NCBI RefSeq assembly: GCF_002261335.1 | Contig: NZ_NEVL01000003.1 | Location: forward strand, 744,001 to 808,000 | Source: Bordetella genomosp. 1 | Lineage (GTDB): Bacteria > Pseudomonadota > Gammaproteobacteria > Burkholderiales > Burkholderiaceae_B | Direction: 5' to 3' | Length of the DNA: 64,000 nucleotides | Shown: positions 1-64,000 of the stretch, piece after piece | How the letters are laid out: each line of letters opens with the position of its first letter | How positions within the stretch are numbered: the stretch's first letter is position 1 | Made by a program: the position numbers and the translations under genes | Notes under the pieces: model-generated | Databases searched by the model: none | Seen by the model: the letters and a program-made list of their open reading frames with translations, nothing else | What the model was told of the DNA's origin: nothing

Positions 1-882
1 GTCGGCCTGATCCTGCTGGAACGCCACGGCCGCAAGCGCCAGCGCTACGCCAACACGCAGCGCATGCGGCCGATGCAGCCGCGCCGGCTGCACGGCGTGC
101 ACGCGCTCGCCGCCATCGTGCTGGGCTGGATCCCGGTGCTGCTGGGCTTCGTCGCGCCGGCCGCCTATCTGGTCTGGGAAACCTACAAGCGCCTGCACCT
201 GGTGGGCGGCGTGTCGGGCCAGCTGCTGATGGGCCTGAAGAACACGCTGCTGATCGCCACCGCCGCCACCCTGATCACGCTGGTCTGCGGCCTGATCGTG
301 GCCTGGGCCGGCCGCACCCTGCGCGAGAGCGCGCGCTTCAATCCCGGCCGCATGTGCGCCCGCGTCGCGAGCCTGGGCTATGCCGTGCCCGGCACCGTGC
401 TGGCCATCGGCCTGCTCACACCCTTCACCTGGCTCGACCGGGTCGCCGGCGGCGTGTTCGGCGTCGAGGGCATGCTGCTGATGGGCAGCATGGGCGCGCT
501 GGTGGTTGCGTACACGATCCGCTTTCTTGCGATCTCGACGGGCGGCATCGAGGCCGGCCTGGCGCGCATCCCGGCCTCGCTCGAACAGGCCTCGCGCCTG
601 CTGGGCGAGACGCCCGCGGGCACGCTGCGCCGCGTCCACCTGCCGCTGCTGCGCCCGGCGCTGGCCGCGGCCGCGCTGCTGGTGTTCGTGGACACCATGA
701 AAGAACTGCCCGCCACCCTGCTGCTGCGACCGATGAACTTCGACACGCTGGCGACCTGGCTCTACGCCGAGGCCGCGCGCGGCACCTACGAAGAAGGCGC
801 GGTCGCCGCGCTGGCCATCGTGCTCGCGGGCCTGTTGCCGGTCATCCTGCTGGCACGAACGAATTTGAAGATGGGACATTGA
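1..882 (+). CDS. ABC transporter permease, ferric-iron type (5'-truncated by window)
   Basis: This is the C-terminal 293 residues of an inner-membrane permease; the open frame runs in from base 1, so the start lies outside the window. Several hydrophobic spans are visible, for example around the run LLIATAATLITLVCGLIVAW. A cytoplasmic EAA-type loop (EQASRLLGETP ... LPLLRP), which docks on the ATPase, precedes the last spans. The sequence resembles FbpB/SfuB-type iron(III) permeases, which are usually about 550 residues with two fused permease halves, so roughly half is seen. The stop is one base from the start of the ATPase gene, so the two form an operon. Substrate is inferred from family resemblance only; the binding protein is not in view. 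Confidence 0.85.
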   Translation, partial: VGLILLERHGRKRQRYANTQRMRPMQPRRLHGVHALAAIVLGWIPVLLGFVAPAAYLVWETYKRLHLVGGVSGQLLMGLKNTLLIATAATLITLVCGLIVAWAGRTLRESARFNPGRMCARVASLGYAVPGTVLAIGLLTPFTWLDRVAGGVFGVEGMLLMGSMGALVVAYTIRFLAISTGGIEAGLARIPASLEQASRLLGETPAGTLRRVHLPLLRPALAAAALLVFVDTMKELPATLLLRPMNFDTLATWLYAEAARGTYEEGAVAALAIVLAGLLPVILLARTNLKMGH

Positions 883-883
883 G

Positions 884-1663
884 ATGGCGTCCGACCTGCT
901 GGAAATTTCGCATATCGCACTGGGCTACGACACGCCCGCCGGCCTCAAGGCCGTGGTGCGCGACCTGAGCCTGGGCCTGCCCGCCGGCCACATCGGCTGC
1001 CTGCTGGGCGAGTCGGGCTGCGGCAAGACCACCGTGCTGCGCAGCATCGCCGGCTTCGAGCCCGTGCGCGCCGGCCACATCGCGCTGGGCGGCCGCGTGC
1101 TCTCGTCGGCCACCGAACAGGTGGCCCCCGAACGCCGCAACGTCGGCATGATGTTCCAGGATTACGCGCTGTTCCCGCACCTCACCGTGAGCGAAAACGT
1201 GGCCTTCGGCCTGCGCAAGATGGAGCGCGCGGCCCGCACCGCGCGCGTGACCGAAATGCTGGAGCTGGTCGGCCTGGCCCACGTCGCGGCCAGCTACCCC
1301 CACGAAATCTCCGGTGGCCAGCAGCAACGCGTCGCCCTGGCCCGCGCCCTCGCCCCCTCCCCCGAACTGCTGCTGCTCGACGAACCCTTCTCGAACCTCG
1401 ACGTCGACACCCGCGAACGCCTCGCCTTCGAGGTCCGCGACATCCTCAAGACCACCGGCCACACGGCCATCCTCGTCACCCACAACCAGGCCGAAGCCTT
1501 CGCCATCGCCGACCGCATCGGCATCATGGCCAATGGCGAGATCGCGCAGTGGGACACCCCCTACAACCTGCGCCACACCCCCGCCAGCGATTTCGTGCGC
1601 GACTTCATCCGGCGGGAGACGCTGGTGGAGCAACGGGAGCAGGCTTATGCGCGGGGAAGGTGA
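884..1663 (+). CDS. ABC transporter ATP-binding protein, iron(III)-type
   Basis: This 259-residue nucleotide-binding subunit powers the permease encoded just upstream. It has Walker A GESGCGKTT (residues 42-50), Q-loop FQDYALFPH (91-99), ABC signature SGGQQQRVALARAL (143-156), Walker B LLLLDEP (162-168), the D-loop SNLD and H-loop VTHN. The C-terminal regulatory tail is very short compared with about 350 residues in full FbpC proteins, so this is a short-form ATPase. The ATG lies one base after the permease stop. It is the last gene of the operon; the following 500 bases show a sharp drop in GC. The substrate could equally be another cation or small anion. Confidence 0.88.
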   Translation: MASDLLEISHIALGYDTPAGLKAVVRDLSLGLPAGHIGCLLGESGCGKTTVLRSIAGFEPVRAGHIALGGRVLSSATEQVAPERRNVGMMFQDYALFPHLTVSENVAFGLRKMERAARTARVTEMLELVGLAHVAASYPHEISGGQQQRVALARALAPSPELLLLDEPFSNLDVDTRERLAFEVRDILKTTGHTAILVTHNQAEAFAIADRIGIMANGEIAQWDTPYNLRHTPASDFVRDFIRRETLVEQREQAYARGR

Positions 1664-2171
1664 GGTGGGCAGTTTAGGTGTGGGGAATCGTTGAACGGAC
1701 GCGGTGCATATGCTGGCTTGCGAATGCCGGCAGTTCTTTGCAAGTGCATCGTCAAACAACCTGTTCTACCCGCTTGATCGCACCATGACAAAGCGTCTGT
1801 AGAGGGATATTCCCGAGCACCCACCGCGCATGCCGAACTGACTTTGGCCATGTTGCTGCAACGATTGGCACATGTCGATCAACCTGCGATAGCGTTGCTG
1901 CCCCGTCTACCACCATCTCCTCCCTTCAAAAACCAACTAAGTCTTCCCACAGAAGGGGGAGTCGATTTGGCCCGCCAGCAGCTCGTTCTGGACAGCTACG
2001 TCCGTCCGTAATTTCGCCTTTAGAAACAGTGCTCACACAAAGTAAATATTTTGTATAATAACGGAACCAACTGTTACCGACCTCGTCGGGCCGGCGTTAT
2101 TTTGCGGCAGTTGCTCTTACCTTTCGAAGATAAGAACTCGGTTTCCAAGAACAAAACTTAAGAGACATGCG
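1664..2171. other. Intergenic transition into the AT-rich island
   Basis: About 500 bases without a convincing gene. GC is still high up to about 1700 and then falls, reaching an AT-rich stretch around 2020-2060. Short open frames on either strand lack ribosome binding sites and family resemblance. The right end holds the putative promoter of the ATPase gene at 2172. I see no tRNA, integrase fragment or clear direct repeat here, so the left boundary of the island is not sharply defined. Confidence 0.5.
2031..2059 (+). promoter_or_regulatory. Putative sigma-70 promoter of the island ATPase
   Basis: A perfect TATAAT hexamer sits at 2054-2059 inside an AT-rich patch. The -35 match about 17-18 bases upstream is weak. 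Transcription would begin near 2067 and leave a leader of about 105 bases before the ATG at 2172. Confidence 0.4.
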
Positions 2172-4181
2172 ATGAACGATCAAGAGAAGGCGCCAGGTGT
2201 TCGACCGGGGTTCCATCCAGCGTTTGATATGCAGCCCTTCAGCGAGACGGAGCGTGGAATCCTTCAGAACCTTTCATCAGAGTTCTATCTGACGAGTCAC
2301 GGAGGCAATGCGTTTCTCGGAAAGAATGCGCAGTATCGCTACTTCCTCCTTAAGGTGCCGAGCGAATATGCCGAAGAATTTAACCTGAAACGAGAAGTCG
2401 TATGCATTTTTTCTGCATATCCGAACTTTGAGCCGCGCGCCCTTGACGTCTACGAGGTCGCTCTCCGTCAGTATCAAGGGTTACGCCTTGAGAATGTAAG
2501 TCGAATCCTGATTGCTTCCGATCCAGAAGTCGAAACGGCCCTGAATGACTTGATCAAGTCGAACCCAGAACAGCCAATCATCATCCCATTCACATACTCC
2601 GAACTCGGAAAAGCGGTTTCGCCGAACTTTCTGCGCGCACGATTTCGGAAGTATTTTTTCACACGCAATCTGTTCAATTTCTTTTCGCCGCTCCAACGGG
2701 ATTTGTACTTTTTCGGACGAACACAAAAAGTCCAGCATCTCATCGCACGCTATGAGAGCAGCGAGAACTCGGGCTTATTTGGCCTCCGCCGCAGCGGCAA
2801 GACGTCTGTAATCTACGGAGTGGAAAGGGCGATGTCCGCACGCGGCAAGCGAACCGTGACTGTCGACTGCCAAAGCCCTAGCGTCCATCAACTCAGATGG
2901 AATGAGCTTCTACATAAGGTTGTGGAAGAAGTTCACAAAGCCAAAGAGTCAAAAATCCGACTCTCGGAGCGGTCGTCGTACACACCTCAAGATGCAGCCT
3001 CATTATTCGAGCAGGAGATGTTGCGGGTCCATGCATCGAAGAAGGCTGAGTCGATTCTGCTTATTTTTGACGAGATCGAACGCATCTCACCTGATACCGC
3101 GTCTTCGGAACATTGGCGAAGCCAGGACGATTTCGTGTTCTTTTGGCAATCCATGCGGGCTTTCTTCCAACGAAATCGGGGCGTATTTACGTTCATGATC
3201 GTTGGAACCAATCCGGCGTGCATTGAGGCCAGTACGGTAAATGGGCAAGACAACCCTATATTTGGGTCGCTACCGCGCGACTACCTTACTCCCTTCGATG
3301 CTGACCAAGTAGCAGAGATGGTAGGCCGACTTGGACGGTACATGGGACTTACATTTGATCCTATGCTCTTTGGGCGACTCACGGACGACTTCGGAGGGCA
3401 TCCCTTCCTGATTCGTCAAGTGTGTAGTGAGATTCATGATCTAGCCCCGCGCGATCGCCCTGCCTGGGTAGATAAACCATTGTATGAACAGGCCGTCGGA
3501 AGCTTCAAGAAAAAGTCCGCTCCGTATCTGAGCATGATCCTTGATGTGCTAGCAGAACAGTACAAGGACGAGTATGAAATGCTGAGGTATTTGGCGTCTG
3601 GTGACGTCGATGCATTTAACGAACTTGCTCATGATAGCGATGCATATACGGACCACCTTCGTGGCTACGGTTTGGTCACAGTTTCGGAACACGGCACTTC
3701 ATTTCGCATCGAATGCATCAAGGATTTCATGCTTGATCGGCATAAATACATGTCGCTATCGCTGTCAGCAGAACAACGCGAGGCTGAAGTCAGCGAGAGA
3801 CGTATTCGCCTTGAGCAAGGCTTTCGCAAGATCATTCGCAACCAACTCAAGGCCGCGTTTGGCGCTAAAGTTGCGCGCGAGAAGCTGTTGGCGGCGGTAC
3901 CTGAAAAGCGCCGTGAGAACTTAAGTGGATTCGATCTCGATCAAATTTTTGCTCCGAATGATAGTCCGCTTTACCTTTTGGAACTAATACAACTCCTGTC
4001 TCGCGAGTGGGAATCTTTCAAGCACATATTTCCCTTCGAGAAGGACAAGGCAGTTTGGATGTTGACAGAAATCAACTCGATGAGGCGCGATGCGCATTCA
4101 AATGAAATATCTAGCGAAGCTTTGAATGACCTCCGCATTTTCTTCGGAAGATTCGATCCCGTGATCGATGAGTGGGCTTGA
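2172..4181 (+). CDS. AAA/STAND-like ATPase with HEPN-like C-terminus (putative defence protein)
   Basis: A 669-residue cytoplasmic protein that I cannot assign to a named system. Residues 1-175 form an unrecognised alpha/beta region. A pre-AAA segment FFGRTQKVQHLI (180-191) leads to Walker A GLRRSGKT (204-211), Walker B ILLIFDE (295-301), a sensor-like IVGTN (343-347) and GGHPFLIRQV (408-417), the pattern of ORC/Cdc6-like and STAND ATPases. After a winged-helix-like stretch (460-530), the last 120 residues end in NSMRRDAHSN (635-644), which resembles the R-x(3-4)-H core of HEPN domains of the Swt1 type. Codon use and GC are unlike the neighbours, which points to transfer. The start has only a weak AAGAG site. 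Function as an abortive-infection or sensing ATPase is inference. Confidence 0.7.
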   Translation: MNDQEKAPGVRPGFHPAFDMQPFSETERGILQNLSSEFYLTSHGGNAFLGKNAQYRYFLLKVPSEYAEEFNLKREVVCIFSAYPNFEPRALDVYEVALRQYQGLRLENVSRILIASDPEVETALNDLIKSNPEQPIIIPFTYSELGKAVSPNFLRARFRKYFFTRNLFNFFSPLQRDLYFFGRTQKVQHLIARYESSENSGLFGLRRSGKTSVIYGVERAMSARGKRTVTVDCQSPSVHQLRWNELLHKVVEEVHKAKESKIRLSERSSYTPQDAASLFEQEMLRVHASKKAESILLIFDEIERISPDTASSEHWRSQDDFVFFWQSMRAFFQRNRGVFTFMIVGTNPACIEASTVNGQDNPIFGSLPRDYLTPFDADQVAEMVGRLGRYMGLTFDPMLFGRLTDDFGGHPFLIRQVCSEIHDLAPRDRPAWVDKPLYEQAVGSFKKKSAPYLSMILDVLAEQYKDEYEMLRYLASGDVDAFNELAHDSDAYTDHLRGYGLVTVSEHGTSFRIECIKDFMLDRHKYMSLSLSAEQREAEVSERRIRLEQGFRKIIRNQLKAAFGAKVAREKLLAAVPEKRRENLSGFDLDQIFAPNDSPLYLLELIQLLSREWESFKHIFPFEKDKAVWMLTEINSMRRDAHSNEISSEALNDLRIFFGRFDPVIDEWA

Positions 4182-4443
4182 AGACTTTCTCCAAGACTGA
4201 TATGCGTCAACACAGCATTAGGGCGTCATGTCGCGAGCCATGCGACCGAGCCTGTGCCAACTCCAGCGGAATGCATCCAGCCAACTTTGAGTAGCAGGGT
4301 TTAGGCTTCGACACGAAGTCGGCTAGGGGTGCAACGGCCGAGATCAGCCCTCCACAGCTCCGGCGCACCATACCGCCGCACATGAGTGCACAAAGACTAA
4401 GTTCTGCGCTCCCCGAAAAGAAGGGAACGCGCAACCAACCCAA

Positions 4444-4467
4444 AAAACCGGCCACGCGGCCGGTTTT
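4444..4467 (-). terminator. Intrinsic terminator kept with the pirin remnant
   Basis: Perfect 10-bp stem AAAACCGGCC / GGCCGGTTTT with a 4-base loop. Read leftwards it is followed by a run of T. It is the same hairpin that terminates the intact pirin gene (6060-6083), and here it lies downstream of the two-gene minus-strand cassette (5873-4899), so it probably terminates that transcript. Confidence 0.7.
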
Positions 4468-4497
4468 CATTCCTGCAAGCGAGCGTGTTACCCCCCC

Positions 4498-4770
4498 TCA
4501 CCCCTTAACCGCCGGCAACGGAATGAACTCGCTTTCATCCCCCGGCACGATCAGATCGAAGCGGGTGCGGGTCCAGTCGTCCTTGGCTTGTACAATACGG
4601 TCCTTGTTGCCGGAGACGAGGTCCGCCCGGTGAAGCGCGCCGTTCTGCGGTTCTCGCAGCACAGCGCAGTCCGAGGGCGCTCAGACCCTCAGGCATGATC
4701 CAACAACGGGGCTTGAGGGCGACGCCGTCGACCTCGACCTAGCGCTGCTTTAGGTAGGTTGGCCGCTCTG
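4498..4770 (-). pseudogene. Remnant of pirin 3' end
   Basis: Read leftwards, the last 40 codons still translate in frame to a pirin tail ending PGDESEFIPLPAVKG and a TGA, matching the intact pirin at 6112-7020 with a few substitutions (for example E to V, E to D and Q to L) and several silent changes. Upstream of about 4620 the frame is lost through indels and mismatches. The silent changes suggest that this copy diverged while still coding, so it may descend from a foreign or ancestral pirin allele rather than a recent duplication. No start or metal-binding half is present, so it cannot make a functional protein. Confidence 0.75.
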
Positions 4771-4898
4771 CCATATACGCGACCGGATCTTGCCGCGGGC
4801 CGGCTTGTATTTGGATGACTCGTCGCCAGTAAGGCATCAAATTACTCTTTCGGAGAGCCCGTCGAAAAACATGGCCAGAAGCTTTATTCACAGCGGCA

Positions 4899-5426
4899 TC
4901 ACTGACTTTTAGCCCTCATTATGAGCATTTCTGCAAAATCATAGGCTCTGTTCTTTATTTGTTCGGCGACTGCGTTTTCCGTCTGAACAATCGGATTTTC
5001 AATCCAAAGCCTTTCCTGCCATGGCAAAGCCGAAATCGCTCTGGCCGCCTCATCAAATCCATTACTCCAGAATACTCCGGCCACGTTGTAGCTTCGCCGA
5101 TACAGTTGGCCAACAAGTGCCTCCACATCTTTAATGGATGAGCCGTGTGAATGCGATGAAAGAATGCAGATATCCGCATCGCAGAAAAATTTCTTGAAAT
5201 AGTTTTCTGGACTCAAATAGGTAGCTCGCATTTCCTGGAAGCTACGATTCGCTGTGAACAGCGTTTGGAGTCTCTTTGGCGCTCTAGGATGCCGAATATC
5301 TTTAAGCGTGTTTTTGGGAAGTCGTTTATACGACTCTTGACAGAGGGCCTGCACTAAAAACCTCTGGAAAGATGTTTTCCCTGTGTTGTTATCACCAATA
5401 AGCACATACGCCCAGTTCGAGAACAT
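4899..5426 (-). CDS. P-loop NTPase-like protein of unknown function
   Basis: A 175-residue protein with a Walker A motif GDNNTGKT at residues 11-18, right at the N-terminus (VLIGDNNTGKTSFQRFL). A hydrophobic strand DADICILSSHSHG could be the Walker B equivalent, but it lacks the usual acidic pair. I chose the ATG at 5426 because GAGGAA lies 6-8 bases upstream; an in-frame GTG at 5447 would add seven residues. It is the second gene of a minus-strand pair, 48 bases after the 132-residue partner, and both are AT-rich. The family is not recognised. It could be a small regulatory or defence NTPase whose partner supplies the effector or DNA-binding part; that is inference. Confidence 0.65.
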   Translation of the reverse strand: MFSNWAYVLIGDNNTGKTSFQRFLVQALCQESYKRLPKNTLKDIRHPRAPKRLQTLFTANRSFQEMRATYLSPENYFKKFFCDADICILSSHSHGSSIKDVEALVGQLYRRSYNVAGVFWSNGFDEAARAISALPWQERLWIENPIVQTENAVAEQIKNRAYDFAEMLIMRAKSQ

Positions 5427-5474
5427 TCCGACTTCCTCACATAGCACGATGAGTGCCCTCTATTCGATGAACGA

Positions 5475-5873
5475 TTAGATCAGCCACGTTGCATTAGGTT
5501 GGGTGCCGTCCACCCCTAGAATTCCCAATGCAGCCAAGATCGGGACTACGTAGTTGACAACTCTAGTGTTACCGTTGGCTTCTCGCGCGGCCATGCAAAG
5601 AGGACCTGAATGTTCAGCAGTCTGGTTCGAGCGGATTTCGCATGCGTTCGAGGCACCGTGCCCATGCGCGACTAGATAACGTAACACCGCCAAAAATGCC
5701 GTTCGGCGAATGATTATCGGAGAACCTCCCGCCGTTGCGATTTCCACAGCATCGCGGTCGACCGCTTCTACGGTAAAGGCCCGACCGACTGCATCATCGG
5801 GCGTTCTTAAATCAGTCAATCCTTCAATTCTTGGCCAAACATGAAGGAGAGAGTTATTCAACAACGCGTCCAT
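5475..5873 (-). CDS. Hypothetical protein, partner of the P-loop protein
   Basis: A 132-residue protein with no recognised family. The N-terminal 50 residues (LLHVWPRIEGLTDL ...) look like a compact beta-rich unit. The C-terminal half, including RRTAFLAVLRYLVAHGH and RVVNYVVPILAALGILG, has the helix spacing of a winged-helix fold. No signal peptide or membrane span is seen. The start has AAAGGTG six bases upstream. It is first in a two-gene minus-strand unit with a possible promoter at 5912-5940, and it is bracketed with its partner by the duplicated pirin 3' ends. Low GC relative to flanking genes suggests acquisition by transfer. Confidence 0.6.
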   Translation of the reverse strand: MDALLNNSLLHVWPRIEGLTDLRTPDDAVGRAFTVEAVDRDAVEIATAGGSPIIIRRTAFLAVLRYLVAHGHGASNACEIRSNQTAEHSGPLCMAAREANGNTRVVNYVVPILAALGILGVDGTQPNATWLI

Positions 5874-5911
5874 ATAGTCACCTTTCTACGTTGAACCAAT
5901 GAGTGAAGCAG

Positions 5912-5940
5912 ATAGTAACTTGTTGTGACATAAAGAACAA
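5912..5940 (-). promoter_or_regulatory. Possible promoter of the two-gene cassette
   Basis: On the minus strand TTGTTC (5940-5935) and TACTAT (5917-5912) are separated by 17 bases, 38 bases before the ATG at 5873. Both hexamers are partial matches to the sigma-70 consensus. Confidence 0.35.
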
Positions 5941-6057
5941 GAAGCATGGTAGATCCATTTCAGATCAAAAGCAGCCTCCGCGCCCGATCCCAAGCCCGCC
6001 TGCGCACCTTCATGTAAATTTATGAGAGTTGCGCATTAAGTGCGCGTTCTCGCGCAA

Positions 6058-6412
6058 GAAAAACCGGCCCTGCGGCCGGTTTTAATTCCTGCAAGCGAAC
6101 CTATACCCCCCTCACCCCTTAACCGCCGGCAACGGAATGAACTCACTCTCATCCCCCGGCACGATCTGGTCGAAGCGGGTGCGGGTCCATTCGTCTTTGG
6201 CTTGTTCGATGCGGTCCTTGCTGCTGGAGACGAAGTTCCACCAGATGAAGCGCGGGCCGTCGAGGGGTTCGCCGCCGAGCACGGCGAAGCGGGCGGCGCT
6301 CAGGGCCTTGAGCGTGACCGGACAGCCGGGCTTGAAGACGATCAGGCGGCCGGGTTCGAAGACGACGCCGTCGACCTCGACCTGCCCTTGCACCAGGTAG
6401 GCGGCGCGTTCT
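6058..6412. repeat. Direct repeat copy B: 3' end of the intact pirin gene plus terminator
   Basis: This is the intact counterpart of the degenerate segment 4442-4770. It covers the last 100 codons of the pirin gene and its terminator. Its left edge coincides with the change from AT-rich island to GC-rich chromosome. Confidence 0.75.
6060..6083 (-). terminator. Intrinsic terminator of the pirin gene
   Basis: Perfect 10-bp stem AAAACCGGCC / GGCCGGTTTT with a CTGC loop, followed leftwards by TTTTTC. It begins 28 bases after the pirin stop and is duplicated at 4444-4467. Confidence 0.8.
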
Positions 6413-7020
6413 TCGTATTGCGCGTCCAGGTCAAGGCGTGCGCCGGCCTGCATCTGGACGTCGCCGTAGAACAGCGGCGACAGGGTCTTCACCTTGGAGG
6501 TCTGGCCGAACAGCGTGCCGGCGACGACCTGGGCGCGCACGCCCTCGCCTTCGACCACGGGCTGCGCGTCGAGGCCGTAGTGGGTGAAGCCAGGATCGGT
6601 TTCCTCGTGCTGGCGCGGCAGGGCCACCCAGGTCTGCAGGCCGAACAGGCGCTGCGGGCCCTTCCGACTCTCGGGCGAGGAGCGCTCGGAGTGGACGATG
6701 CCGCGGCCGGCGGTCATCCAGTTGACTTCGCCCGGGCTGATGAGCTGCACGTGGCCCACGCCGTCGCGGTGCACGATGCCGCCTTCATACAGGTACGTGA
6801 CCGTCTCCAGGCCGATGTGCGGGTGGGGCCGCACGTCCATGCCGGCGTTGGCCGGGAACAGGGCCGGGCCCATTTCGTCGAGGAACACGAAGGCGCCCAC
6901 CGAGCGGCGTTGCGCCGAGGGCAGCGCGCGCTTCACTTCGAAGCCGCCGAGGTCGGAGGAGCGCGGCACGACGACGGTGTCGACGGCGCTGGCGGGGTCG
7001 GAATGGGAGAGATCGGACAT
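6112..7020 (-). CDS. Pirin family protein
   Basis: A 302-residue bicupin of the pirin family. The metal-binding residues of the N-terminal cupin are visible in RPHPHIGLETVTYL (two His) and GRGIVHSE (His and Glu), which in known pirins hold iron or another divalent metal. The C-terminal cupin (about 180-280) is present. Bacterial pirins have been linked to quercetin dioxygenase activity and to redox control of pyruvate metabolism; which applies here cannot be told. It lies 106 bases downstream of a second, shorter pirin on the same strand. Its 3' end and terminator are duplicated 1.6 kb away, marking it as an insertion site for the island. Confidence 0.9.
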   Translation of the reverse strand: MSDLSHSDPASAVDTVVVPRSSDLGGFEVKRALPSAQRRSVGAFVFLDEMGPALFPANAGMDVRPHPHIGLETVTYLYEGGIVHRDGVGHVQLISPGEVNWMTAGRGIVHSERSSPESRKGPQRLFGLQTWVALPRQHEETDPGFTHYGLDAQPVVEGEGVRAQVVAGTLFGQTSKVKTLSPLFYGDVQMQAGARLDLDAQYEERAAYLVQGQVEVDGVVFEPGRLIVFKPGCPVTLKALSAARFAVLGGEPLDGPRFIWWNFVSSSKDRIEQAKDEWTRTRFDQIVPGDESEFIPLPAVKG

Positions 7021-7126
7021 GAGGCACCTGAAAGCGTGAGAGTGAGGGTCCGGGCGGCGCCCGGCGGGGGAATGGCAGCGGGTCGGTCAGGGGCAGCCCG
7101 GGGATCTCCCCCGGGCCGCGTTCACT

Positions 7127-7825
7127 TTACGGCAGATCGAACACCAGCACTTCGGCGGCGTCGCCGTGCTCGATGCGCACGCTGGCCTCGCCTTCGAGCG
7201 ACACGGCGTCACCGGCCTGCAGCACCTGGCCATTGACGGTCAGATTGCCACGCGCCAGATGGACCCAGGCGCGGCGGCCGGCCGACAGCGGCAGCTCGGC
7301 GGTCTCGGCGCCGTCGAACAGGCCGGCGTAGAGACGTGCGTCCTGGTGGATCACCATCGAACCATCGGCGCCATCCGGCGAGATCACCTGGACCAGCTTG
7401 CCGCGCTTGTCGTCGGCCGTGTACGTCTTCTGATCGTACTCGGGCGCGATGCCGACCACGTTGGGCTCAATCCAGATCTGCAGCATGTGCGTGCCGGCGT
7501 CGGGCTGCGGGTTGAACTCCGAGTGGAGCACGCCGCGGCCGGCGCTCATGCGTTGCACGTCACCCGGGCGGATGGTGGAGCCGGTCCCCATGCTGTCCTT
7601 GTGGGCGACGGCGCCGTCCAGCACGTAGGTGATGATTTCCATGTCGCGGTGGCCGTGCGTGCCAAAGCCCCGGCCGGCGGCGATGCGGTCGTCGTTGATC
7701 ACGCGCAGCGGGCCGAAACCCATGTGGGCGGGATCGTAGTAGTTGGCGAACGAAAAGGTGTGCCAGGAATCCAGCCAGCCGTGGTTGGCGTGACCGCGTT
7801 CGGCAGCGGGGCGAAGAGTGATCAT
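7127..7825 (-). CDS. Pirin family protein, YhhW type
   Basis: A 232-residue pirin of the short YhhW type, which in Escherichia coli has quercetinase activity. It begins with the family-typical AAERGHANHGWLDSWHTFSF, followed by THGHRDMEIITYVLDG (two His ligands) and GVLHSEFN (His and Glu). The length fits the family (about 230). A purine-rich GGAGTTCCACC precedes the ATG. It is the first gene of the pirin pair and is divergent from a LysR regulator whose palindromic site lies in the 184-base gap, so LysR control of both pirins is likely. Such a LysR-pirin pairing is common in proteobacteria. Confidence 0.9.
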   Translation of the reverse strand: MITLRPAAERGHANHGWLDSWHTFSFANYYDPAHMGFGPLRVINDDRIAAGRGFGTHGHRDMEIITYVLDGAVAHKDSMGTGSTIRPGDVQRMSAGRGVLHSEFNPQPDAGTHMLQIWIEPNVVGIAPEYDQKTYTADDKRGKLVQVISPDGADGSMVIHQDARLYAGLFDGAETAELPLSAGRRAWVHLARGNLTVNGQVLQAGDAVSLEGEASVRIEHGDAAEVLVFDLP

Positions 7826-7975
7826 GGTGGAACTCCTTGATTTCGATTTGATGAACGGTTTGATCCGAGGGGCCCTGGCGGCCTATTCCGCCTGGCCCTC
7901 CGGTGTCGTTCACCGGATGAATCACATTCTGCGCGTCCGGCCCGGCCTTGAGATGGCGCGGTTTTGATGAGATCA

Positions 7976-7990
7976 TTCAAATAATTTGAA
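7976..7990. promoter_or_regulatory. LysR-type operator, perfect palindrome
   Basis: TTCAAATAATTTGAA is a perfect inverted repeat around a central A and fits the T-N11-A rule for LysR-type regulators. It lies 20 bases before the ATG of the LysR gene and in the gap shared with the divergent pirin, so it could serve autoregulation and pirin activation. Confidence 0.75.
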
Positions 7991-8009
7991 CGATAGCCCG
8001 GAGCGCCGC

Positions 8010-8975
8010 ATGAGTACCCCCGCCCGCCCCGCCATGCCGTCCGGCATCGCGCCCATCACGCCCGAGCTGCTGACCATGGTCGACGCCATCGCGCGCCATG
8101 GCAGCTTCGCCCGCGCCGCGCGCGAGCTGGGCAAGGTGCCCTCCGCCGTGACCTACGCCGTGCGCAAGCTGGAAGACGGGCTGGATGTGCTGTTGTTCGA
8201 CCGCTCTGGCCACCGCGCCCGTCTCACCGAGGCGGGCGAGACCCTGCTCGAAGACGGCCGGGTGGTGCTGCAATCGCTTGACGACCTGGCCTGCCGGGTC
8301 AAGCGCGTGGCCACCGGCTGGGAGGTGGAGCTGCGCATCGCGGTGAGCGCGGTGCTGCCGCTCGACCCGCTCTACGACCTGATGCGCGAATTCGAGGCGG
8401 TGGCGAGCGCCACCACCTTGCGGTTTTCCACCGAGGTGTTGAGCGGCAACTGGGACGCGCTGATGGCCAATCGCGCCGACCTGGTCATCGGCGCCGACGC
8501 GGCCGGCGCCCCCGCGGGCGCGTATCGCAGCCAGCCCATGGGCGACACGCAATTCGGCTTCTGCGTGGCGCCGCATCATCCGCTGGCCGCGCTCAACCGT
8601 CCGCTCACGTCCGAAGACATCCGGGCCCACTGCGCCATCGTGGTGGCCGACACCTCGCGCAACCTGCCGCCGCGCACGCGCGGCGTGTTGCAGAACCAGG
8701 CCATGATCGTGATGCCGACCATGCAGGCCAAGATCGATGCGCAGGTGCGGGGGCTGGGCTGCGGCCATCTGCCGCTCACGCTGGCGGCGCCGTACATCAC
8801 CCAGGGCTTGCTGGTGGTGTGCCCCACCGCCGATGTGGTGCCGCTGACCGAGCACGTGGTCTATGCCTGGCGCCCGGAGGCGCCGGGCCAGGCGCTCAAA
8901 TGGTGGCTGGCGCGGCTGCAGTCGCCGCGGCTGTGCGAGGCGCTGCTGGGCGTGCGCGACGCGCTGCCGGGCTGA
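8010..8975 (+). CDS. LysR family transcriptional regulator, divergent from pirins
   Basis: A 321-residue regulator. The N-terminal winged helix-turn-helix (about residues 17-75) includes DAIARHGSFARAARELGKVPSAVT and LLFDRSGHRARLTEAG, followed by the two-lobed effector-binding domain. The ATG at 8010 has GGAG seven bases upstream. An in-frame TTG at 7986 would put the start codon inside the palindromic operator and is unlikely. The residues after the HTH resemble the YhaJ/DhcR branch of LysR proteins, which often sit beside pirins and respond to aromatic or quinone-like compounds; the ligand here is unknown. Confidence 0.9.
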   Translation: MSTPARPAMPSGIAPITPELLTMVDAIARHGSFARAARELGKVPSAVTYAVRKLEDGLDVLLFDRSGHRARLTEAGETLLEDGRVVLQSLDDLACRVKRVATGWEVELRIAVSAVLPLDPLYDLMREFEAVASATTLRFSTEVLSGNWDALMANRADLVIGADAAGAPAGAYRSQPMGDTQFGFCVAPHHPLAALNRPLTSEDIRAHCAIVVADTSRNLPPRTRGVLQNQAMIVMPTMQAKIDAQVRGLGCGHLPLTLAAPYITQGLLVVCPTADVVPLTEHVVYAWRPEAPGQALKWWLARLQSPRLCEALLGVRDALPG

Positions 8976-9071
8976 AACGCGGGCGCGGTTCGACGGCGGC
9001 GGCCCAGCCCGGCAGCCGGCCGCCGGATGCCGGCGCCCATCCGGGCACCGACATGCCGATGGCGCGGGCGC

Positions 9072-10061
9072 TTACTCGACGCTCGCGCCGGATTCCTGCA
9101 CGACCTTGGCCCAGCGCGGAATCTCGCTCGCCATCAGGTCACGCAGCTGCTCGGGCGAACCGCCGACCAGTTCCATGCCCATGGTCTTGCCCAGCTTTTC
9201 CTGCACGTCCGGCTCTTTCAGGATGGCCGCGATCTCCTTGGAGAGACGGTCGACCACCGGCTTGGGCGTGCCCTTGGGCGCGTACACCGCCTGCCACGAC
9301 GCCACCGAGAAGCCCGGCACGCCGGCCTCGGCCAGCGTCGGCGTGTCCGGCGCCAGCGCGATGCGGTGCGGCGTGGTCACGGCCAGCAGCTTGAGCTTGC
9401 CCTGCTGCAGCAGCGGCAGCGCGGCGGTCATCTGGTCGAACATGAAGGTCACGGCGCCCGACGACACGTCGATCATCGCGGGCGGCGTGCCCTTGTACGG
9501 CACGTGCGTGAGCGGCACGCCGATGGTGCGCGCGAACAGCTCGCCGGTGAGGTGGGTCGAGGTGCCGGCGCCCGACGAGGCGAAGGTGCGCTTGGTGGGA
9601 TCGCGCTTGAGCAGCGCGATCAGGTCCTGCACCGAGTTCACGCCCAGGTTGGGATCCACGAGCAGCACGTTGGGCAGCGTCGCCACCAGCGACACCGGCT
9701 CAAAGTCCTTGACCGGGTCGTACTTCAGGTTCTTGTAGAGGCTGGCGTTGATCGCATGGGTGCTGATGGTGCCGCCGAACAGCGTGTAGCCGTCAGCCGG
9801 CGCCTTGGCCACGTAGGTCGCGCCGATGCCGCCGGCCGCGCCGGGCTTGTTCTCCACCACCACGCTCTGGCCCAGGCGCTCGCCCAGCTTCTGCGCGATC
9901 ACGCGGCCGACCACGTCGGTGGAGCCGCCCACGGTGAACGGCACCACGTACGAGATCGGCTTTTGCGCGGGCCAGTCGGCGGCCTGCGCCGCCGCGCCCA
10001 GGGAGAGCGCGGCCAGCAGCGCGAGCGCGCCGCGCGCAACGGGGTTGCACATCGAAGTCAT
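9072..10061 (-). CDS. Bug/TctC-family tripartite tricarboxylate solute-binding protein
   Basis: A 329-residue periplasmic binding protein with a clear signal peptide ending AAAQA before ADWP. The Bug family signature is present: PISYVVPFTVGGSTDVVGR near the N-terminus, VVENKPGAAGGIGATYVAKAPADGYT, and THVPYKGTPPAMIDV. Members bind carboxylates or sugar acids and may work with TctAB permeases or as sensors. No TctA or TctB gene is nearby, so it is an orphan. It is third in a minus-strand operon after the dehydratase and the RraA-like aldolase, which suggests that its ligand is the operon's sugar-acid substrate. The start could also be at the internal ATG four codons in. Confidence 0.92.
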   Translation of the reverse strand: MTSMCNPVARGALALLAALSLGAAAQAADWPAQKPISYVVPFTVGGSTDVVGRVIAQKLGERLGQSVVVENKPGAAGGIGATYVAKAPADGYTLFGGTISTHAINASLYKNLKYDPVKDFEPVSLVATLPNVLLVDPNLGVNSVQDLIALLKRDPTKRTFASSGAGTSTHLTGELFARTIGVPLTHVPYKGTPPAMIDVSSGAVTFMFDQMTAALPLLQQGKLKLLAVTTPHRIALAPDTPTLAEAGVPGFSVASWQAVYAPKGTPKPVVDRLSKEIAAILKEPDVQEKLGKTMGMELVGGSPEQLRDLMASEIPRWAKVVQESGASVE

Positions 10062-10200
10062 GTTTGTCTCCTGCCTTCTGGTTTATGCCCGGGGCCGGCA
10101 CGGCGGCCGCCAGACGCTGGGAAGCGGCCGGCTTATGCGTGCCGCCCTGCTCCCCTCGGGTGCGCCGCCGCCCGGTGGGGCGCGCGGCGCGGATCTTGCC

Positions 10201-10920
10201 TCAGCGGCCGTTCTTCTCGCGCCAGGCGGCGAAGCGCTCGCGCGTGCCCGGCTCGGTGGGCGGGTACAGGCCCAGGATCGACGCGCCGCCCTGCACTTCT
10301 GCTGTCACGAAATCCTCGAACGCCGTCATCTCGACCGCCTCGGCGGCGATCTCGTCGGCGATGCCGGCGGGGATCACGACCACGCCTTCGCGGTCGCCCA
10401 CCACCACGTCGCCCGGGAACACGGCGACGTCGCCGCAGCCGATCGGCACGTTGATGTCGAGCGCCTGGTGCAGCGTGAGGTTGGTCGGCGCCGAGGGGCG
10501 CTGGTGATAGGCGGCGATGGCCAGCTCGGCGATCTCCGGCGAATCGCGGAAGCCCCCGTCGGTGACCACGCCGGCCACGCCGCGCTTCATCAACCGCGTG
10601 ACCAGGATCGAGCCGGCCGATGCCGCGCGCGCATCCTTGCGGCTGTCGATCACCATCACCGCGCCGGCCGGGCAGGTTTCCACGGCCAGGCGTTGCGGAT
10701 GGCTGCGATCCTCGAACACCTTGATGTGGTTCAGGTCTTCGCGCGCCGGGATGTAGCGCAGCGTGAAGGCCTCGCCCACCATGTTGGGCTGGTTCGGGTT
10801 GAGCGGACGCACGTCCTGGATGAACTGGTTGCGCAGGCCGCGCTTGAACAGGGCCGTGCACAGCGTGGCGGTGCTCACGCCCTCGAGGCGCTTGCGGGTA
10901 TCGGGATTGAGCTTGGACAA
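10201..10920 (-). CDS. RraA-like protein, probable HMG/2-keto acid aldolase
   Basis: A 239-residue member of the RraA/dimethylmenaquinone methyltransferase-like fold. The active-site signature of the HMG/CHA aldolase branch is seen in RGVAGVVTDGGFRD and later in GDVAVFPGDVVVGDREGVVV. True RraA regulators are about 160 residues; this longer form beside a sugar-acid dehydratase more likely cleaves the 2-keto acid that the dehydratase makes. I chose the TTG at 10920 because GGAG lies seven bases upstream; the ATG at 10968 has no ribosome site and adds a poorly conserved tail. The gaps are 90 bases to the dehydratase and 139 to the Bug gene. Confidence 0.85.
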   Translation of the reverse strand: MSKLNPDTRKRLEGVSTATLCTALFKRGLRNQFIQDVRPLNPNQPNMVGEAFTLRYIPAREDLNHIKVFEDRSHPQRLAVETCPAGAVMVIDSRKDARAASAGSILVTRLMKRGVAGVVTDGGFRDSPEIAELAIAAYHQRPSAPTNLTLHQALDINVPIGCGDVAVFPGDVVVGDREGVVVIPAGIADEIAAEAVEMTAFEDFVTAEVQGGASILGLYPPTEPGTRERFAAWREKNGR

Positions 10921-11010
10921 GACGGATCTCCGGGAAGGATGCGGGGAATGCGGCGGCAGGCGCGGCACGCCATGCGAAAGCGGGTCCGGCGCCGCCGGAC
11001 CCGCCAGGGA

Positions 11011-12741
11011 TCAGAAGATGTCGGGTTCCGGCACGGGCGCGCCGAAGTCGGTTTCGAGGAAGTCGAAATCGCAGCCGTCGTTGGCCTGCAGGATGTGTTG
11101 CGAGTACATCCAGCCGTAGCCGCGCTCGTAGCGCTTGGGCGGCGGCGTCCAGGCGGCGCGGCGCGCGGCCATTTCCTCGTCGCTGATGTTGAGGTGGATC
11201 GAGCGCGCCGGCACGTCGACCGTGATCAGGTCGCCGGTGCGCACCAGCGCGAGCGGCCCGCCCACATAGGATTCGGGCGCGGCGTGCAGAATGCAGGCGC
11301 CATAGCTGGTGCCGCTCATGCGCGCATCCGACAGGCGCAGCATGTCGCGCACGCCCTGCTTCACCAGCTTGGTCGGGATCGGCAGCATGCCCCACTCGGG
11401 CATGCCGGGGCCGCCCTGCGGGCCGGCGTTGCGCAGGATCATGATGTGATCGGCCGTGACGTCGAGGTTTTCGTCGTCGACCGCCGCCTTCATGCTCGGA
11501 TAGTCGTCGAACACCAGCGCCGGGCCGGTGTGCTGCAGGAACTGCGGCGCGCAGGCGCTGGGTTTGATGACGCAGCCGTCGGGCGCGATGTTGCCGCGCA
11601 GGACCGCCAGCGCGCCCTCGTCGTAGATCGCGTTTTCGATGGGACGGATCACGTCGTCGTTGTAGACCTCGGCGCCGGCGATGTTCTCGCCGATCGACTT
11701 GCCGGTGACAGTGAGCGGCGTGGGGTCGAGATGCTCGCCCAGGCGCGCCATCAGCGCGGTGAGGCCGCCGGCGTAGTAGAAGTCTTCCATCAGGTAGGTG
11801 TCGCCGCTGGGCCGGATGTTGGCGATCACCGGCACCTTGCGGCTGGCCGCGTCGAAGTCCTCGAGCGTGACCTGGCAGCCGGCGCGACGCGACATCGCCA
11901 CCAGGTGGATGATGGCGTTGGTGGAGCAGCCCATGGCCATGGCCACGTTGATGGCGTTCTTGAACGAGGCGGTGCTGAGGATCTTCTGCGGCGTGAGGTC
12001 TTCCCACACCATCTCCACCACGCGGCGGCCGCATTCGGCCGACATGCGCATGTGACCGACGTCTGCCGCGGGGATCGACGAGGCGCCCGGCAGCGTCATG
12101 CCGATGGCCTCGGCGATGGCGGTCATGGTGCTGGCGGTGCCCATGGTCATGCAGGTGCCGTAGCTGCGGGCGATGCCGCCCTCGACCTCGGTCCATTGTT
12201 CGGTGGTGATCTTGCCCGCGCGGCGCTCGTCCCAGAGCTTCCAGGCATCGGAGCCGGAGCCCAGGATCTTGCCCTTCCAGTTGCCGCGCAGCATGGGGCC
12301 GGCCGGCACATACACACAGGGCAGCCCGGCGCTGATCGCGCCCATCAGCAGGCCCGGGGTGGTCTTGTCGCAGCCGCCCATCAGCACCGCGCCGTCGACC
12401 GGATGGCTGCGCAGCAGCTCCTCGGTTTCCATGGCGAGGAAGTTGCGGTAGAGCATGGTGGTGGGCTTGACGAACGACTCGGACACCGAGATCGCCGGCA
12501 GCTCGACCGGGAAGCCGCCCGCCTGGAACACGCCGCGCTTGACGTCGTCGACGCGCTGCTTGAAGTGGCTGTGACAGGGATTGAGGTCGGACCAGGTGTT
12601 GATGATCGCGATCATCGGGCGGTCGACCCAGTCTTCCGGGGCATAACCCATCTGCATCATGCGCGATCGGTGGCCGAACGAACGCAGGTCGTCCTTGGCC
12701 ATCCAGCGCGCGCTGCGCAGGCTCTCGTAACTCCGCTTCAT
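11011..12741 (-). CDS. IlvD/Edd-family dehydratase, probable sugar-acid (arabinonate-type) dehydratase
   Basis: A 576-residue Fe-S dehydratase. The motifs are NTWSDLNPCHSHF, MGGCDKTTPG, and GCSTNAIIHL, whose cysteines are typical Fe-S ligands, plus SGTSYG near the C-terminus, which carries the catalytic serine of this family. The long form and the sequence GSDAWKLWDERRAGKI match the sugar-acid dehydratases (L-arabinonate, D-xylonate type) rather than valine-pathway IlvD. The ATG at 12741 has GGAG six bases upstream; an in-frame ATG at 12753 has none. It heads the operon with the aldolase-like and Bug genes, divergent from GntR. The product would be a 2-keto-3-deoxy sugar acid. Confidence 0.9.
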   Translation of the reverse strand: MKRSYESLRSARWMAKDDLRSFGHRSRMMQMGYAPEDWVDRPMIAIINTWSDLNPCHSHFKQRVDDVKRGVFQAGGFPVELPAISVSESFVKPTTMLYRNFLAMETEELLRSHPVDGAVLMGGCDKTTPGLLMGAISAGLPCVYVPAGPMLRGNWKGKILGSGSDAWKLWDERRAGKITTEQWTEVEGGIARSYGTCMTMGTASTMTAIAEAIGMTLPGASSIPAADVGHMRMSAECGRRVVEMVWEDLTPQKILSTASFKNAINVAMAMGCSTNAIIHLVAMSRRAGCQVTLEDFDAASRKVPVIANIRPSGDTYLMEDFYYAGGLTALMARLGEHLDPTPLTVTGKSIGENIAGAEVYNDDVIRPIENAIYDEGALAVLRGNIAPDGCVIKPSACAPQFLQHTGPALVFDDYPSMKAAVDDENLDVTADHIMILRNAGPQGGPGMPEWGMLPIPTKLVKQGVRDMLRLSDARMSGTSYGACILHAAPESYVGGPLALVRTGDLITVDVPARSIHLNISDEEMAARRAAWTPPPKRYERGYGWMYSQHILQANDGCDFDFLETDFGAPVPEPDIF

Positions 12742-12800
12742 TGCTGTCTCCATGGTGCCGGTTCGCCGGTCTTTCCGGACTGAACCGGCTATGCAGACGA

Positions 12801-12828
12801 TTGAAACACTAATATATTAGTATGTCAA
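12801..12828. promoter_or_regulatory. GntR operator overlapping the divergent promoters
   Basis: A perfect 14-bp palindrome ACTAATATATTAGT (12808-12821) is flanked by TTGA (12801-12804) and TCAA (12825-12828), giving a 28-bp interrupted palindrome. It lies between the dehydratase operon and gntR. The core contains TATATT, which could double as a -10 element, so binding would block initiation. This is the only AT-rich patch in the gap. Confidence 0.7.
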
Positions 12829-12914
12829 CGAAGCCCGGGGCGGTAGAATCCCTCACCCCGGCGCAGTACGCTGCCCTATCCGGGCCGCGATTTCAGGACC
12901 CCCTATTCCACCCC

Positions 12915-13616
12915 ATGAATCTCGCCGACGCCCTGCCCGCCCTCAACCTGGACCGTTCGCGCCACGCGGCGCCCCAGGTGTTCGAGAAGCTGCGCGATCT
13001 CATCATCTCGCTCGAGCTCACGCCCGGCACCGTGCTGCCGCGCCCCGAGCTGGCCGATGCCTTCGGCGTATCGCAGACCCCGATCCGCGATGCGCTGCTG
13101 CGGCTTTCGGAGGCCGGCCTGGTCGACATCTTTCCGCAGCACACCACGGTGGTGAGCCGCATCGACGTGGCGGCCGCGCGCCAGGCGCATTTCCTGCGCC
13201 GCTCGCTCGAGCTCGAGATCGTGAATCTGCTCGCGCAGCGCACCGACAGCGCGCTCGTCGCGCGGCTGCAGCGCCACATCGACGACCAGCTCGCCGCGCG
13301 CGGCGCCGACGACTACCCCGCCTTCATCGCGGCCGACCAGGCCTTTCACCGCGAGATGCACGAGGCCGCGGGCGTGGCCGGCCTGTGGGATCTCGAGCAA
13401 CGCTACAGCGGCCACGTCGACCGCCTGCGCCGGCTGCACCTGCCCGAAGCCGGCAAGGCCGAGCGCATTCTCGACGACCACCGCCGCATCCTCGCGCGCA
13501 TCGCCGCGCACGACGCCGTGGGCGCGCAGGCGGCGCTGCGCGAACACCTGTCCGGCACGCTGAGCCAGGTCGAAGACATCTGCCGGCGCTACCCGGACTA
13601 CGTGCGCCTGCCATGA
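12915..13616 (+). CDS. GntR/FCD family transcriptional regulator
   Basis: A 233-residue regulator with an N-terminal winged helix (about 15-80: VFEKLRDLIISLELTPGTVL, LADAFGVSQTPIRDAL) and an all-helical FCD ligand domain that contains conserved His residues (AADQAFHREMHEAAG, FHRE type) for metal and acid binding. FCD proteins sense sugar acids and other carboxylates, which fits the divergent dehydratase operon. The ATG at 12822 directly abuts the palindromic operator and has no ribosome site, so I start at 12915, where homology begins. It is probably a repressor of its own gene and of the operon. Confidence 0.9.
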   Translation: MNLADALPALNLDRSRHAAPQVFEKLRDLIISLELTPGTVLPRPELADAFGVSQTPIRDALLRLSEAGLVDIFPQHTTVVSRIDVAAARQAHFLRRSLELEIVNLLAQRTDSALVARLQRHIDDQLAARGADDYPAFIAADQAFHREMHEAAGVAGLWDLEQRYSGHVDRLRRLHLPEAGKAERILDDHRRILARIAAHDAVGAQAALREHLSGTLSQVEDICRRYPDYVRLP

Positions 13617-13649
13617 AAAAATCCCCCTGGCGCCCGGCGCCAGGGGGAT
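13616..13649 (-). terminator. Intrinsic terminator of ntrC
   Basis: A perfect 13-bp stem, 13621-13633 with 13637-13649, has a 3-base loop and is followed leftwards by six T residues. It lies 55 bases after the ntrC stop and could also stop gntR transcription from the other side. Confidence 0.85.
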
Positions 13650-13704
13650 CGTTCCGGGCGGCGCTTTGCGCTCTCCCCTTTCCCCTTGGGTTTGCTGCGT
13701 TGAT

Positions 13705-15240
13705 CTATTCGTCGGCAATACCCAGCTCACGCAGCTTGCGCGTGATCGTGTTGCGCCCGATGCCCAGGCGCGAGGCGGCCTCGACGCGGCGGCCGCGGCT
13801 GGCGTCGAGCGCGCTTTGCAGCAGGATCTTCTCGAACTGGCGCGTGAGCGTGGCCATGACCGCGGGCTCGCCGCGCTCGAGGCGGTACTGCGCGTCGCGC
13901 AGCAGCGCGTCCTGCCAGTTGCGCGGCACCTCGTCGGTGCCGTAGAGCCCGGCCGGGCTCGCGCCCGGCGCGGCCTGCGCGCCGTAGCCGGCTGCGGCGG
14001 CCTGCGCCGGCTCCGTGGTGAGCGGCCGCGCGGGGTTGGCGTTGATGAGGTGCGTCTGGTGCTCCACCGCGCGGATCTCGGGCGGCAGGTCGTTGCGGTC
14101 GATGGTCTGCCCGGGCGCCATCACGGTGAGCCAGTGGCAGAAGTTCTCGAGCTGGCGCACGTTGCCCGGGAAATCAAACTTGGTCAGCACCGCCACCGCT
14201 TCGGGCGTCAGGCGCTTGACCGGCACGCCCAGAGAGCGCGCGCTGGCCGCCAGGAAGTGATTGGCCAGGGCCGGGATGTCTTCGATGCGTTCGCGCAGCG
14301 GCGGCAGCCGCAGCCGGATCACGTTCAGGCGGTGAAACAGGTCTTCGCGGAACAGGCCCTGCTCCACGCGCTGCTCGAGCGGCTGGTGGGTGGCGGCCAC
14401 GATGCGCACGTCCACGCGCACCGGCTGGGCGCCGCCCACGCGATAGAAGCTGCCTTCGGCCAGCACGCGCAGCAGACGGGTCTGCAACTCGATCGGCATG
14501 TCGCCGATTTCGTCGAGGAACAGCGTGCCGCCATGGGCCTCTTCGAAGCGGCCGCGGCGCAGCGTGTTGGCGCCGGTGAAGGCGCCGCGCTCGTGGCCGA
14601 ACAGCTCGGCCTCGAGCAGGTCGCGCGGGATCGCGGCGGCGTTGAGCGCCACGAACGGTCCGGCCGCGCGGGCGCCGTGGCCGTGCAGCGCGCGCGCCAC
14701 CAGCTCCTTGCCCGTGCCCGATTCGCCGGTGATCAGCACCGTGACCTTGGACTGCGCCAGCCGGCCGATCGCGCGGAACACCTCCTGCATCGCGGTGGAC
14801 GCGGACTGCGTCATCATCCAGCGCTCGTTGGACTGCGCGCTTTCGCCGCTGCTGCCCTCGGTCGCGCCCTGCGGCTCGGATTCCTGCATGGCGCGCTGGA
14901 TCAGCGCCACGGCCTCGTTCACGTCGAACGGCTTGGCGAGATAGTCGAAGGCGCCGCCCTGGAAGGCCGACACGGTGCTGTCGAGGTCCGCGAACGCGGT
15001 CATGACGATCACCGGCAGGCCGGCATGATGCTCCTTGATCTGGCGCAGCAGCTCGAGGCCGTTGCCGCCGGGCATGCGGATGTCGGATACCAGCACCGAG
15101 GGCATGTCGTGCGCGAGCGCATCCAGCACGTCGGCGGCCTGGTGGAAGCTGCGGGTCGGGATGCCGGCGCGCGCGAGCGCCTTCTCCAGCACCCAGCGGA
15201 TGGCCTGATCGTCGTCGACGATCCAAACGGGTTTCGTCAC
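13705..15240 (-). CDS. ntrC: Nitrogen regulation response regulator NtrC (NR-I)
   Basis: A 511-residue sigma-54 activator. The receiver domain has acidic pocket DDD (9-11) and phospho-acceptor D53 in LVSDIRMPG. The AAA+ domain has GESGTGKE, the sigma-54 contact GAFTGA and LFLDEIGD. The C-terminal Fis-type helix-turn-helix is AASRLGIGRNTITRKLRELG. The start is a GTG at 15240 that overlaps the ntrB stop by four bases (GTGA), with GGAG 8-9 bases upstream; upstream open frame is ntrB shadow. It binds the site at 17938-17954 upstream of glnA. It has an alanine-rich linker of about 60 residues between the AAA+ and Fis domains, longer than in enterics. Confidence 0.96.
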   Translation of the reverse strand: MTKPVWIVDDDQAIRWVLEKALARAGIPTRSFHQAADVLDALAHDMPSVLVSDIRMPGGNGLELLRQIKEHHAGLPVIVMTAFADLDSTVSAFQGGAFDYLAKPFDVNEAVALIQRAMQESEPQGATEGSSGESAQSNERWMMTQSASTAMQEVFRAIGRLAQSKVTVLITGESGTGKELVARALHGHGARAAGPFVALNAAAIPRDLLEAELFGHERGAFTGANTLRRGRFEEAHGGTLFLDEIGDMPIELQTRLLRVLAEGSFYRVGGAQPVRVDVRIVAATHQPLEQRVEQGLFREDLFHRLNVIRLRLPPLRERIEDIPALANHFLAASARSLGVPVKRLTPEAVAVLTKFDFPGNVRQLENFCHWLTVMAPGQTIDRNDLPPEIRAVEHQTHLINANPARPLTTEPAQAAAAGYGAQAAPGASPAGLYGTDEVPRNWQDALLRDAQYRLERGEPAVMATLTRQFEKILLQSALDASRGRRVEAASRLGIGRNTITRKLRELGIADE

Positions 15241-16304
15241 AATGAAGACTCCATCGGAAGGACCAGGCGGAACTCGGTATGCCGGGGACGGGATTCGAAT
15301 TCGATGATGCCTCCGTGCTGCTGCACGAAATCCTGGGAAAGGCTCAGGCCCAGGCCGGTGCCGCCCGCGCGGGCGGTGACCAGGGGATGGAAGATGCGGT
15401 CGCGGATGTGCTCGGGCACGCCGGGACCGTTGTCGATGATCGAGAGCACCAGCGCGAGGCGGTGGTGGCGGTGCGCCAGCATGACCTGCCGCGCCACGCG
15501 GGTGCGCAGCACGATCTGGCCCGCCGGCACGTCGGCGCCGCCCTTCTGCAGGCTCAGCTCCTGGGCCGCGTTGCGCGCCACGTTGAGCACCGCCTGCATC
15601 AGGCGCGCGGCGTCGCCGGGAATGTCGGGCACCGACGCGTCGTAGTCGCGCACCAGCGTGACGCTGTCGCGGAACTCGGCCTGGATCAGCGCGCAGACGC
15701 GCTCGCAGATCTCGTGGATGTTCACCGGCCGCGTGTTCAGCGGCACACGCTGCGGGCCGCTCAGGCGGTCCACCAGCGCCTGCAGGCGGTCGGCTTCGGA
15801 AATGATGACTTGCGTGTATTCGGCCAGCGCCGCGCTCGGCAGCTCGGCCTCGAGCAGTTGCGCGGCACCGCGCAGCCCGCCCAGCGGATTCTTGACTTCG
15901 TGCGCGAGGTTGCGCAGCAGTTCCCGGTGCGACTCGATCTCGTCGACCAGGCGGTGGTTGCGGTCGGCCAGCACACGCTGCTCGATCTCGCGGGTTTCGA
16001 TCAACACGGGCCATTGCTGGCCGGTGAGCGCCACGGTGGTGACCGTGACTTCCGCGGCGTCATTGCCACGGCGGAACGACGACAGCTGGCGGACATCGGC
16101 AAACTTGCCGGCCACCGCGCCATCGATGGAGGTCTGCAGATCTTCGGGGGTGTCGAACAGCGTGGCGGCGGACAGGCCGCGCAGTTGCTTGCGGGAGCGG
16201 CCGAAGAGGTCTTCGGAGGCCGCGTTGGCGTATTCGATGTGGCCGCGTTCGTTCAACAGGAAAACGGACGTGGCGAGCAAGTCAAAGGCATCTACATTCA
16301 TCAT
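15237..16304 (-). CDS. ntrB: Nitrogen regulation sensor kinase/phosphatase NtrB (NR-II)
   Basis: A 355-residue soluble histidine kinase. An N-terminal PAS domain (about 5-115, LLNERGHIEYANAASEDLFG) precedes the H-box NLAHEVKNPLGGLRGAA with the phospho-histidine. The catalytic domain has N-box NVARNAAQE, G1 IIDNGPGVPE and G2 ARAGGTGLGLSL. There is no membrane span, as expected for NtrB, which takes its signal from PII protein. It lies between glnA (gap 94 bases) and ntrC (4-base overlap), the usual glnA-ntrBC order. It phosphorylates NtrC under nitrogen limitation. Confidence 0.96.
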   Translation of the reverse strand: MMNVDAFDLLATSVFLLNERGHIEYANAASEDLFGRSRKQLRGLSAATLFDTPEDLQTSIDGAVAGKFADVRQLSSFRRGNDAAEVTVTTVALTGQQWPVLIETREIEQRVLADRNHRLVDEIESHRELLRNLAHEVKNPLGGLRGAAQLLEAELPSAALAEYTQVIISEADRLQALVDRLSGPQRVPLNTRPVNIHEICERVCALIQAEFRDSVTLVRDYDASVPDIPGDAARLMQAVLNVARNAAQELSLQKGGADVPAGQIVLRTRVARQVMLAHRHHRLALVLSIIDNGPGVPEHIRDRIFHPLVTARAGGTGLGLSLSQDFVQQHGGIIEFESRPRHTEFRLVLPMESSL

Positions 16305-16328
16305 ACGGGGCTCCGGGGCGGGTCAGTC

Positions 16329-16356
16329 GGCGGGCCAGCTTGCCGCTTGGCCCGCC
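16329..16356. other. Hairpin between glnA and ntrB
   Basis: GGCGGGCCA and TGGCCCGCC form a 9-bp stem with a 10-base loop. There is no T-run on the glnA-to-ntrB strand, so it may be an attenuator or RNA-stabilising stem that sets the glnA to ntrBC ratio rather than a strong terminator. Confidence 0.4.
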
Positions 16357-16398
16357 CCTGGAAGGAGCCTTTTCAGGCCCCGATCAAGCCGCGGAAGA

Positions 16399-17811
16399 TC
16401 ACAGGCTGTAGTACATGTCGAACTCGACCGGGTGCGTGGTCATGCGCAGACGGGTCACATCGGCCATCTTCAGGTCGATGTAGGCGTCGAGCATTTCGTT
16501 GCTGAACACGCCGCCGCGGGTCAGGAACTCGCGGTCCTTGTCGAGCGCAGCCAGGGCTTCTTCCAGCGACGCGCAGACGGTCGGGATCTTTGCATCCTCT
16601 TCCGGCGGCAGGTCGTACAGGTTCTTGTCGGCCGGGTCGCCCGGGTGGATCTTGTTCTGCACGCCGTCCAGGCCGGCCATCATCAGGGCCGAGAAGGCCA
16701 GGTACGGGTTGGCCAGGGGATCCGGGAAGCGGGTCTCGATGCGACGGCCCTTCGGGTTGCCCACGTAGGGAATACGGATCGAGGCCGAACGGTTGCGGGC
16801 CGAGTAGGCCAGCTTGACCGGGGCTTCGAAGTGCGGGACCAGGCGCTTGTACGAGTTCGTGCCGGGGTTCGTGATGGCGTTCAGCGCGCGAGCGTGCTTG
16901 ATGATGCCGCCGATGTAGTACAGCGCGAACTCCGACAGGCCGGCGTAGCCGTTGCCCGCGAACAGGTTCTGGCCGTCCTTCCAGATCGACTGGTGCACGT
17001 GCATGCCCGAACCGTTGTCGCCAACGATCGGCTTCGGCATGAACGTGGCGGTCTTGCCGTAGGCGTGGGCCACGTTGTGGATCACGTACTTCATGATCTG
17101 GGTCCAGTCGGCGCGCTGCACCAGCGTGCTGAACTTGGTGCCGATTTCGAGCTGGCCGGGGGCTGCCACTTCATGGTGGTGCACTTCGACCGGCACGCCC
17201 ATCTGCTCGAGCAGCAGGCACATTTCCGAACGCATGTCCTGGAACGAATCGACCGGGGGCACGGGGAAGTAGCCGCCCTTCACGCCCGGACGGTGGCCGG
17301 TGTTGCCGCCTTCGAACTCGAGACCGGTCGACCACGGGGCTTCTTCGGACTTGATCTTCACGAAGGTGCCCGACATGTCGGTGTTCCAGGTCACGCCGTC
17401 GAACACGAAGAATTCGGGTTCCGGACCGAAGTAGGCGGTGTCGCCCAGGCCGGAGGACTTCAGGTAGGCTTCGGCGCGCTTGGCCAGCGAGCGCGGGTCA
17501 CGGTCATAGCCCTTCAGATCCGAAGGCTCGACGACGTCGCAGCTCAGGATCAGCGTCGGCTCTTCGCGGAACGGATCCAGGTTAGAGGTGGTCAGGTCGG
17601 GGATGAGCAGCATGTCCGACGCTTCGATGCCCTTCCAGCCGGGGATCGAGGAACCGTCGAAGGCTTGACCGCTTTCCAGCTTGTCCTCATCGATCGCCGA
17701 GACAGGCACCGAGACGTGGTGCTCACGGCCGACGGTGTCGGTGAAGCGGAAATCTACGAACTTGACTTCGTTATCGGCGATCTGCTTGAGAACGTCTTTG
17801 GGGCTTGCCAT
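16399..17811 (-). CDS. glnA: Glutamine synthetase, type I
   Basis: A 470-residue dodecameric GSI that makes glutamine from glutamate, ammonia and ATP. Signatures include [17 protein letters not shown], the metal-ligand region [11 protein letters not shown], the ATP-binding [16 protein letters not shown], the [17 protein letters not shown] region and NRSASIRIP. The adenylylation tyrosine is Y399 in NLYDLPPEE, so activity is probably controlled by GlnE. Length and spacing match GSI-beta enzymes. The ATG has GGAGATG just upstream. Transcription is from a sigma-54 promoter with an NtrC site (17871-17954), and ntrBC follow. Confidence 0.98.
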
Positions 17812-17870
17812 GTCATCTCCATTAGATAAAAGCGTCGAGGGCTAATCGCCCGACCGGCATAAAACAGGGA

Positions 17871-17886
17871 AGCAATATGCGTGCCA
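17871..17886 (-). promoter_or_regulatory. Sigma-54 promoter of glnA
   Basis: On the minus strand TGGCACGCATATTGCT matches the -24/-12 consensus (TGGCAC-N5-TTGC) with correct GG-GC spacing, 60 bases upstream of the glnA start. Confidence 0.9.
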
Positions 17887-17920
17887 GCTTTTGCCCCTGG
17901 GGAAAGCCCAGGGGTGGCAC
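17881..17920. other. Nested inverted repeat between NtrC site and sigma-54 promoter
   Basis: The outer arms GTGCCA and TGGCAC (17881-17886, 17915-17920) enclose CCCCTGG and CCAGGGG with a GGAAAGC loop. The outer arm coincides with the -24 box, so a second, inverted TGGCAC lies 30 bases upstream. There is no T-run, so it is a poor terminator for hemW; it may be a DNA-bending or binding element. Confidence 0.35.
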
Positions 17921-17937
17921 GCTTATGGGGAAATGGT

Positions 17938-17954
17938 AGCACCACTATGGTGCA
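17938..17954 (-). promoter_or_regulatory. NtrC binding site upstream of glnA
   Basis: On the minus strand TGCACCATAGTGGTGCT is a near-perfect match to the enteric NtrC dyad (TGCACY-N5-GGTGCA). It is about 50 bases upstream of the -24 element, the normal range for an enhancer-like NtrC site. Confidence 0.88.
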
Positions 17955-17993
17955 AAACGTGGGGCATGAGAACCCCAGTTTGGTGCGGCACGA

Positions 17994-19223
17994 TTACAGG
18001 AAGATTTCCTGCAGGTCGTTGAGGAAGCGCCATCCCAGGGCACTGGCGGCCAGGCGCGTGGGATCGGGGCTCAGCAGGCCCCGTTTGGTGGCCGCCTCCA
18101 ATTGGTGCGCAATCGAGGCAAGCGACATTCCGGTGCGTTCTTCGAACGCGGCGGCCGCCACGCCGTCTTTCAGTCGCAAAACATTGAGCATGTACTCGAA
18201 CGGCAGCGCGTCCGGCCCGACCAGGCGGCTTTCGGCGATGTGGCTGCCGTCGCGCTGCGCCACCTTCGCCATCCAGGATTCCGGATTCTTCAGCCGCGCC
18301 TCGCGCACGATGCGGTCGTGGAACGACAGCTTGCCGTGCGCCCCCGGGCCCAGGCCCAGGTAGTCGCCGAACTCCCAGTAGTTGACGTTGTGGCGGCAAC
18401 GCGCGCCCGGCTTGGCGTAGGCGGACACCTCATAGCGCGCCAGCCCGGCCCGGGCAAGCGTGTCTTCGACCAGATCCTGCATCTCCGCGCTGGTGTCGTC
18501 GTCGGGCACCTCGGGCGGGAACTTGGCGAACACCGTGTTGGGTTCGAGCGTGAGGTGATAGAGCGACAGGTGCTCGGTGCCGAACGACAGCGCCTCGCGC
18601 AGATCGGCCTCGCAGGCGGCCAGGCTCTGGCCGGGCAAGGCGAACATCAGGTCGAGGTTGACCCGGCCGAAGGCGTCCTGCGCCATGCCGATGGCGGCCC
18701 GCGCCTGCGCGGCGTCGTGAATCCGGCCGAGCTTGCGCAACTGGGCATCGTCGAAGCTCTGGATGCCGAGCGACACCCGCGTCACGCCGCTGGCCGCATA
18801 GGCCTTGAAGCGCGCCGCCTCGGCGGTGCCGGGGTTCGCCTCCATGGTGATCTCGGCATCGGGCAGCACGTTCAGGCAGGCGCGCAGCATCGCCAGCAGC
18901 TCGTCGAGCCCCTCGGGCGACAGCAGGCTGGGCGTGCCGCCGCCGATGAACACCGAAATCACCTGGCGGCCCCAGATCGACGGGATGGCCTGCTCCAGGT
19001 CGGCGCGCAGCGCGTCGAGATAGGCGCGCTCGGGAATCCGTTCGTCGCCGCCGCCGGTGGCGTGGGAGTTGAAATCGCAATAGGGGCATTTCTGCACGCA
19101 CCAGGGCACGTGCACATACACCGACAGGGGCGGCAGGCTGGTGAGCGTGGCACCCGCGGGCAGCACGACGGGCGCGCGCGCCGGCACGGCGCCGGCGGAC
19201 AGGATGGGAATGGTGATGGCCAT
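17994..19223 (-). CDS. hemW: Heme chaperone / radical SAM protein HemW
   Basis: A 409-residue HemN-like radical SAM protein. The Fe-S ligands are in CVQKCPYC (C42, C46, C49), followed by the SAM-binding FIGGGTPSLL. A C-terminal HemN_C-type domain is present (GDYLGLGPGAHGKL and beyond). HemW proteins bind heme and are proposed to deliver it to respiratory enzymes; they lack the CxxxCxxCxC pattern of true coproporphyrinogen oxidase HemN, as here. I start at the ATG at 19223, 22 bases after the rdgB stop; the longer upstream frame overlaps rdgB. rdgB-hemW is a common proteobacterial operon. Confidence 0.93.
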   Translation of the reverse strand: MAITIPILSAGAVPARAPVVLPAGATLTSLPPLSVYVHVPWCVQKCPYCDFNSHATGGGDERIPERAYLDALRADLEQAIPSIWGRQVISVFIGGGTPSLLSPEGLDELLAMLRACLNVLPDAEITMEANPGTAEAARFKAYAASGVTRVSLGIQSFDDAQLRKLGRIHDAAQARAAIGMAQDAFGRVNLDLMFALPGQSLAACEADLREALSFGTEHLSLYHLTLEPNTVFAKFPPEVPDDDTSAEMQDLVEDTLARAGLARYEVSAYAKPGARCRHNVNYWEFGDYLGLGPGAHGKLSFHDRIVREARLKNPESWMAKVAQRDGSHIAESRLVGPDALPFEYMLNVLRLKDGVAAAAFEERTGMSLASIAHQLEAATKRGLLSPDPTRLAASALGWRFLNDLQEIFL

Positions 19224-19245
19224 GCGTGGTTCCGCGGCACCCGCC

Positions 19246-19869
19246 TCAGCGTGCGCGCAGCTTCTCCAGCAGTTGCGCCAAAGCCATCGCACGATGGCTC
19301 ACGCGGTTTTTCTCGGCCGGATCGAGCTCGGCGGCGGTCTTGCCCAGGTCGGGCAGATAGAAGTGCGGGTCGTAGCCGAAGCCATGCTCGCCGCGCGGCG
19401 CCTCGACGATCTCGCCGTGCCAGTGCCCTTCCCCGATCAGCGGACAGGGATCGTCGGCGCTTTGCACCATCACCAGCAGCGCCACGTACCAGGCGTGGCG
19501 GTCGGCCTGGCCGGCCAGCTTGCGCACCAGCAGCGCGTTGTTGGCGCCATCCTCGCGTTCGCCGCCATGCATCTGGGCGAAGCGGGCCGAATAGACACCG
19601 GGCGCGCCGCCCAGGGCGGCCACGCACAGGCCGGAGTCGTCGGCCAGGGCCGGCAGGCCGGTGGCCGCGCTGGCATGGCGCGCCTTGGCCAGCGCATTCT
19701 CGACAAAGGTGACGTGGGGCTCTTCGGCCTCGGACACGCCGAGCCGGGCCTGGGGCACCAGCTCGATGCCCAGGGGCGCGAACAGCGCGGAGAATTCACG
19801 CAGCTTGCCGGCGTTGTTGGAGGCAAGCACGACACGCCGGGGCGTGGCAGGGGAAGCAACGGTAGACAT
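19246..19869 (-). CDS. rdgB: RdgB/HAM1 dITP/XTP pyrophosphatase
   Basis: A 207-residue nucleotide pyrophosphatase that removes ITP, dITP and XTP from the nucleotide pool. The signature ASNNAGKLREF is at the N-terminus, the catalytic acidic region DDSGLCVAALGGAPGVYSAR follows, and EHGFGYDP and KNRVSHRAMAL complete the active site. Length is typical (about 200). The start is the ATG at 19869; the open frame extends further but without similarity. It is the first gene of rdgB-hemW. RNase PH, often next to rdgB, lies 8 kb away here on the same strand. Confidence 0.95.
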   Translation of the reverse strand: MSTVASPATPRRVVLASNNAGKLREFSALFAPLGIELVPQARLGVSEAEEPHVTFVENALAKARHASAATGLPALADDSGLCVAALGGAPGVYSARFAQMHGGEREDGANNALLVRKLAGQADRHAWYVALLVMVQSADDPCPLIGEGHWHGEIVEAPRGEHGFGYDPHFYLPDLGKTAAELDPAEKNRVSHRAMALAQLLEKLRAR

Positions 19870-20068
19870 GCCGTCATTATAGAGAGCCGGGCGGCCCCGG
19901 CCGGCGCCACGACCCTGCCGGGCGCAGGGTCGGATGCGGCGCGCCTGCCACAGACGGCGGCCGTCCGCCACGCCGCCACCACGCAATAACAATTCGCAAC
20001 ATTAGCGAAATAATGCCCCGGCATAGTGCTGCTTCGGCCACCTCGACGTGGCACCGTGTCAAGACACT

Positions 20069-21889
20069 ATGAATCCCCTGCCAGCCCGCGCCATCAGGGC
20101 CGCGGACCTCTCGCTCGAATCCATTCTCCAACAGGGCCTGCTGAGCCCGCGCTTCCAGCCCCTGGTCGATCTGGCCAGCGGCCGCATCTATGGCCATGAA
20201 AGCCTGATACGCGGCCCGCAGGACTGCCCGCTGCATATGCCGGACGCGCTCTTCGCCGCGGCCGAGCGCGACCAGTTGCAGACGCAACTGGAATGGCATG
20301 CCTTTCGCACCGGCCTGCTCGACTTCGCCGCCACCGGCGCCGCCGGCAAGGTCTTCCTCAATTTCTCGGGCACCGCGCTGTGCCAGTTCTGGGCGCAGTG
20401 GCGCGAGGCCCTGCCCGAACAGCTGCTGCAGGGCTGCCGGATCGATCCGACCAAGATTGTGATCGAGCTGACCGAGCACGACCCCGCCAAGGGCGACATG
20501 AAGCTGCTGACGCAGGCGCTCGACTGCCTGCGCGGCTACGGCATGCGCCTGGCGCTCGACGACTACGGCGTGGGCCACGCCACCCTGCAGCTCTGGGCCG
20601 AGATGCGGCCGGACCTGGTCAAGATCGACCGCTACTTCTTCAAGGACATCGCCCGCGACGAGCGCCGCATGCAACTGGTGCGCGCGATGCTGGCGGTGGC
20701 GCAGAGCATGAACACGGCGGTGGTGGCCGAGGGCATCGAATGCCACGAGGACCTGGCCGCGGTCAGCGAACTCGGCATCCGCTATGCGCAGGGCTGGTAT
20801 CTCGGCCGGCCCGCCGTCGAACCGCTGGCGCGCCTGGCCGACGACGTCGAGCACGCCATGCCCACCCTGCCGCGCGCCTCCGCGCGCCCGCGCGCGCTGG
20901 CCAACGGCTCCGGCCGCACCGCCGCGTCGCTGCGGGTGCATGCGCGGCCGGTGCTGCTGGGCACCCACAGCAACGACGACGTGCACCGGCTGTTCCAGGA
21001 GCAGCGCGGCCTGCACGCGGTGGCGGTGCTCGACGGCGAGAACCGCCCGGTGGGCATCATCAACCGGCGCGACTTTCTCGAACATTATTCGCAGCGCTAC
21101 ACGCGCGACCTGTTCGGCCGCAACTCGTGCAGCACCTTCATGAATCCCGATCCGGTGCTGATCGACGTGGCCACCTCGATCGACCAGCTCAGCCACGTGC
21201 TGACCTCGGATGACCAGCGCTACCTGGCCGACGGCTTCGTGGTGACCCACGAGGGCCGCTACGACGGGCTGGGCACCGGCGAGGCGCTGGTGCGCTCGGT
21301 GACCGAGATCCGGCTGGAGGCGGCGCGCTACGCCAACCCGCTGACCTCCCTGCCCGGCAATATCCCGATCAGCCAGCACATCACGCACCTGCTGGAAGGC
21401 GACGGCGAGTTCGTGATCTGCTATGCCGACCTGAATAACTTCAAGCCGTTCAACGACGTGTACGGCTATTGGCGCGGCGACGACATGATCCTGCTGTGCG
21501 CCGAGGCCATCAAGCGCCATTGCGACGCCCAGCGCGACTTCGTGGGCCACGTCGGCGGCGACGACTTCGTGATGGCGATGCGCAGCACGGACTGGAACCC
21601 GCGCGTCGAATCCATCATCGCGCAGTTCAACCTGCTGGCGCTCGACCTGTACGACGACCAGGGCCGCAGCGAGGGCGGCATCCACGCCGAGGACCGCTAC
21701 GGCGTGCTGCGCTTCTTCCCGTTCGTCACGCTCGGCATCGGCGCCCTCATCGTCAACCCCGCCGAGCTCACCGCGCGCGGCCTGCGGGTGCGCGCCGAAG
21801 ACATCGCCTCGGCCGCCGCGCAGGTCAAGCACAAGGTCAAGCACGGCGACCAGCACCTGGTGGTGGAACCCTACCGCCCATCGCGCTGA
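20069..21889 (+). CDS. EAL-CBS-GGDEF cyclic-di-GMP signalling protein
   Basis: A 606-residue soluble protein with three parts. The EAL domain (about 15-250) keeps ESLIRG (44-49), FLNFSGTAL, ELTEHD, the ALDDYGVGHA metal loop, LVKIDRYFFKDI, AEGIE and YAQGWYLGRP, so it is probably an active phosphodiesterase. A CBS pair (about 290-415) may sense adenine nucleotides. The GGDEF domain (about 430-600) has GGDDF at 496-500, a conservative change from GGDEF, after a canonical DLNNFKPFNDVYGYWRGDDM. I chose ATG 20069 over GTG 20048. It stands alone, divergent from rdgB. No membrane span is seen. Confidence 0.9.
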   Translation: MNPLPARAIRAADLSLESILQQGLLSPRFQPLVDLASGRIYGHESLIRGPQDCPLHMPDALFAAAERDQLQTQLEWHAFRTGLLDFAATGAAGKVFLNFSGTALCQFWAQWREALPEQLLQGCRIDPTKIVIELTEHDPAKGDMKLLTQALDCLRGYGMRLALDDYGVGHATLQLWAEMRPDLVKIDRYFFKDIARDERRMQLVRAMLAVAQSMNTAVVAEGIECHEDLAAVSELGIRYAQGWYLGRPAVEPLARLADDVEHAMPTLPRASARPRALANGSGRTAASLRVHARPVLLGTHSNDDVHRLFQEQRGLHAVAVLDGENRPVGIINRRDFLEHYSQRYTRDLFGRNSCSTFMNPDPVLIDVATSIDQLSHVLTSDDQRYLADGFVVTHEGRYDGLGTGEALVRSVTEIRLEAARYANPLTSLPGNIPISQHITHLLEGDGEFVICYADLNNFKPFNDVYGYWRGDDMILLCAEAIKRHCDAQRDFVGHVGGDDFVMAMRSTDWNPRVESIIAQFNLLALDLYDDQGRSEGGIHAEDRYGVLRFFPFVTLGIGALIVNPAELTARGLRVRAEDIASAAAQVKHKVKHGDQHLVVEPYRPSR

Positions 21890-21955
21890 GCGCCGGCGCG
21901 CGGCGCACCCGCTATCATTGCGTCTGGCCGGGCCTCATGCCCGGCCGGCATCGCA

Positions 21956-22339
21956 ATGGACAAGATCAGACTCGACAAATGGCTGTGGGCCGCGCGCTTC
22001 TATAAAACGCGCAGCCTGGCCAGCACCGAAATCGGCAAGGGCCGCGTGCAGGTCAACGGCCAGCCGGCCAAGCCCGCGCGCGAGGTCGCGCCCGGCGACC
22101 TGCTCACCATCCGCAAGGAAGAGCCGCCCGCCATCGAAGTGAAGGTGGTGGCGATCAGCGCCGTGCGCGGCCCCGCGCCGGTGGCCCGCCTGCTCTACGA
22201 AGAAACCAGCGAGAGCGTGGCCGCGCGCGAACGCGCCGCCGAACAGCGCCGCCTCGCGCCCGAGCCGGCGCTGGGCATCGCGGCCGGCCGGCCGACCAAG
22301 CGCGACCGGCGCCAGATCGACCTGATCCGCGGCAAGTAA
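21956..22339 (+). CDS. hslR: Heat shock protein 15 (S4-domain RNA-binding protein)
   Basis: A 127-residue basic protein with an N-terminal S4 domain, IRLDKWLWAARFYKTRSLA through VQVNGQPAKPAREVAPGDLL. Hsp15 binds stalled 50S subunits carrying nascent chain and helps recycle them. The C-terminal half is charged and variable (KRDRRQIDLIRGK). Length is near the family norm of about 130. It lies 66 bases after the EAL-GGDEF gene and has its own terminator. Confidence 0.9.
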   Translation: MDKIRLDKWLWAARFYKTRSLASTEIGKGRVQVNGQPAKPAREVAPGDLLTIRKEEPPAIEVKVVAISAVRGPAPVARLLYEETSESVAARERAAEQRRLAPEPALGIAAGRPTKRDRRQIDLIRGK

Positions 22340-22353
22340 GAAAGGCGCCATGC

Positions 22354-22381
22354 AAGACGCCGGCCCGCGGGCCGGCGTCTT
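22354..22381. terminator. Terminator between hslR and the chemoreceptor gene
   Basis: A perfect 28-base palindrome with arms AAGACGCCGGCCC and GGGCCGGCGTCTT, lying between two convergent genes. Only a short T stretch follows, so strength is uncertain. Confidence 0.65.
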
Positions 22382-22404
22382 CTGCTGTGCGCGAAGCGCT
22401 GCGC

Positions 22405-24093
22405 TCAGGCGGCGCGGCGCTCGGGCGCCGGCGCGTAGTCCAGCCGCGGCCGCGCGTCGTCCTGCTCGCGCGCCTCGTGCGCGGCCGGCTGCAGCGCGCG
22501 CAGCGGGATCACCTCGGCGCCGGCCCGCGCCGCCTCGGCCGAGAGGCGGAACACCGCCACGGCCTGGCGCAAGGCCTGCGCCTGCATTTCCAGCGCGGCG
22601 GCGGCCGCGGCGGTCTGCTCGGCCATCGCGGCATTCTCCTGCGTGGCGCGGTCCATGTCGGTCACGGCGTCGTTGATCGCGGCGATGCCGCCCGCCTGCT
22701 CGCCGGCCGCGTGCGAGATCTCCTCCACGATCACCGTCACGCGCTCGACCGCCTGCACCACGTCGTCGATGGTCTGGCCGGCCTGGTTGACCTGCCGCAC
22801 GCCGGCCTCGACCCGTTGGCCGGACTCGTCGATCAGCCCCTTGATCTCCTTGGCGGCCTGGGCGCTGCGCTGCGCCAGCGAACGCACCTCCGCCGCCACC
22901 ACCGCGAAGCCCTTGCCCTGCTCGCCCGCGCGTGCCGCCTCGACCGCCGCGTTCAACGCCAGGATGTTGGTCTGGAACGCGATGCTGTCGACCACGCCCA
23001 CGATCTCGCCGATGCGGCGCGCCGAGGCGGCGATGCCGCCCATGGTGTCGACCGCCTCGTGCACCGTCCGGCCGCCGGCGCGCGCCAGCTCGGCCGCGTC
23101 GCGCGCCTGGTGGCGGGCCTGCTCGGCGTTGTTGGCCGTGGTGTGCACGTTCTGCGCCAGCTGCGTCATGCTGGCCGCAGCCTCCTGCAGCGAGGCGGCC
23201 TGGCGCGAGGTGCGCATCGCCATCTCCGAGCCGCCGGCCGCGATCTCGCCCGCGCCGCCATGGATCTCTTCGACGCCGTGGCGCACGGCCTGCACCGCCT
23301 TCGACAGGCCGGCCTGCATGCGGCGCATGGCGCCGAACAGCACGCCCACCTCGTTCTGGCCGCGCGGCTGGATCGCCGCGGTCAGGTCGCCATCGGCGAT
23401 GTGGTCGAAGTGCGTGCCGGCCTCCGACAAGGGCCGCAGCACCGCGCGGCGAAACGCCAGGCGGATCGCCAGCGCGGCCGCCGCCACCAGCACCACCAGC
23501 GCCAGGGCCGCGACGATGGCGTGGCGCAGGCGCGTGCCGGCGTCGGTCACGGCGGCGCGGCCCTGCTCGCGCGCATACGCCTGGTAGGCGTCCACGGCCT
23601 GCACATAGGCCTGCACCGCCTTCGGCAGCACCTGGTCATTGAGGCGATTGGCCTCGATGCCGTTCCACTTGGCGATCGCCTCGCGCATCGGCGCCAGGCC
23701 CTGGCCGGCCAGGCCGGCATAGCCCGCGAGCACGGCGTCGAACAGGGGCGCGCCCTCGGCGCTGCTTTCGGGGTTGGCGGCGAGACGCTTCTGGCTCTCC
23801 GCCGCGCTGGCGAGCAGCGCGTCGACCTGGCCCAGGGCCGCGTCGCGCTGCTCCTCCAGCCCGCCTTCCATGGCGGTCTTGGCGTCGGTGAGCAAGGCGC
23901 GGGCGCGGAACAGCCAGCTGCTGGTGTCGTTCAGGTCGCCGGCGCGCTCGATGCTGCCGCGGCCGAGCGCCTCGACGTAGCCGCGGCTCTCCTGGAGCAC
24001 CGCGATGGCGCCCGCCGACGCCAGGGCAAAGAGGGTGACGAACAGGATGAGGGTCGCCGACAGCGCCGTGGCGACGCGTAGATTCTTGCGCAT
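22405..24093 (-). CDS. Methyl-accepting chemotaxis protein, Tar type
   Basis: A 562-residue chemoreceptor. TM1 is at about 10-32 and TM2 at about 190-213, enclosing a periplasmic four-helix-bundle ligand domain of about 155 residues. A HAMP domain with [17 protein letters not shown] follows. The signalling tip is the conserved [35 protein letters not shown] run. The C-terminus (PAPERRAA) lacks the NWETF-type CheR pentapeptide, so methylation would need help from other receptors. The start MRKNLRV at 24093 fits family starts; upstream frame is not conserved. The ligand is unknown. Confidence 0.93.
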
Positions 24094-24238
24094 GTGTTTA
24101 TCCGTGACGATCGCCCTCGGGGGGCAGCGGCGGCGCTTGAAATGCGCCGCCATAATCGGTAACGAAGTATGAACATGCGAGTTGGCAGTTTCTTTACAGC
24201 GCGCGCGCGACGTGTCACGGCGTCGTCATGCGCGCCCC

Positions 24239-25153
24239 TCAGCCGGCCCGTTCGCTGGCCGGAATGTCGTCGATCATGGTCTGCACCAGCTCGCGCGCGA
24301 AGGTGGGCAGCGCCTCCAGGTCGCGTACCACGATGTGCAGCTTGCGCAGGCTCCATTCGTCGGTGAGCGGCACCAGCGCGATGTCGAGCACGCGGGCGTA
24401 GCGCAGCGCCACCGACTCCGGGATCACGCCGATGCCCACCCCGCTCTCGATCATGCGGCAGGCGGCCTCGAAGTTGCCGACCTCGATGCGAAAGCGGAAG
24501 GTGCGGCCCAGCGCCGCCGCGGCCTGCACCAGGAACGGGTGGATCGCGCTCCACTCCGACAGCCCCACGTAGTCGTAGGCCAGCGAATCGGCGAACGGCA
24601 CCGCGCTCTCGGCCGCCAGCGCGTGGCGCCGCGCGGTGACCAGCACGAGCCGGTCGCTGCGATACGGGATGAACTGCAGCTTGGGGTCCGGACCGCAGCC
24701 GGCCACGATGCCCAGGTCGGCCGAGCCGTCGGCCACCGCGCGCACGATCAGGTAGCTCAGGCGCTCGCGCAGCTCCACGTTCACGTCGGGATGGCTGGCC
24801 AGGTAGCGCGCCAGCACGCCCGGCATGAATTCGGTGCTGGCGGTGGTGTTGGCCAGCACCCGCACGTGGCCCTTCACGCCGCGCGCGAACTCCTGCATGT
24901 CGCCGCGCAGCTGTTCGATCTGCTGCATCACGATGCGGGCGTGGCGCGTGAGGGCCTCGCCCGACGGCGTCATGGTCACGCCCTGGCTGGTGCGGTAGAG
25001 CAGCTGCGTGCCGAAGTGCTCTTCCAGGTTCTTGACCCGGGTGCTGGCCGCGGGCAGCGATAGATGCGACTTCTCCGCGCCGCGCGTGAGGCTGTGCCAG
25101 TCGCCGACATGCACCATCAATTGCAGGTCGGTCAGGTCGAAATGCGTTGCCAT
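24239..25153 (-). CDS. LysR family transcriptional regulator, divergent from acyl-CoA dehydrogenase
   Basis: A 304-residue LysR regulator. The HTH is in MVHVGDWHSLTRGAEKSHLSLPAASTRVKNLEEHFG, followed by LLYRTSQGVTMTPSGEAL and a periplasmic-binding-like effector domain (about 90-300). The ATG at 25153 is preferred; the upstream frame adds nine residues. It is divergent from the dehydrogenase-MmgE pair across 156 bases, so it probably activates that pair in response to a pathway acid or CoA ester. The gap has one AT-rich patch near 25215-25230 that may hold the promoters. Confidence 0.9.
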   Translation of the reverse strand: MATHFDLTDLQLMVHVGDWHSLTRGAEKSHLSLPAASTRVKNLEEHFGTQLLYRTSQGVTMTPSGEALTRHARIVMQQIEQLRGDMQEFARGVKGHVRVLANTTASTEFMPGVLARYLASHPDVNVELRERLSYLIVRAVADGSADLGIVAGCGPDPKLQFIPYRSDRLVLVTARRHALAAESAVPFADSLAYDYVGLSEWSAIHPFLVQAAAALGRTFRFRIEVGNFEAACRMIESGVGIGVIPESVALRYARVLDIALVPLTDEWSLRKLHIVVRDLEALPTFARELVQTMIDDIPASERAG

Positions 25154-25309
25154 GCCTTGCTGTCCCCCCGGGTCCGTCACCCGAATGCTTCGGGATTGGA
25201 AAACCCCGTATTAAGCAATCATAAATTGGCAGTCGGCCCGCCCTGCGGCACAGTGCGTGCTGACCCTCCCCGACCGAATCATAGAAGCACAAGAGACCGA
25301 AGCACCCTT

Positions 25310-26470
25310 ATGGTTGATACCAATCCCGACATCCAGGCCATCCGCGAGGCCGTGCGCGACCTCTGCGGCCAGTTTTCCGCCGAATACTTCCGCAAGGTCG
25401 ACGAGGCGCGCGGCTATCCCGACGAATTCGTGCGCGCGCTGACCGAGGCCGGCTGGCTGGCAGCGCTGATCCCGCAGGAATACGGCGGCTCCGGCCTGGG
25501 CCTGACCGAGGCCTCGGTCATCATGGAAGAGATCAACCGGTCGGGCGGCAACTCGGGCGCCTGCCACGGCCAGATGTACAACATGGGCACGCTGCTGCGC
25601 CATGGCAGCGACGAACAGAAGCGCACCTACCTGCCGCGCATCGCCAGCGGCGAGCTGCGCCTGCAGTCGATGGGCGTGACCGAGCCCACCACCGGCACCG
25701 ACACCACCCGCATCAAGACCACGGCGGTGAAAAAGAGCGACCGCTATGTGATCAACGGCCAGAAGGTCTGGATCTCGCGCGTGCAGCATTCCGACCTGAT
25801 GATCCTGCTGGCCCGCACCACGCCGCTCGAGCAGGTCACGCGCAAGTCGGAAGGCATGTCGATCTTCCTGGTCGACCTGCACCAGGCGATCGGTCACGGC
25901 ATGGAGGTGCGGCCCATCCCCAACATGGTCAATCACGAGACCAACGAGCTGTTCTTCGACAATCTCGAGATCCCGGCCGAAAACCTCATCGGCGAGGAAG
26001 GCAAGGGCTTCAAGTACATCCTCGACGGCCTGAACGCCGAGCGCACGCTGATCGCCGCCGAGTGCATCGGCGACGGCCACTGGTTCATCGACAAGGTCAC
26101 CGCCTATGCCAAGGAGCGCGTGGTGTTCGGCCGCCCGATCGGCCAGAACCAGGGCGTGCAGTTCCCGATCGCGCGCGCCCACATCAACGTGGAGGCGGCC
26201 AGCCTGATGCGCTACGAGGCGTGCCGGCTGTTCGACGCGCACCAGCCCTGCGGCGCGCAGGCCAACATGGCCAAGCTGCTGGCCGCCGACGCCTCGTGGG
26301 AGGCGGCCAACGCCTGCCTGCAGTTCCACGGCGGCTTCGGCTTCGCCAACGAATACGACGTCGAGCGCAAGTTCCGCGAGACCCGCCTCTATCAGGTCGC
26401 GCCGATCTCGACCAACCTGATTCTTTCGTACGTGGCCGAGCACATGCTGGGCCTGCCCCGCTCCTTCTGA
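25310..26470 (+). CDS. Acyl-CoA dehydrogenase family protein
   Basis: A 386-residue FAD enzyme with the normal three-domain acyl-CoA dehydrogenase layout: helical N-terminal half (LIPQEYGGSGLG), beta domain (MGVTEPTTGTDT, INGQKVWISR) and C-terminal helical domain (QFHGGFGFANEYDVERKFR). The usual catalytic glutamate in the YEG motif near the C-terminus is replaced, reading YQVAPIS (Y361, Q362). E244 in LNAER aligns with the alternative base of isovaleryl- and long-chain enzymes. The ATG at 25310 is chosen because homology starts there. An MmgE/PrpD gene follows 14 bases later, suggesting breakdown of a branched or carboxylated acyl-CoA. Confidence 0.92.
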   Translation: MVDTNPDIQAIREAVRDLCGQFSAEYFRKVDEARGYPDEFVRALTEAGWLAALIPQEYGGSGLGLTEASVIMEEINRSGGNSGACHGQMYNMGTLLRHGSDEQKRTYLPRIASGELRLQSMGVTEPTTGTDTTRIKTTAVKKSDRYVINGQKVWISRVQHSDLMILLARTTPLEQVTRKSEGMSIFLVDLHQAIGHGMEVRPIPNMVNHETNELFFDNLEIPAENLIGEEGKGFKYILDGLNAERTLIAAECIGDGHWFIDKVTAYAKERVVFGRPIGQNQGVQFPIARAHINVEAASLMRYEACRLFDAHQPCGAQANMAKLLAADASWEAANACLQFHGGFGFANEYDVERKFRETRLYQVAPISTNLILSYVAEHMLGLPRSF

Positions 26471-26484
26471 TCCAAGGTACCGCC

Positions 26485-27867
26485 ATGTCCGCCCTGCCCG
26501 CCACCCTGCCCCACGGCCATCCGTCCGCCGCGCTGGCCGAGTTCGCCAGCACGCTGCGTTTCGAAGACATCCCGGCCGGCGTCGTGCGCCGCGCCGAAGA
26601 CCTGCTGCTCGACACGCTGGGCTCCATCCTGGCCGGCGCCGGCGCGCGCGCCGTGCAGACCATCGGGCGCTTCGCCGCCACCATGGGCCCGGCCAACGGC
26701 AGCGCCGAGGTCCTGATCGACCGGCGCGGCACCACGCCGCTGTTCGCCGCGATGGTGAACGCGGCTGCGGCCCACGTGGTGGAACAGGACGACGTGCACA
26801 ACGGCTCCGTGTTCCATCCCGCCGCCGTGGTGTTCCCGCCCGCGCTGGCGGTGGCGCAGACCATCGGCGCGAGCGGCCGCGAGCTGCTCACCGCCGCCGT
26901 GGCGGGCTACGAGGTCGGCATCCGCGCCGGTGAGTTCCTCGGCCGCTCGCACTACAAGATCTTCCACACCACGGGCACGGTCGGCACGCTGGCCGCCGCC
27001 GTCACCGTGGGGCGCCTGCTCAAGCTCGATCCGGCGCGCATGCTGCACGCGCTGGGCTCGGCCGGCACCCAGGCCGCCGGCCTGTGGGAATTCCTGCGCG
27101 ACGCCGCCGATTCCAAGCAGTTGCACACCGCCAAGGCGGCCGCCGACGGCCTGACCGCCGCCTATCTGGCGCAGGATGGCTTCACCGGCGCGCAACGCAT
27201 CCTCGAAGGCAAACAGGGCATGGCGGCCGGCATGTCGACCGACGCCGACCTCTCGCGCCTCACCGATGGCCTGGGCACGCGCTGGGCGCTGGCCGAGACC
27301 TCGTTCAAGTTCCATGCCTCGTGCCGGCACACCCATCCGGCCGCCGACGCGCTGCTGGCGCTGATGCGCGAGCACGGCCTGCGGGCCGACGACCTGGCCG
27401 AGGTCGAGGCACAGGTGCACCAGGGCGCGATCGACGTGCTCGGTCCGGTGGTCAATCCCACCACCGTGCATCAATCCAAGTTTTCGATGGGCACCGTCTT
27501 GGCCCTGATCGCGCGCGAAGGCCGCGCCGGCCTGGCCGAGTTCGACGCCGCACTGCACGACGCCGAGGTCGCGCGCCTGCGCGAGCGGGTGCGCATGACG
27601 CTCGACACCGAGGTCGACGGCGCCTATCCGCAGCGCTGGATCGGCAAGGTGGCGGTGCGCACCACCGACGGCCGCCAGCTGACGGCGCGGGTGGACGAGC
27701 CCAAGGGCGACCCGGGCAACACGCTGTCGCGCCCCGAGGTCGAAGACAAGGCGATCCGCCTGGGCACCTATGCCGGCGCCGCCACCGAGGCCGAGATGCG
27801 CCAGCTGATCGCCACGGTCTGGGGCCTGGCCGAACTGCCCAAGGTGGGCCGCCTGCTGCCCGCCTGA
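26485..27867 (+). CDS. MmgE/PrpD family protein
   Basis: A 460-residue protein of the 2-methylcitrate dehydratase/cis-aconitate decarboxylase family. Recognisable parts are LLLDTLGSILAGAGARAV, AAAHVVEQDDVHNGSVFHPAAVV, the helical YEVGIRAGEFLGRSHYKIFHTTGTVGTL core split by variable loops, and SFKFHASCRHTHPAADAL. The family includes dehydratases, decarboxylases and iminodisuccinate epimerase-type activities, so the exact reaction is open. It is co-transcribed with the acyl-CoA dehydrogenase under a divergent LysR and is followed by a strong terminator. Confidence 0.9.
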   Translation: MSALPATLPHGHPSAALAEFASTLRFEDIPAGVVRRAEDLLLDTLGSILAGAGARAVQTIGRFAATMGPANGSAEVLIDRRGTTPLFAAMVNAAAAHVVEQDDVHNGSVFHPAAVVFPPALAVAQTIGASGRELLTAAVAGYEVGIRAGEFLGRSHYKIFHTTGTVGTLAAAVTVGRLLKLDPARMLHALGSAGTQAAGLWEFLRDAADSKQLHTAKAAADGLTAAYLAQDGFTGAQRILEGKQGMAAGMSTDADLSRLTDGLGTRWALAETSFKFHASCRHTHPAADALLALMREHGLRADDLAEVEAQVHQGAIDVLGPVVNPTTVHQSKFSMGTVLALIAREGRAGLAEFDAALHDAEVARLRERVRMTLDTEVDGAYPQRWIGKVAVRTTDGRQLTARVDEPKGDPGNTLSRPEVEDKAIRLGTYAGAATEAEMRQLIATVWGLAELPKVGRLLPA

Positions 27868-27893
27868 GCCGCGAATCCGGCGCACCATGCAAT

Positions 27894-27923
27894 GGGGCGG
27901 CCTCGCGGCCGCCCCGTTTTTTT
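27894..27923 (+). terminator. Intrinsic terminator after MmgE/PrpD gene
   Basis: GGGGCGGCC and GGCCGCCCC form a 9-bp stem with a TCGC loop, followed by G and seven T residues. It lies 26 bases after the stop codon. Confidence 0.92.
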
Positions 27924-27932
27924 GCTGCGAGT

Positions 27933-27988
27933 GACGCGCGGTCAGCGACGCGCGGTCAGCGACGCGCGTTCAGCGACGCGCGTTCAGC
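27933..27988. repeat. 14-bp tandem repeat, four copies, entering the rph 3' end
   Basis: The unit GACGCGCG[G/T]TCAGC repeats four times without gaps (27933, 27947, 27961, 27975). The first two units carry G and the last two T at the variable position. The last unit contains the rph stop codon; each unit carries the same TCA triplet. Confidence 0.95.
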
Positions 27989-28721
27989 CTTGGAGCGCGG
28001 CGCGCTGCTCGGCCACCAGGCGCGCGATGCCGCCCTCGGCCAGGCCCAGCATGGCGTCGAGCTCGGCGCGCGTGAAGGTCGCGCCCTCGCCCGTGCCCTG
28101 CACTTCGACGAAGGCGCCCGCGCCCGTCATGATGACGTTCACGTCGGCGTCGCAGGCCGAGTCTTCCTGGTAGTCCAGGTCGAGCACCGGCCGACCGTCG
28201 ACCAGGCCCACCGACACGGCGGCGACCGCGTCGCGAATCGGATTGCGGGTGATGTCGCCACGTTCGAGCAGCAAGGCGATCGCGTCGCTCGCGGCCACCC
28301 AGGCGCCGGTGATGCTGGCGCAGCGCGTGCCGCCGTCGGCCTGGAGCACGTCGCAATCCAGGTGCAGCGTGCGCTCGCCCAGCGCGCTCAGGTCGAACAC
28401 GGCGCGCAGGCTGCGGCCGATCAGGCGCTGGATCTCCTGGGTGCGGCCGCTCTGCTTGCCGCGCGCCGCCTCGCGGTCGCCGCGCGTGTGGGTCGCGCGC
28501 GGCAGCATGCCGTACTCGGCCGTGACCCAGCCCTCGCCGCGGCCCTTCATGAAGGGCGGCACCTTGTCGAGCACGCTGGCCGTGCACAGCACGTGGGTAT
28601 CGCCGGCACGCACCAGCACCGAACCCTCCGCATAGCGGGTGAAGCCGCGCGTGAGCGAGAACGGCCGCAGTTCGTCGACGGCGCGGCCGCTGGGGCGGGA
28701 AGAGGCGGAAGTGGCGTTCAC
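27984..28721 (-). CDS. rph: Ribonuclease PH
   Basis: A 245-residue phosphorolytic 3'-5' exoribonuclease that trims tRNA 3' ends. Motifs include [18 protein letters not shown], the RNase PH signature [27 protein letters not shown] and [18 protein letters not shown]. Length is typical (about 238). The last codons fall inside a 14-bp tandem repeat, so the C-terminal sequence could vary between strains. It is divergent from yicC across 192 bases, a common betaproteobacterial arrangement; the usual neighbour rdgB is displaced 8 kb downstream. Confidence 0.96.
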
Positions 28722-28913
28722 GGGAAGCTCCAGTGTGGGTCTGTAAAAGCCCCGGATTGTACGGGGTCGGCGGCGACGGGCGAGGCCGGCATCGGTTATC
28801 CTGCGTACCAGGCGCGGCGCCCCGCGGCGCGCCGGCCGGCCGCGGGGCCGGTCGAGCTCACTTTACGTCCGAGGCGCGCCGCCGCGCCCGGCCATTTCTC
28901 AGGATATCCCACC

Positions 28914-29849
28914 ATGATCCGCAGCATGACCGCGTTCGGCAATGCCCGCGTCGACCTCGAACAGGGTTCGCTCGCGCTCGAACTGCGCAGCGTCAACAGC
29001 CGCTTTCTCGACCTGTATTTCCGGCTGCCCGACGAGCTGCGCCACGCCGAAACCCCGCTGCGCGAGCTGCTGACCACGAATCTGGCGCGCGGCAAGGTCG
29101 AGGTGCGCGCGTCGTTCACCCGCGCCAGCACCAACGAAGTCACGCAGCTCGATCCCGAGTGGCTCAACCGCCTGGCCGAGCAGTTGCAGGCCGCGCGCCG
29201 CATCCTGCCCGAGACCAGCGCGCCGCGCCTGGTCGAGCTGTTCAACTGGCCCGGCCAGCGCAGCAACGACGCGCTCGACCCGCAGGTCTGGGGCGCCGCC
29301 TGTGTCCAGGCCGGCCAGCAGGCCCTGGCGCAACTGCAGGAAGGCCGCGTGCGCGAAGGCGAACGCCTGGCCGGCATGATGCGCGACTGCGCCGACGGCG
29401 TGGCCGCGATCGTCCAGCAGGTCGAAACCCACCTGCCCCAGCTGCTCGCCGACCATCGCGAGAAGCTCGCCACCAAGCTGCGCGAAACCGTCGAAAACGC
29501 CTTCCCGGGCGGCTTCGCCCACATCACCGGCCCCGAGCTGTCCGAGCGCCTCGCGCAGGAAGCCAACCTGTTCGCGCTGCGCATCGACGTCGCCGAAGAG
29601 CTCTCGCGCCTGCGCTCGCACCTCGAAGAGCTGCGCCACCTGCTCACCGAGGGCGGCGGCAAGGCCGGCAAAGGCGGCGGCAAGCAAGGCGGCAGCGCCG
29701 GCAAGCGCCTGGACTTCCTGTTCCAGGAAATGAACCGCGAGGCCAACACGCTGGGCTCCAAGGCCGGCAGCATGGAAGTCACCCGCGCCGCGATGGACCT
29801 GAAGCTGCTGATCGAACAGATGCGCGAACAGGCGCAGAACCTCGAATAA
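28914..29849 (+). CDS. yicC: YicC family endoribonuclease-type protein
   Basis: A 311-residue YicC/YloC protein. Members start MIRSMTAFG as here, continue ELRSVNSRFLDLYFRLP, and end with the DUF1732 domain containing KRLDFLFQEMNREANTLGSKA and a final coiled helix. Recent work on YicC assigns endoribonuclease activity, including decay of the small RNA RyhB. This copy has a glycine/lysine-rich insert (GGGKAGKGGGKQGGSAGKR, about 245-263) just before the C-terminal motif. The start is the ATG at 28914. Confidence 0.94.
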   Translation: MIRSMTAFGNARVDLEQGSLALELRSVNSRFLDLYFRLPDELRHAETPLRELLTTNLARGKVEVRASFTRASTNEVTQLDPEWLNRLAEQLQAARRILPETSAPRLVELFNWPGQRSNDALDPQVWGAACVQAGQQALAQLQEGRVREGERLAGMMRDCADGVAAIVQQVETHLPQLLADHREKLATKLRETVENAFPGGFAHITGPELSERLAQEANLFALRIDVAEELSRLRSHLEELRHLLTEGGGKAGKGGGKQGGSAGKRLDFLFQEMNREANTLGSKAGSMEVTRAAMDLKLLIEQMREQAQNLE

Positions 29850-29878
29850 GTCGGTTCGCACGAAAGCACGAAGGCAAG

Positions 29879-29902
29879 AAAGCCAGGGCATGCCCTGGCT
29901 TT
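29879..29902. terminator. Bidirectional terminator between yicC and the MFS gene
   Basis: Perfect 10-bp stem AAAGCCAGGG / CCCTGGCTTT with a CATG loop, lying between two convergent genes. Short A/T runs flank both sides. Confidence 0.75.
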
Positions 29903-29925
29903 CTGCCTTTCGGGCGGCCGCGCCC

Positions 29926-31266
29926 TCAGTCGCGCGCTTCGATCAGCTTGTTGATGCGCAGCGCCAGCAAGGTGCAGACCACGCCCGACAGCAGATACAG
30001 GCTCACCGCGATCAGGCCGAAGCGGGCCGAGAGGCCGAGGGCCACCACCGGGGCGAAGGCGGCGCCGATCAGCCAGGCCATGTCGGTGGTCAGCGCGGCG
30101 CCGGTATAGCGGTAGCGGCGCGTGAAGTTGGACGTCACCGTGCCGGCCGCCTGGCCGTACGACACGCCCAGCAGCGCGAAGCCGATCAGGATGAAGGCGT
30201 CCTGCGCGAGCGGCCCGCCGCCGAGCAGCCACGGCGCGAACAGCGCGAAGATGCCGATCAGCACGGCCAGCGCGCCGAGGGTGTTGCGCCGCCCGATGCG
30301 GTCGGCGATCAGGCCGGACGCGATGGTGCCCAGGATGCCGACGACGGCGCCGAGGATCTGCACGACCAGCACCGTGCCGAGCGGCTGCGTCTGGCTCACC
30401 GCGATCCACGACAGCGGGAACACGGTCACGAGATGGAACAGCGCGTAGCTGGCCAGCGCCGCGAAGGCGCCGATGAACATGTTGTAGCCCTGCTCGCGCA
30501 CGATCTCGCCGGTCGCGATCGGCTCGAGCTCGCCCTCTTCGAGCAGCGCCGTGTATTCCTCGGTGACCACCAGCCGCAGCCGCGCGAACAGCGCCACCAC
30601 GTTGATGGCGAAGGCCACGAAGAAGGGATAGCGCCAGCCCCAGTCGATGAAGTCGGCATCGGTGAGCGTGAGGTGCAGGAACAGGAACAGCGCGCTGGCG
30701 ATCATGAAGCCGATGGGCGCGCCGAGCTGCCCGATCATGGCGTACCAGCCGCGCCGCGACGACGGCGCGTTCAGCGCGAGCAGCGACGGCAGGCCGTCCC
30801 AGGAGCCGCCGAGCGCCATGCCCTGCAGCCCGCGGAACACGGCGAGCAGGATGATGGCGTAGGCCCCGATGGACTCGTAGCGCGGCAGGAACGCGATGCC
30901 GCAGGTGGCCGTACCGAGCAGGAACAGCGCCACGGTGAGCTTGATGCCGCGCCCCCAGCGCCGCTGGATCGCCATCGATATCGCGGTGCCCAGCGGGCGC
31001 ACCACGAAGGCCAGCGCGAACACCGCGAACGACCACAGCGTGCCTTCGAGGGGCGCCTCGAACGGGAAGAACACGCGCGGAAACACCATCACGCATGCGA
31101 TGCCGAAGACGAAGAAGTCGAAGTATTCGGAGGTGCGCCCGATGACCACGCCGACGGCGATCTCGCTGGGCGCCACCTTGGCATGACTCGCGCCCAGGCT
31201 GGGCTTGGCGCCAGGATGGCCGGGATGGGGTTGCGCCGGGCCGGGATACTGCGTGGTGGTCGACAT
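29926..31266 (-). CDS. MFS transporter, metabolite:H+ symporter (MHS)-like
   Basis: A 446-residue inner-membrane carrier with about 12 hydrophobic spans. The loop between TM2 and TM3 (VVRPLGTAISM) and EYFDFFVFGIACVMVFPRVFFP in TM1 are typical of the MHS branch (shikimate, citrate, betaine carriers). The 30-residue N-terminal tail is proline/glycine-rich. It is divergent from cyoA across 305 bases and stands alone. The substrate, probably an organic acid, cannot be told from sequence. Confidence 0.88.
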   Translation of the reverse strand: MSTTTQYPGPAQPHPGHPGAKPSLGASHAKVAPSEIAVGVVIGRTSEYFDFFVFGIACVMVFPRVFFPFEAPLEGTLWSFAVFALAFVVRPLGTAISMAIQRRWGRGIKLTVALFLLGTATCGIAFLPRYESIGAYAIILLAVFRGLQGMALGGSWDGLPSLLALNAPSSRRGWYAMIGQLGAPIGFMIASALFLFLHLTLTDADFIDWGWRYPFFVAFAINVVALFARLRLVVTEEYTALLEEGELEPIATGEIVREQGYNMFIGAFAALASYALFHLVTVFPLSWIAVSQTQPLGTVLVVQILGAVVGILGTIASGLIADRIGRRNTLGALAVLIGIFALFAPWLLGGGPLAQDAFILIGFALLGVSYGQAAGTVTSNFTRRYRYTGAALTTDMAWLIGAAFAPVVALGLSARFGLIAVSLYLLSGVVCTLLALRINKLIEARD

Positions 31267-31571
31267 ATGCGTGCTCGCTGAAATCGGACCGGCTTTGCGC
31301 GTGGGCGCGGCGCCGATCCAGGTCTACGATCCCTGCATCACACCTGCACGATGCCATGGCACGGGACTGCCGTCCATGGCTTTTGCGACAGCGGCGAGCA
31401 CGGCGCTCGCGCCGCAGCCGGGGCTGCGAATGCGCCTGCGCGAGACGTTGCGCGCGCAACACATGCACCGGCTCTGTCACCGCATATTTTTACTCTTTTT
31501 ACCCTGGATTTTTGCTACCTTCCAGCGTAGGGTTGAGATTATTTCCCACGGTTACGTTTCGGGGTAGGGCA
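31267..31571. promoter_or_regulatory. Divergent control region between MFS gene and cyo operon
   Basis: This 305-base gap holds no gene. A perfect 14-bp palindrome GTTGCGCGCGCAAC lies at 31447-31460. The last 110 bases are AT-rich with T-tracts (31488-31515), the likely cyo promoter zone, but no convincing -35/-10 pair could be chosen. Confidence 0.45.
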
Positions 31572-32624
31572 ATGCCGTTATTCCAAAGACTCCGCGGAGT
31601 TCTCCTGCTGGCCTGCGTCTTTTTGCTGGCGGGGTGCAATACCGTCCTGATGGCGCCATCAGGAGACGTTGCGTGGCAACAGCGCAATCTCATCCTCATA
31701 TCGACCGGCCTGATGTTGCTCATCATCGTGCCGGTCATCATCCTCACGCTGGTCTTCGCCTGGCGCTACCGCGAAACCAACACCAAGGCGCACTACGATC
31801 CCGACTGGAACCACTCCACCATGCTGGAGCTCCTGATCTGGGCCGCGCCGCTGCTCATCATCATCGCGCTGGGCGCGCTCACCTGGGTCAGCACCCACCA
31901 GCTCGACCCCTACCGCCCGCTCGCCCGCATCGCCGAAGGCCGCGAGGTGCCGGCCAATACCAAGCCGCTCGTGATCGAGGTGGTGGCGCTCGACTGGAAA
32001 TGGCTGTTTCTCTATCCCGAGCAAGGCGTGGCGACGGTCAACGAGCTGGCCGCGCCGGTCGACCAGCCGATCCAGTTCCGCATCACCTCCTCCACCGTGA
32101 TGAACTCCTTCTTCGTGCCGGCGCTGGCGGGCCAGATCTACGCCATGCCGGGCATGCAGACCACGCTGCACGCGGTGATCAACCATCCCGGCGACTACGA
32201 GGGCCTGTCCGCCAACTTCAGCGGCGCGGGCTTCTCCGGCATGCGCTTCCGCTTCCACGGCGTCGACCGCGCCGGCTTCGACGAGTGGATCGAGCGCGCC
32301 CGCAAAGACGGCCAGACGCTCTCGCGCGAGGCCTATCTCAAGCTCGAGCAGCCCAGCGAACGCAACCCGGTGGCGCGCTACGCCAGCGTGGCGCCCGGGC
32401 TGTTCGACGCGATCGTGAATCGCTGCGTCGAGCCCAACCGCATGTGCATGAAGGATGCGATGGCGATCGACGCGCGCGGCGGCGCGGGCCTGCCCGGCAT
32501 GCTGAACTTGACTTCCATGGACCCCGCCCTGCGCGAGCGCCTCGGCCTGGCCGACGGGCCGCTGCGGCAGTACGTGGGCGCCATGTGCACGGCAGCCACC
32601 GAGTCGGCGCGCATGGCGCTTTGA
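31572..32624 (+). CDS. cyoA: Cytochrome bo3 ubiquinol oxidase subunit II
   Basis: A 350-residue lipoprotein subunit of the terminal quinol oxidase. The signal peptide ends in LLAGC (lipid-modified C22), followed by two transmembrane helices (about 38-60 and 80-100) and a cupredoxin domain (IEVVALDWKWLFLYPEQGVATVNE). The cysteine and histidine CuA ligands of cytochrome c oxidases are absent, as expected for a quinol oxidase. ATG 31572 gives the lipoprotein signal. The C-terminal tail of about 60 residues is longer than in Escherichia coli CyoA. Confidence 0.95.
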   Translation: MPLFQRLRGVLLLACVFLLAGCNTVLMAPSGDVAWQQRNLILISTGLMLLIIVPVIILTLVFAWRYRETNTKAHYDPDWNHSTMLELLIWAAPLLIIIALGALTWVSTHQLDPYRPLARIAEGREVPANTKPLVIEVVALDWKWLFLYPEQGVATVNELAAPVDQPIQFRITSSTVMNSFFVPALAGQIYAMPGMQTTLHAVINHPGDYEGLSANFSGAGFSGMRFRFHGVDRAGFDEWIERARKDGQTLSREAYLKLEQPSERNPVARYASVAPGLFDAIVNRCVEPNRMCMKDAMAIDARGGAGLPGMLNLTSMDPALRERLGLADGPLRQYVGAMCTAATESARMAL

Positions 32625-32721
32625 TCGACGCGCCGCGCCATGGGCACGGCCGTTGCGTAGGCAGGGCAGCATTGCCTGGGCGGCACGCCAGCCGCCCCGG
32701 ACACATTAGCCGGGAATCGAG

Positions 32722-34725
32722 ATGCCAGAATCATCAGACCTCACCACGCTGATCTTCGGACGGCTCACCTGGGAAGCGATTCCCTATCACGAGCCGATTC
32801 TCATCGCCACGTTCGCCGCCGTCATCCTGGGTGGCATCGCCGTGGTCGGGGCCATCACCTACTTCGGCAAGTGGGGCTACCTGTGGCGCGAGTGGTTCAC
32901 CAGCATCGACCACAAGAAGATCGGGATCATGTACGTGATCCTCGGCCTCATCATGCTGCTGCGCGGCTTCGCCGATGCCATCATGATGCGGGCCCAGCAG
33001 GCCGTCGCCTTCGGCGACCAGCTCGGCTACCTGCCGCCCCACCACTACGACCAGATCTTCACCGCGCACGGCGTGATCATGATCTTCTTCGTGGCCATGC
33101 CGCTGGTCACGGGCCTGATGAACTACATCGTGCCGCTGCAGATCGGCGCGCGCGACGTGGCGTTTCCGTTCCTCAACAACTTCAGCTTTTGGATGACGGT
33201 GGGCGGCGCGGTGCTGGTCATGACCTCGCTGTTCGTGGGCGAGTTCGCGCGCACGGGCTGGCTCGCATATCCGCCGCTATCGGGCATCCTGCACAGTCCG
33301 GACGTCGGGGTCGACTACTACATCTGGGCCTTGCAGGTGGCCGGGGTCGGCACCCTGCTGTCCGGCGTGAACCTGCTCGTGACCATCGTGAAGATGCGCG
33401 CGCCGGGCATGTCGCTCATGCGCATGCCGGTGTTCACCTGGACCGCGCTGTGCACCAACGTGCTGATCGTGGCGGCGTTCCCGGTGCTGACCGCCGTGCT
33501 GGCCCTGCTCTCGATGGACCGCTACGTCGGCACCAACTTCTTCACCGCGGACTTCGGCGGCAACGCCATGATGTACGTGAACCTGATCTGGATCTGGGGC
33601 CACCCGGAGGTCTACATCCTGATCCTGCCGGCCTTCGGCATCTTCTCCGAGGTCGTGGCCACCTTCTGCCGCAAGCGCCTGTTCGGCTACGCGTCGATGG
33701 TGTACGCCACCGTCGTGATCACCGTGCTCTCCTATCTGGTGTGGCTGCACCACTTCTTCACCATGGGGTCCGGGGCGAGCGTGAACTCGTTCTTCGGCAT
33801 CACCACGATGATCATCTCGATCCCGACCGGGGCCAAGATCTTCAACTGGCTGTTCACCATGTATCGCGGCCGCATCCGCTTCGAGGTGCCGATGCTCTGG
33901 ACCCTCGGCTTCATGGTGACCTTCGTGATCGGCGGCATGACCGGCGTGCTGCTGGCGGTGCCGCCGGCCGACTTCGCGCTGCACAACAGCCTGTTCCTGA
34001 TCGCCCACTTCCACAACGTCATCATCGGCGGGGTGCTGTTCGGCCTGATGGCCGGCATCACCTACTGGTTTCCCAAGGCCTTCGGCTACCGGCTCGATCC
34101 GTTCTGGGGCAAGTGCTCGTTCTGGTTCTGGCTGGTGGGCTTCTACGTGGCCTTCATGCCGCTCTACGTGCTGGGCCTGATGGGCGTGACGCGGCGCGTG
34201 AGCCACTTCGAGGACACCTCGCTGCAGATCTGGTTCCAGATCGCGGCGTTCGGCGCCGTGCTGATCGCCTTCGGCATCGCCAGCTTCCTGATCCAGCTGG
34301 TGGTGAGCTTCCGCCGGCGCGAGCAGCTGCGCGACGACACCGGCGACCCCTGGGACGGCCGCACGCTGGAATGGTCGACCTCGTCGCCGCCGCCGCAATA
34401 CAACTTCGCCTTCACGCCGCTGGTGCATGACCTCGACGCCTGGGCGCAGATGAAGCAATACGGCTACCAGCGCCCGCAGGCCGGCTTCATCCCGATCCAC
34501 ATGCCCAAGAACACCTGGGCCGGCATCGTGATCGCCGGGCTCTCGACGCTGCTGGGCTTCACGCTGATCTGGCACATGTGGCTGCCGGCGGTGCTGTCGT
34601 TCGGGGCGCTGATCGTGGTGACGATCGTCCACACCTTCAACTACAAACGCGATTACTACGTGCCCGCCGAGCAAGTGGCGCGCACCGAAGCCGATCGCAC
34701 TCTGCTGATGGCCAAACATGTCTGA
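32722..34725 (+). CDS. cyoB: Cytochrome bo3 ubiquinol oxidase subunit I
   Basis: The 667-residue catalytic subunit. Low-spin heme ligands are H116 and H431; the high-spin heme ligand is H429; CuB ligands are H294, H343 and H344, with E296 and Y298 of HPEVY for proton transfer and the His-Tyr link. Quinol-site residues R81, D85, H108 and Q111 are all present. Numbering is shifted by ten from Escherichia coli CyoB. It pumps protons while reducing oxygen to water. It overlaps cyoC by eight bases. Confidence 0.98.
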
Positions 34726-35356
34726 TACCGCGGCTCACCTCCCCCCTTCCGGCGCGCCGGCGGACCGGCCGCTGTTCTATCTCCCGGAAGAGCACCACCC
34801 GAAGAACGGCACGATGCTGGGCTTCTGGGTGTACCTGATGAGCGACTGCCTCATCTTCGCCTGCCTGTTCGCCACCTACGGCGTGCTGGGCCGCAGCTAC
34901 GCGGCCGGTCCCTCGGGCGCCGACCTGTTCGAGCTGGAGCTGGTCGCGCTCAACACGGCGCTGCTGCTGCTCTCGTCCATCACCTATGGCTTCGCCATGC
35001 TGGAGATGCGGCGCAAGCGGCTCGGCGCCACCCAGGGCTGGCTGGCGGTCACCGGGCTGTTCGGCCTGGCCTTCCTGTGCGTGGAGATCTACGAGTTCGC
35101 CCACCTGATCCACATCGGCGCGGGCCCGCAGCGCAGCGCCTTCCTGTCGTCGTTCTTCGCGCTGGTGGGCACCCACGGACTGCACGTGACCTTCGGCATC
35201 ATCTGGCTGGTCACGCTGATGGTGCAGCTCAAGATGCACGGCCTGATCCCCGAGAACCGCCGCCGCATGATGTGCCTGTCGATGTTCTGGCACTTCCTCG
35301 ACCTGATCTGGGTCGGCGTGTTCACCTTCGTCTACCTGATGGGAGTCCTGCCATGA
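34718..35356 (+). CDS. cyoC: Cytochrome bo3 ubiquinol oxidase subunit III
   Basis: A 212-residue five-helix membrane subunit. It begins with a proline-rich leader, then [24 protein letters not shown], and has the subunit III core [20 protein letters not shown] and [13 protein letters not shown]. It stabilises subunit I. It overlaps cyoB by eight bases and cyoD by four (ATGA), so the three are translationally coupled. Confidence 0.96.
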
Positions 35357-35811
35357 CCACCCGCACCGATCACATGGGCAGCCTGGAGTCGAGCCCGGAT
35401 CCGCATCACCGCACGCCGCACGGCGCCAGCGGCCACGGCGGCGGGCACGGCCACGACGACCACGACGACGACGGCGGCGCCAGCCACGGCAGCTTCCGGA
35501 GCTACATGACCGGCTTCGTGCTGGCGGTGATCCTCACGGCGATTCCGTTCTGGCTCGTGATGGGCCAGGTGCTGCAGAGCTCGCGCACCACGGCGCTCAT
35601 CATCCTGGCGCTGGCGGCGGTGCAGATCGTGGTGCACCTCGTGTATTTCCTGCACATGGACACGAAGTCGGAGAGCGGTTGGAGTATGCTGGCGCTGATT
35701 TTCACGCTGGTGATGGTCGTGATCACCCTGTCCGGGTCGATCTGGATCATGTATCACCTCAACAGCAACATGATGCCGATGACGCCGCACGATATGCGCA
35801 ACATGCCATAG
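35353..35811 (+). CDS. cyoD: Cytochrome bo3 ubiquinol oxidase subunit IV
   Basis: A 152-residue small subunit with three membrane helices; Escherichia coli CyoD is about 109 residues. The extra length is an N-terminal tail (about residues 10-48) very rich in His, Asp and Gly, including HGGGHGHDDHDDDGG, which could bind metal. The core SYMTGFVLAVILTAIPFWLV and VHLVYFLHMD is typical. No cyoE (heme O synthase) follows; SURF1 comes 39 bases later. Confidence 0.93.
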   Translation: MTTRTDHMGSLESSPDPHHRTPHGASGHGGGHGHDDHDDDGGASHGSFRSYMTGFVLAVILTAIPFWLVMGQVLQSSRTTALIILALAAVQIVVHLVYFLHMDTKSESGWSMLALIFTLVMVVITLSGSIWIMYHLNSNMMPMTPHDMRNMP

Positions 35812-35850
35812 CGCACGGGGTCCGGCCGCGACAACCCGAGCAGCAATACC

Positions 35851-36648
35851 TTGACCCGACCGGACTCCAGCCTGCAACGCCCCGCCGACGACACGCCGCG
35901 CCGCCCGCGCGGCAATCTCACCCTCGTGATCCTGGCGGCCATCGCCCTCTTCCTGTTCGCCGTGCTGTGCACGCTCGGCACCTGGCAGATCCATCGCCTC
36001 GCCTGGAAAAAGAATCTGATCGCCCAGGTCGAGGGCCGCGTGCATGCGCCGGCCGTGCCGGCACCGGGCCGCGCCGACTGGGCCGCGCTCACCAACGACA
36101 ACGCCGAATACCGCCACGTGCAGGCCGAGGGCGTGCTGCGCCACGACCAGCAGACGCTGGTGCAGGCGGCCACCGAGCTGGGTTCCGGCTATTGGGTGCT
36201 GACGCCGCTGCAACAGGCGGACGGCAGCCTGGTGATGGTGAACCGCGGCTTCGTGCTGCCGGCCTGGCGCAAGCGCGCCGAGGCCGAGCCGGCCGGCACC
36301 GCGCCGGTCAAGGTGGACGGGCTGCTGCGCATGGGCGAAGGCCCGGGCGGGTTCCTGCGCGAGAACGACGCGCAGGCCGACCGCTGGTATTCGCGCGACC
36401 TGCCCGCGATCGCCGCGCGCCGCGGCCTCGATCCGCAACAGGTGGCGCCCTACTTCATCGACGCCGGCGCCACCGCCGCGCGCGACCCGGCCACCGCCCC
36501 CGTGGGCGGCCTGACCGTGCTCAGTTTCGCGAACAACCACCTGGGCTACGCGCTCACCTGGTTTGCGCTGGCCATCATGGTGCTGGTGGGCGCGGGCATC
36601 GTGGCGCGCGAAGAGCTGCGCACGCGCAAGCGCCAGGGAGGCCGCTGA
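35851..36648 (+). CDS. SURF1 family oxidase assembly protein
   Basis: A 265-residue assembly factor with one transmembrane helix near each end (about 24-46 and 238-257) enclosing a periplasmic domain. The family signature GTWQIHRLAWKKNLI follows TM1, and NNHLGYALTWFALA forms the C-terminal helix. SURF1 proteins help insert heme a or o in oxidases, which fits its place behind cyoABCD. The start is a TTG at 35851 with a weak ribosome site; no ATG or GTG fits better. Confidence 0.9.
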   Translation: MTRPDSSLQRPADDTPRRPRGNLTLVILAAIALFLFAVLCTLGTWQIHRLAWKKNLIAQVEGRVHAPAVPAPGRADWAALTNDNAEYRHVQAEGVLRHDQQTLVQAATELGSGYWVLTPLQQADGSLVMVNRGFVLPAWRKRAEAEPAGTAPVKVDGLLRMGEGPGGFLRENDAQADRWYSRDLPAIAARRGLDPQQVAPYFIDAGATAARDPATAPVGGLTVLSFANNHLGYALTWFALAIMVLVGAGIVAREELRTRKRQGGR

Positions 36649-36673
36649 GCCGTACGCGGCAGACGCACGCACG

Positions 36674-36697
36674 AAAGCCGGCGCGAGCCGGCTTTTT
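36674..36697 (+). terminator. Intrinsic terminator of the cyo-SURF1 operon
   Basis: AAAGCCGGC and GCCGGCTTT form a 9-bp stem with a GCGA loop, followed by two more T residues. It lies 26 bases after the SURF1 stop. Confidence 0.88.
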
Positions 36698-36703
36698 CAC
36701 AGG

Positions 36704-36726
36704 CAAAGGCCGGCATGCGCCGGCCT
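36704..36726 (-). terminator. Terminator of the EAL gene
   Basis: AGGCCGGC and GCCGGCCT form an 8-bp stem with an ATGC loop. Read leftwards it is followed by TTTG. It stands back to back with the cyo terminator. Confidence 0.6.
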
Positions 36727-36749
36727 CCGGGGATTGCGTGGGCGCGCGA

Positions 36750-37610
36750 TCAGAGCTGGGCGGCGGCGCGGCGCTCGACCTGCGGCAGCCACATGGCGAA
36801 GGCCTCGAGCGACATGGGCTGGTCGAAGAAATAGCCCTGCCCGTCCTGGATGCCGAGCTCGCGCAGCCGCACTACCTGCAGCACGTTTTCGATGCCCTCG
36901 GCCACCACCCGCACGCCCCGGCGCTGGCTGGCATAGCGAGCCACGTCGAAGATCGCGCGGTTTTCGGCCGGCGTGCCGAGCGCGGCGATCAGGGATTGGT
37001 CGAGCTTGAGGAAGTCGGGCCGCACGCGGGCCAGGCTGTCGATGTCGTTGAAGCCGGTGCCGAAGTCGTCGACGCCGATGCGGATGCGGCCGCGCCGCAG
37101 GCTCGCCAGGCGGCGCAGCGCGGCCTGGGTGTCGGGCAGGGCCTCGTCTTCGGTGAGCTCGATCCAGATCTCGGCATGCGCCGGCAGGATGCCATCGAGC
37201 TCTTCGAGATGGGCGGGAAAGGCCGGCGCCAGCAGGTAGCCGGCGGGCACGTTGAACGACATGTGGAATTCGGCCGGGAGGCCGACGCGCGCCACCGCGG
37301 TGGCGGCCTGCACGAACACCTGGCGGCTGAGCGCGGGCAGCGCGCCGGCGTGGCGGGCAATCGGGATGAAGCGTTCGGGCGGGATGTCGGTGCCGTCGGG
37401 CAAGCGCCAGCGCATCAGCACCTCGGCGCCGACGCAGCGCCCGGAGTCGAGCGCCAGCATGGGCTGCAGCACCGGACGGAACTGGCGCAGCAGCGCCGCA
37501 TCCCGCCTGCCGGCCTCGAGGAGGCGGCGCAGCGCGGCCGTGTCGGGCAGCAAGCCATTGCCGTCGTGGGGATGCTTCAAACCGTTCTCCTCGTACGGGT
37601 CGTTTGGCAT
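36750..37610 (-). CDS. EAL domain cyclic-di-GMP phosphodiesterase
   Basis: A 286-residue protein that is almost only an EAL domain. Active-site motifs are intact: AEVLMRW (ExLxR), MSFNVPAGYL (Asn), ELTEDEA, GVDDFGTGFNDI (metal loop), FLKLDQSLI (Lys), AEGIEN, and DGQGYFFDQP (Gln). No sensor domain, signal peptide or membrane span is present; the first 40 residues are variable. It should degrade c-di-GMP in the cytoplasm. The ATG at 37610 is preferred; the upstream open frame is not conserved. It is a single-gene unit. Confidence 0.92.
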   Translation of the reverse strand: MPNDPYEENGLKHPHDGNGLLPDTAALRRLLEAGRRDAALLRQFRPVLQPMLALDSGRCVGAEVLMRWRLPDGTDIPPERFIPIARHAGALPALSRQVFVQAATAVARVGLPAEFHMSFNVPAGYLLAPAFPAHLEELDGILPAHAEIWIELTEDEALPDTQAALRRLASLRRGRIRIGVDDFGTGFNDIDSLARVRPDFLKLDQSLIAALGTPAENRAIFDVARYASQRRGVRVVAEGIENVLQVVRLRELGIQDGQGYFFDQPMSLEAFAMWLPQVERRAAAQL

Positions 37611-37729
37611 GCCGCGCGGCCTGGCCGCGCGTGCCGGTCCGTGTTCGGATGGCGCAATGGTGAGATGGTGCCACAGCCGGGCACAAAAGTGCGGGGCTTG
37701 CGCGGCGGCGCAGGCCTCTTTGACGGACT

Positions 37730-39208
37730 TTATTGAAACGCGGTCTCGGTGAAGGTGCGCAGTTTGCGCGAATGCAGGCGCTCGGGGGCCATTTCGCGCA
37801 ACAACTCCAGCGCCCGGATGCCGATCTCCAGGTGCTGGTTGACCTGGCGGCGGTAGAAGGCGCTGGCCATGCCCGGCAGCTTGAGCTCGCCGTGCAGCGG
37901 CTTGTCGGAGACGCACAGCAGCGTGCCGTAGGGCACGCGGAAACGGAAGCCGTTGGCCGCGATGGTGGCCGACTCCATGTCGAGGGCGATGGCACGCGAC
38001 TGGGCGAAGCGCTGCACCAGCTCGCCCTGGTCGCGCAGCTCCCAGTTGCGGTTGTCGATGGTGGCGACCGTGCCGGTGCGCATGATGCGCTTGAGGTCCC
38101 AGCCCGACAGGCCCGCCACCTCCTGCACCGCCTGTTCCAGCGCGACCTGCACTTCGGCCAGCGGCGGCACCGGCACCCAGGTGGGCAGGTCGGCGTCGAG
38201 CACGTGGTCGTCGCGCACGTAGCCGTGTGCCAGCACGTAGTCGCCCAGGCGCTGCGAATCGCGCAGCCCGGCGCAGTGGCCCAGCATCAGCCAGGCGTGC
38301 GGGCGCAGCACCGCGATGTGGTCGGTGATGGTCTTGGCGTTGGACGGGCCCACGCCGATGTTGACCAGCGTGATGCCGGAATGATTGGGCCGCACCAGGT
38401 GATAGGCCGGCATCTGCGGCAGGCGCACCGCGCCGGTGTCCGGCGCCGCGGTTTCGCCGCGCCGGGTGATGCGGTTGCCGGGCTCGACCAGCGCGTCGTA
38501 GTCGCCGCCGCCCTCGGCCATCAGCGCGCGGGCGCGCAGGCAGAACTCGTCGACGTAGAACTGGTAGTTGGTGAACAGCACGAAATTCTGGAAGTGCGAT
38601 GGCGCCGTGGCGCTGTAGTGCTGCAGGCGGTGCAGGGAGTAGTCGACGCGCGGCGCCGTGAACGGCGCGAGCGGGCTGGGCTCGCCCGGCCGGCCCTTCC
38701 AGGAGCCGTTGACGATGGCGTCGTCGGTGACGGCGAGGTCGGGCACGTCGAACAGGTCGCGCAGCGGCCGCTTCAGGCTTTCGAGGTGTTCGCCCTCGAC
38801 GTAGGCGCCGTCGGGGAAGGCGAAGTGCAGCGGAATGGGCGAATCCGACTCGCCGATCTCGATCGGCACGCGGTGGTTCTGCAGCAGCTGGCTCAGCTGC
38901 TCGATGAGATAGTCGCGGAACAGCGCGGGCTGGGTGATCGTGGTCTGGTAGTGGCCGGGCTCGGCCACATGGCCATACGACAGGCGGGTGTCGATCGGAT
39001 CGTAGGTGTCGACCGCCACGCGCACGGCGGGATAGAAGGCGCGCACGCGGGCGCGCAGGTCGCGGCCCTGCAGGACTTCCTGGAAGGCGCTGCGCAGGAA
39101 TCCGGTGTTGCGGGCGTAGATCTCGAGCAGGCGCTCCACCGCTTGGGTAGCGTCGTCGAACGGCTCGAAAGGAATCGGGTCGGGGCTGTACAGGTTGGCT
39201 GCGGTCAT
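37730..39208 (-). CDS. amn: AMP nucleosidase
   Basis: A 492-residue enzyme that splits AMP into adenine and ribose 5-phosphate. The N-terminal AMP nucleosidase-specific domain covers about residues 1-180; the phosphorylase-like catalytic domain has VNIGVGPSNAKTITDHIAVLRP, LGHCAGLRDSQRLGDYVLAHGYVR and the substrate region IALDMESATIAANGFRFRVP. Length matches Escherichia coli Amn (484). The ATG at 39208 gives the family start. It may tune adenylate pools under stress. The upstream gap contains two inverted repeats. Confidence 0.95.
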   Translation of the reverse strand: MTAANLYSPDPIPFEPFDDATQAVERLLEIYARNTGFLRSAFQEVLQGRDLRARVRAFYPAVRVAVDTYDPIDTRLSYGHVAEPGHYQTTITQPALFRDYLIEQLSQLLQNHRVPIEIGESDSPIPLHFAFPDGAYVEGEHLESLKRPLRDLFDVPDLAVTDDAIVNGSWKGRPGEPSPLAPFTAPRVDYSLHRLQHYSATAPSHFQNFVLFTNYQFYVDEFCLRARALMAEGGGDYDALVEPGNRITRRGETAAPDTGAVRLPQMPAYHLVRPNHSGITLVNIGVGPSNAKTITDHIAVLRPHAWLMLGHCAGLRDSQRLGDYVLAHGYVRDDHVLDADLPTWVPVPPLAEVQVALEQAVQEVAGLSGWDLKRIMRTGTVATIDNRNWELRDQGELVQRFAQSRAIALDMESATIAANGFRFRVPYGTLLCVSDKPLHGELKLPGMASAFYRRQVNQHLEIGIRALELLREMAPERLHSRKLRTFTETAFQ

Positions 39209-39282
39209 GGTCCGGTCCGTGGCCGGCGCCGACGCGGCGCCGGTGCAGGGATTATGCCGCAAGCGTCATGACACGGACGGGC

Positions 39283-39304
39283 ATGTTCGTACATTCGCGA
39301 ACAT
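39283..39304. promoter_or_regulatory. Inverted repeat ATGTTCG-N8-CGAACAT
   Basis: Seven-base arms separated by eight bases lie 75 bases upstream of the amn ATG, in the gap between amn and the divergent hydrolase gene. The cognate regulator is unknown. Confidence 0.5.
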
Positions 39305-39326
39305 CGATGATGCATCCCGTTTCAAA

Positions 39327-39351
39327 TGTAATGAAATACTATTCCATTACA
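39327..39351. promoter_or_regulatory. 25-bp near-perfect palindrome
   Basis: The sequence starts TGTAATG and ends CATTACA, with only one mismatched pair besides the centre base. It is very AT-rich in a GC-rich setting and lies 94 bases before the NlpC/P60 ATG, so it is probably an operator. Confidence 0.6.
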
Positions 39352-39444
39352 ATGGTGCGGCGCATCGATGACAGAATGCGCAATGCCGCCGGCTTGCACG
39401 TTGCCAAAGCCATCCGCCCACACTCCGATTTTTGAAGTGTCGCA

Positions 39445-40044
39445 ATGACTCCACCCACGCGAGAAGTCCGCCGACAATCGTCTGTATTGTCTGCCTTTAT
39501 CAGCGCCCCGCTTCTGGCGCTCTGCCTGACCACCTTCAGCGGCGCGGCCCATGCCTCGCTGCACCCCGCCGCCCGCGCCAGCCTCAGTGGCCTGGCGCTG
39601 GCCAACGAAACCACCGTTCCCACGCTGCGCGACCGCGTCGTGCAGGCCGGCCTGGAAGCCATCGGCACGCCCTATTCCTGGGGTGGCGACGATCCCGACG
39701 GTTTCGACTGCAGCGGCCTGACCCTGTTCGTCTATCGCGAGATCGCCGGACTGGAACTCCCCCGCACGTCGCGTGCCCAGCGCACCGCCGGCAAGAACGT
39801 CGCCCGCGCGCGGCTCAAGCCGGGCGACCTGGTGTTCTTCGCCACCCGCGGCCGCGGCGTGACCTCGCACGTGGGCATCTACATCGGCCAGGGGCAGTTC
39901 GTGCACGCCCCCTCGCGCGGCTCGCAGGTGCGGGTCGACCGGCTCGACAACACGTATTGGTCCAAGCGCTATCTCGGCGCGCGCGCCTATCTCGACGAAC
40001 GCGCCCCCGACGCCCCGCTGCTGGCGGCCGCCAGCACGCGCTGA
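39445..40044 (+). CDS. NlpC/P60 family peptidoglycan endopeptidase
   Basis: A 199-residue exported cysteine peptidase. A long signal peptide ends near SGAAHA. The NlpC/P60 catalytic residues are Cys in DGFDCSGLT, His in SHVGIYIG and His in QFVHAPS. It should cleave D-Glu-meso-DAP bonds in cell-wall peptides, like Spr/MepS. No LysM or SH3 domain is present. The start MTPPTREVRR is the only one giving a signal peptide. It has its own terminator and a palindrome upstream. Confidence 0.93.
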   Translation: MTPPTREVRRQSSVLSAFISAPLLALCLTTFSGAAHASLHPAARASLSGLALANETTVPTLRDRVVQAGLEAIGTPYSWGGDDPDGFDCSGLTLFVYREIAGLELPRTSRAQRTAGKNVARARLKPGDLVFFATRGRGVTSHVGIYIGQGQFVHAPSRGSQVRVDRLDNTYWSKRYLGARAYLDERAPDAPLLAAASTR

Positions 40045-40063
40045 ACCAGACGGCACGGCCAGA

Positions 40064-40092
40064 AAAATGGGCGCCCGCGAGGCGCCCATTTT
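40064..40092. terminator. Bidirectional terminator between NlpC/P60 and esterase genes
   Basis: A perfect 12-bp stem AAAATGGGCGCC / GGCGCCCATTTT has a 5-base loop, with A and T runs at the stem ends so that it works from both sides. Confidence 0.88.
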
Positions 40093-40135
40093 GCGTGCGG
40101 CGGGCCGGGGCCCGCCGGTCAGGTCGGTAAAAATT

Positions 40136-40168
40136 GCCGCCGCACTGGCCGCCGCACTAGCCGCCGCA
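40136..40168. repeat. Short 12-bp tandem repeat after the esterase gene
   Basis: The unit GCCGCCGCACT[G/A] occurs 2.75 times just downstream of the esterase stop. Confidence 0.6.
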
Positions 40169-40171
40169 GCG

Positions 40172-40876
40172 TCAATGCACGCTGGTGCCGGCCGGGGGGG
40201 ATTGGTCCAGGCCCAGGGCGGCCTCCCAGCTGCGCAAGGGCACGCAGGTCTGGAGCCGCAGGATGGCCTGGTCGATCAGCGCCGGATGCAGCTCGTGGCC
40301 GACATTGCTCGCGATGTCGATGGTGGCGTCGCCGTGCAGCTCGTCGAGCCGCGCCTGGGCGGCCTGCGCCAGTTGCACCGGCATCACCGGATCGGCCGCG
40401 CCGTGCAGCAGATGGATGGTGGTGTAGGTGGGCGGCACCTTGGGCAGCTCGGCGTAGCGGCCCGAGAAGGCCAGGACGCGCCCGGCCAGCGCCTCGTTGG
40501 CCTGCACCGCCTCGAGCGCCATGATGGCGCCCTGCGAAAAGCCGGCCAGCGCGGTGGCGGGCGGCAGCAGGTTGAAGCGCTGCTGCGCCGCCTGCACATA
40601 GCGCACCAGGGCCGGCAGCGCCCGGGCCACGCGCTCGGGGCGATTTTCGTCGCTCACCCCGCGCACCGAGAACCACTGGCGCCCGGGGCCGCCCCCGTCG
40701 AAGGGCTCGAAGCCCTCGGGAATCAGCACGGCCGCGGCCGGAAAGGCGCGGCGCAATGCCTGCGCCAGCCCCTCGAGGCCCTCGGGCGTGCCCCCCACGC
40801 CGTGCAGCAGCACGAACAGCTGCCTGACCTCGCCTTCGGGCGTGGGCAGGAATTCGATGACACGGGCAGGAGACAT
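40172..40876 (-). CDS. Alpha/beta hydrolase, phospholipase/carboxylesterase (YpfH-like)
   Basis: A 234-residue cytoplasmic serine hydrolase. The oxyanion region is LLHGVGGTPEGL, the nucleophile Ser is in GFSQGA, the Asp in HGAADPVMPV and the His in VGHELHP. This is the abhydrolase_2 family, which includes YpfH and acyl-protein thioesterases. The ATG at 40876 follows an AGGAG site. Natural substrates are short-chain esters or acyl-proteins; the true substrate is unknown. It is divergent from imuA across 180 bases. Confidence 0.88.
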   Translation of the reverse strand: MSPARVIEFLPTPEGEVRQLFVLLHGVGGTPEGLEGLAQALRRAFPAAAVLIPEGFEPFDGGGPGRQWFSVRGVSDENRPERVARALPALVRYVQAAQQRFNLLPPATALAGFSQGAIMALEAVQANEALAGRVLAFSGRYAELPKVPPTYTTIHLLHGAADPVMPVQLAQAAQARLDELHGDATIDIASNVGHELHPALIDQAILRLQTCVPLRSWEAALGLDQSPPAGTSVH

Positions 40877-40995
40877 GGTGCGCAAATCCGGTGAAGGCGG
40901 CCGGCGGACGGCCAAGAAGTCATTCTATACGTGTGCGGGCAGTGTTCCGGGATTCAAGCCCCCGCCGCATCGCCTCGGACCACATCTTGGTTTTA

Positions 40996-41011
40996 CTGTA
41001 TATTTGTACAG
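40996..41011. promoter_or_regulatory. LexA (SOS) box upstream of imuA
   Basis: CTGTATATTTGTACAG is a full CTG-N10-CAG match to the proteobacterial LexA box in an AT-rich core, 46 bases before the imuA ATG. It should repress imuA-imuB-dnaE2 until DNA damage. Confidence 0.93.
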
Positions 41012-41056
41012 TCATTGTCTCACCCAGGATCGCTGCCCGCGAGCCCCCCGCCGGCC

Positions 41057-41788
41057 ATGCCCGCGCCCGAACTCATCCACCCCGCCTTGTGGCGCGCCAC
41101 CCAGCTGGCGCGCGGCAGCGCCCGTGCCGTCCCGACCGGCCACGCGGCGCTGTCGGCGCTGCTGCCCGACGAAGGCTGGCCCCAGGGCAGCCTGACCGAG
41201 CTGCTGACGCCGCATCCGGGTTGCGGCGAGCTCAGCCTGCTGCGACCGGCCCTCGCCGCGCTCGACAGCGGCCGCGACATCGTGCTGCTGCAGCCGCCGT
41301 GCGCGCCGCACATCGCGGCCTGGATGCGCTGGGGGCTGGACCCGCGCCGGCTCCTCTGGCTCACGCCGGCCAATGCGCGCGATGCGCTGTGGGCGGCCGA
41401 CCAGGTCCTCAAGCACGGCAGTTGCGCCGCGCTGCTGTGCTGGCTGCCGCAGGCCCGGCCCGAGGCCCTGCGCCGCCTGCACCTCGCCTCCCAGGGCAGC
41501 GAGACCCTGTTCTTCGCGCTGCGGCCGGCCACGGCCGCCCAGCACGCCTCGCCCGCGCCGCTGCGCCTGACCCTGGCGCCCGCCCCCGGCGGCTTCAACG
41601 TGCAGATCCTCAAGCGTCGCGGGCCGGTCTGCGACACCACGCTCTACCTGCCTTTCGAGGAAAGCGCCCAACGCCTGCTGCCCGCGCTGCCGGCCGAACC
41701 GCTCCTTCCCGCCCTGCCCCATGCGCCTCTGGATCGCCGTCTTCCTGCCGAATCTGCCGCTGGACGCCGCTCGACCGCACTGGTCTGA
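41057..41788 (+). CDS. imuA: Translesion synthesis accessory protein ImuA
   Basis: A 243-residue SulA/RecA-like protein of the mutasome. The N-terminus (ELIHPALWRATQLARG) and GWPQGSLTELLTPHPGCGELSLL match ImuA; the Walker A region is degenerate, so ATP binding is doubtful. A RecA-like core continues to LLCWLPQARPEALRRLHLA. The start is the ATG at 41057, 46 bases after the LexA box. Its 3' end overlaps imuB by 68 bases, an unusually long overlap that would couple the two. It is thought to bridge RecA and ImuB. Confidence 0.88.
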   Translation: MPAPELIHPALWRATQLARGSARAVPTGHAALSALLPDEGWPQGSLTELLTPHPGCGELSLLRPALAALDSGRDIVLLQPPCAPHIAAWMRWGLDPRRLLWLTPANARDALWAADQVLKHGSCAALLCWLPQARPEALRRLHLASQGSETLFFALRPATAAQHASPAPLRLTLAPAPGGFNVQILKRRGPVCDTTLYLPFEESAQRLLPALPAEPLLPALPHAPLDRRLPAESAAGRRSTALV

Positions 41789-43184
41789 GCAGCCCGCGCT
41801 GATCTGCGGCGTGCTCGAGCAGGAGCGCGTGATCGCGCTCACGCCGGCCGCGCGTGCGGCGGGCCTGCGCCTGGGGCTGCGGCGCGCCGGCGCGCTGGCG
41901 CTGTGTCCCGAGGCCACCCTGCTCGAACGCGACCCGGCCGCCGAGGCCCGCACGCTGCAGGCCGCCGCGCTCTCGCTGCTGCAGTACACGCCGCAGCTGG
42001 CCGTGCCCGACGGCGACAGCCTGCTGCTCGACGTCGGCGCCAGCCTGATGGTGTTCGGCGGCCCGCGCGCGCTGCATCGCCGCGTGCGCGCGACCCTGGC
42101 CGCGCTCGACCTGCGCGGTGGCATCGCGATGGCGCCCACCGCGCGCGGTGCCTCGCTGCTGGCGCGCGGCCCGGCGCGGCGCCGCGTGCTGCAGGCCGAC
42201 ACGCTGGCACGCCGGCTCGACGCGCTGCCGCTCACGCTGCTGCCCGAGGCCCAGGCCCGGCTGGCCTGGCTGCAGGGCCTGGGCTGCCAGCGGCTGGCCG
42301 ACCTGCGGCGCCTGCCGCGCGCCGGCCTGCAGCGCCGCAGCGACCCGGCGCTGCTGCATGCGCTCGATGCCGCCTACGGCGCGGCGGCCGAGGTGCATGC
42401 CTGGCTCAGTCCGCCCGCCCGTTTCGAGGCCCGCACCGAGCTGATGGATTACGTCGAGCATGCCGACGCGCTGCTGCACGTGAGCGGCCGCCTGACCGAA
42501 CAGCTCAGCGGCTGGCTCGGCGCGCAGCGGCTCGCGGTGCGCGCCATCACGCTCACGCTCGAACACGAACGCGGACGCCATGCGTGCCCGCCCTCGCAAC
42601 TGCATCTGGCCATGGCCGAGCCGGTGTGGCAGAGCGCCCACCTGCGCGGCCTGCTGCGCGAGCGGCTGGCGCGCTTCGAACTGGCCGCGCCCGTGATCGC
42701 CGTCACGCTGTCGGCCCCGGTCACGGTGGACATGCCGGCGGCCAGCACCACGCTGTTTCCCGAGCCCGGCGGCAGCGCGGCCGACCACGCCCGCCTGCTC
42801 GACCTGCTGAGCGCCCGGCTCGGTCCGGCGCAGGTGAGGCGCCCCGCGCCGCTGGCCGATCATCGCCCGGAGGCGGCCAACCAGTGGCTGCCGGTCGCGG
42901 CCGACCTGCCGCGCCCGCCCGAACTGCCGCCCGCGCTGGAGCGCCCGTTCTGGCTGATCGAGCCGGCCCAGCCGCTGGCGCTGCGCGCGCACCGGCCCGT
43001 CTACCAGGGCCAGCCGCTGCGGCTGCTGCGCGGCCCCGAGCGCATCGAGAGCGGCTGGTGGGACGCGGTCAACACCCAGCGCGACTACTTCGTCGCCGAG
43101 GATGCAGCGGGCGCGCGCTACTGGCTCTATCGCGAACGCGGCGGCGAGACGGCGCACTGGTTCCTGCACGGCCGCTATGCCTGA
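41721..43184 (+). CDS. imuB: Y-family polymerase-like protein ImuB
   Basis: A 487-residue catalytically dead Y-family homologue. The N-terminal motif reads IAVFLPNLPLDA where active polymerases have the DxD aspartates, and LLLDVGASLMVFGG replaces the SIDE motif, so no catalytic acids remain. The little-finger region and a C-terminal tail of about 100 residues, which in other ImuB proteins binds ImuA and the clamp, are present. It acts as a hub that brings DnaE2 to the beta clamp. It overlaps dnaE2 by eight bases. Confidence 0.93.
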   Translation: MRLWIAVFLPNLPLDAARPHWSEQPALICGVLEQERVIALTPAARAAGLRLGLRRAGALALCPEATLLERDPAAEARTLQAAALSLLQYTPQLAVPDGDSLLLDVGASLMVFGGPRALHRRVRATLAALDLRGGIAMAPTARGASLLARGPARRRVLQADTLARRLDALPLTLLPEAQARLAWLQGLGCQRLADLRRLPRAGLQRRSDPALLHALDAAYGAAAEVHAWLSPPARFEARTELMDYVEHADALLHVSGRLTEQLSGWLGAQRLAVRAITLTLEHERGRHACPPSQLHLAMAEPVWQSAHLRGLLRERLARFELAAPVIAVTLSAPVTVDMPAASTTLFPEPGGSAADHARLLDLLSARLGPAQVRRPAPLADHRPEAANQWLPVAADLPRPPELPPALERPFWLIEPAQPLALRAHRPVYQGQPLRLLRGPERIESGWWDAVNTQRDYFVAEDAAGARYWLYRERGGETAHWFLHGRYA

Positions 43185-46100
43185 CACCGCCCCGCTCCCC
43201 CTCGACGGCAGTGCCGGCCTGCCCGGCTATGCCGAGCTGGACTGCCAGTCGAACTTCTCGTTCCTGGTGGGCGCCTCGCATCCCGAGGAGCTGGTCGATC
43301 GCGCGCGGCGCCAGGGCTATGCGGCGCTGGCCATCACCGACGAATGCAGCCTGGCCGGGGTGGTGCGCGCCCACGTCGAGGCCGAGAAGCAGGCCCTGCC
43401 GCTGATCGTGGGCACCCGGCTGGTGCTGCACGATGCGCCCAATCCGCCGCTCGAGCTCACGCTGCTGGCGCAGGATCGCGAGGGCTACGGCAACCTGACC
43501 GAACTCATCACGCTGGGCCGTTCGCGCGCGGCCAAGGGCAGCTACGAACTCCATACCGCCGACCTGGACGCGCCGCCGTCCGAACTCGCGTACCTGCGCG
43601 CCATGCCGGGCTGCCTGGCCATCCTCACGCCCACCTATGGCCTGGACACCGCCGCCATCGTGGCCCAGGCGCGCTGGCTCGCGCGCGTGTTTCCGGCGCG
43701 CGGCTGGATCGGCCTCACCATGCTGCATCGGTCGCGCGACGACCTGCATCGCGCCGCGATCGACGTGGCCGCGCAGGCCAGCGGGCTGCCGCAGGCGGCG
43801 GTGGGCCAGGTGCAGATGCACGTGCGCTCGCGCAAGCCGCTGCACGACACGCTCACCGCCATCCGCACCGGCACGCCGGTGTCGCAATGCGGCTATGCGC
43901 TGGCGGCCAATGCCGAGCGCCACCTGCGTTCGCGCATGCGGCTGGCCGGCCTCTACCCGGCCCATGCGCTGGCGCAGACGCTCGAGATCGCCCGGCGCTG
44001 CACGTTCTCGCTCAAGGAGCTGCGCTACGAGTACCCCGACGAGATCGTGCCGCCGGGCGAGACGCCCACCAGCTATCTGCGCCAGGCCACCTACGACGGC
44101 GCGCGCCTGCGCTTTCCGCAGGGCCTGCCGGCGCCGGTGGCGGCCCAGGTCGAGAAGGAGCTGGCGCTGATCGCCGACCTGCGCTACGAGGCCTACTTCC
44201 TCACCGTCTACGATCTGGTGCGCTTCGCCCGCGAGCAGGGCATTCTGTGCCAGGGCCGCGGCTCGGCCGCGAACTCGGCGGTGTGCTATTGCCTGGGCAT
44301 CACCGCCGTCGATCCGGCGCGCGGCAACGTGCTGTTCGAACGCTTCATCAGCAAGGAGCGCAACGAGCCGCCCGACATCGACGTGGACTTCGAGCACCAG
44401 CGCCGCGAAGAGGTGATCCAGTACATCTATCGCAAGTACGGCCGCCGCCGCGCCGCGCTCACCGCCGTGGTGATCTCCTACCGGCCGCGCAGCGTGCTGC
44501 GCGACACCGGCCGCGCGCTCGGCATCGATCCCGCCATCATCGATGCGGTCGCGCGTGCCCATCAATGGTGGGACGGCAAGAAGGAGATGCTGCGCACGCT
44601 GGGCCAGTGCGGCCTCGATCCGGCCTCGCGCGTGGCGCGCCAGTGGGCCATCCTGGCCGAGACGCTGATGGGCTTTCCGCGCCATCTGTCGCAGCACCCG
44701 GGCGGCTTCGTCATGTCGCGCGGCCTGCTCTCGCGCCTGGTGCCGATCGAGAACGCCGCCATGGCCGAGCGCAGCGTGGTGCAGTGGGACAAGGACGATC
44801 TCGATGCGCTCGGCCTGCTCAAGGTGGACGTGCTGGCGCTCGGCATGCTGTCGGTGCTGCGGCGCGCGCTCGAGATGGCCGGCGCGCGCCGGGGCGAACC
44901 GCTGGCGCTGCACCAGATCCCCGAGGGCGACACCGCCACCTACGACATGATCTGCGCGGCCGACACGGTGGGCGTGTTCCAGATCGAGTCGCGCGCGCAG
45001 ATGAGCATGCTGCCGCGGCTGCGGCCGCGCGAATACTACGACCTGGTCGTGCAGGTCGCCATCGTGCGGCCGGGGCCGATCCAGGGCGGCATGGTGCATC
45101 CCTATCTGCGCCGCCGCCAGGGCAAGGAGCCGGAGACCTACCCCGGCCCCGCCGTGCAGGCGGTGCTGCGGCGCACGCTGGGCGTGCCGATCTTCCAGGA
45201 GCAAGTCATGCAGATCGCGGTGGCCGCGGCCGGCTTCACGCCCGGCGAGGCCGACCAGCTGCGCCGCTCGATGGCGGCGTGGCGACGCAAGGGTGGCGTC
45301 GACAAGTTCCGCGCCAAGCTGGTGGGCGGCCTGCTCGCGCACGGCTACGGCCTGGACTTCGCCGAGGCCCTGTTCCGCCAGATCGAGGGCTTCGGCGAAT
45401 ACGGTTTTCCGGAAAGCCACGCGGCCAGCTTCGCCCTGCTCGCCTATGCCAGCTCCTGGCTCAAGTGCCACGAGCCCGAAGCCTTTCTGGCGGCGCTGCT
45501 CAACTCGCAGCCCATGGGCTTTTACGCGCCGTCCCAGCTGGTGCAGGATGCGCGCCGCCACGGCGTGCGGGTGCTGCCGGTGGACGTGCATCACAGCCAC
45601 TGGGAGGCCGTGCTCGCGCCCGTCCCAGGCCAGGCGCGGCCCGCGGTGCGGCTGGGGCTGAACATGATCAAGGGCCTGTCGGAGGAAACCTCGTTGCGCA
45701 TCGAACGGATGCGCGCGCAACGGTCTTTCACCGACACCGCCGACCTGGCGCGCCGCGCCGGGCTGCACCGGCACGAGCTCGACGCGCTGGCCGCCGCCGA
45801 TGCGCTGGCCGCGCTGGCCGGCCACCGGCGCCAGGCCAGCTGGGAGGCCGCGGCCGGCGTGGCCGACCGCGACCTGCTGCGCGACGCGCCTATCGAAGAA
45901 GCGCAGTTGCCCGAGCTCGCCGCGCCGTCCGAGGGCCAGGGCATCGTGGCCGACTACCTGAGCACCGGCCTGACCCTGCGGCGTCATCCGCTCGCGCTGT
46001 TGCGGGCGCAACTGTCGGCGCGCCGCTTCGAGACCGCCGAGGTGCTGGGCCACTATCCCAACCGGCGCCTGGCGCGCGCCTGCGGCATCGTGACCGTGCG

Positions 46101-46362
46101 GCAGCGCCCCGGCACGGCCAACGGCACGATCTTCGTCACGCTCGAAGACGAGACCGGCCCGGTCAATGTGGTGGTGCGGCCCGAGCTGATCGAGGCCCAG
46201 CGCCGCGAGCTGCTCGACTCGGTGCTGCTCGGCGTGTATGGCGTGTGGCAGAGCATCGACGGCGTGCGCCATCTGATCGCGCGCCGCCTGGTCGACATGA
46301 GCCCGCTGCTGCGCGAGCTCGACCAGGCCGGCCTGGCGGCGCGCAGCCGCAACTTCCACTGA
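43177..46362 (+). CDS. dnaE2: Error-prone DNA polymerase DnaE2 (ImuC)
   Basis: A 1061-residue C-family polymerase that inserts opposite damage in the SOS response. The PHP domain opens with AELDCQSNFSFLVGASHPEELV. Catalytic aspartates are in PDIDVDF (399-405). The fingers/palm motifs GRGSAANSAVCYCLGITAVDP, HPGGFVMS and GFGEYGFPESHAASFALLAYASSWLKCHEPEAF are clear. A C-terminal OB fold (IVTVRQRPGTANGTIFVTLED) follows. It is shorter than replicative DnaE (about 1160), as usual for DnaE2. The ATG at 43177 overlaps imuB. It ends the SOS operon. Confidence 0.97.
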   Translation: MPDTAPLPLDGSAGLPGYAELDCQSNFSFLVGASHPEELVDRARRQGYAALAITDECSLAGVVRAHVEAEKQALPLIVGTRLVLHDAPNPPLELTLLAQDREGYGNLTELITLGRSRAAKGSYELHTADLDAPPSELAYLRAMPGCLAILTPTYGLDTAAIVAQARWLARVFPARGWIGLTMLHRSRDDLHRAAIDVAAQASGLPQAAVGQVQMHVRSRKPLHDTLTAIRTGTPVSQCGYALAANAERHLRSRMRLAGLYPAHALAQTLEIARRCTFSLKELRYEYPDEIVPPGETPTSYLRQATYDGARLRFPQGLPAPVAAQVEKELALIADLRYEAYFLTVYDLVRFAREQGILCQGRGSAANSAVCYCLGITAVDPARGNVLFERFISKERNEPPDIDVDFEHQRREEVIQYIYRKYGRRRAALTAVVISYRPRSVLRDTGRALGIDPAIIDAVARAHQWWDGKKEMLRTLGQCGLDPASRVARQWAILAETLMGFPRHLSQHPGGFVMSRGLLSRLVPIENAAMAERSVVQWDKDDLDALGLLKVDVLALGMLSVLRRALEMAGARRGEPLALHQIPEGDTATYDMICAADTVGVFQIESRAQMSMLPRLRPREYYDLVVQVAIVRPGPIQGGMVHPYLRRRQGKEPETYPGPAVQAVLRRTLGVPIFQEQVMQIAVAAAGFTPGEADQLRRSMAAWRRKGGVDKFRAKLVGGLLAHGYGLDFAEALFRQIEGFGEYGFPESHAASFALLAYASSWLKCHEPEAFLAALLNSQPMGFYAPSQLVQDARRHGVRVLPVDVHHSHWEAVLAPVPGQARPAVRLGLNMIKGLSEETSLRIERMRAQRSFTDTADLARRAGLHRHELDALAAADALAALAGHRRQASWEAAAGVADRDLLRDAPIEEAQLPELAAPSEGQGIVADYLSTGLTLRRHPLALLRAQLSARRFETAEVLGHYPNRRLARACGIVTVRQRPGTANGTIFVTLEDETGPVNVVVRPELIEAQRRELLDSVLLGVYGVWQSIDGVRHLIARRLVDMSPLLRELDQAGLAARSRNFH

Positions 46363-46380
46363 GCGCCCGGGCGCGACTCG

Positions 46381-47628
46381 TCAGGGCGCGAAGGGCGCGT
46401 CGTCGATCGGCGGCTTCACGCCGTTCATCTGGGTGCTGAGCAGCGCCGCGCTGCCGCAGGCCAGCGTGAAACCGAGCGCGCCCTGGCCGATGTTGAGCCA
46501 GAGATTCGAGAGTCCGCGCGCGCGCCCGATCAGGGGCTTGCCGGTGGGCGTGGCCGGACGCAGGCCGGCCCAGGGCTGCGCATCCGACAGATCGAGATGC
46601 GGGAAGATCTCCAGCACCTGCCGCTTGAGCAGGTCCACCCGGCGCGGGTCGATGCCGGGATCGCGGCTGCCGATGTCCACCATGGCGGCGATGCGCAGCA
46701 CCCGGCCCACGCGCGCATACACGATGCGGCGCTCGTAGTCGGTCACGCTGATGCGCGGCGCGCTGTGATCGTCGTCGGCCAGCGGCACGCTCAGGCTGTA
46801 GCCCTTGAGCGGATAGATCGGCACGTCGTGGCCCAGCGGCCGCAGCAGCGCGCGGGTGCCGGTGCCGGTGGCGAGCACCACCGCGTCGGCGCCGATGTCG
46901 CCGGCGTCGGTGCGCACGCCGTTGATCGTCGGCCCGTTCGCGCGCAGCCCCATCACCTGGGTCGACATGCGGCACTCGACGTTGTCCAGCGCCTGCAGGC
47001 GCTCGAACAGCGCCTCGGTGAACTGGCGGCAATCGCCGGCCTCTTCGCTGGGGGTGTAGATGGCGCCGGCCAGGCTGTCGCCCATGCCCGCGAGCGCCGG
47101 CTCCAGCGCCAGCGTTTCGCGCGCATCGAGCACGCGCTGCTCGGCGCCGAGCGCGGCCTGGTAGGCGACCAGCTTGCGCGCCTTTTCCAGCAGCTCGGCG
47201 CTGCGGTAGGCGATCAGCTTGCCGTTGCGCAGATGGCCGAAGGCCAGCGGCTCCTGTTCGAGCAGCCGGTTCATCACGTCGCGGCTCAGGTACGAGAGCG
47301 TCTGCAGTTCGGCGGTGGAACGCTGCGCCACCGAGGCACGGCAGGCCAGCGCGAACTGCAGGCACCAGCGCCATTGATGCGGATCGAGGCGCGGATGGAA
47401 CCGCAGCGGCGAGTCGTCGCGCAGCAGCCAGCCGGGCACGCTGGGCAGCACGCCCGGGCCGGCCAGCGGCGCGACGTAGCTGTAGCTCAGCTGGCCGCCG
47501 TTGGCGAAGCTGGACACCTCGGCCGGGCGCGCCCGGCCGTCGACCAGCACCACCTCATGCCCTTCCCGGGCCAGGAAATACGCCGAGGTGACACCCACCA
47601 CCCCCGCGCCGATGACGCACACACGCAT
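46381..47628 (-). CDS. D-amino acid dehydrogenase-like FAD oxidoreductase (DadA family)
   Basis: A 415-residue flavoprotein. It starts at once with the FAD fold VCVIGAGVVGVTSAYFLAREGHEVVLVDGR; ANGGQLSYSYVAPLAGPGVLPSVPGWL and DSPLRFHPRLDPHQWRW are DadA signatures, and GLRPATPTGKPLIGRA and NIGQGALGFTLACGSA close the FAD site. DadA oxidises D-amino acids, chiefly D-alanine, to keto acids and passes electrons to the membrane. No alr/dadX racemase is next to it. Start ATG 47628. It converges on dnaE2 with an 18-base gap. Confidence 0.9.
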   Translation of the reverse strand: MRVCVIGAGVVGVTSAYFLAREGHEVVLVDGRARPAEVSSFANGGQLSYSYVAPLAGPGVLPSVPGWLLRDDSPLRFHPRLDPHQWRWCLQFALACRASVAQRSTAELQTLSYLSRDVMNRLLEQEPLAFGHLRNGKLIAYRSAELLEKARKLVAYQAALGAEQRVLDARETLALEPALAGMGDSLAGAIYTPSEEAGDCRQFTEALFERLQALDNVECRMSTQVMGLRANGPTINGVRTDAGDIGADAVVLATGTGTRALLRPLGHDVPIYPLKGYSLSVPLADDDHSAPRISVTDYERRIVYARVGRVLRIAAMVDIGSRDPGIDPRRVDLLKRQVLEIFPHLDLSDAQPWAGLRPATPTGKPLIGRARGLSNLWLNIGQGALGFTLACGSAALLSTQMNGVKPPIDDAPFAP

Positions 47629-47719
47629 GGACCATCCCGATGGAAAACGGATGCCCCATTCTGGCCGGCCGCCCGGCGCCACGGCAAATAGCCAGCCGCG
47701 CAGCAGCCATAACCTCGCT

Positions 47720-48424
47720 TTATGGACCGGCCGCGGCGGGCGCGCTGCGCCACCGGCCCAGCAGCGCGGGCCCGCCCGCGGGCAGCGGGCCCTCGCCCGC
47801 CTCGTCGCCGCTCTGCCACTGCACCGCGACCGCGGCCGCCTCGGCCGCTGCCGCAGGCGCGCGCCACGCCGCGGCGGCGATCCAGCCGTCCGGCAGCCGC
47901 CACGCGCGGGCCTCCCAATCCGGACCGGGAGCGCGCAGCTCGGCGGTGTCAATGCCCGCGCCGCCGAATAAGCCCAGTCCTACCTGGCGCATGCCGGCGG
48001 GAAACGGCAGCCCGGCCGCCTTGAGCAGGGCCTCTTTGAGGGTCCACACCATATAGAAGGCCTCGAGCCGCGCCTCGACGCCGGCGATGCCGGCCAGCGC
48101 CGCCTGCTCGGCATCGGTGCAGACCCAGGCGGCCAGCGCGGCGGTGTCGCGCGGCTGGCAGCGCTCCAGGTCGACCGCCAGCGTCCAGCCCGCCGGTGCC
48201 AGGCCCGCCAGGGCGTGGCCCTGTTTGTGGCTCAAGGACAACGTTGTCTCGGGTGCCACGCCGGCCGCGCGCCGCAGCGCGGCGGCCACGGCCCGGCTGA
48301 CCTGCCAGTCGCGCTCGGCGCGCGGCGCCCGGCGCTCGCCGGCCCGCGCGCGATCGGCGGCGCACAGATCGGCGCGGTCATAGTGGAACTGCCAGGCAGG
48401 GCCACCGAAGCGAAGCTTAATCAT
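47720..48424 (-). CDS. 4'-phosphopantetheinyl transferase (Sfp type), APE cluster
   Basis: A 234-residue Sfp/HetI-type enzyme that adds the phosphopantetheine arm of CoA to carrier proteins. Signature residues are SHKQGHALAG (65-74), the Mg-binding VDLE (84-87), and WTLKEALLK (127-135). The C-terminal 60 residues are alanine-rich and variable. It is divergent from the APE operon by 59 bases and is the likely activator of ApeE and ApeF. The housekeeping AcpS is a different fold and would lie elsewhere. Confidence 0.9.
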   Translation of the reverse strand: MIKLRFGGPAWQFHYDRADLCAADRARAGERRAPRAERDWQVSRAVAAALRRAAGVAPETTLSLSHKQGHALAGLAPAGWTLAVDLERCQPRDTAALAAWVCTDAEQAALAGIAGVEARLEAFYMVWTLKEALLKAAGLPFPAGMRQVGLGLFGGAGIDTAELRAPGPDWEARAWRLPDGWIAAAAWRAPAAAAEAAAVAVQWQSGDEAGEGPLPAGGPALLGRWRSAPAAAGP

Positions 48425-48446
48425 GGCTGAATTTTCGTTAACAAAG

Positions 48447-48475
48447 GTAACATCGGCCCCTGGTGTGGGTACAAT
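48447..48475 (+). promoter_or_regulatory. Promoter of the APE operon
   Basis: GTAACA (48447-48452) and TACAAT (48470-48475) are 17 bases apart. The expected start of transcription, about 48482, is within a few bases of the ATG at 48484, so the first gene may be nearly leaderless. A GTTAACAAAGGTAAC near-palindrome overlaps the -35 region. Confidence 0.6.
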
Positions 48476-48483
48476 CGCGCGCT

Positions 48484-49233
48484 ATGTTCGCGTTCTCCAT
48501 CGAAAAGTGGCAAGCGTGGGCACCCGGTCTTCAGGACGAAAACAGCTGGCGCGAGTGGGCGCTGGCGCCATTTTGCCCTTACCCGACCGCGGGTGCCGGC
48601 GCCTTGCCAGGCACCTCATTCCTGCCCCCCATGCAGCGGCGCCGGCTCAGTCCGCTGGCGCGCATGGTATTCGACTGCGCCTGGCCGCTGGCCGAGGGCG
48701 AGGCGCCGATGCCCATGGTCTTTGCGTCGCGCCACGGCGAGACCACGCGCAGCTTCCAGCTGCTGCAGGACCTCGCCGCCGGCGAGCCGCTGTCGCCCAC
48801 CGCCTTCGGGCTGTCGGTGCACAACGCCATCCTGGGCCAGTGGTCGATCATCCGCAAGGAAACGTGTGAAGGCGTGGCCCTCGCGGGCGACACCGACACG
48901 CTGGAGCACGCGATCCAGGAGGCCTGCCTGCTGATGCACGCCGGCGCGCCGCAGGTGCTGGTGGTGGCCGCCGAAGAGCGCCCGCCCCGCGACTACCAGC
49001 CCTGGATCGACGACGTGCCGTTTTCCTACGCGGTGGCGCTGCGCCTGGGCGCGGCGCCGCAATGGCGGCTCGCGCTCGGCGCGGCTTCAGCCCCGGCGGC
49101 CACGGCCGCGGCGCCGGACTGGCCGCATCCCCTCAACCTGCTGTGCCACCTGTTGCGCGGCACGCCTGCCTGGTCGCATCGCGCACCGGCACGTCACTGG
49201 CACTGGTCTCGCCCCTCCGCCCTCGCATCATGA
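48484..49233 (+). CDS. apeC: Ketosynthase chain-length-factor-like protein ApeC
   Basis: A 249-residue protein of the Ketoacyl-synt_2 type, only the N-terminal half of a ketosynthase. The region LSPTAFGLSVHNAILGQWSI has no active-site cysteine. Known ApeC forms a heterodimer with the ketosynthase ApeO and sets chain length. First gene of the operon; the ATG lies nine bases after TACAAT, so translation may be nearly leaderless (an in-frame GTG at 48463 overlaps the promoter). It overlaps the next gene by four bases (ATGA). Confidence 0.88.
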   Translation: MFAFSIEKWQAWAPGLQDENSWREWALAPFCPYPTAGAGALPGTSFLPPMQRRRLSPLARMVFDCAWPLAEGEAPMPMVFASRHGETTRSFQLLQDLAAGEPLSPTAFGLSVHNAILGQWSIIRKETCEGVALAGDTDTLEHAIQEACLLMHAGAPQVLVVAAEERPPRDYQPWIDDVPFSYAVALRLGAAPQWRLALGAASAPAATAAAPDWPHPLNLLCHLLRGTPAWSHRAPARHWHWSRPSALAS

Positions 49234-50042
49234 GCGCTCCTCCGCTGATCGACTCCCTTCCTGAGCCCCGCCGCCAGGACGCCTGGTGGTGGCGTCTGGT
49301 CGCCACCGCCATGGCCTTCAGCCTGTTCGGGCTGGGCGGGTTGCTGCTGCGCCTGGTGATCTTCCCGCCGCAACGCCTGTTCTTCGGCGACCCGGCCCGC
49401 CGTCAGCGCCGCGCCCGCGCCACCATCACCTGGACCTTCCGCTGCTTCATCCGCTTCATGGTGCGCACCGGCATCCTGACCGTGGACTTCCGCGGCGCCG
49501 AACGCCTGGGCCGGCCGGGGCAGATGATCATCGCCAACCATCCGTCGCTGCTCGACGTGGTGTTCCTGATCGGCCACGTGGCCGACACCAACTGCATCGT
49601 CAAGCACGGCCTGGTCACCAACGCCTTCACGCGCGGCCCCATCAACGCGGCCGGCTACATCAGCAACAGCGAGAGCCTGGACATGCTGGACGAGGCCGCC
49701 GACGCGCTGCGCGCCGGCCAGACCCTGATCGTGTTCCCCGAGGGCACGCGCACGCCGCGCGACAGCCAGCCGCGCTTTCATCGCGGCGCCTGCGCCATCG
49801 CCATGCGCGGCGCCAGCGTGATCACCCCGGTGGTGATCCGCATGTCGCCGCGCAGCCTGACCAAGGGCGAGCCCTGGTATCGCATCCCCGCGCGCCGCAT
49901 GCGCTACAGCATTCATGTCGGCGCCGACATCGACCCCACCCAGTGGACCTCGCAGGCCCCGCTGCCGATCGCCGGCCGCCGCCTCAACGAGCATCTGCAC
50001 GCTTATTTCGATACTGAGTTGACCAAGCATGACGAGCACTGA
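49230..50042 (+). CDS. apeD: Lysophospholipid acyltransferase family protein (ApeD-like)
   Basis: A 270-residue PlsC-type acyltransferase with one or two N-terminal membrane spans (about 25-50). Motif I is NHPSLLD (NHx4D), motif III is FPEGTRT. In APE clusters it is proposed to move acyl groups onto the lipid anchor of the polyene. The start ATG overlaps the apeC stop, and its own end overlaps the first ACP gene by 14 bases. Acyl donor and acceptor are not known. Confidence 0.88.
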   Translation: MSAPPLIDSLPEPRRQDAWWWRLVATAMAFSLFGLGGLLLRLVIFPPQRLFFGDPARRQRRARATITWTFRCFIRFMVRTGILTVDFRGAERLGRPGQMIIANHPSLLDVVFLIGHVADTNCIVKHGLVTNAFTRGPINAAGYISNSESLDMLDEAADALRAGQTLIVFPEGTRTPRDSQPRFHRGACAIAMRGASVITPVVIRMSPRSLTKGEPWYRIPARRMRYSIHVGADIDPTQWTSQAPLPIAGRRLNEHLHAYFDTELTKHDEH

Positions 50043-50295
50043 ACTGGAACATGACATCAAGGTCCTGATCATCGAGTCCCTCGGACTCGAGGACATGCAG
50101 CCGCAGGACATCGACAGCAACGCCAAGCTCTTTGGCGACGGCCTGGGCCTGGACTCGGTCGACGCGCTCGAGCTGGGCCTGGCGCTGCAGAAGAAATTCG
50201 GCGTGACCATCGACCCCGAGACCCGCAACATGCGCGAGCACTTCGAGACGGTCGCCAATCTCAGCCAATTCGTGGCCGCACAGCGCGGCGCCTGA
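50029..50295 (+). CDS. apeE: Acyl carrier protein ApeE
   Basis: An 88-residue carrier protein. The phosphopantetheine serine is S43 in LGLDSVDALELG. It is acidic with the four-helix ACP length. One of two tandem ACPs in the cluster; in the studied APE system the two have different roles (starter loading and chain extension). It overlaps apeD by 14 bases. Confidence 0.93.
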   Translation: MTSTELEHDIKVLIIESLGLEDMQPQDIDSNAKLFGDGLGLDSVDALELGLALQKKFGVTIDPETRNMREHFETVANLSQFVAAQRGA

Positions 50296-50311
50296 TACAG
50301 GAGTGTTCCCC

Positions 50312-50566
50312 ATGCAAAGCCGGGACGATATTTTCGCCGTGCTGCGCGACGCGCTGGTCGAGCTGTTCGAACTGGAGCCCGAGCGCATCACGCCCGACGC
50401 CAATCTCTATACCGATCTGGAAATCGACAGCATCGACGCCATCGACCTGATCGACCACATCAAGCGCCAGACCGGCCACAAGCTGGCCGCGGAAGACTTC
50501 CGCACGGTCCGCACGGTGCAGGACGTGGTCGACGCGGTCTGGCAGAAGATGAGCGCGTCGGCATGA
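50312..50566 (+). CDS. apeF: Acyl carrier protein ApeF
   Basis: An 84-residue carrier protein with phosphopantetheine serine S40 in LEIDSIDAIDLIDHI. ATG 50312 has AGGAG eight bases upstream; an in-frame GTG at 50303 would lie inside that site. It is 16 bases after apeE, one of the few true gaps in the operon, and overlaps the next gene by four bases. Confidence 0.93.
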   Translation: MQSRDDIFAVLRDALVELFELEPERITPDANLYTDLEIDSIDAIDLIDHIKRQTGHKLAAEDFRTVRTVQDVVDAVWQKMSASA

Positions 50567-51141
50567 AGATCGCCGTGGGACTGGTGCTCGCGCTGTTGGG
50601 CGTCGCCTATCCCTTCGTGGTGCATGCCAGCCTGGGCCGCTGGCCGACCGGCTGGCTGCTGGGCCTGATGGCCGCGCTCTGGCTGGCGCGCGCCCTGTTG
50701 CGCCCGGCCGCCGCGCAACCCGGCGGCCGCTGGCTGCCCACGCTGGCGCTGGCCGGCTGCCTCGTGCTGGCCCTGATCAACACGGCGTCGGCGTTGCGCG
50801 TCTATCCCGTGATGATGAATGCGCTGTTGCTGGCGGCCTTCGGCGCCAGCCTCGTGCGCGGCCGCCCGGTCATCGAACGCCTGGCGCGCCTGCGCCATCC
50901 CGACCTGCCGCCCGCCGGCGTGCGCTACACCCGGCGCGTGACGCAGGTGTGGTGCGGCTTCTTCGTGGCCAATGGCCTGGCGGCGGCCGCGCTCGGACTG
51001 TGGGGCTCGTGGCAGGCCTGGACCTGGTACAACGGCGCGATCAGCTATGCCCTGATGGGCCTGCTGCTGGGTGGCGAATGGCTGTTGCGGCCGCGTCCGC
51101 CCGCCGCGCCCGCCGCCGCCTCTTCCGCCAGCCAGCCATGA
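50563..51141 (+). CDS. apeG: Multi-span membrane protein of APE clusters (COG4648-like, ApeG)
   Basis: A 192-residue protein with about five or six hydrophobic segments (KIAVGLVLALLGVAYPFVV at the N-terminus; others near 30-45, 60-80, 85-100, 130-150, 155-170). The conserved-looking loop RVTQVWCGFFVANGLAA is in the C-terminal half. Such a protein is a constant part of APE operons but has no known activity. It is coupled on both sides by ATGA overlaps. Confidence 0.8.
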   Translation: MKIAVGLVLALLGVAYPFVVHASLGRWPTGWLLGLMAALWLARALLRPAAAQPGGRWLPTLALAGCLVLALINTASALRVYPVMMNALLLAAFGASLVRGRPVIERLARLRHPDLPPAGVRYTRRVTQVWCGFFVANGLAAAALGLWGSWQAWTWYNGAISYALMGLLLGGEWLLRPRPPAAPAAASSASQP

Positions 51142-52865
51142 GCGCGCCGCGCTGGATCGACCCCACCGCGCTGCTGCTGCCGCAAGACGGCAGCCGCCCG
51201 CTGGCGCAGGCGCCCGCGCTCGACCACGCCGCCTTCGCCGACCGCGCGCTGCGGCTGGCCGCGAGTCTGCGCGCGCGCGGCGTGCGCCATGCCGCGCTCT
51301 GGTTCGACGACGCCGTCGAACTCGGCGGCGCGCTCTACGCCTGCTGGCGCGCCGGCGTCACCGCCCACCTGCCCGGCGACGTGCTGGTGCCCTCCTGCGC
51401 GCGCATCGATGCGGATGTGGACCTGTGGCTCGCCGACACCGCGCTGCCCTTGCCCACCGAAAGGATCTGCGCGCCCGCCGCGCTGGCGGCCGCGACCGCG
51501 CCGCTGTCCGCCGTCCGCCTCGACGAAGACGGCGCCGGCCTGGTGCTGTACACCTCCGGCTCGAGCGGCACGCCCAAGCCCATCCCCAAGACGTGGGCGC
51601 AGCTCGCCGCCGAAGTGCGCGCGCTCGCGCAGCGCTGGCCCGCCGCCGAATCGCTGTGCGTGCTCGGCAGCGTCAGCGCGCACCATATGTTCGGCCTGCC
51701 GTTCCGCGTGCTGTGGCCGCTGTGCGCGGGCCACCTGCTCGACCGGCCGCAACGCCACTATCCGGAAGAGCTGGCGCAGGCCAGCCTGGGCCACGCCCGC
51801 ATCCTGTGGATCGCCAGCCCGGCGCTGTTGCGGCGGGTGGAGCAGCGCATCGACTGGGACGCGCTGCGGCCGCGGCTCGCCGCGATCTACACCGCCGGCG
51901 GTCCGCTGCCGTTGGACGTCTCCGACCGGATCGCCGCGGCCTGCGGATGCCGGCCGATCGAGATCTACGGCAGCTCCGAGACCGGCGCCGCCGCCACGCG
52001 CCAGGGCGAGCCGGACTGGCAGCTGCTGGCAGGCGTGCAGGCCGGCCTCGACGCGCAGGGCGCGCTGTGGCTGGCCTCGCCGTGGACCGCCGGACGCGAA
52101 CAGACGGCCGACGCGGCCGCGCTGACGCCGGCCGGCCTGCAGCTGCACGGCCGCCTGGATCGCATCGTCAAGCTGGAGGAAAAGCGCATCGGCCTGCCCG
52201 ACGTCGAACAGGCGCTCGCGTCCCATCCCCACGTGGCCGAGGCGCGGGTGGGCCTGGTGCCGGGCCAGCCGCGCCTGAGCGCGCTGATCGCGCTGAGCCC
52301 GGAAGGCCTGCATGCCCTGCGCAACGGCGGCCGCCGCGCGCTGGTCGACGGCCTGCGCCGCCACCTCGACGGCCGCGTGCTGCCGCTGGCCGTGCCGCGC
52401 TCCTGGCGGCTGCTGCGCCAGCTGCCCTGGAACGCGCAGGGCAAGCTCACGCAGGCGCGCTTTCTCGAACTGGCCGGCCCGCGCCCGCGCCATCCCCGCT
52501 TCGCGCCGCCGCGCACGCTGGAAGACGGCGCGCTGCAGATCGAATTCGAGGTGCCGCTCGACCTGCCCGTGTTTCCCGGCCATTTCCCGGCCACGCCGGT
52601 CGTGCCGGGCGTGGTGCAGATCGAATGGGCGCTGGCACAGGCCCGCGCGCACCTGCGTCCGGACCTACGCGCCGGCACCATCGAAAACCTGAAGTTCCAG
52701 CGCCTGATGCGGCCGGGCGACCGGGTGCTGCTGACGCTGCGCTGGGACGACGGCCGCGCCAAGCTCGCCTTCTCCTTCCATCTGGCCGGCGAGCCCTGCT
52801 CGTCCGGCCGCATTGCGCAGGCCACCCCGGCCACTCTGGCCGCCGAGGTCGCCGCCCATGTTTAA
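51138..52865 (+). CDS. apeH: AMP-dependent aryl ligase (ApeH) fused to ApeI-like hotdog dehydratase domain
   Basis: A 575-residue fusion. Residues 1-445 are an adenylating ligase: P-loop LYTSGSSGTPKPIPKTW (138-153), IEIYGSSETGAAATR (275-288), and the catalytic lysine in NAQGK (432-436). From about 465 a FabA/FabZ-like hotdog begins, with DLPVFPGHFPATPVVPGVVQ (475-494), the ApeI dehydratase-like domain. In other APE clusters ApeH and ApeI are often separate genes. The ligase would load an aryl acid (for example 4-hydroxybenzoate) on an ACP. Overlaps are four bases upstream and eight downstream. Confidence 0.9.
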   Translation: MSAPRWIDPTALLLPQDGSRPLAQAPALDHAAFADRALRLAASLRARGVRHAALWFDDAVELGGALYACWRAGVTAHLPGDVLVPSCARIDADVDLWLADTALPLPTERICAPAALAAATAPLSAVRLDEDGAGLVLYTSGSSGTPKPIPKTWAQLAAEVRALAQRWPAAESLCVLGSVSAHHMFGLPFRVLWPLCAGHLLDRPQRHYPEELAQASLGHARILWIASPALLRRVEQRIDWDALRPRLAAIYTAGGPLPLDVSDRIAAACGCRPIEIYGSSETGAAATRQGEPDWQLLAGVQAGLDAQGALWLASPWTAGREQTADAAALTPAGLQLHGRLDRIVKLEEKRIGLPDVEQALASHPHVAEARVGLVPGQPRLSALIALSPEGLHALRNGGRRALVDGLRRHLDGRVLPLAVPRSWRLLRQLPWNAQGKLTQARFLELAGPRPRHPRFAPPRTLEDGALQIEFEVPLDLPVFPGHFPATPVVPGVVQIEWALAQARAHLRPDLRAGTIENLKFQRLMRPGDRVLLTLRWDDGRAKLAFSFHLAGEPCSSGRIAQATPATLAAEVAAHV

Positions 52866-53589
52866 GCCCTGCGCGGTCATCCCGGTCTACAACCATGGCG
52901 CCACCGTCGGCGCCGTGGTGGCGGCGCTGCGCGGGCTCGACCTGCCCTGCGTGCTGGTGGACGACGGCTCGCGCGCCGACTGCGCCGCGGTGCTGGATGC
53001 GCTGGCGCGGCCCGGCGTGATGCTGGTGCGCCGCGCCGTCAACGGCGGCAAGGGCGCGGCCGTGCAGGACGGCCTGCGCGCGGCGCTGGCCGCGGGCTAC
53101 ACCCATGCGCTGCAGATCGACGCCGACGGCCAGCACGACCTGGCCGACGCCCGGCGCCTGCTGGCGCTGGCGCGCGCCGAACCGCAGGCGCTGATCGGCG
53201 GCCAGCCGGTCTATGGCGACGACGTGCCGCGCGCCCGGCTCTACGGCCGCCAGCTCACGCGCGTCTGGGTCTGGATCAACACGCTCTCGCGCGACATCCC
53301 CGACGCCATGTGCGGCTTCCGCGTCTATCCGCTGGCGCGCGTGCTGCCGGTGCTCGCGCACAGCGGCGCACGGATGGACTTCGACATCGCCGTGCTGGTG
53401 CGGCTGCACTGGGCCGGCGTGCCGATGCGCTGGCTGCCCACCCGCGTGGTCTATCCGGCCGACGGCATTTCGCACTTCCGCGGCCTGGCCGACAACGTGC
53501 TGATCAGCCGCATGCACGCGCGCCTGTTCTTCGGCATGCTGCTGCGCGCGCCGCGCCTGCTGTGGCGGCGCATGAGGGCCGCCTCATGA
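52858..53589 (+). CDS. Glycosyltransferase family 2 protein (APE cluster)
   Basis: A 243-residue GT-A transferase, of the dolichol-phosphate-mannose-synthase-like kind. N-terminal VIPVYNHGATV, VLVDDGSRADC and the DxD-type QIDADGQHD are present. A conserved FRVYPLARVLPVL follows, with no long C-terminal membrane part. In several APE clusters this domain is fused with the next acyltransferase as ApeJ; here they are two genes overlapping by four bases. It may add a sugar to the lipid anchor. Confidence 0.88.
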   Translation: MFKPCAVIPVYNHGATVGAVVAALRGLDLPCVLVDDGSRADCAAVLDALARPGVMLVRRAVNGGKGAAVQDGLRAALAAGYTHALQIDADGQHDLADARRLLALARAEPQALIGGQPVYGDDVPRARLYGRQLTRVWVWINTLSRDIPDAMCGFRVYPLARVLPVLAHSGARMDFDIAVLVRLHWAGVPMRWLPTRVVYPADGISHFRGLADNVLISRMHARLFFGMLLRAPRLLWRRMRAAS

Positions 53590-54530
53590 AGCCGGCCACG
53601 CCCGGCTCGCACTGGGCCGACCAGGCCGAGCGCGGCAGCCCGCTGCTGATGCGCCTGACCGCCTGGGCCGCGCGCCGGCTCGGCCGCCGCGCGGTGGCGC
53701 CGGTGGTATGGCTGGTGGTGCTGTATTTCTATCTGACGGGCCGGCGCGCGCGCCGCAGCATCGCGCACTACCAGGCGCGCCTGGCCGCCACGCATCCCGC
53801 GGCGCCCCTGCCGCGCCATGCGCCGGTCTACCGCCAGTACCTGGCCTTCGCCGACGCCCTGCTCGACAAGCTCGACGTGTGGCAGCACAAGATCACGCTG
53901 CGCGACGTGGACCTGGTCGATCCCGACGGCCTGCATGCCGCCATGCGCGGCGGCAGCGGCCAGATGCTGGTCGGCTCGCACCTCGGCAACCTCGAGATCT
54001 GCCGCGCGCTGGCCGAGCGCGAACAGCAGCTCACCATCAATGTGCTGGTGCACGACAAGCACGCGCAGGCCTTCAACCGCCTGCTGGGCGAGGCCGGCGC
54101 GGTCCATCTGCGCATGATCCAGGTCAGCGAACTCGACGCGCCGCGCATGTTGGAACTGGCGCAGGCGCTGCAGCGCGGCGAGTGGATCGCCATCGCGGGC
54201 GACCGCGTGCCGTTGTCGGGCGAGCGCACCGTCGAGGTCGATTTCCTGGGCGCCCGCGCGCCCCTGCCGCAGGGCCCGTGGCTGCTGGCCGGCCTGCTGG
54301 GCTGCCCGGTCAACGTGCTGGATTGCACCCGCCACGACGGCCGCTACCGCATCGCCATCACGCGCCTGACCGAGCGCGTGCACTGGACCCGCGCCACGCG
54401 CCAGCAGGCGGTGGCACGCTGGGCCCAGGCCTATGCCGATCACCTGGCCGAGAGCTGCGCGCGCGCGCCGCTGCAATGGTTCAACTTCTACCCCTTCTGG
54501 AGCGACGATGCGCAGCCGCGGCGTTCATAG
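53586..54530 (+). CDS. LpxL/HtrB-like acyltransferase (APE cluster)
   Basis: A 314-residue lauroyl-transferase-like protein. One membrane span lies near 38-52 (VAPVVWLVVLYFYLTG). The catalytic HxxxxE is HLGNLE in GSHLGNLEICRAL, and GDRVPLSG and LPQGPWLLAGLLGCPV follow as in the family. It probably attaches the aryl-polyenoyl chain or a fatty acid to the lipid anchor at the inner membrane. Its 3' end overlaps the thioesterase gene by 23 bases. Confidence 0.88.
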   Translation: MKPATPGSHWADQAERGSPLLMRLTAWAARRLGRRAVAPVVWLVVLYFYLTGRRARRSIAHYQARLAATHPAAPLPRHAPVYRQYLAFADALLDKLDVWQHKITLRDVDLVDPDGLHAAMRGGSGQMLVGSHLGNLEICRALAEREQQLTINVLVHDKHAQAFNRLLGEAGAVHLRMIQVSELDAPRMLELAQALQRGEWIAIAGDRVPLSGERTVEVDFLGARAPLPQGPWLLAGLLGCPVNVLDCTRHDGRYRIAITRLTERVHWTRATRQQAVARWAQAYADHLAESCARAPLQWFNFYPFWSDDAQPRRS

Positions 54531-54951
54531 TGTGCGCATCGACGTCGAGGTGCCGTTCTTCGACGTCGACATGATGCAGGTGGTCTGGCACGGCCACTAC
54601 GTCAAATACCTGGAGCAGGCGCGCTGCGTCCTGCTGGCCGACCTCGGCTACGACTATCCCGCCATGCTGGCCTCGGGCTATGCCTGGCCCGTCATCGACC
54701 TGCAGCTGCGTTACGTGCAGCCGGCCCTGTTCGGCCAGCGCCTGCACGTGCGCGCCGAGCTGGTCGAATGGGAGAGCCGCCTCAAGATCCATTACCTCAT
54801 CACCGACGCCGCCAGCGGCGAGCGCATCACGCGCGCCAGCTCGGTCCAGGTGGCGGTCGACATGGCGACGCGCGAGATGCAGCTGGTCTCGCCGGCGCCG
54901 ATGCTGGCCGCCGTCACGGCGCGCCTGACCCAACTCGGAGTCTTGCCATGA
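54508..54951 (+). CDS. apeK: Hotdog thioesterase (ApeK)
   Basis: A 147-residue 4HBT-type acyl-CoA/ACP thioesterase. The YbgC-like active-site region is FFDVDMMQVVWHGHYVKYLE (18-37). It would release finished or stalled chains from ACP. ATG 54508 has GGAG nearby and lies inside the end of the acyltransferase gene; the stop overlaps the LolA-like gene by four bases. Confidence 0.88.
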   Translation: MRSRGVHSVRIDVEVPFFDVDMMQVVWHGHYVKYLEQARCVLLADLGYDYPAMLASGYAWPVIDLQLRYVQPALFGQRLHVRAELVEWESRLKIHYLITDAASGERITRASSVQVAVDMATREMQLVSPAPMLAAVTARLTQLGVLP

Positions 54952-55559
54952 CGTTCATGCGCCGCCTGCGGCGTCTCGCCGCGCTTGCCCTGTGCACCCT
55001 GGCGCTGCCCACCGCGGCCTGGGCCTTCGATCTGCAACAGCTGCGCGCGCAACTGACCGCCGCGCCCGTGGTGCGCGGCAAGTTCGTGCAGGAAAAACAC
55101 CTGCGCGCCCTGCCGCAGCCGCTGGTGTCGCGCGGCGATTTCGTGCTGGCCACCGGCCAGGGCATGCTGTGGCAACTGCGCAGCCCGCTGGTGCAGACGC
55201 TGCGCATCACGCCGCAGGGCATCGCGCGCCAGCTCCCGGACGGCACCTGGCAGGCGGCGCCCAACGGCAACAATCGCGAGACCCGGCTGTTCCTGGCGCT
55301 GCTCGGCGGCGACACCCAGGGCCTGGCCGAGAACTTCGACCTCGAGCTCGACGGCAGCGCCACCGACTGGCGCATGCACATGACGCCCAACTCGCTGATC
55401 CTGCGCCAGATCTTCACCGACATCGAGATCCGCGGCGGCGCCCTGGTGCAGCAGATCGAGCTGCGCGAGACCCAGGGCGACCGCACCGTGCTGCGCATGG
55501 AAGACGCCCGGGCCTTCCCCACCCTGAACGACGATGAGCGGCGCGCCTTCACCGACTGA
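54948..55559 (+). CDS. apeL: LolA-like outer membrane lipoprotein carrier protein (ApeL)
   Basis: A 203-residue periplasmic protein with a signal peptide ending AAWA before FDLQQL. The LolA-like half-barrel is seen in VVRGKFVQEKHLRALPQPL through GDFVLATGQGMLWQL. It may carry the lipid-linked polyene across the periplasm, in place of a lipoprotein. It overlaps the exporter gene by 26 bases, the longest overlap in this operon. Confidence 0.88.
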   Translation: MTFMRRLRRLAALALCTLALPTAAWAFDLQQLRAQLTAAPVVRGKFVQEKHLRALPQPLVSRGDFVLATGQGMLWQLRSPLVQTLRITPQGIARQLPDGTWQAAPNGNNRETRLFLALLGGDTQGLAENFDLELDGSATDWRMHMTPNSLILRQIFTDIEIRGGALVQQIELRETQGDRTVLRMEDARAFPTLNDDERRAFTD

Positions 55560-57906
55560 ACGCCGCCTGCGCCGCGCCGCCTGGCTCGCGCTCGCGCTGC
55601 TGCTTGCCCTGCTGGGCTGGCAGTGCCGCCATGGCTGGCCGGTCACGGCCGACCTGATGGTGCTGGCGCCGCACACCGCCTCCGACCCCGTCCGCGCGCT
55701 GGCGCAGGCGCGCGTGGACGCGCCCCTGACGCGCCAGATGGTGGTGCTGGTCGGCCACGCCGATCGCAACCGCGCCGTGGCCCTGGCCCAGGGCGTGGAA
55801 CAGTCCCTGGTCGACAGCAAGCGCTTCGACAGCGTGCGCCTGCGCCTCGACGTGGACCTGCCGGCGTTGCGCCAGGCACTGCTGGGCGCCCGCCTGGCCA
55901 TGCTGCCGGCGGCCGACCGCCAGCTGATCCTCAACGATCCGGCGGCCTACGCCACGCGCCGCGCCGGCGAGATGCTGGATCCCTTCGACGGCGCCGGGGC
56001 GGTGCCGCTGGCCGACGACTTCCTGGGCCTGGCCGCACGCGTCGAGCGCGCCATCCGCCCCACCGGCGCGGTGCGGCTCGACCTGGCCAGCGCCACCCTG
56101 CAGGCCGATGCCGATGGCCGCACCTGGGTGCTGGTGCTGGGCCAGGCGCACGGCGCGGCCTTCGACGGCGACGCCAGCCGCGCCATCGCCGCCGCGCTGA
56201 AGCAGGCCGACGGCACCGTGCGCGCCGCGGGCGGGACGCTGCTGGCGGCGGGCGGCGCCCTGTATGCCGCGGCCGGCAGCCAGCAGGCCGCCGACGAGAG
56301 CGGCCGCATCGGCGCGGTCTCGCTGATCGGCACGGTCCTGGTGCTGCTGCTGGCGCTGCGCCGCGTCGGCGTGCTGCTGGCCTTCTTTCCGGTCGCGGTC
56401 GGCTTCGCCGCGGGCATGGCCGCCTGCGTCGCCCTGTTCGGCGAGGTGCACGTGCTGACGCTGGTGATCGGCATGAGCCTGCTCGGCATCGCGATCGACT
56501 TTCCGCTGCACTGGCTGGGCAAGAGCTACGGCATGGCCGACTGGCACGCGCATACGGCGATGCGCCGCGTGCTGCCCGGACTCACCATCAGCCTGGCCGC
56601 GACCCTGGTCGGCTACGTTGCGCTGGCGTTCACGCCCTTCCCCGCGCTGACGCAGACCGCCGTCTTCTCGGCGGCCGGCCTGGCCGCCTCGTATGCCGCC
56701 ACGGTATTGCTGCTGCCGGCCCTGCTGCCGCGCCTGCGGCCGCGCCCCTGGCCCGCGCTGGCGCGCGCCAGCGCACGCCTGCTGGCCGGGGTGGCGCGAG
56801 CGCGCCGTGCGCCGCGGCCGTTGCGTGCGCTGGCGCTGCTGCTCGCGCTGGGCCTGTGCGCCGCCGGCATCCTGCGGCTCGACATGCGCGACGACCTGCG
56901 CCAGTGGCTGAGCGTGCCGCCCGGCCTGGTGGCCGAGGCGCGCCAGATCGGCGCCATCACCGGCGTGATGCCCACCAGCCAGTTCTTCCTGGTGCGCGCG
57001 CCCGACGCCGACACGCTGCTGGAACGGCAGGCGGCCCTCGCGGCAAGACTCGATCCACTGGTGGCGGCCGCACGCCTGCAGGGCTACGACGCGCTGAGCC
57101 AGGCGGCCGCCCCGCGCGCCGACCAGCAACGGTTGCAGGCGCAACTGCGCAGCCAGGCCGAGCATCCCGCGGCGTGGCGCCCGCTGGTCGCGCTCGGCGT
57201 GCCCGAGAGCGCCTTCGGCGCCGAGCTGCGCACGCTCGCCGCCCTGCCGCCGCTCGGTCTCGACCAGGTCCTGGCCTCGCCGCTGGCCGAGCGCTGGCGC
57301 ACGCTGTGGCTCGGCCGGATCGGCGACGAGGTGGCCGGCTTGGTCACCTTGCAAGGCCTGGGCAGCGTCGACGTGCTGGCGCCGGTGGCGCAGGGGCTGC
57401 CCGGCGTGACGCTGGTGGACCGCAGCGGCGAACTCAATGCGGTGTTCTCGGCCACGCGGCTGGAGGCCGCCGAGCTCAAGGCCATCTCCTACGCCATTGC
57501 CGCGATCCTGATCGGCCTGCTGCTGGGCCGCGCCGCGATGTGGCGCATCCTGGCCGTGCCGGTGGCCGCCACGCTGGCCACCCTGGCCGCGCTCGGCTTT
57601 GCCGGCCAGCCGGTCACGCTGTTCTCGCTGTTCGGCCTGCTGCTGGTGTCGGCCATGGCGGTCGACTACGCCGTCTTCATGTACGAGGGCGTGGGCGGCG
57701 CGCCGGCCTGCCTGATCGGCATCGGCCTGGGCGCGCTCACCACCCTGTTTTCCTTTGGCATGCTGGCCGCCAGCGCCACCCCCGCCATCGCCAGCTTTGG
57801 CCTGACCGTGGCGCTCGGCGTGCTGTTTTCGGTCTTCTGCGCGGCCTGGATCCGCGCCCCGCAGGCCGCCCGCTCGACTCCCCTTCCTCCCAGGAATCTG
57901 CCGTGA
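55534..57906 (+). CDS. apeM: RND/MMPL family exporter (ApeM)
   Basis: A 790-residue transporter with two similar halves. Each has a large periplasmic loop after TM1 and a cluster of five or six spans (about 255-400 and 640-780). Hydrophobic runs are VSLIGTVLVLLLALRRVGVL and AISYAIAAILIGLLLG. MMPL proteins move lipid-like products; here the aryl-polyene lipid is the expected cargo. The next gene starts at a GTG overlapping this stop by four bases. Confidence 0.92.
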   Translation: MSGAPSPTERRLRRAAWLALALLLALLGWQCRHGWPVTADLMVLAPHTASDPVRALAQARVDAPLTRQMVVLVGHADRNRAVALAQGVEQSLVDSKRFDSVRLRLDVDLPALRQALLGARLAMLPAADRQLILNDPAAYATRRAGEMLDPFDGAGAVPLADDFLGLAARVERAIRPTGAVRLDLASATLQADADGRTWVLVLGQAHGAAFDGDASRAIAAALKQADGTVRAAGGTLLAAGGALYAAAGSQQAADESGRIGAVSLIGTVLVLLLALRRVGVLLAFFPVAVGFAAGMAACVALFGEVHVLTLVIGMSLLGIAIDFPLHWLGKSYGMADWHAHTAMRRVLPGLTISLAATLVGYVALAFTPFPALTQTAVFSAAGLAASYAATVLLLPALLPRLRPRPWPALARASARLLAGVARARRAPRPLRALALLLALGLCAAGILRLDMRDDLRQWLSVPPGLVAEARQIGAITGVMPTSQFFLVRAPDADTLLERQAALAARLDPLVAAARLQGYDALSQAAAPRADQQRLQAQLRSQAEHPAAWRPLVALGVPESAFGAELRTLAALPPLGLDQVLASPLAERWRTLWLGRIGDEVAGLVTLQGLGSVDVLAPVAQGLPGVTLVDRSGELNAVFSATRLEAAELKAISYAIAAILIGLLLGRAAMWRILAVPVAATLATLAALGFAGQPVTLFSLFGLLLVSAMAVDYAVFMYEGVGGAPACLIGIGLGALTTLFSFGMLAASATPAIASFGLTVALGVLFSVFCAAWIRAPQAARSTPLPPRNLP

Positions 57907-59165
57907 CTCAGATGGAACACCGTCAAGTCGTCGTGATCGGTGCCGGCCCCGCCGGCGCCGTGGCCGCCGCGCTGCTCAAGCGCCGCGGCCACGACGTCCT
58001 GATGCTCGAACGCCAGCGTTTCCCCCGCTTCTCGATTGGCGAAAGCCTGCTGGCGCATTGCCTCGAATTCATCGAGGAGGCCGGCATGATGGACGCGGTG
58101 CGCGCGGCCGGCTTCCAGGTCAAGAACGGCGCCGCCTTCGCCTGCGGCGATGCCTACACCTACTTCGATTTCCGCGACAAGTTCACGGCCGGCCCGGGCA
58201 CCACGTTCCAGGTCCAGCGGGCCCAGTTCGACAAGGTGCTGGCCGATGAGGCCGAGCGCCAGGGCGTCGAGGTGCGCTACGAGCAGGAGGTCACGGCCGC
58301 CGATTTCAGCGGCGACCGGCCGGTGCTCGACGTGCGCGCCGCCGACGGCTCGGCCTACCGCGTCACGAGCCACTTCGTGCTCGACGCCAGCGGCTACGGC
58401 CGGGTGCTGGCGCGTCTGTGCGACCTGGAGCAGCCCTCCTCGATGCCGCCGCGCAAGGCCGTGTTCACCCACATCGAAGACCGCATCGACGACCCGCAGT
58501 TCGACCGCGACAAGATCCTGATCAGCGTGCACCCGAAGATCCCCAGCATCTGGTACTGGCTGATTCCGTTCTCCAACGGCCGCTGCTCGATCGGCGTGGT
58601 GGGCGGCGCCGATCTCTACGGCGGTGCCGACGAGCCGCTGATGGATACCCTGCGCAACATGTGCGAGGCCGCGCCCAACCTGCGGCGGCTGCTGCGCAAC
58701 GCCCGCTGGGACACGCCCGCCAACACGATCGGCGGCTATGCCGCCAGCGTGCGCTCGCTGCACGGCCCCGGCTTCGCCCTGCTCGGCAACGCCGCCGAGT
58801 TCCTCGATCCGGTGTTCTCCTCCGGCGTGACCATCGCGCTGCGCTCGTCCAAGCTCGCCGCCGACGCGCTGCACCGCCAGCTCGGCGGCGCAACGGTCGA
58901 CTGGCAACAGGACTTCGCGGCGCCCCTGATGGTCGGCGTGGAGACCTTCCGCACCTATGTGCAGGGCTGGTACGAGGGCAAGTTCCAGGACGTGGTGTTC
59001 TACGAGCAGCCGCAGCCCGCGATCCGCGCCATGATCAGCTCGATCCTGGCCGGCTATGCCTGGGACCAGGCCAACCCCTACGTCGCGGATTCGCGCCGCC
59101 GCCTCGACACCCTGGCCGAGTTCTGCCAGGGCGCGGCCGCCCGCGCCGCGGCCACCGCCGCCTGA
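57903..59165 (+). CDS. FAD-dependent oxidoreductase with flavin-halogenase motifs
   Basis: A 420-residue flavoprotein. The FAD fold is IGAGPAGAVAAALLKRRG (12-29), then FSIGESLL (43-50). Two features of flavin-dependent halogenases are visible: a lysine in GFQVKNGAAF (K74) and WYWLIP (217-222), which fits WxWxIP. The rest (GFALLGNAAEFLDPVFSSG) is the common group-A fold. The GTG 57903 has AGGA eight bases upstream; the ATG 57912 has none. It could halogenate the aryl ring, as in brominated xanthomonadins, or act as a hydroxylase or desaturase. No flavin reductase is next to it. Confidence 0.85.
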   Translation: MTQMEHRQVVVIGAGPAGAVAAALLKRRGHDVLMLERQRFPRFSIGESLLAHCLEFIEEAGMMDAVRAAGFQVKNGAAFACGDAYTYFDFRDKFTAGPGTTFQVQRAQFDKVLADEAERQGVEVRYEQEVTAADFSGDRPVLDVRAADGSAYRVTSHFVLDASGYGRVLARLCDLEQPSSMPPRKAVFTHIEDRIDDPQFDRDKILISVHPKIPSIWYWLIPFSNGRCSIGVVGGADLYGGADEPLMDTLRNMCEAAPNLRRLLRNARWDTPANTIGGYAASVRSLHGPGFALLGNAAEFLDPVFSSGVTIALRSSKLAADALHRQLGGATVDWQQDFAAPLMVGVETFRTYVQGWYEGKFQDVVFYEQPQPAIRAMISSILAGYAWDQANPYVADSRRRLDTLAEFCQGAAARAAATAA

Positions 59166-59173
59166 GCCCGACC

Positions 59174-59710
59174 ATGCGACGTTCCTCCGCCTCCCGACGC
59201 CCGTCGCGCCGCCGCGCCGCGGCGCTGGCACTCGCCTGCGCGCTGCTGGCCGGCTGCGCCGCCCGCGTGCCGGTGCCGCGCGAATCCACCGTGCTGACCA
59301 CGCCGCGCATGCTGCACGTTGTGCAGGAGCGGCCCGGCGAGCCGGCCGCCGACACCATGCTGGTGGTGCAGCCCGAGGGCCGCGGCACGCGCTGGTCGCT
59401 GTTCGATCCGCTGGGCGCCCCGCGCGCGCGCCAGATCCTCGAGAACGGCCAGTGGCGCAACGACGGCTTCCTGCCGCCCAACGACTCGGCCCGGGCGCTG
59501 TTCGCCGCGCTGATCTTCGCCTGGACGCCCCAGGCCGAACTGGCCAGCCGCTACGGCGAGGCGAATCTGAAGCTGCGCGACCGCAGCCGCGTGCTCACGG
59601 CCGACGGCCGGCCCATCCTGACCGTCAACACGCTGCCCAACGGCGATCTGCAGCTGCTGCTCGACGACGGCACGCGCTACGTGGTGGCGCCGCTGAAGGA
59701 AAAGCCATGA
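59174..59710 (+). CDS. DUF3261 family lipoprotein (APE cluster)
   Basis: A 178-residue predicted lipoprotein; the signal ends in LLAGC with lipid-modified C28. The mature part is beta-rich (TPRMLHVVQERPGEPAADTMLVV) and ends in LPNGDLQLLLDDGTRYVV, similar to LolB-like anchored proteins. DUF3261 proteins recur in APE operons, where they may accept the polyene lipid from the LolA-like carrier at the outer membrane. The gap before it is eight bases, and the end overlaps apeO by four. Confidence 0.82.
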   Translation: MRRSSASRRPSRRRAAALALACALLAGCAARVPVPRESTVLTTPRMLHVVQERPGEPAADTMLVVQPEGRGTRWSLFDPLGAPRARQILENGQWRNDGFLPPNDSARALFAALIFAWTPQAELASRYGEANLKLRDRSRVLTADGRPILTVNTLPNGDLQLLLDDGTRYVVAPLKEKP

Positions 59711-60906
59711 ACGACGTCTGCTGGCTCGATGCGCCGGGCGTGGTGTGCGCGCTGGGCGCCGACACGGCGAGCGTGCGCGCGCGCCTGCAGGCCGGCACGA
59801 CGGACGGCCTGCGCCGCGCCGAGGGCTGGGTCGCGAACCGCAGCGTCACGCTGGCGCCGGTGGACGCCGTCCTGCCCGCCATCCCCGCCGCCCTGCCCGC
59901 CCATCTGCACAGCCGCAACAACCAGCTGCTGCTAGCGGCCGCGCAGCAGATCGAACCGGGCCTGCGCGCGGCGATCGCGCGCCATGGTCCGGCGCGCATC
60001 GGCATCGTGCTCGGCACCAGCACCTCCAGCGTCAACGACAACGCCGCCGCCTTCGCCGCCCTGGCCGCCGGCGGCGCCTGGCCCGCGGGCCATGACTACC
60101 GCCGCCAGGCACTCAACGCACCCGCCGAGTTCCTGTCGGCCTGGCTCGGCACCGCGGGCCCCGCCTACACCCTGTCGACCGCCTGCACCTCGAGCGCGCG
60201 CGCACTGCTGTCCGCGCGCCGCCTGCTGCAGATGGGGGTGTGCGACGCGGTGATCTGCGGCGGCGCCGACTCGCTCTGCAAGCTCACGATCAACGGCTTC
60301 GCCGCGCTCGAGGCCATCTCCGAAGACCGTTGCCTGCCGTTCTCGGCCAATCGGCGCGGCATCAACATCGGCGAGGCCGCCGTGCTGTTCCTGATGCATC
60401 GCGGCGCCGACGGCGAGGTCGCGCTGCTCGGCGGCGCCGGCAGCTCCGATGCCTGGCACATGTCGGCGCCCGAGCCCTCTGGCGCCGGCGCGCGCCGGGC
60501 CATGCAGGCCGCCCTGGACGACGCGCGCCTCGATGCGGCGGCGATCGGCTGGGTCAATCTGCATGGCACCGGCACCGCGCTCAACGATGCGATGGAGAGC
60601 CTGGCCACCCACGCGCTGTTTCCCGCCGGCGTGCCGTGCGCCTCGACCAAAGGCATGACCGGCCACACCCTGGGTGCGGCCGGCGCACTCGAGGCCGCCT
60701 TCGCCTGGCTGACGCTCGACGGCGCCAGCCGCGGCGCCGCGCTGCCGCGCCACGCCTGGGACGGCGTGCCCGATCCGCAGCTGCCCCGGCTCGACTTCTG
60801 CGACGGCACCCAGCACTACGCCGCGGGCCGCCGCCGCGTCGCCATGAGCAACTCGTTCGCGTTCGGCGGCAACAACACCAGCCTGATCCTCGGAGCCGCA
60901 TCATGA
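59707..60906 (+). CDS. apeO: Beta-ketoacyl-ACP synthase ApeO
   Basis: A 399-residue elongating ketosynthase with an intact triad: C160 in STACTSS, H286 in LHGTGT and H320 in TKGMTGHTLGAAG. The N-terminal half is shortened and divergent from FabF. In the studied APE pathway ApeO works as a heterodimer with ApeC. Coupled to neighbours by ATGA overlaps on both sides. Confidence 0.92.
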   Translation: MNDVCWLDAPGVVCALGADTASVRARLQAGTTDGLRRAEGWVANRSVTLAPVDAVLPAIPAALPAHLHSRNNQLLLAAAQQIEPGLRAAIARHGPARIGIVLGTSTSSVNDNAAAFAALAAGGAWPAGHDYRRQALNAPAEFLSAWLGTAGPAYTLSTACTSSARALLSARRLLQMGVCDAVICGGADSLCKLTINGFAALEAISEDRCLPFSANRRGINIGEAAVLFLMHRGADGEVALLGGAGSSDAWHMSAPEPSGAGARRAMQAALDDARLDAAAIGWVNLHGTGTALNDAMESLATHALFPAGVPCASTKGMTGHTLGAAGALEAAFAWLTLDGASRGAALPRHAWDGVPDPQLPRLDFCDGTQHYAAGRRRVAMSNSFAFGGNNTSLILGAAS

Positions 60907-61379
60907 CGCACTGGCCGATCGCCGACCTCGTGCCGCACGCCGGCGACGTGATCCTGCTCGACGAGGTGCTCGGCTTCGACGCCGAGAGCCTGCGGGCGCG
61001 CGCCGTGGTGCGCGCGAGCGGACCGTTCCATCTCGAGGACGGCACGCTGCCCAACTGGCTGGGGCTGGAATTCATGGCGCAGGCCGTCGCCGCGTGGGCC
61101 GGCTGCCAGGCGCGCGCGGCCAACCAGCCGGTCGAGCTCGGTTTCCTGCTCGGCACGCGCCGCTACGAATGCACGCTGGCGGCCTTCACGGCCGGCATGG
61201 TGCTCGACATCGAGGTCGTGCGCAGCCTCCAGGACGACTCCGGCATGGGCGTGTTCGAATGCCGGATTTTCCGCGACGGCGCCGAGATCGCCGTCGCCCG
61301 GCTTAACGTTTACCGTCCGCGTGACGTTAATACTTTTGTACAGGAGCCCCTGGCCAGCCAGGGCTCGCAACCGCATTGA
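60903..61379 (+). CDS. apeP: 3-hydroxyacyl-ACP dehydratase-like protein ApeP
   Basis: A 158-residue hotdog protein. WPIADLVPHAGDVILLDEV at the start and GLEFMAQAVAAWAGCQA are the FabZ-like active-site and dimer motifs (His in VPHAGD, Glu in LEFMAQ). It would remove water from each 3-hydroxy intermediate to leave the conjugated double bond, with the ApeI-like domain as partner. Its last 25 codons contain an AT-rich inverted repeat and a hairpin just before the ketoreductase gene. Confidence 0.9.
   Translation: MTHWPIADLVPHAGDVILLDEVLGFDAESLRARAVVRASGPFHLEDGTLPNWLGLEFMAQAVAAWAGCQARAANQPVELGFLLGTRRYECTLAAFTAGMVLDIEVVRSLQDDSGMGVFECRIFRDGAEIAVARLNVYRPRDVNTFVQEPLASQGSQPH
61303..61330. promoter_or_regulatory. 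Inverted repeat inside the 3' end of apeP
   Basis: TTAACGT and ACGTTAA are separated by 14 bases. The stretch is AT-rich within very GC-rich coding sequence and uses codons rare in the neighbours (TTT, AAT). It may be an operator or part of an internal promoter for apeQ-apeR. Confidence 0.45.
61344..61366 (+). other. Hairpin just upstream of apeQ
   Basis: GAGCCCCTGG and CCAGGGCTC pair with one bulged C and a CCAG loop, 18 bases before the apeQ ATG. No T-run follows. It may affect apeQ translation or RNA stability. Confidence 0.4.
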
Positions 61380-61383
61380 TCCC

Positions 61384-62115
61384 ATGACCCGTTCTTTCAC
61401 CCTCGTCACCGGCTCGAGCCGCGGCATCGGTCGCGCCATCGCGCTGGCCCTGGCCGAGGCCGGCCACGATCTCGTCATCCACTGCCGCGGCCAGCGCGAC
61501 CAGGCCGAGGCCACCGCCCAGGCGGTGCGCGACCTGGGCCGCGACGCGCGCGTGCTGCAGTTCGACGTGAGCGACCGCGCCGCCGCCCGTGCGGCGCTGG
61601 AGGCCGACATCGCGGCCCACGGCGCCTACTTCGGCGTGGTGCTCAACGCCGGCCTCACCCGCGATGCCGCCTTCCCCGCCCTCACCGACGAAGACTGGGA
61701 CAGCGTGCTGCGCACCAATCTCGACGGCTTCTACAACGTGCTGCACCCGGTCGTGATGCCCATGATCCGGCGCCGCGCCAGCGGCCGCATCGTCTGCATG
61801 GCATCGGTGTCCGGCATCACCGGCAACCGCGGCCAGGTCAACTACAGCGCCTCCAAGGCCGGCCTGATCGGCGCGGCCAAGGCGCTCGCGGTCGAGCTCG
61901 CCAAGCGCCAGATCACGGTGAACTGCGTCGCCCCCGGCCTGATCGACACCGACATGATCGACGAGCACGTGCCGGTCGAGGAAATCCTCAAGATGGTGCC
62001 GGCGCAGCGCATGGGCACGCCCGAGGAAGTGGCGGCGGCCGTGGTGTTCCTGATGTCGCCGCCGGCCGGCTACATCACGCGCCAGGTGCTGGCCGTCAAC
62101 GGGGGGCTGTGCTGA
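61384..62115 (+). CDS. apeQ: 3-oxoacyl-ACP reductase ApeQ (FabG-like)
   Basis: A 243-residue short-chain dehydrogenase. The NADPH-binding TGSSRGIGRA, the NAG motif LNAGLTRDA, catalytic MASVSGI with Ser, and YSASK with Tyr and Lys are all in place, and PGLIDTDM follows. It reduces each 3-keto intermediate. It starts four bases after apeP. The stop overlaps the apeR start by one base. Confidence 0.95.
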   Translation: MTRSFTLVTGSSRGIGRAIALALAEAGHDLVIHCRGQRDQAEATAQAVRDLGRDARVLQFDVSDRAAARAALEADIAAHGAYFGVVLNAGLTRDAAFPALTDEDWDSVLRTNLDGFYNVLHPVVMPMIRRRASGRIVCMASVSGITGNRGQVNYSASKAGLIGAAKALAVELAKRQITVNCVAPGLIDTDMIDEHVPVEEILKMVPAQRMGTPEEVAAAVVFLMSPPAGYITRQVLAVNGGLC

Positions 62116-63341
62116 TGGAACGCGTCGTCATCACCGGCATGGGCGGCCTGTGCGCCCTGGGCAACGACTGGCTGCAGATCGAGGCCGCGATCGACACCGG
62201 CCGCAACGCGGTGCGGGTCATGCCCGACTGGGACCGCTATGCCGAACTGAACACCCGCCTCGCCGCGCCCCTGCCCGCGTTCACGGTGCCGTCGCACTGG
62301 ACCCGCAAGCAGCTGCGCAGCATGGGCCGGGTCTCGCAGCTCGCGGTGTATGCCGCGGAGCGCGCACTGGCCGATGCCGGCCTGCTCGGCGATCCCGCCA
62401 TCGCCGACGGCCGCATGGGCGTGGCCTGCGGCTCGTCCACCGGCAGCACGGCCGAGATCCGGGCGTTTGGCAACATGCTGCTCAACGGCATCACCGACGA
62501 CCTGAACGCCAACTCGTACGTGCGCATGATGCCGCACACGACCGCGGCCAACATCGGCATTTTCTTCGGCCTCAAGGGCCGCGTGATTCCCACCTCGAGC
62601 GCCTGCACCTCGGGCAGCCAGGGCATCGGCTATGCCTTCGAGGCGATCCGCTACGGCCGTCAGGCCCTGATGCTGGCCGGCGGCGCCGAGGAGCTGTGCC
62701 CGAGCGAGGCCATCGTGTTCGATGCGCTCTACGCCACCAGCCAGAAGAACGGCACGCCCGAACTCACGCCGCGCCCCTACGACCGCGCCCGCGACGGCCT
62801 GGTGATCGGCGAAGGCGCCGGCATGCTGGTGCTCGAATCCCTGTCGCACGCCCAGGCGCGCGGCGCCCGCATCCACGCCGAGCTGGTGGGCTTCGGCAGC
62901 AATTCCGACGGCACCCACATCACCCGGCCCGAGGCGACCACCATGCGCATCGCGATGGCGCAGGCGCTCGACGACGCCGGCCTGGCGCCGGACGCGGTGG
63001 GCTACGTCAACGGCCATGGCACGGCCACCGAACACGGCGACATCGCCGAGACCCAGGCCACCCACGACCTCTTCGGCCCGGGCGTGATGATCAGCTCGCA
63101 CAAGAGCTACCTCGGCCACACGCTCGGCGCCTGCGGCGCGCTCGAATCGTGGTTCAGCGTCGAGATGCTCAAGCGCGGCCGCTATTCGCCCACCCTCAAT
63201 CTGACCGAGGTCGATCCGCAGTGCGGCGAGCTGGACTACATCACGGGCGAGGCGCGCCACGCCGACCTCGAATACGTGATGAACAACAACTTCGCCTTCG
63301 GCGGCATCAACACCTCGCTGGTTTTCCGACGCTGGCCCTGA
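62115..63341 (+). CDS. apeR: Beta-ketoacyl-ACP synthase ApeR (FabF-like)
   Basis: A 408-residue ketosynthase with C164 in SSACTSGS, H301 in NGHGTATEHGD and H335 in HKSYLGHTLGACG. It is the longer, FabF-like of the two synthases; in other APE systems ApeR acts as a homodimer on early intermediates. It is the last core gene of the operon. The start is ATG 62115, in a TGATG junction. Confidence 0.94.
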   Translation: MERVVITGMGGLCALGNDWLQIEAAIDTGRNAVRVMPDWDRYAELNTRLAAPLPAFTVPSHWTRKQLRSMGRVSQLAVYAAERALADAGLLGDPAIADGRMGVACGSSTGSTAEIRAFGNMLLNGITDDLNANSYVRMMPHTTAANIGIFFGLKGRVIPTSSACTSGSQGIGYAFEAIRYGRQALMLAGGAEELCPSEAIVFDALYATSQKNGTPELTPRPYDRARDGLVIGEGAGMLVLESLSHAQARGARIHAELVGFGSNSDGTHITRPEATTMRIAMAQALDDAGLAPDAVGYVNGHGTATEHGDIAETQATHDLFGPGVMISSHKSYLGHTLGACGALESWFSVEMLKRGRYSPTLNLTEVDPQCGELDYITGEARHADLEYVMNNNFAFGGINTSLVFRRWP

Positions 63342-63385
63342 GCGGCCCGCGTCTTCGATCGACTCCCAACCCAAGGAAAGACACC

Positions 63386-63838
63386 GTGCGTATGACCCGT
63401 GTTCGCTTTGCCCAGGCCGGCGCCGCCGTGGCGCTCGCCGTGGCCGCCACCGGCGCCCAGGCCGCCGATACCATCGTCCACCTGCCGCTGCAGCAGGCGA
63501 TCGATGCCGCCACCGCGTCCGGCAAGCTCGACGGCAGCGTCAAGTTCTACCTGGCCGGCACCGGTCCCAAGGGCAAGATCCTGCAGGCCGGCGCGGTCAC
63601 CAACAAGAAGAGCAACGCGTTCGCCAAGAAGGACGAGGAAGTCTGCGTCTGGACCGCGCAATCCGCGCTGATCCAGCTCCAGGAAGCCGCCAACAAGGCC
63701 GGCGCCAACGCCGTCACGAACATCGTCAGCTACTTCCGCAAGAACGAATACACCAGCAAGACCGACTTCGAATGCCACGTCGGCGCCATCATGGCGGGCG
63801 TTGCGCTCAAGGGCGACCTGGTGCGCGTGGGCAAGTGA
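63386..63838 (+). CDS. Small exported protein, YbjQ-like fold (often annotated excinuclease ATPase subunit)
   Basis: A 150-residue protein with a signal peptide ending GAQA before ADTIV. The C-terminal part AANKAGANAVTNIVSYFRKN and CHVGAIMAGVALKGDLV resembles the YbjQ/UPF0145 fold. Databases often call such proteins excinuclease ATPase subunits, but no ATPase motif is present. GTG 63386 has AAGGA eight bases upstream; the ATG 63392 is too far. It follows apeR after 44 bases and may be transcribed with the operon. Function unknown. Confidence 0.75.
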   Translation: MRMTRVRFAQAGAAVALAVAATGAQAADTIVHLPLQQAIDAATASGKLDGSVKFYLAGTGPKGKILQAGAVTNKKSNAFAKKDEEVCVWTAQSALIQLQEAANKAGANAVTNIVSYFRKNEYTSKTDFECHVGAIMAGVALKGDLVRVGK

Positions 63839-63848
63839 GGCGATCACC

Positions 63849-64000
63849 ATGACGCTCACCCGCATGAACGCCGCGTTGCTGCGCACCTTCCTGGCCCTGG
63901 CCGCGCTGTTGTGCGCGTTCAACGCCGCACACGCCGCCCGTCCGTCGGTGCCGATGGATTCCTTCGTGGGCAACCGCATCGAGACGGCCAGCGGCAAACC
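63849..64000 (+). CDS. Hypothetical exported protein (cut by window end)
   Basis: The first 50 codons are seen and no stop is reached. A signal peptide (LLRTFLALAALLCAFNAAHA, cleaved after AHA) is followed by ARPSVPMDSFVGNRIETASGKP. The ATG is 10 bases after the previous gene, so both are probably in one transcript. Family not recognisable from this fragment. Confidence 0.6.
   Translation, partial: MTLTRMNAALLRTFLALAALLCAFNAAHAARPSVPMDSFVGNRIETASGK

Follow-up and report, generated by a model that had tools for sequence, protein, structure and literature searches.

An intact pirin gene and a set of ABC-transporter genes converge near the left end of the window, by which we mean the whole 64,000-nucleotide stretch of DNA that was analysed. 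Between them lies a block of foreign DNA, here called the islet, that contains a second, decayed copy of the pirin 3' end. The features of the locus are as follows.

1-1662, plus strand: ABC-transporter genes, forming the left flank of the empty site found in relatives (ATPase gene at 884-1663; ABC_tran, E 6e-35)
1663-6058, no strand assigned: foreign block (islet) that the empty sites lack; G+C content about 50% if the pirin remnant is left out
2172-4181, plus strand: gene for a 669-aa AAA_22/STAND-like ATPase of sporadic occurrence
4443-4506, minus strand: terminator hairpin and spacer, copy 1
4507-4882, minus strand: decayed pirin 3' end, approximately codons 166-302; it contains one stop and a shift of frame and has lost about 24 nt
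4899-5447, minus strand: gene for a 182-aa protein with a presumed P-loop; no family above cut-off
5475-5873, minus strand: gene for a 132-aa protein of an unnamed, sporadic family that is partly prophage-borne
6059-6111, minus strand: terminator hairpin and spacer, copy 2
6112-7020, minus strand: intact pirin gene, 302 aa (Pirin, E 1e-32; Pirin_C, E 3e-27)

Window positions 4443-4882 are a decayed, same-orientation copy of 6059-6525, which comprises the pirin 3' end and the terminator hairpin. A preliminary description of this DNA had proposed such a direct repeat, and the repeat is real: positions 4492-4622 match 6106-6236 with 91% identity over 131 nt, and a local alignment of 4442-4800 with 6058-6430 reached a score of 296, compared to a maximum of 32 among 300 shuffles. 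Moreover, a protein search of the genome itself found two displaced pieces of pirin, one at 4501-4680 that matches residues 241-302 (E 2e-16) and one at 4613-4882 that matches residues 166-258 (E 9e-6, with one stop). The remnant had been placed at 4442-4770 and described as the last 100 pirin codons plus terminator; the duplication holds, but its end lies about 110 bp further on. Homology to pirin is detectable to approximately position 4882, which corresponds to about pirin codon 166, and none of 500 shuffles matched the score of the outermost part (4772-4882, 111 nt). The remnant therefore covers approximately the last 137 pirin codons together with the terminator. The terminator-spacer part of the repeat (4443-4502 against 6059-6118) is 82% identical without gaps, and no repeats of at least 16 nt were found within 1600-6130 other than the pirin repeat and its hairpins. 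Chance similarity between 4443-4882 and pirin, which the preliminary description had itself considered, is ruled out by the shuffles, by the protein search and by a DNA search of 268 genomes of the family (see below).

The G+C content is about 70% in the flanks, drops to about 50% after position 1650 or so and recovers at about 6150, with a rise inside the block at the remnant and just before it. We compared the window with the genomes of 14 other species of the genus, the sample containing one genome per species and each from a species other than that of the window (whose own genome, G000, is 5.6 Mb in size). Pirin is present in all 15 genomes, the window's own included. Empty sites, which the preliminary description had suggested looking for, are present in 10 of the 14 others (G002-G007, G009-G011 and G014): there the 3' ends of the ABC-transporter gene and of pirin face each other, some tens of bases apart. 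DNA matches to these sites stop at 1617-1670 and restart at 6124-6128, with 16-73 bases in between in the relative. Since the matches stop at the end of the ABC gene and restart at the end of pirin, the whole of approximately 1663-6058 was inserted. Thus, the earlier statement that only the AT-rich minus-strand pair at 4899-5873 lies between the repeats is accurate, but the insertion as a whole is larger, with its left edge at about 1663. In G008, G012 and G013 pirin is not syntenic and has a different neighbour (which we take to be a reductase-like ORF), and these three genomes are uninformative about the empty site for that reason. No second genomic copy of the DNA to the left of the first hairpin or to the right of the ABC gene was found at E 0.01.

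In the remaining genome of the genus, G001, the ABC gene and pirin lie about 8.9 kb apart with other cargo between them and the ABC gene on the cargo's far side; this insertion at the convergent junction (L033, L047) holds an ORF of 2354 aa, presumably adhesin-like, and no second pirin end was found in it. A duplicated arrangement common to all relatives, with neither an empty site nor other cargo, would have spoken against insertion according to the preliminary description, and it is not what the genus displays. To widen the comparison, the remnant was searched as DNA against the 268 family genomes. (Note that two candidates were scored per genome, which makes this search less than exhaustive, and that strongly decayed or distant copies would be missed by it.) Matches occurred in 38 of the 268 genomes and yielded 29 further loci, 19 of them from a neighbouring genus, g2. 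Two of these 19 loci are empty, with the genes about 45 bases apart (L065 and L069, in G049 and G053), and 17 have at least 1.1 kb between the genes: 11 have a gap of approximately 1.1-1.3 kb and six have no ABC match within the 1.5-kb flank. Larger stretches were examined for 12 of the 17, namely all six without an ABC match and six of the other 11. These 12 loci (L087-L098) have gaps of 1.1-5.3 kb containing varied ORFs, several of which we take to be receptor-, hydrolase- or regulator-like. None of the 12 has a second pirin end, one of them having just a 24-nt inverted self-match, and G000 alone of the 268 genomes, at two candidates each, has a second pirin-derived place; second matches to the remnant in G030, G041 and G045 span 26-36 nt and fall at the hairpin. 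The ABC/pirin junction is permissive and often carries cargo. The expectation that other cargo would occur at the same place is therefore borne out, by G001 and by the 17 loci of the neighbouring genus, but other cargo between two repeats was found in neither G001 nor the 12 larger stretches nor elsewhere among the 268 genomes at two candidates each. Because cargo is common and the repeat-flanked state was seen only here, these comparisons establish a permissive junction and not a repeat-flanked integration hotspot.

The two copies of the pirin end have diverged unevenly. Over 6059-6236 the repeat alignment has 159 matches, 18 mismatches and 3 gap columns, and over 6237-6525 it has 188 matches, 59 mismatches and 56 gap columns (Fisher p = 3e-4 for substitutions). 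Note that the 76% identity over 6237-6525 is inflated by gaps, shuffled sequence averaging 74% with the same aligner; homology over this part thus rests on the alignment score, which is 130 compared to 41 or less in 200 shuffles. Within the block 6121-6236 the copies differ by 12 substitutions, which we polarised by the majority of the 14 relatives. Eight fall on the remnant side, five amino-acid-changing and three silent, and at each of the five replacements the 14 relatives agree with the base of the window's own pirin. Four fall on the side of the intact gene, one replacement (Glu/Asp) and three silent. Three silent substitutions are ambiguous in polarity because the relatives vary at those columns. 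Constraint on the remnant is relaxed, and the substitution pattern fits one relaxed copy, the remnant, and one copy under selection, the intact pirin gene. The earlier suggestion that silent changes in the remnant favour a diverged allele is thus half borne out, given five replacements to three silent changes in the remnant and one to three in the intact gene; the two copies may nevertheless have diverged as two alleles before the event.

The closest relative of the remnant is the window's own pirin gene. In a multiple alignment the three segments of the remnant are 89, 61 and 48% identical to it, and all three are at least as close to it as to the pirin of any of the 14 relatives, the last segment being tied with G004. 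Consistent with this, the best match of the remnant among the 268 family genomes is the same gene (81% over about 280 nt, E 9e-68), the next-best having an E value of 3e-25. An origin of the remnant in another genus is therefore unlikely. The preliminary description had entertained a foreign pirin allele, and an allele from a foreign genus is unlikely for the same reason. Part of the gradient along the remnant may be older divergence under selection, since functional pirins of several relatives have a mild gradient as well: their last 37 codons are better conserved than the stretches that follow, with identities to the window's own pirin of 82, 70 and 73% in L029, 82, 71 and 72% in L024, and 84, 80 and 80% in L021. 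The remainder of the gradient may reflect partial homogenisation between the two copies, since the event, over the terminator and the final 40 codons. We also considered whether the intact gene carries an imported, more distant 3' end. Its 3' end and the adjoining 300 nt are about equally distant from relatives; identity to L021 is 79% for the 3' end, 80% for the next 300 nt and 85% thereafter, and three others have no drop. Identity to L021 is 75% over the first 100 nt of the 3' end and 79-87% over the eight 100-nt windows that come after; the G+C content of these first 100 nt is 60%, compared to 66-75% elsewhere in the gene. Similar dips occur in several relatives, and such an import is unsupported.

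The cargo of the islet is sporadic. The 669-aa protein passes the cut-off for AAA_22 (E 4e-7) and narrowly misses that for nSTAND1. It occurs in the window's own genome and two others among the 268 of the family, one of these relatives adjoining ParA/ParB-like genes as judged by eye. Further relatives are on 22 plasmid records, 16 of them from Klebsiella and 18 predicted to be conjugative, with identities of 23.5-36.5% among the 20 matches listed. The 182-aa protein contains the sequence GDNNTGKTS, which we take to be a P-loop motif. It was found in the window's own genome alone among the 268, and a single-sequence search returned no plasmid, phage or viral-contig match. Three weak matches (E 0.002-0.008) were obtained among 249 genomes of the phylum (G341, G686 and G798); the one in G341, presumably TsaE-like, was rejected as a relative, the likeness being the common P-loop only. 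The 132-aa protein has no Pfam, NCBIfam or PADLOC family, a sole PHROG match at E 0.54, and no plasmid, phage or viral-contig match by single sequence. Its family is present in the window's own genome and two others among the 268, G077, where the relative appears to sit between phage tail-type genes, and G035, where it is near genes that we take to be of antirepressor and tail type. Searches with an alignment of the family returned one viral contig that is nearly the same as the G035 locus, two loci in a genome collection, one in the G035 record and the other where a MAG contig ends, and one further genome among 399 of an order sample. Matches of the 182-aa and 132-aa proteins in the PDB had E values of 0.048 or worse and were set aside. 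The genes for these two proteins are on one strand, 27 nt apart, and may be co-transcribed.

We lean towards the view that the islet arose from at least two insertions between the convergent genes, the second of which was anchored by homology in pirin, ended in an illegitimate joint and stranded the old pirin tail. The locus would then most likely be what DNA uptake and recombination left behind, and not a mobile element of a new kind. A segment with the gene for the 669-aa ATPase and a terminator would have entered between the ABC-transporter gene and pirin. Later, DNA from a close relative, comprising the two-gene cassette, that same terminator and the 3' end of pirin, would have recombined into the locus. 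One side of it would have entered by homologous exchange inside pirin, and the other would have been joined illegitimately near pirin codon 166. This could have occurred by homology-facilitated illegitimate recombination, in which the illegitimate joint is often at a few bases of microhomology, or by one crossover with a small circular DNA that bore part of pirin; both routes would give the same product. Since a pirin end came with the incoming DNA, the gene would have remained intact, and the recipient's old tail, stranded at 4443-4882, would have decayed. The partial homogenisation suggested above, if it took place, would have come last. The hairpin is absent from all 10 empty sites of the genus, with up to three mismatches allowed, and is present in both copies within the window, which is most simply explained if it was already beside pirin when the duplication took place; the proposed order of the two insertions derives from this argument only. 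That the repeated pirin end is closest to the window's own pirin is consistent with, and does not prove, one homologous joint. A donor allele with the cassette, the hairpin and pirin without the remnant was not seen in the sample of one genome per species.

The same final order would result if pirin and its terminator had first been duplicated in tandem, the spare copy had decayed and the two-gene cassette had later replaced its 5' half. This sequence of events, which would let the part of the remnant far from the gene end have decayed for longer, strikes us as rather unlikely: it requires more events, and 14 of the 15 genomes of the genus have a single pirin match at E 1e-60 or better, the second match in G001 having 49% identity and lying on another contig; a conspecific outside this sample may differ. 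We give slightly less credence to the idea that the islet is the relic of a satellite or site-specific integrative element that attached at the 3' region of pirin, brought a replacement end with it and no longer has its integrase. The geometry matches that of prophage e14 in icd (Hill et al. 1989), where a duplicated gene end likewise flanks the insert and the gene is restored; relatives of the 132-aa protein are inside what we take to be prophage-like gene clusters, and the ABC/pirin junction is variable in the family. However, no integrase-like ORF of at least 60 aa was seen by eye within 1663-6058, which extends to the larger block the earlier observation that the cassette contains none, and the three larger proteins of the block matched no integrase family in Pfam, PADLOC, NCBIfam or PHROGs. 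No att core was identified; the homology spans about 440 bp, and a typical att core is much shorter. Repeat-flanked cargo at pirin was not encountered elsewhere (268 genomes at two candidates each; none of 12 loci), and the cassette proteins are without plasmid, phage or viral-contig matches by single sequence, the 132-aa alignment leading to one viral contig. Of the earlier proposal, the part in which incoming DNA brought its own pirin end and displaced the old one holds up, but a site-specific element or satellite is left without positive evidence, given the lack of both an integrase-like ORF and an att core. A further possibility, which we consider very unlikely, is that the cassette brought along the tail of another, foreign pirin gene, now seen as the remnant. 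The 61 and 48% identity of its distal parts to the window's own pirin might suggest this, but the own pirin is closest or tied in all three segments (89, 61 and 48%) and ranked first by a wide margin in the 268-genome DNA search.

The mechanism that we favour, entry anchored by homology in pirin, is mostly of a known kind. Variable cargo at convergent-gene junctions is familiar from genomics, and the ABC/pirin junction is likewise empty or occupied by different genes across relatives; unlike at such junctions generally, a duplicated gene end is found here, in this genome only within the searches made. A two-ended homology-facilitated illegitimate mechanism is described in PMC3240628, and PMC5361080 proposes homology-facilitated illegitimate recombination as the source of the 3' ends that lie displaced, or "orphaned", in T6SS and Rhs loci. 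As in those loci, the module here would have been anchored by homology, with the old part of the gene displaced but kept adjacent and no need for an integrase. In contrast to the polymorphic effector genes of T6SS and Rhs loci, with their strings of ends, the anchor here is the conserved pirin gene, whose product is whole, and there is one displaced end. For prophage e14 of E. coli MG1655, PMC11148124 describes a duplicate of the icd end that is 165 bp long and differs by 12 nucleotide exchanges. The e14 case is like the pirin locus in that a new 3' end is supplied, the old end is displaced and there are a dozen nucleotide exchanges; it differs in having an integrase gene and a 165-bp duplicate with its frame intact, whereas no integrase was seen here and the duplicate is about 440 bp long, decayed and frameshifted. 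A narrow literature search on pirin as a genomic-island or insertion site returned no matching title.

The locus is a fairly clean fossil of accessory genes entering beside a core gene without a visible recombinase, in which the empty sites, the decaying stranded tail and the restored intact gene are visible together. If the repeats still recombine, cargo could be gained and lost simply, via homology alone. It is highly improbable, though, that the pirin tail and terminator serve as lasting repeats whose recombination keeps the last 40 codons homogenised and renders the two-gene cassette excisable by RecA, free of any integrase and mobile between strains via the homology of a core-gene tail.

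As for what the cargo does, a defence role may be guessed at from the company of a STAND ATPase, a P-loop protein and a prophage setting. STAND-like ATPases of approximately 670-690 aa (2172-4181 of the window, L048:6359-8377 and L049:5681-7756) are sporadic, with members on Klebsiella plasmids and adjoining ParA/ParB-like genes, and may be single-gene defence proteins. The 132-aa family shares the core EIRS...GPLC...INYILPILA, present at 5475-5873 of the window, L039:5942-6331, L040:5525-6049 and L041:5851-6378 and, in weaker form, at L085:5158-5706; L039 is among genes that we take to be of phage tail type, and L040 and L041 are near a presumed antirepressor-type gene. At L043:5218-6282, the end of a MAG contig, an ORF that we assume to be SPFH-like runs in frame into the family domain. 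(This fusion is probably an assembly artefact, and L043 was excluded from the second alignment of the family on that suspicion.) Unnamed and found in two prophage-like settings, the 132-aa family may merit separate study.
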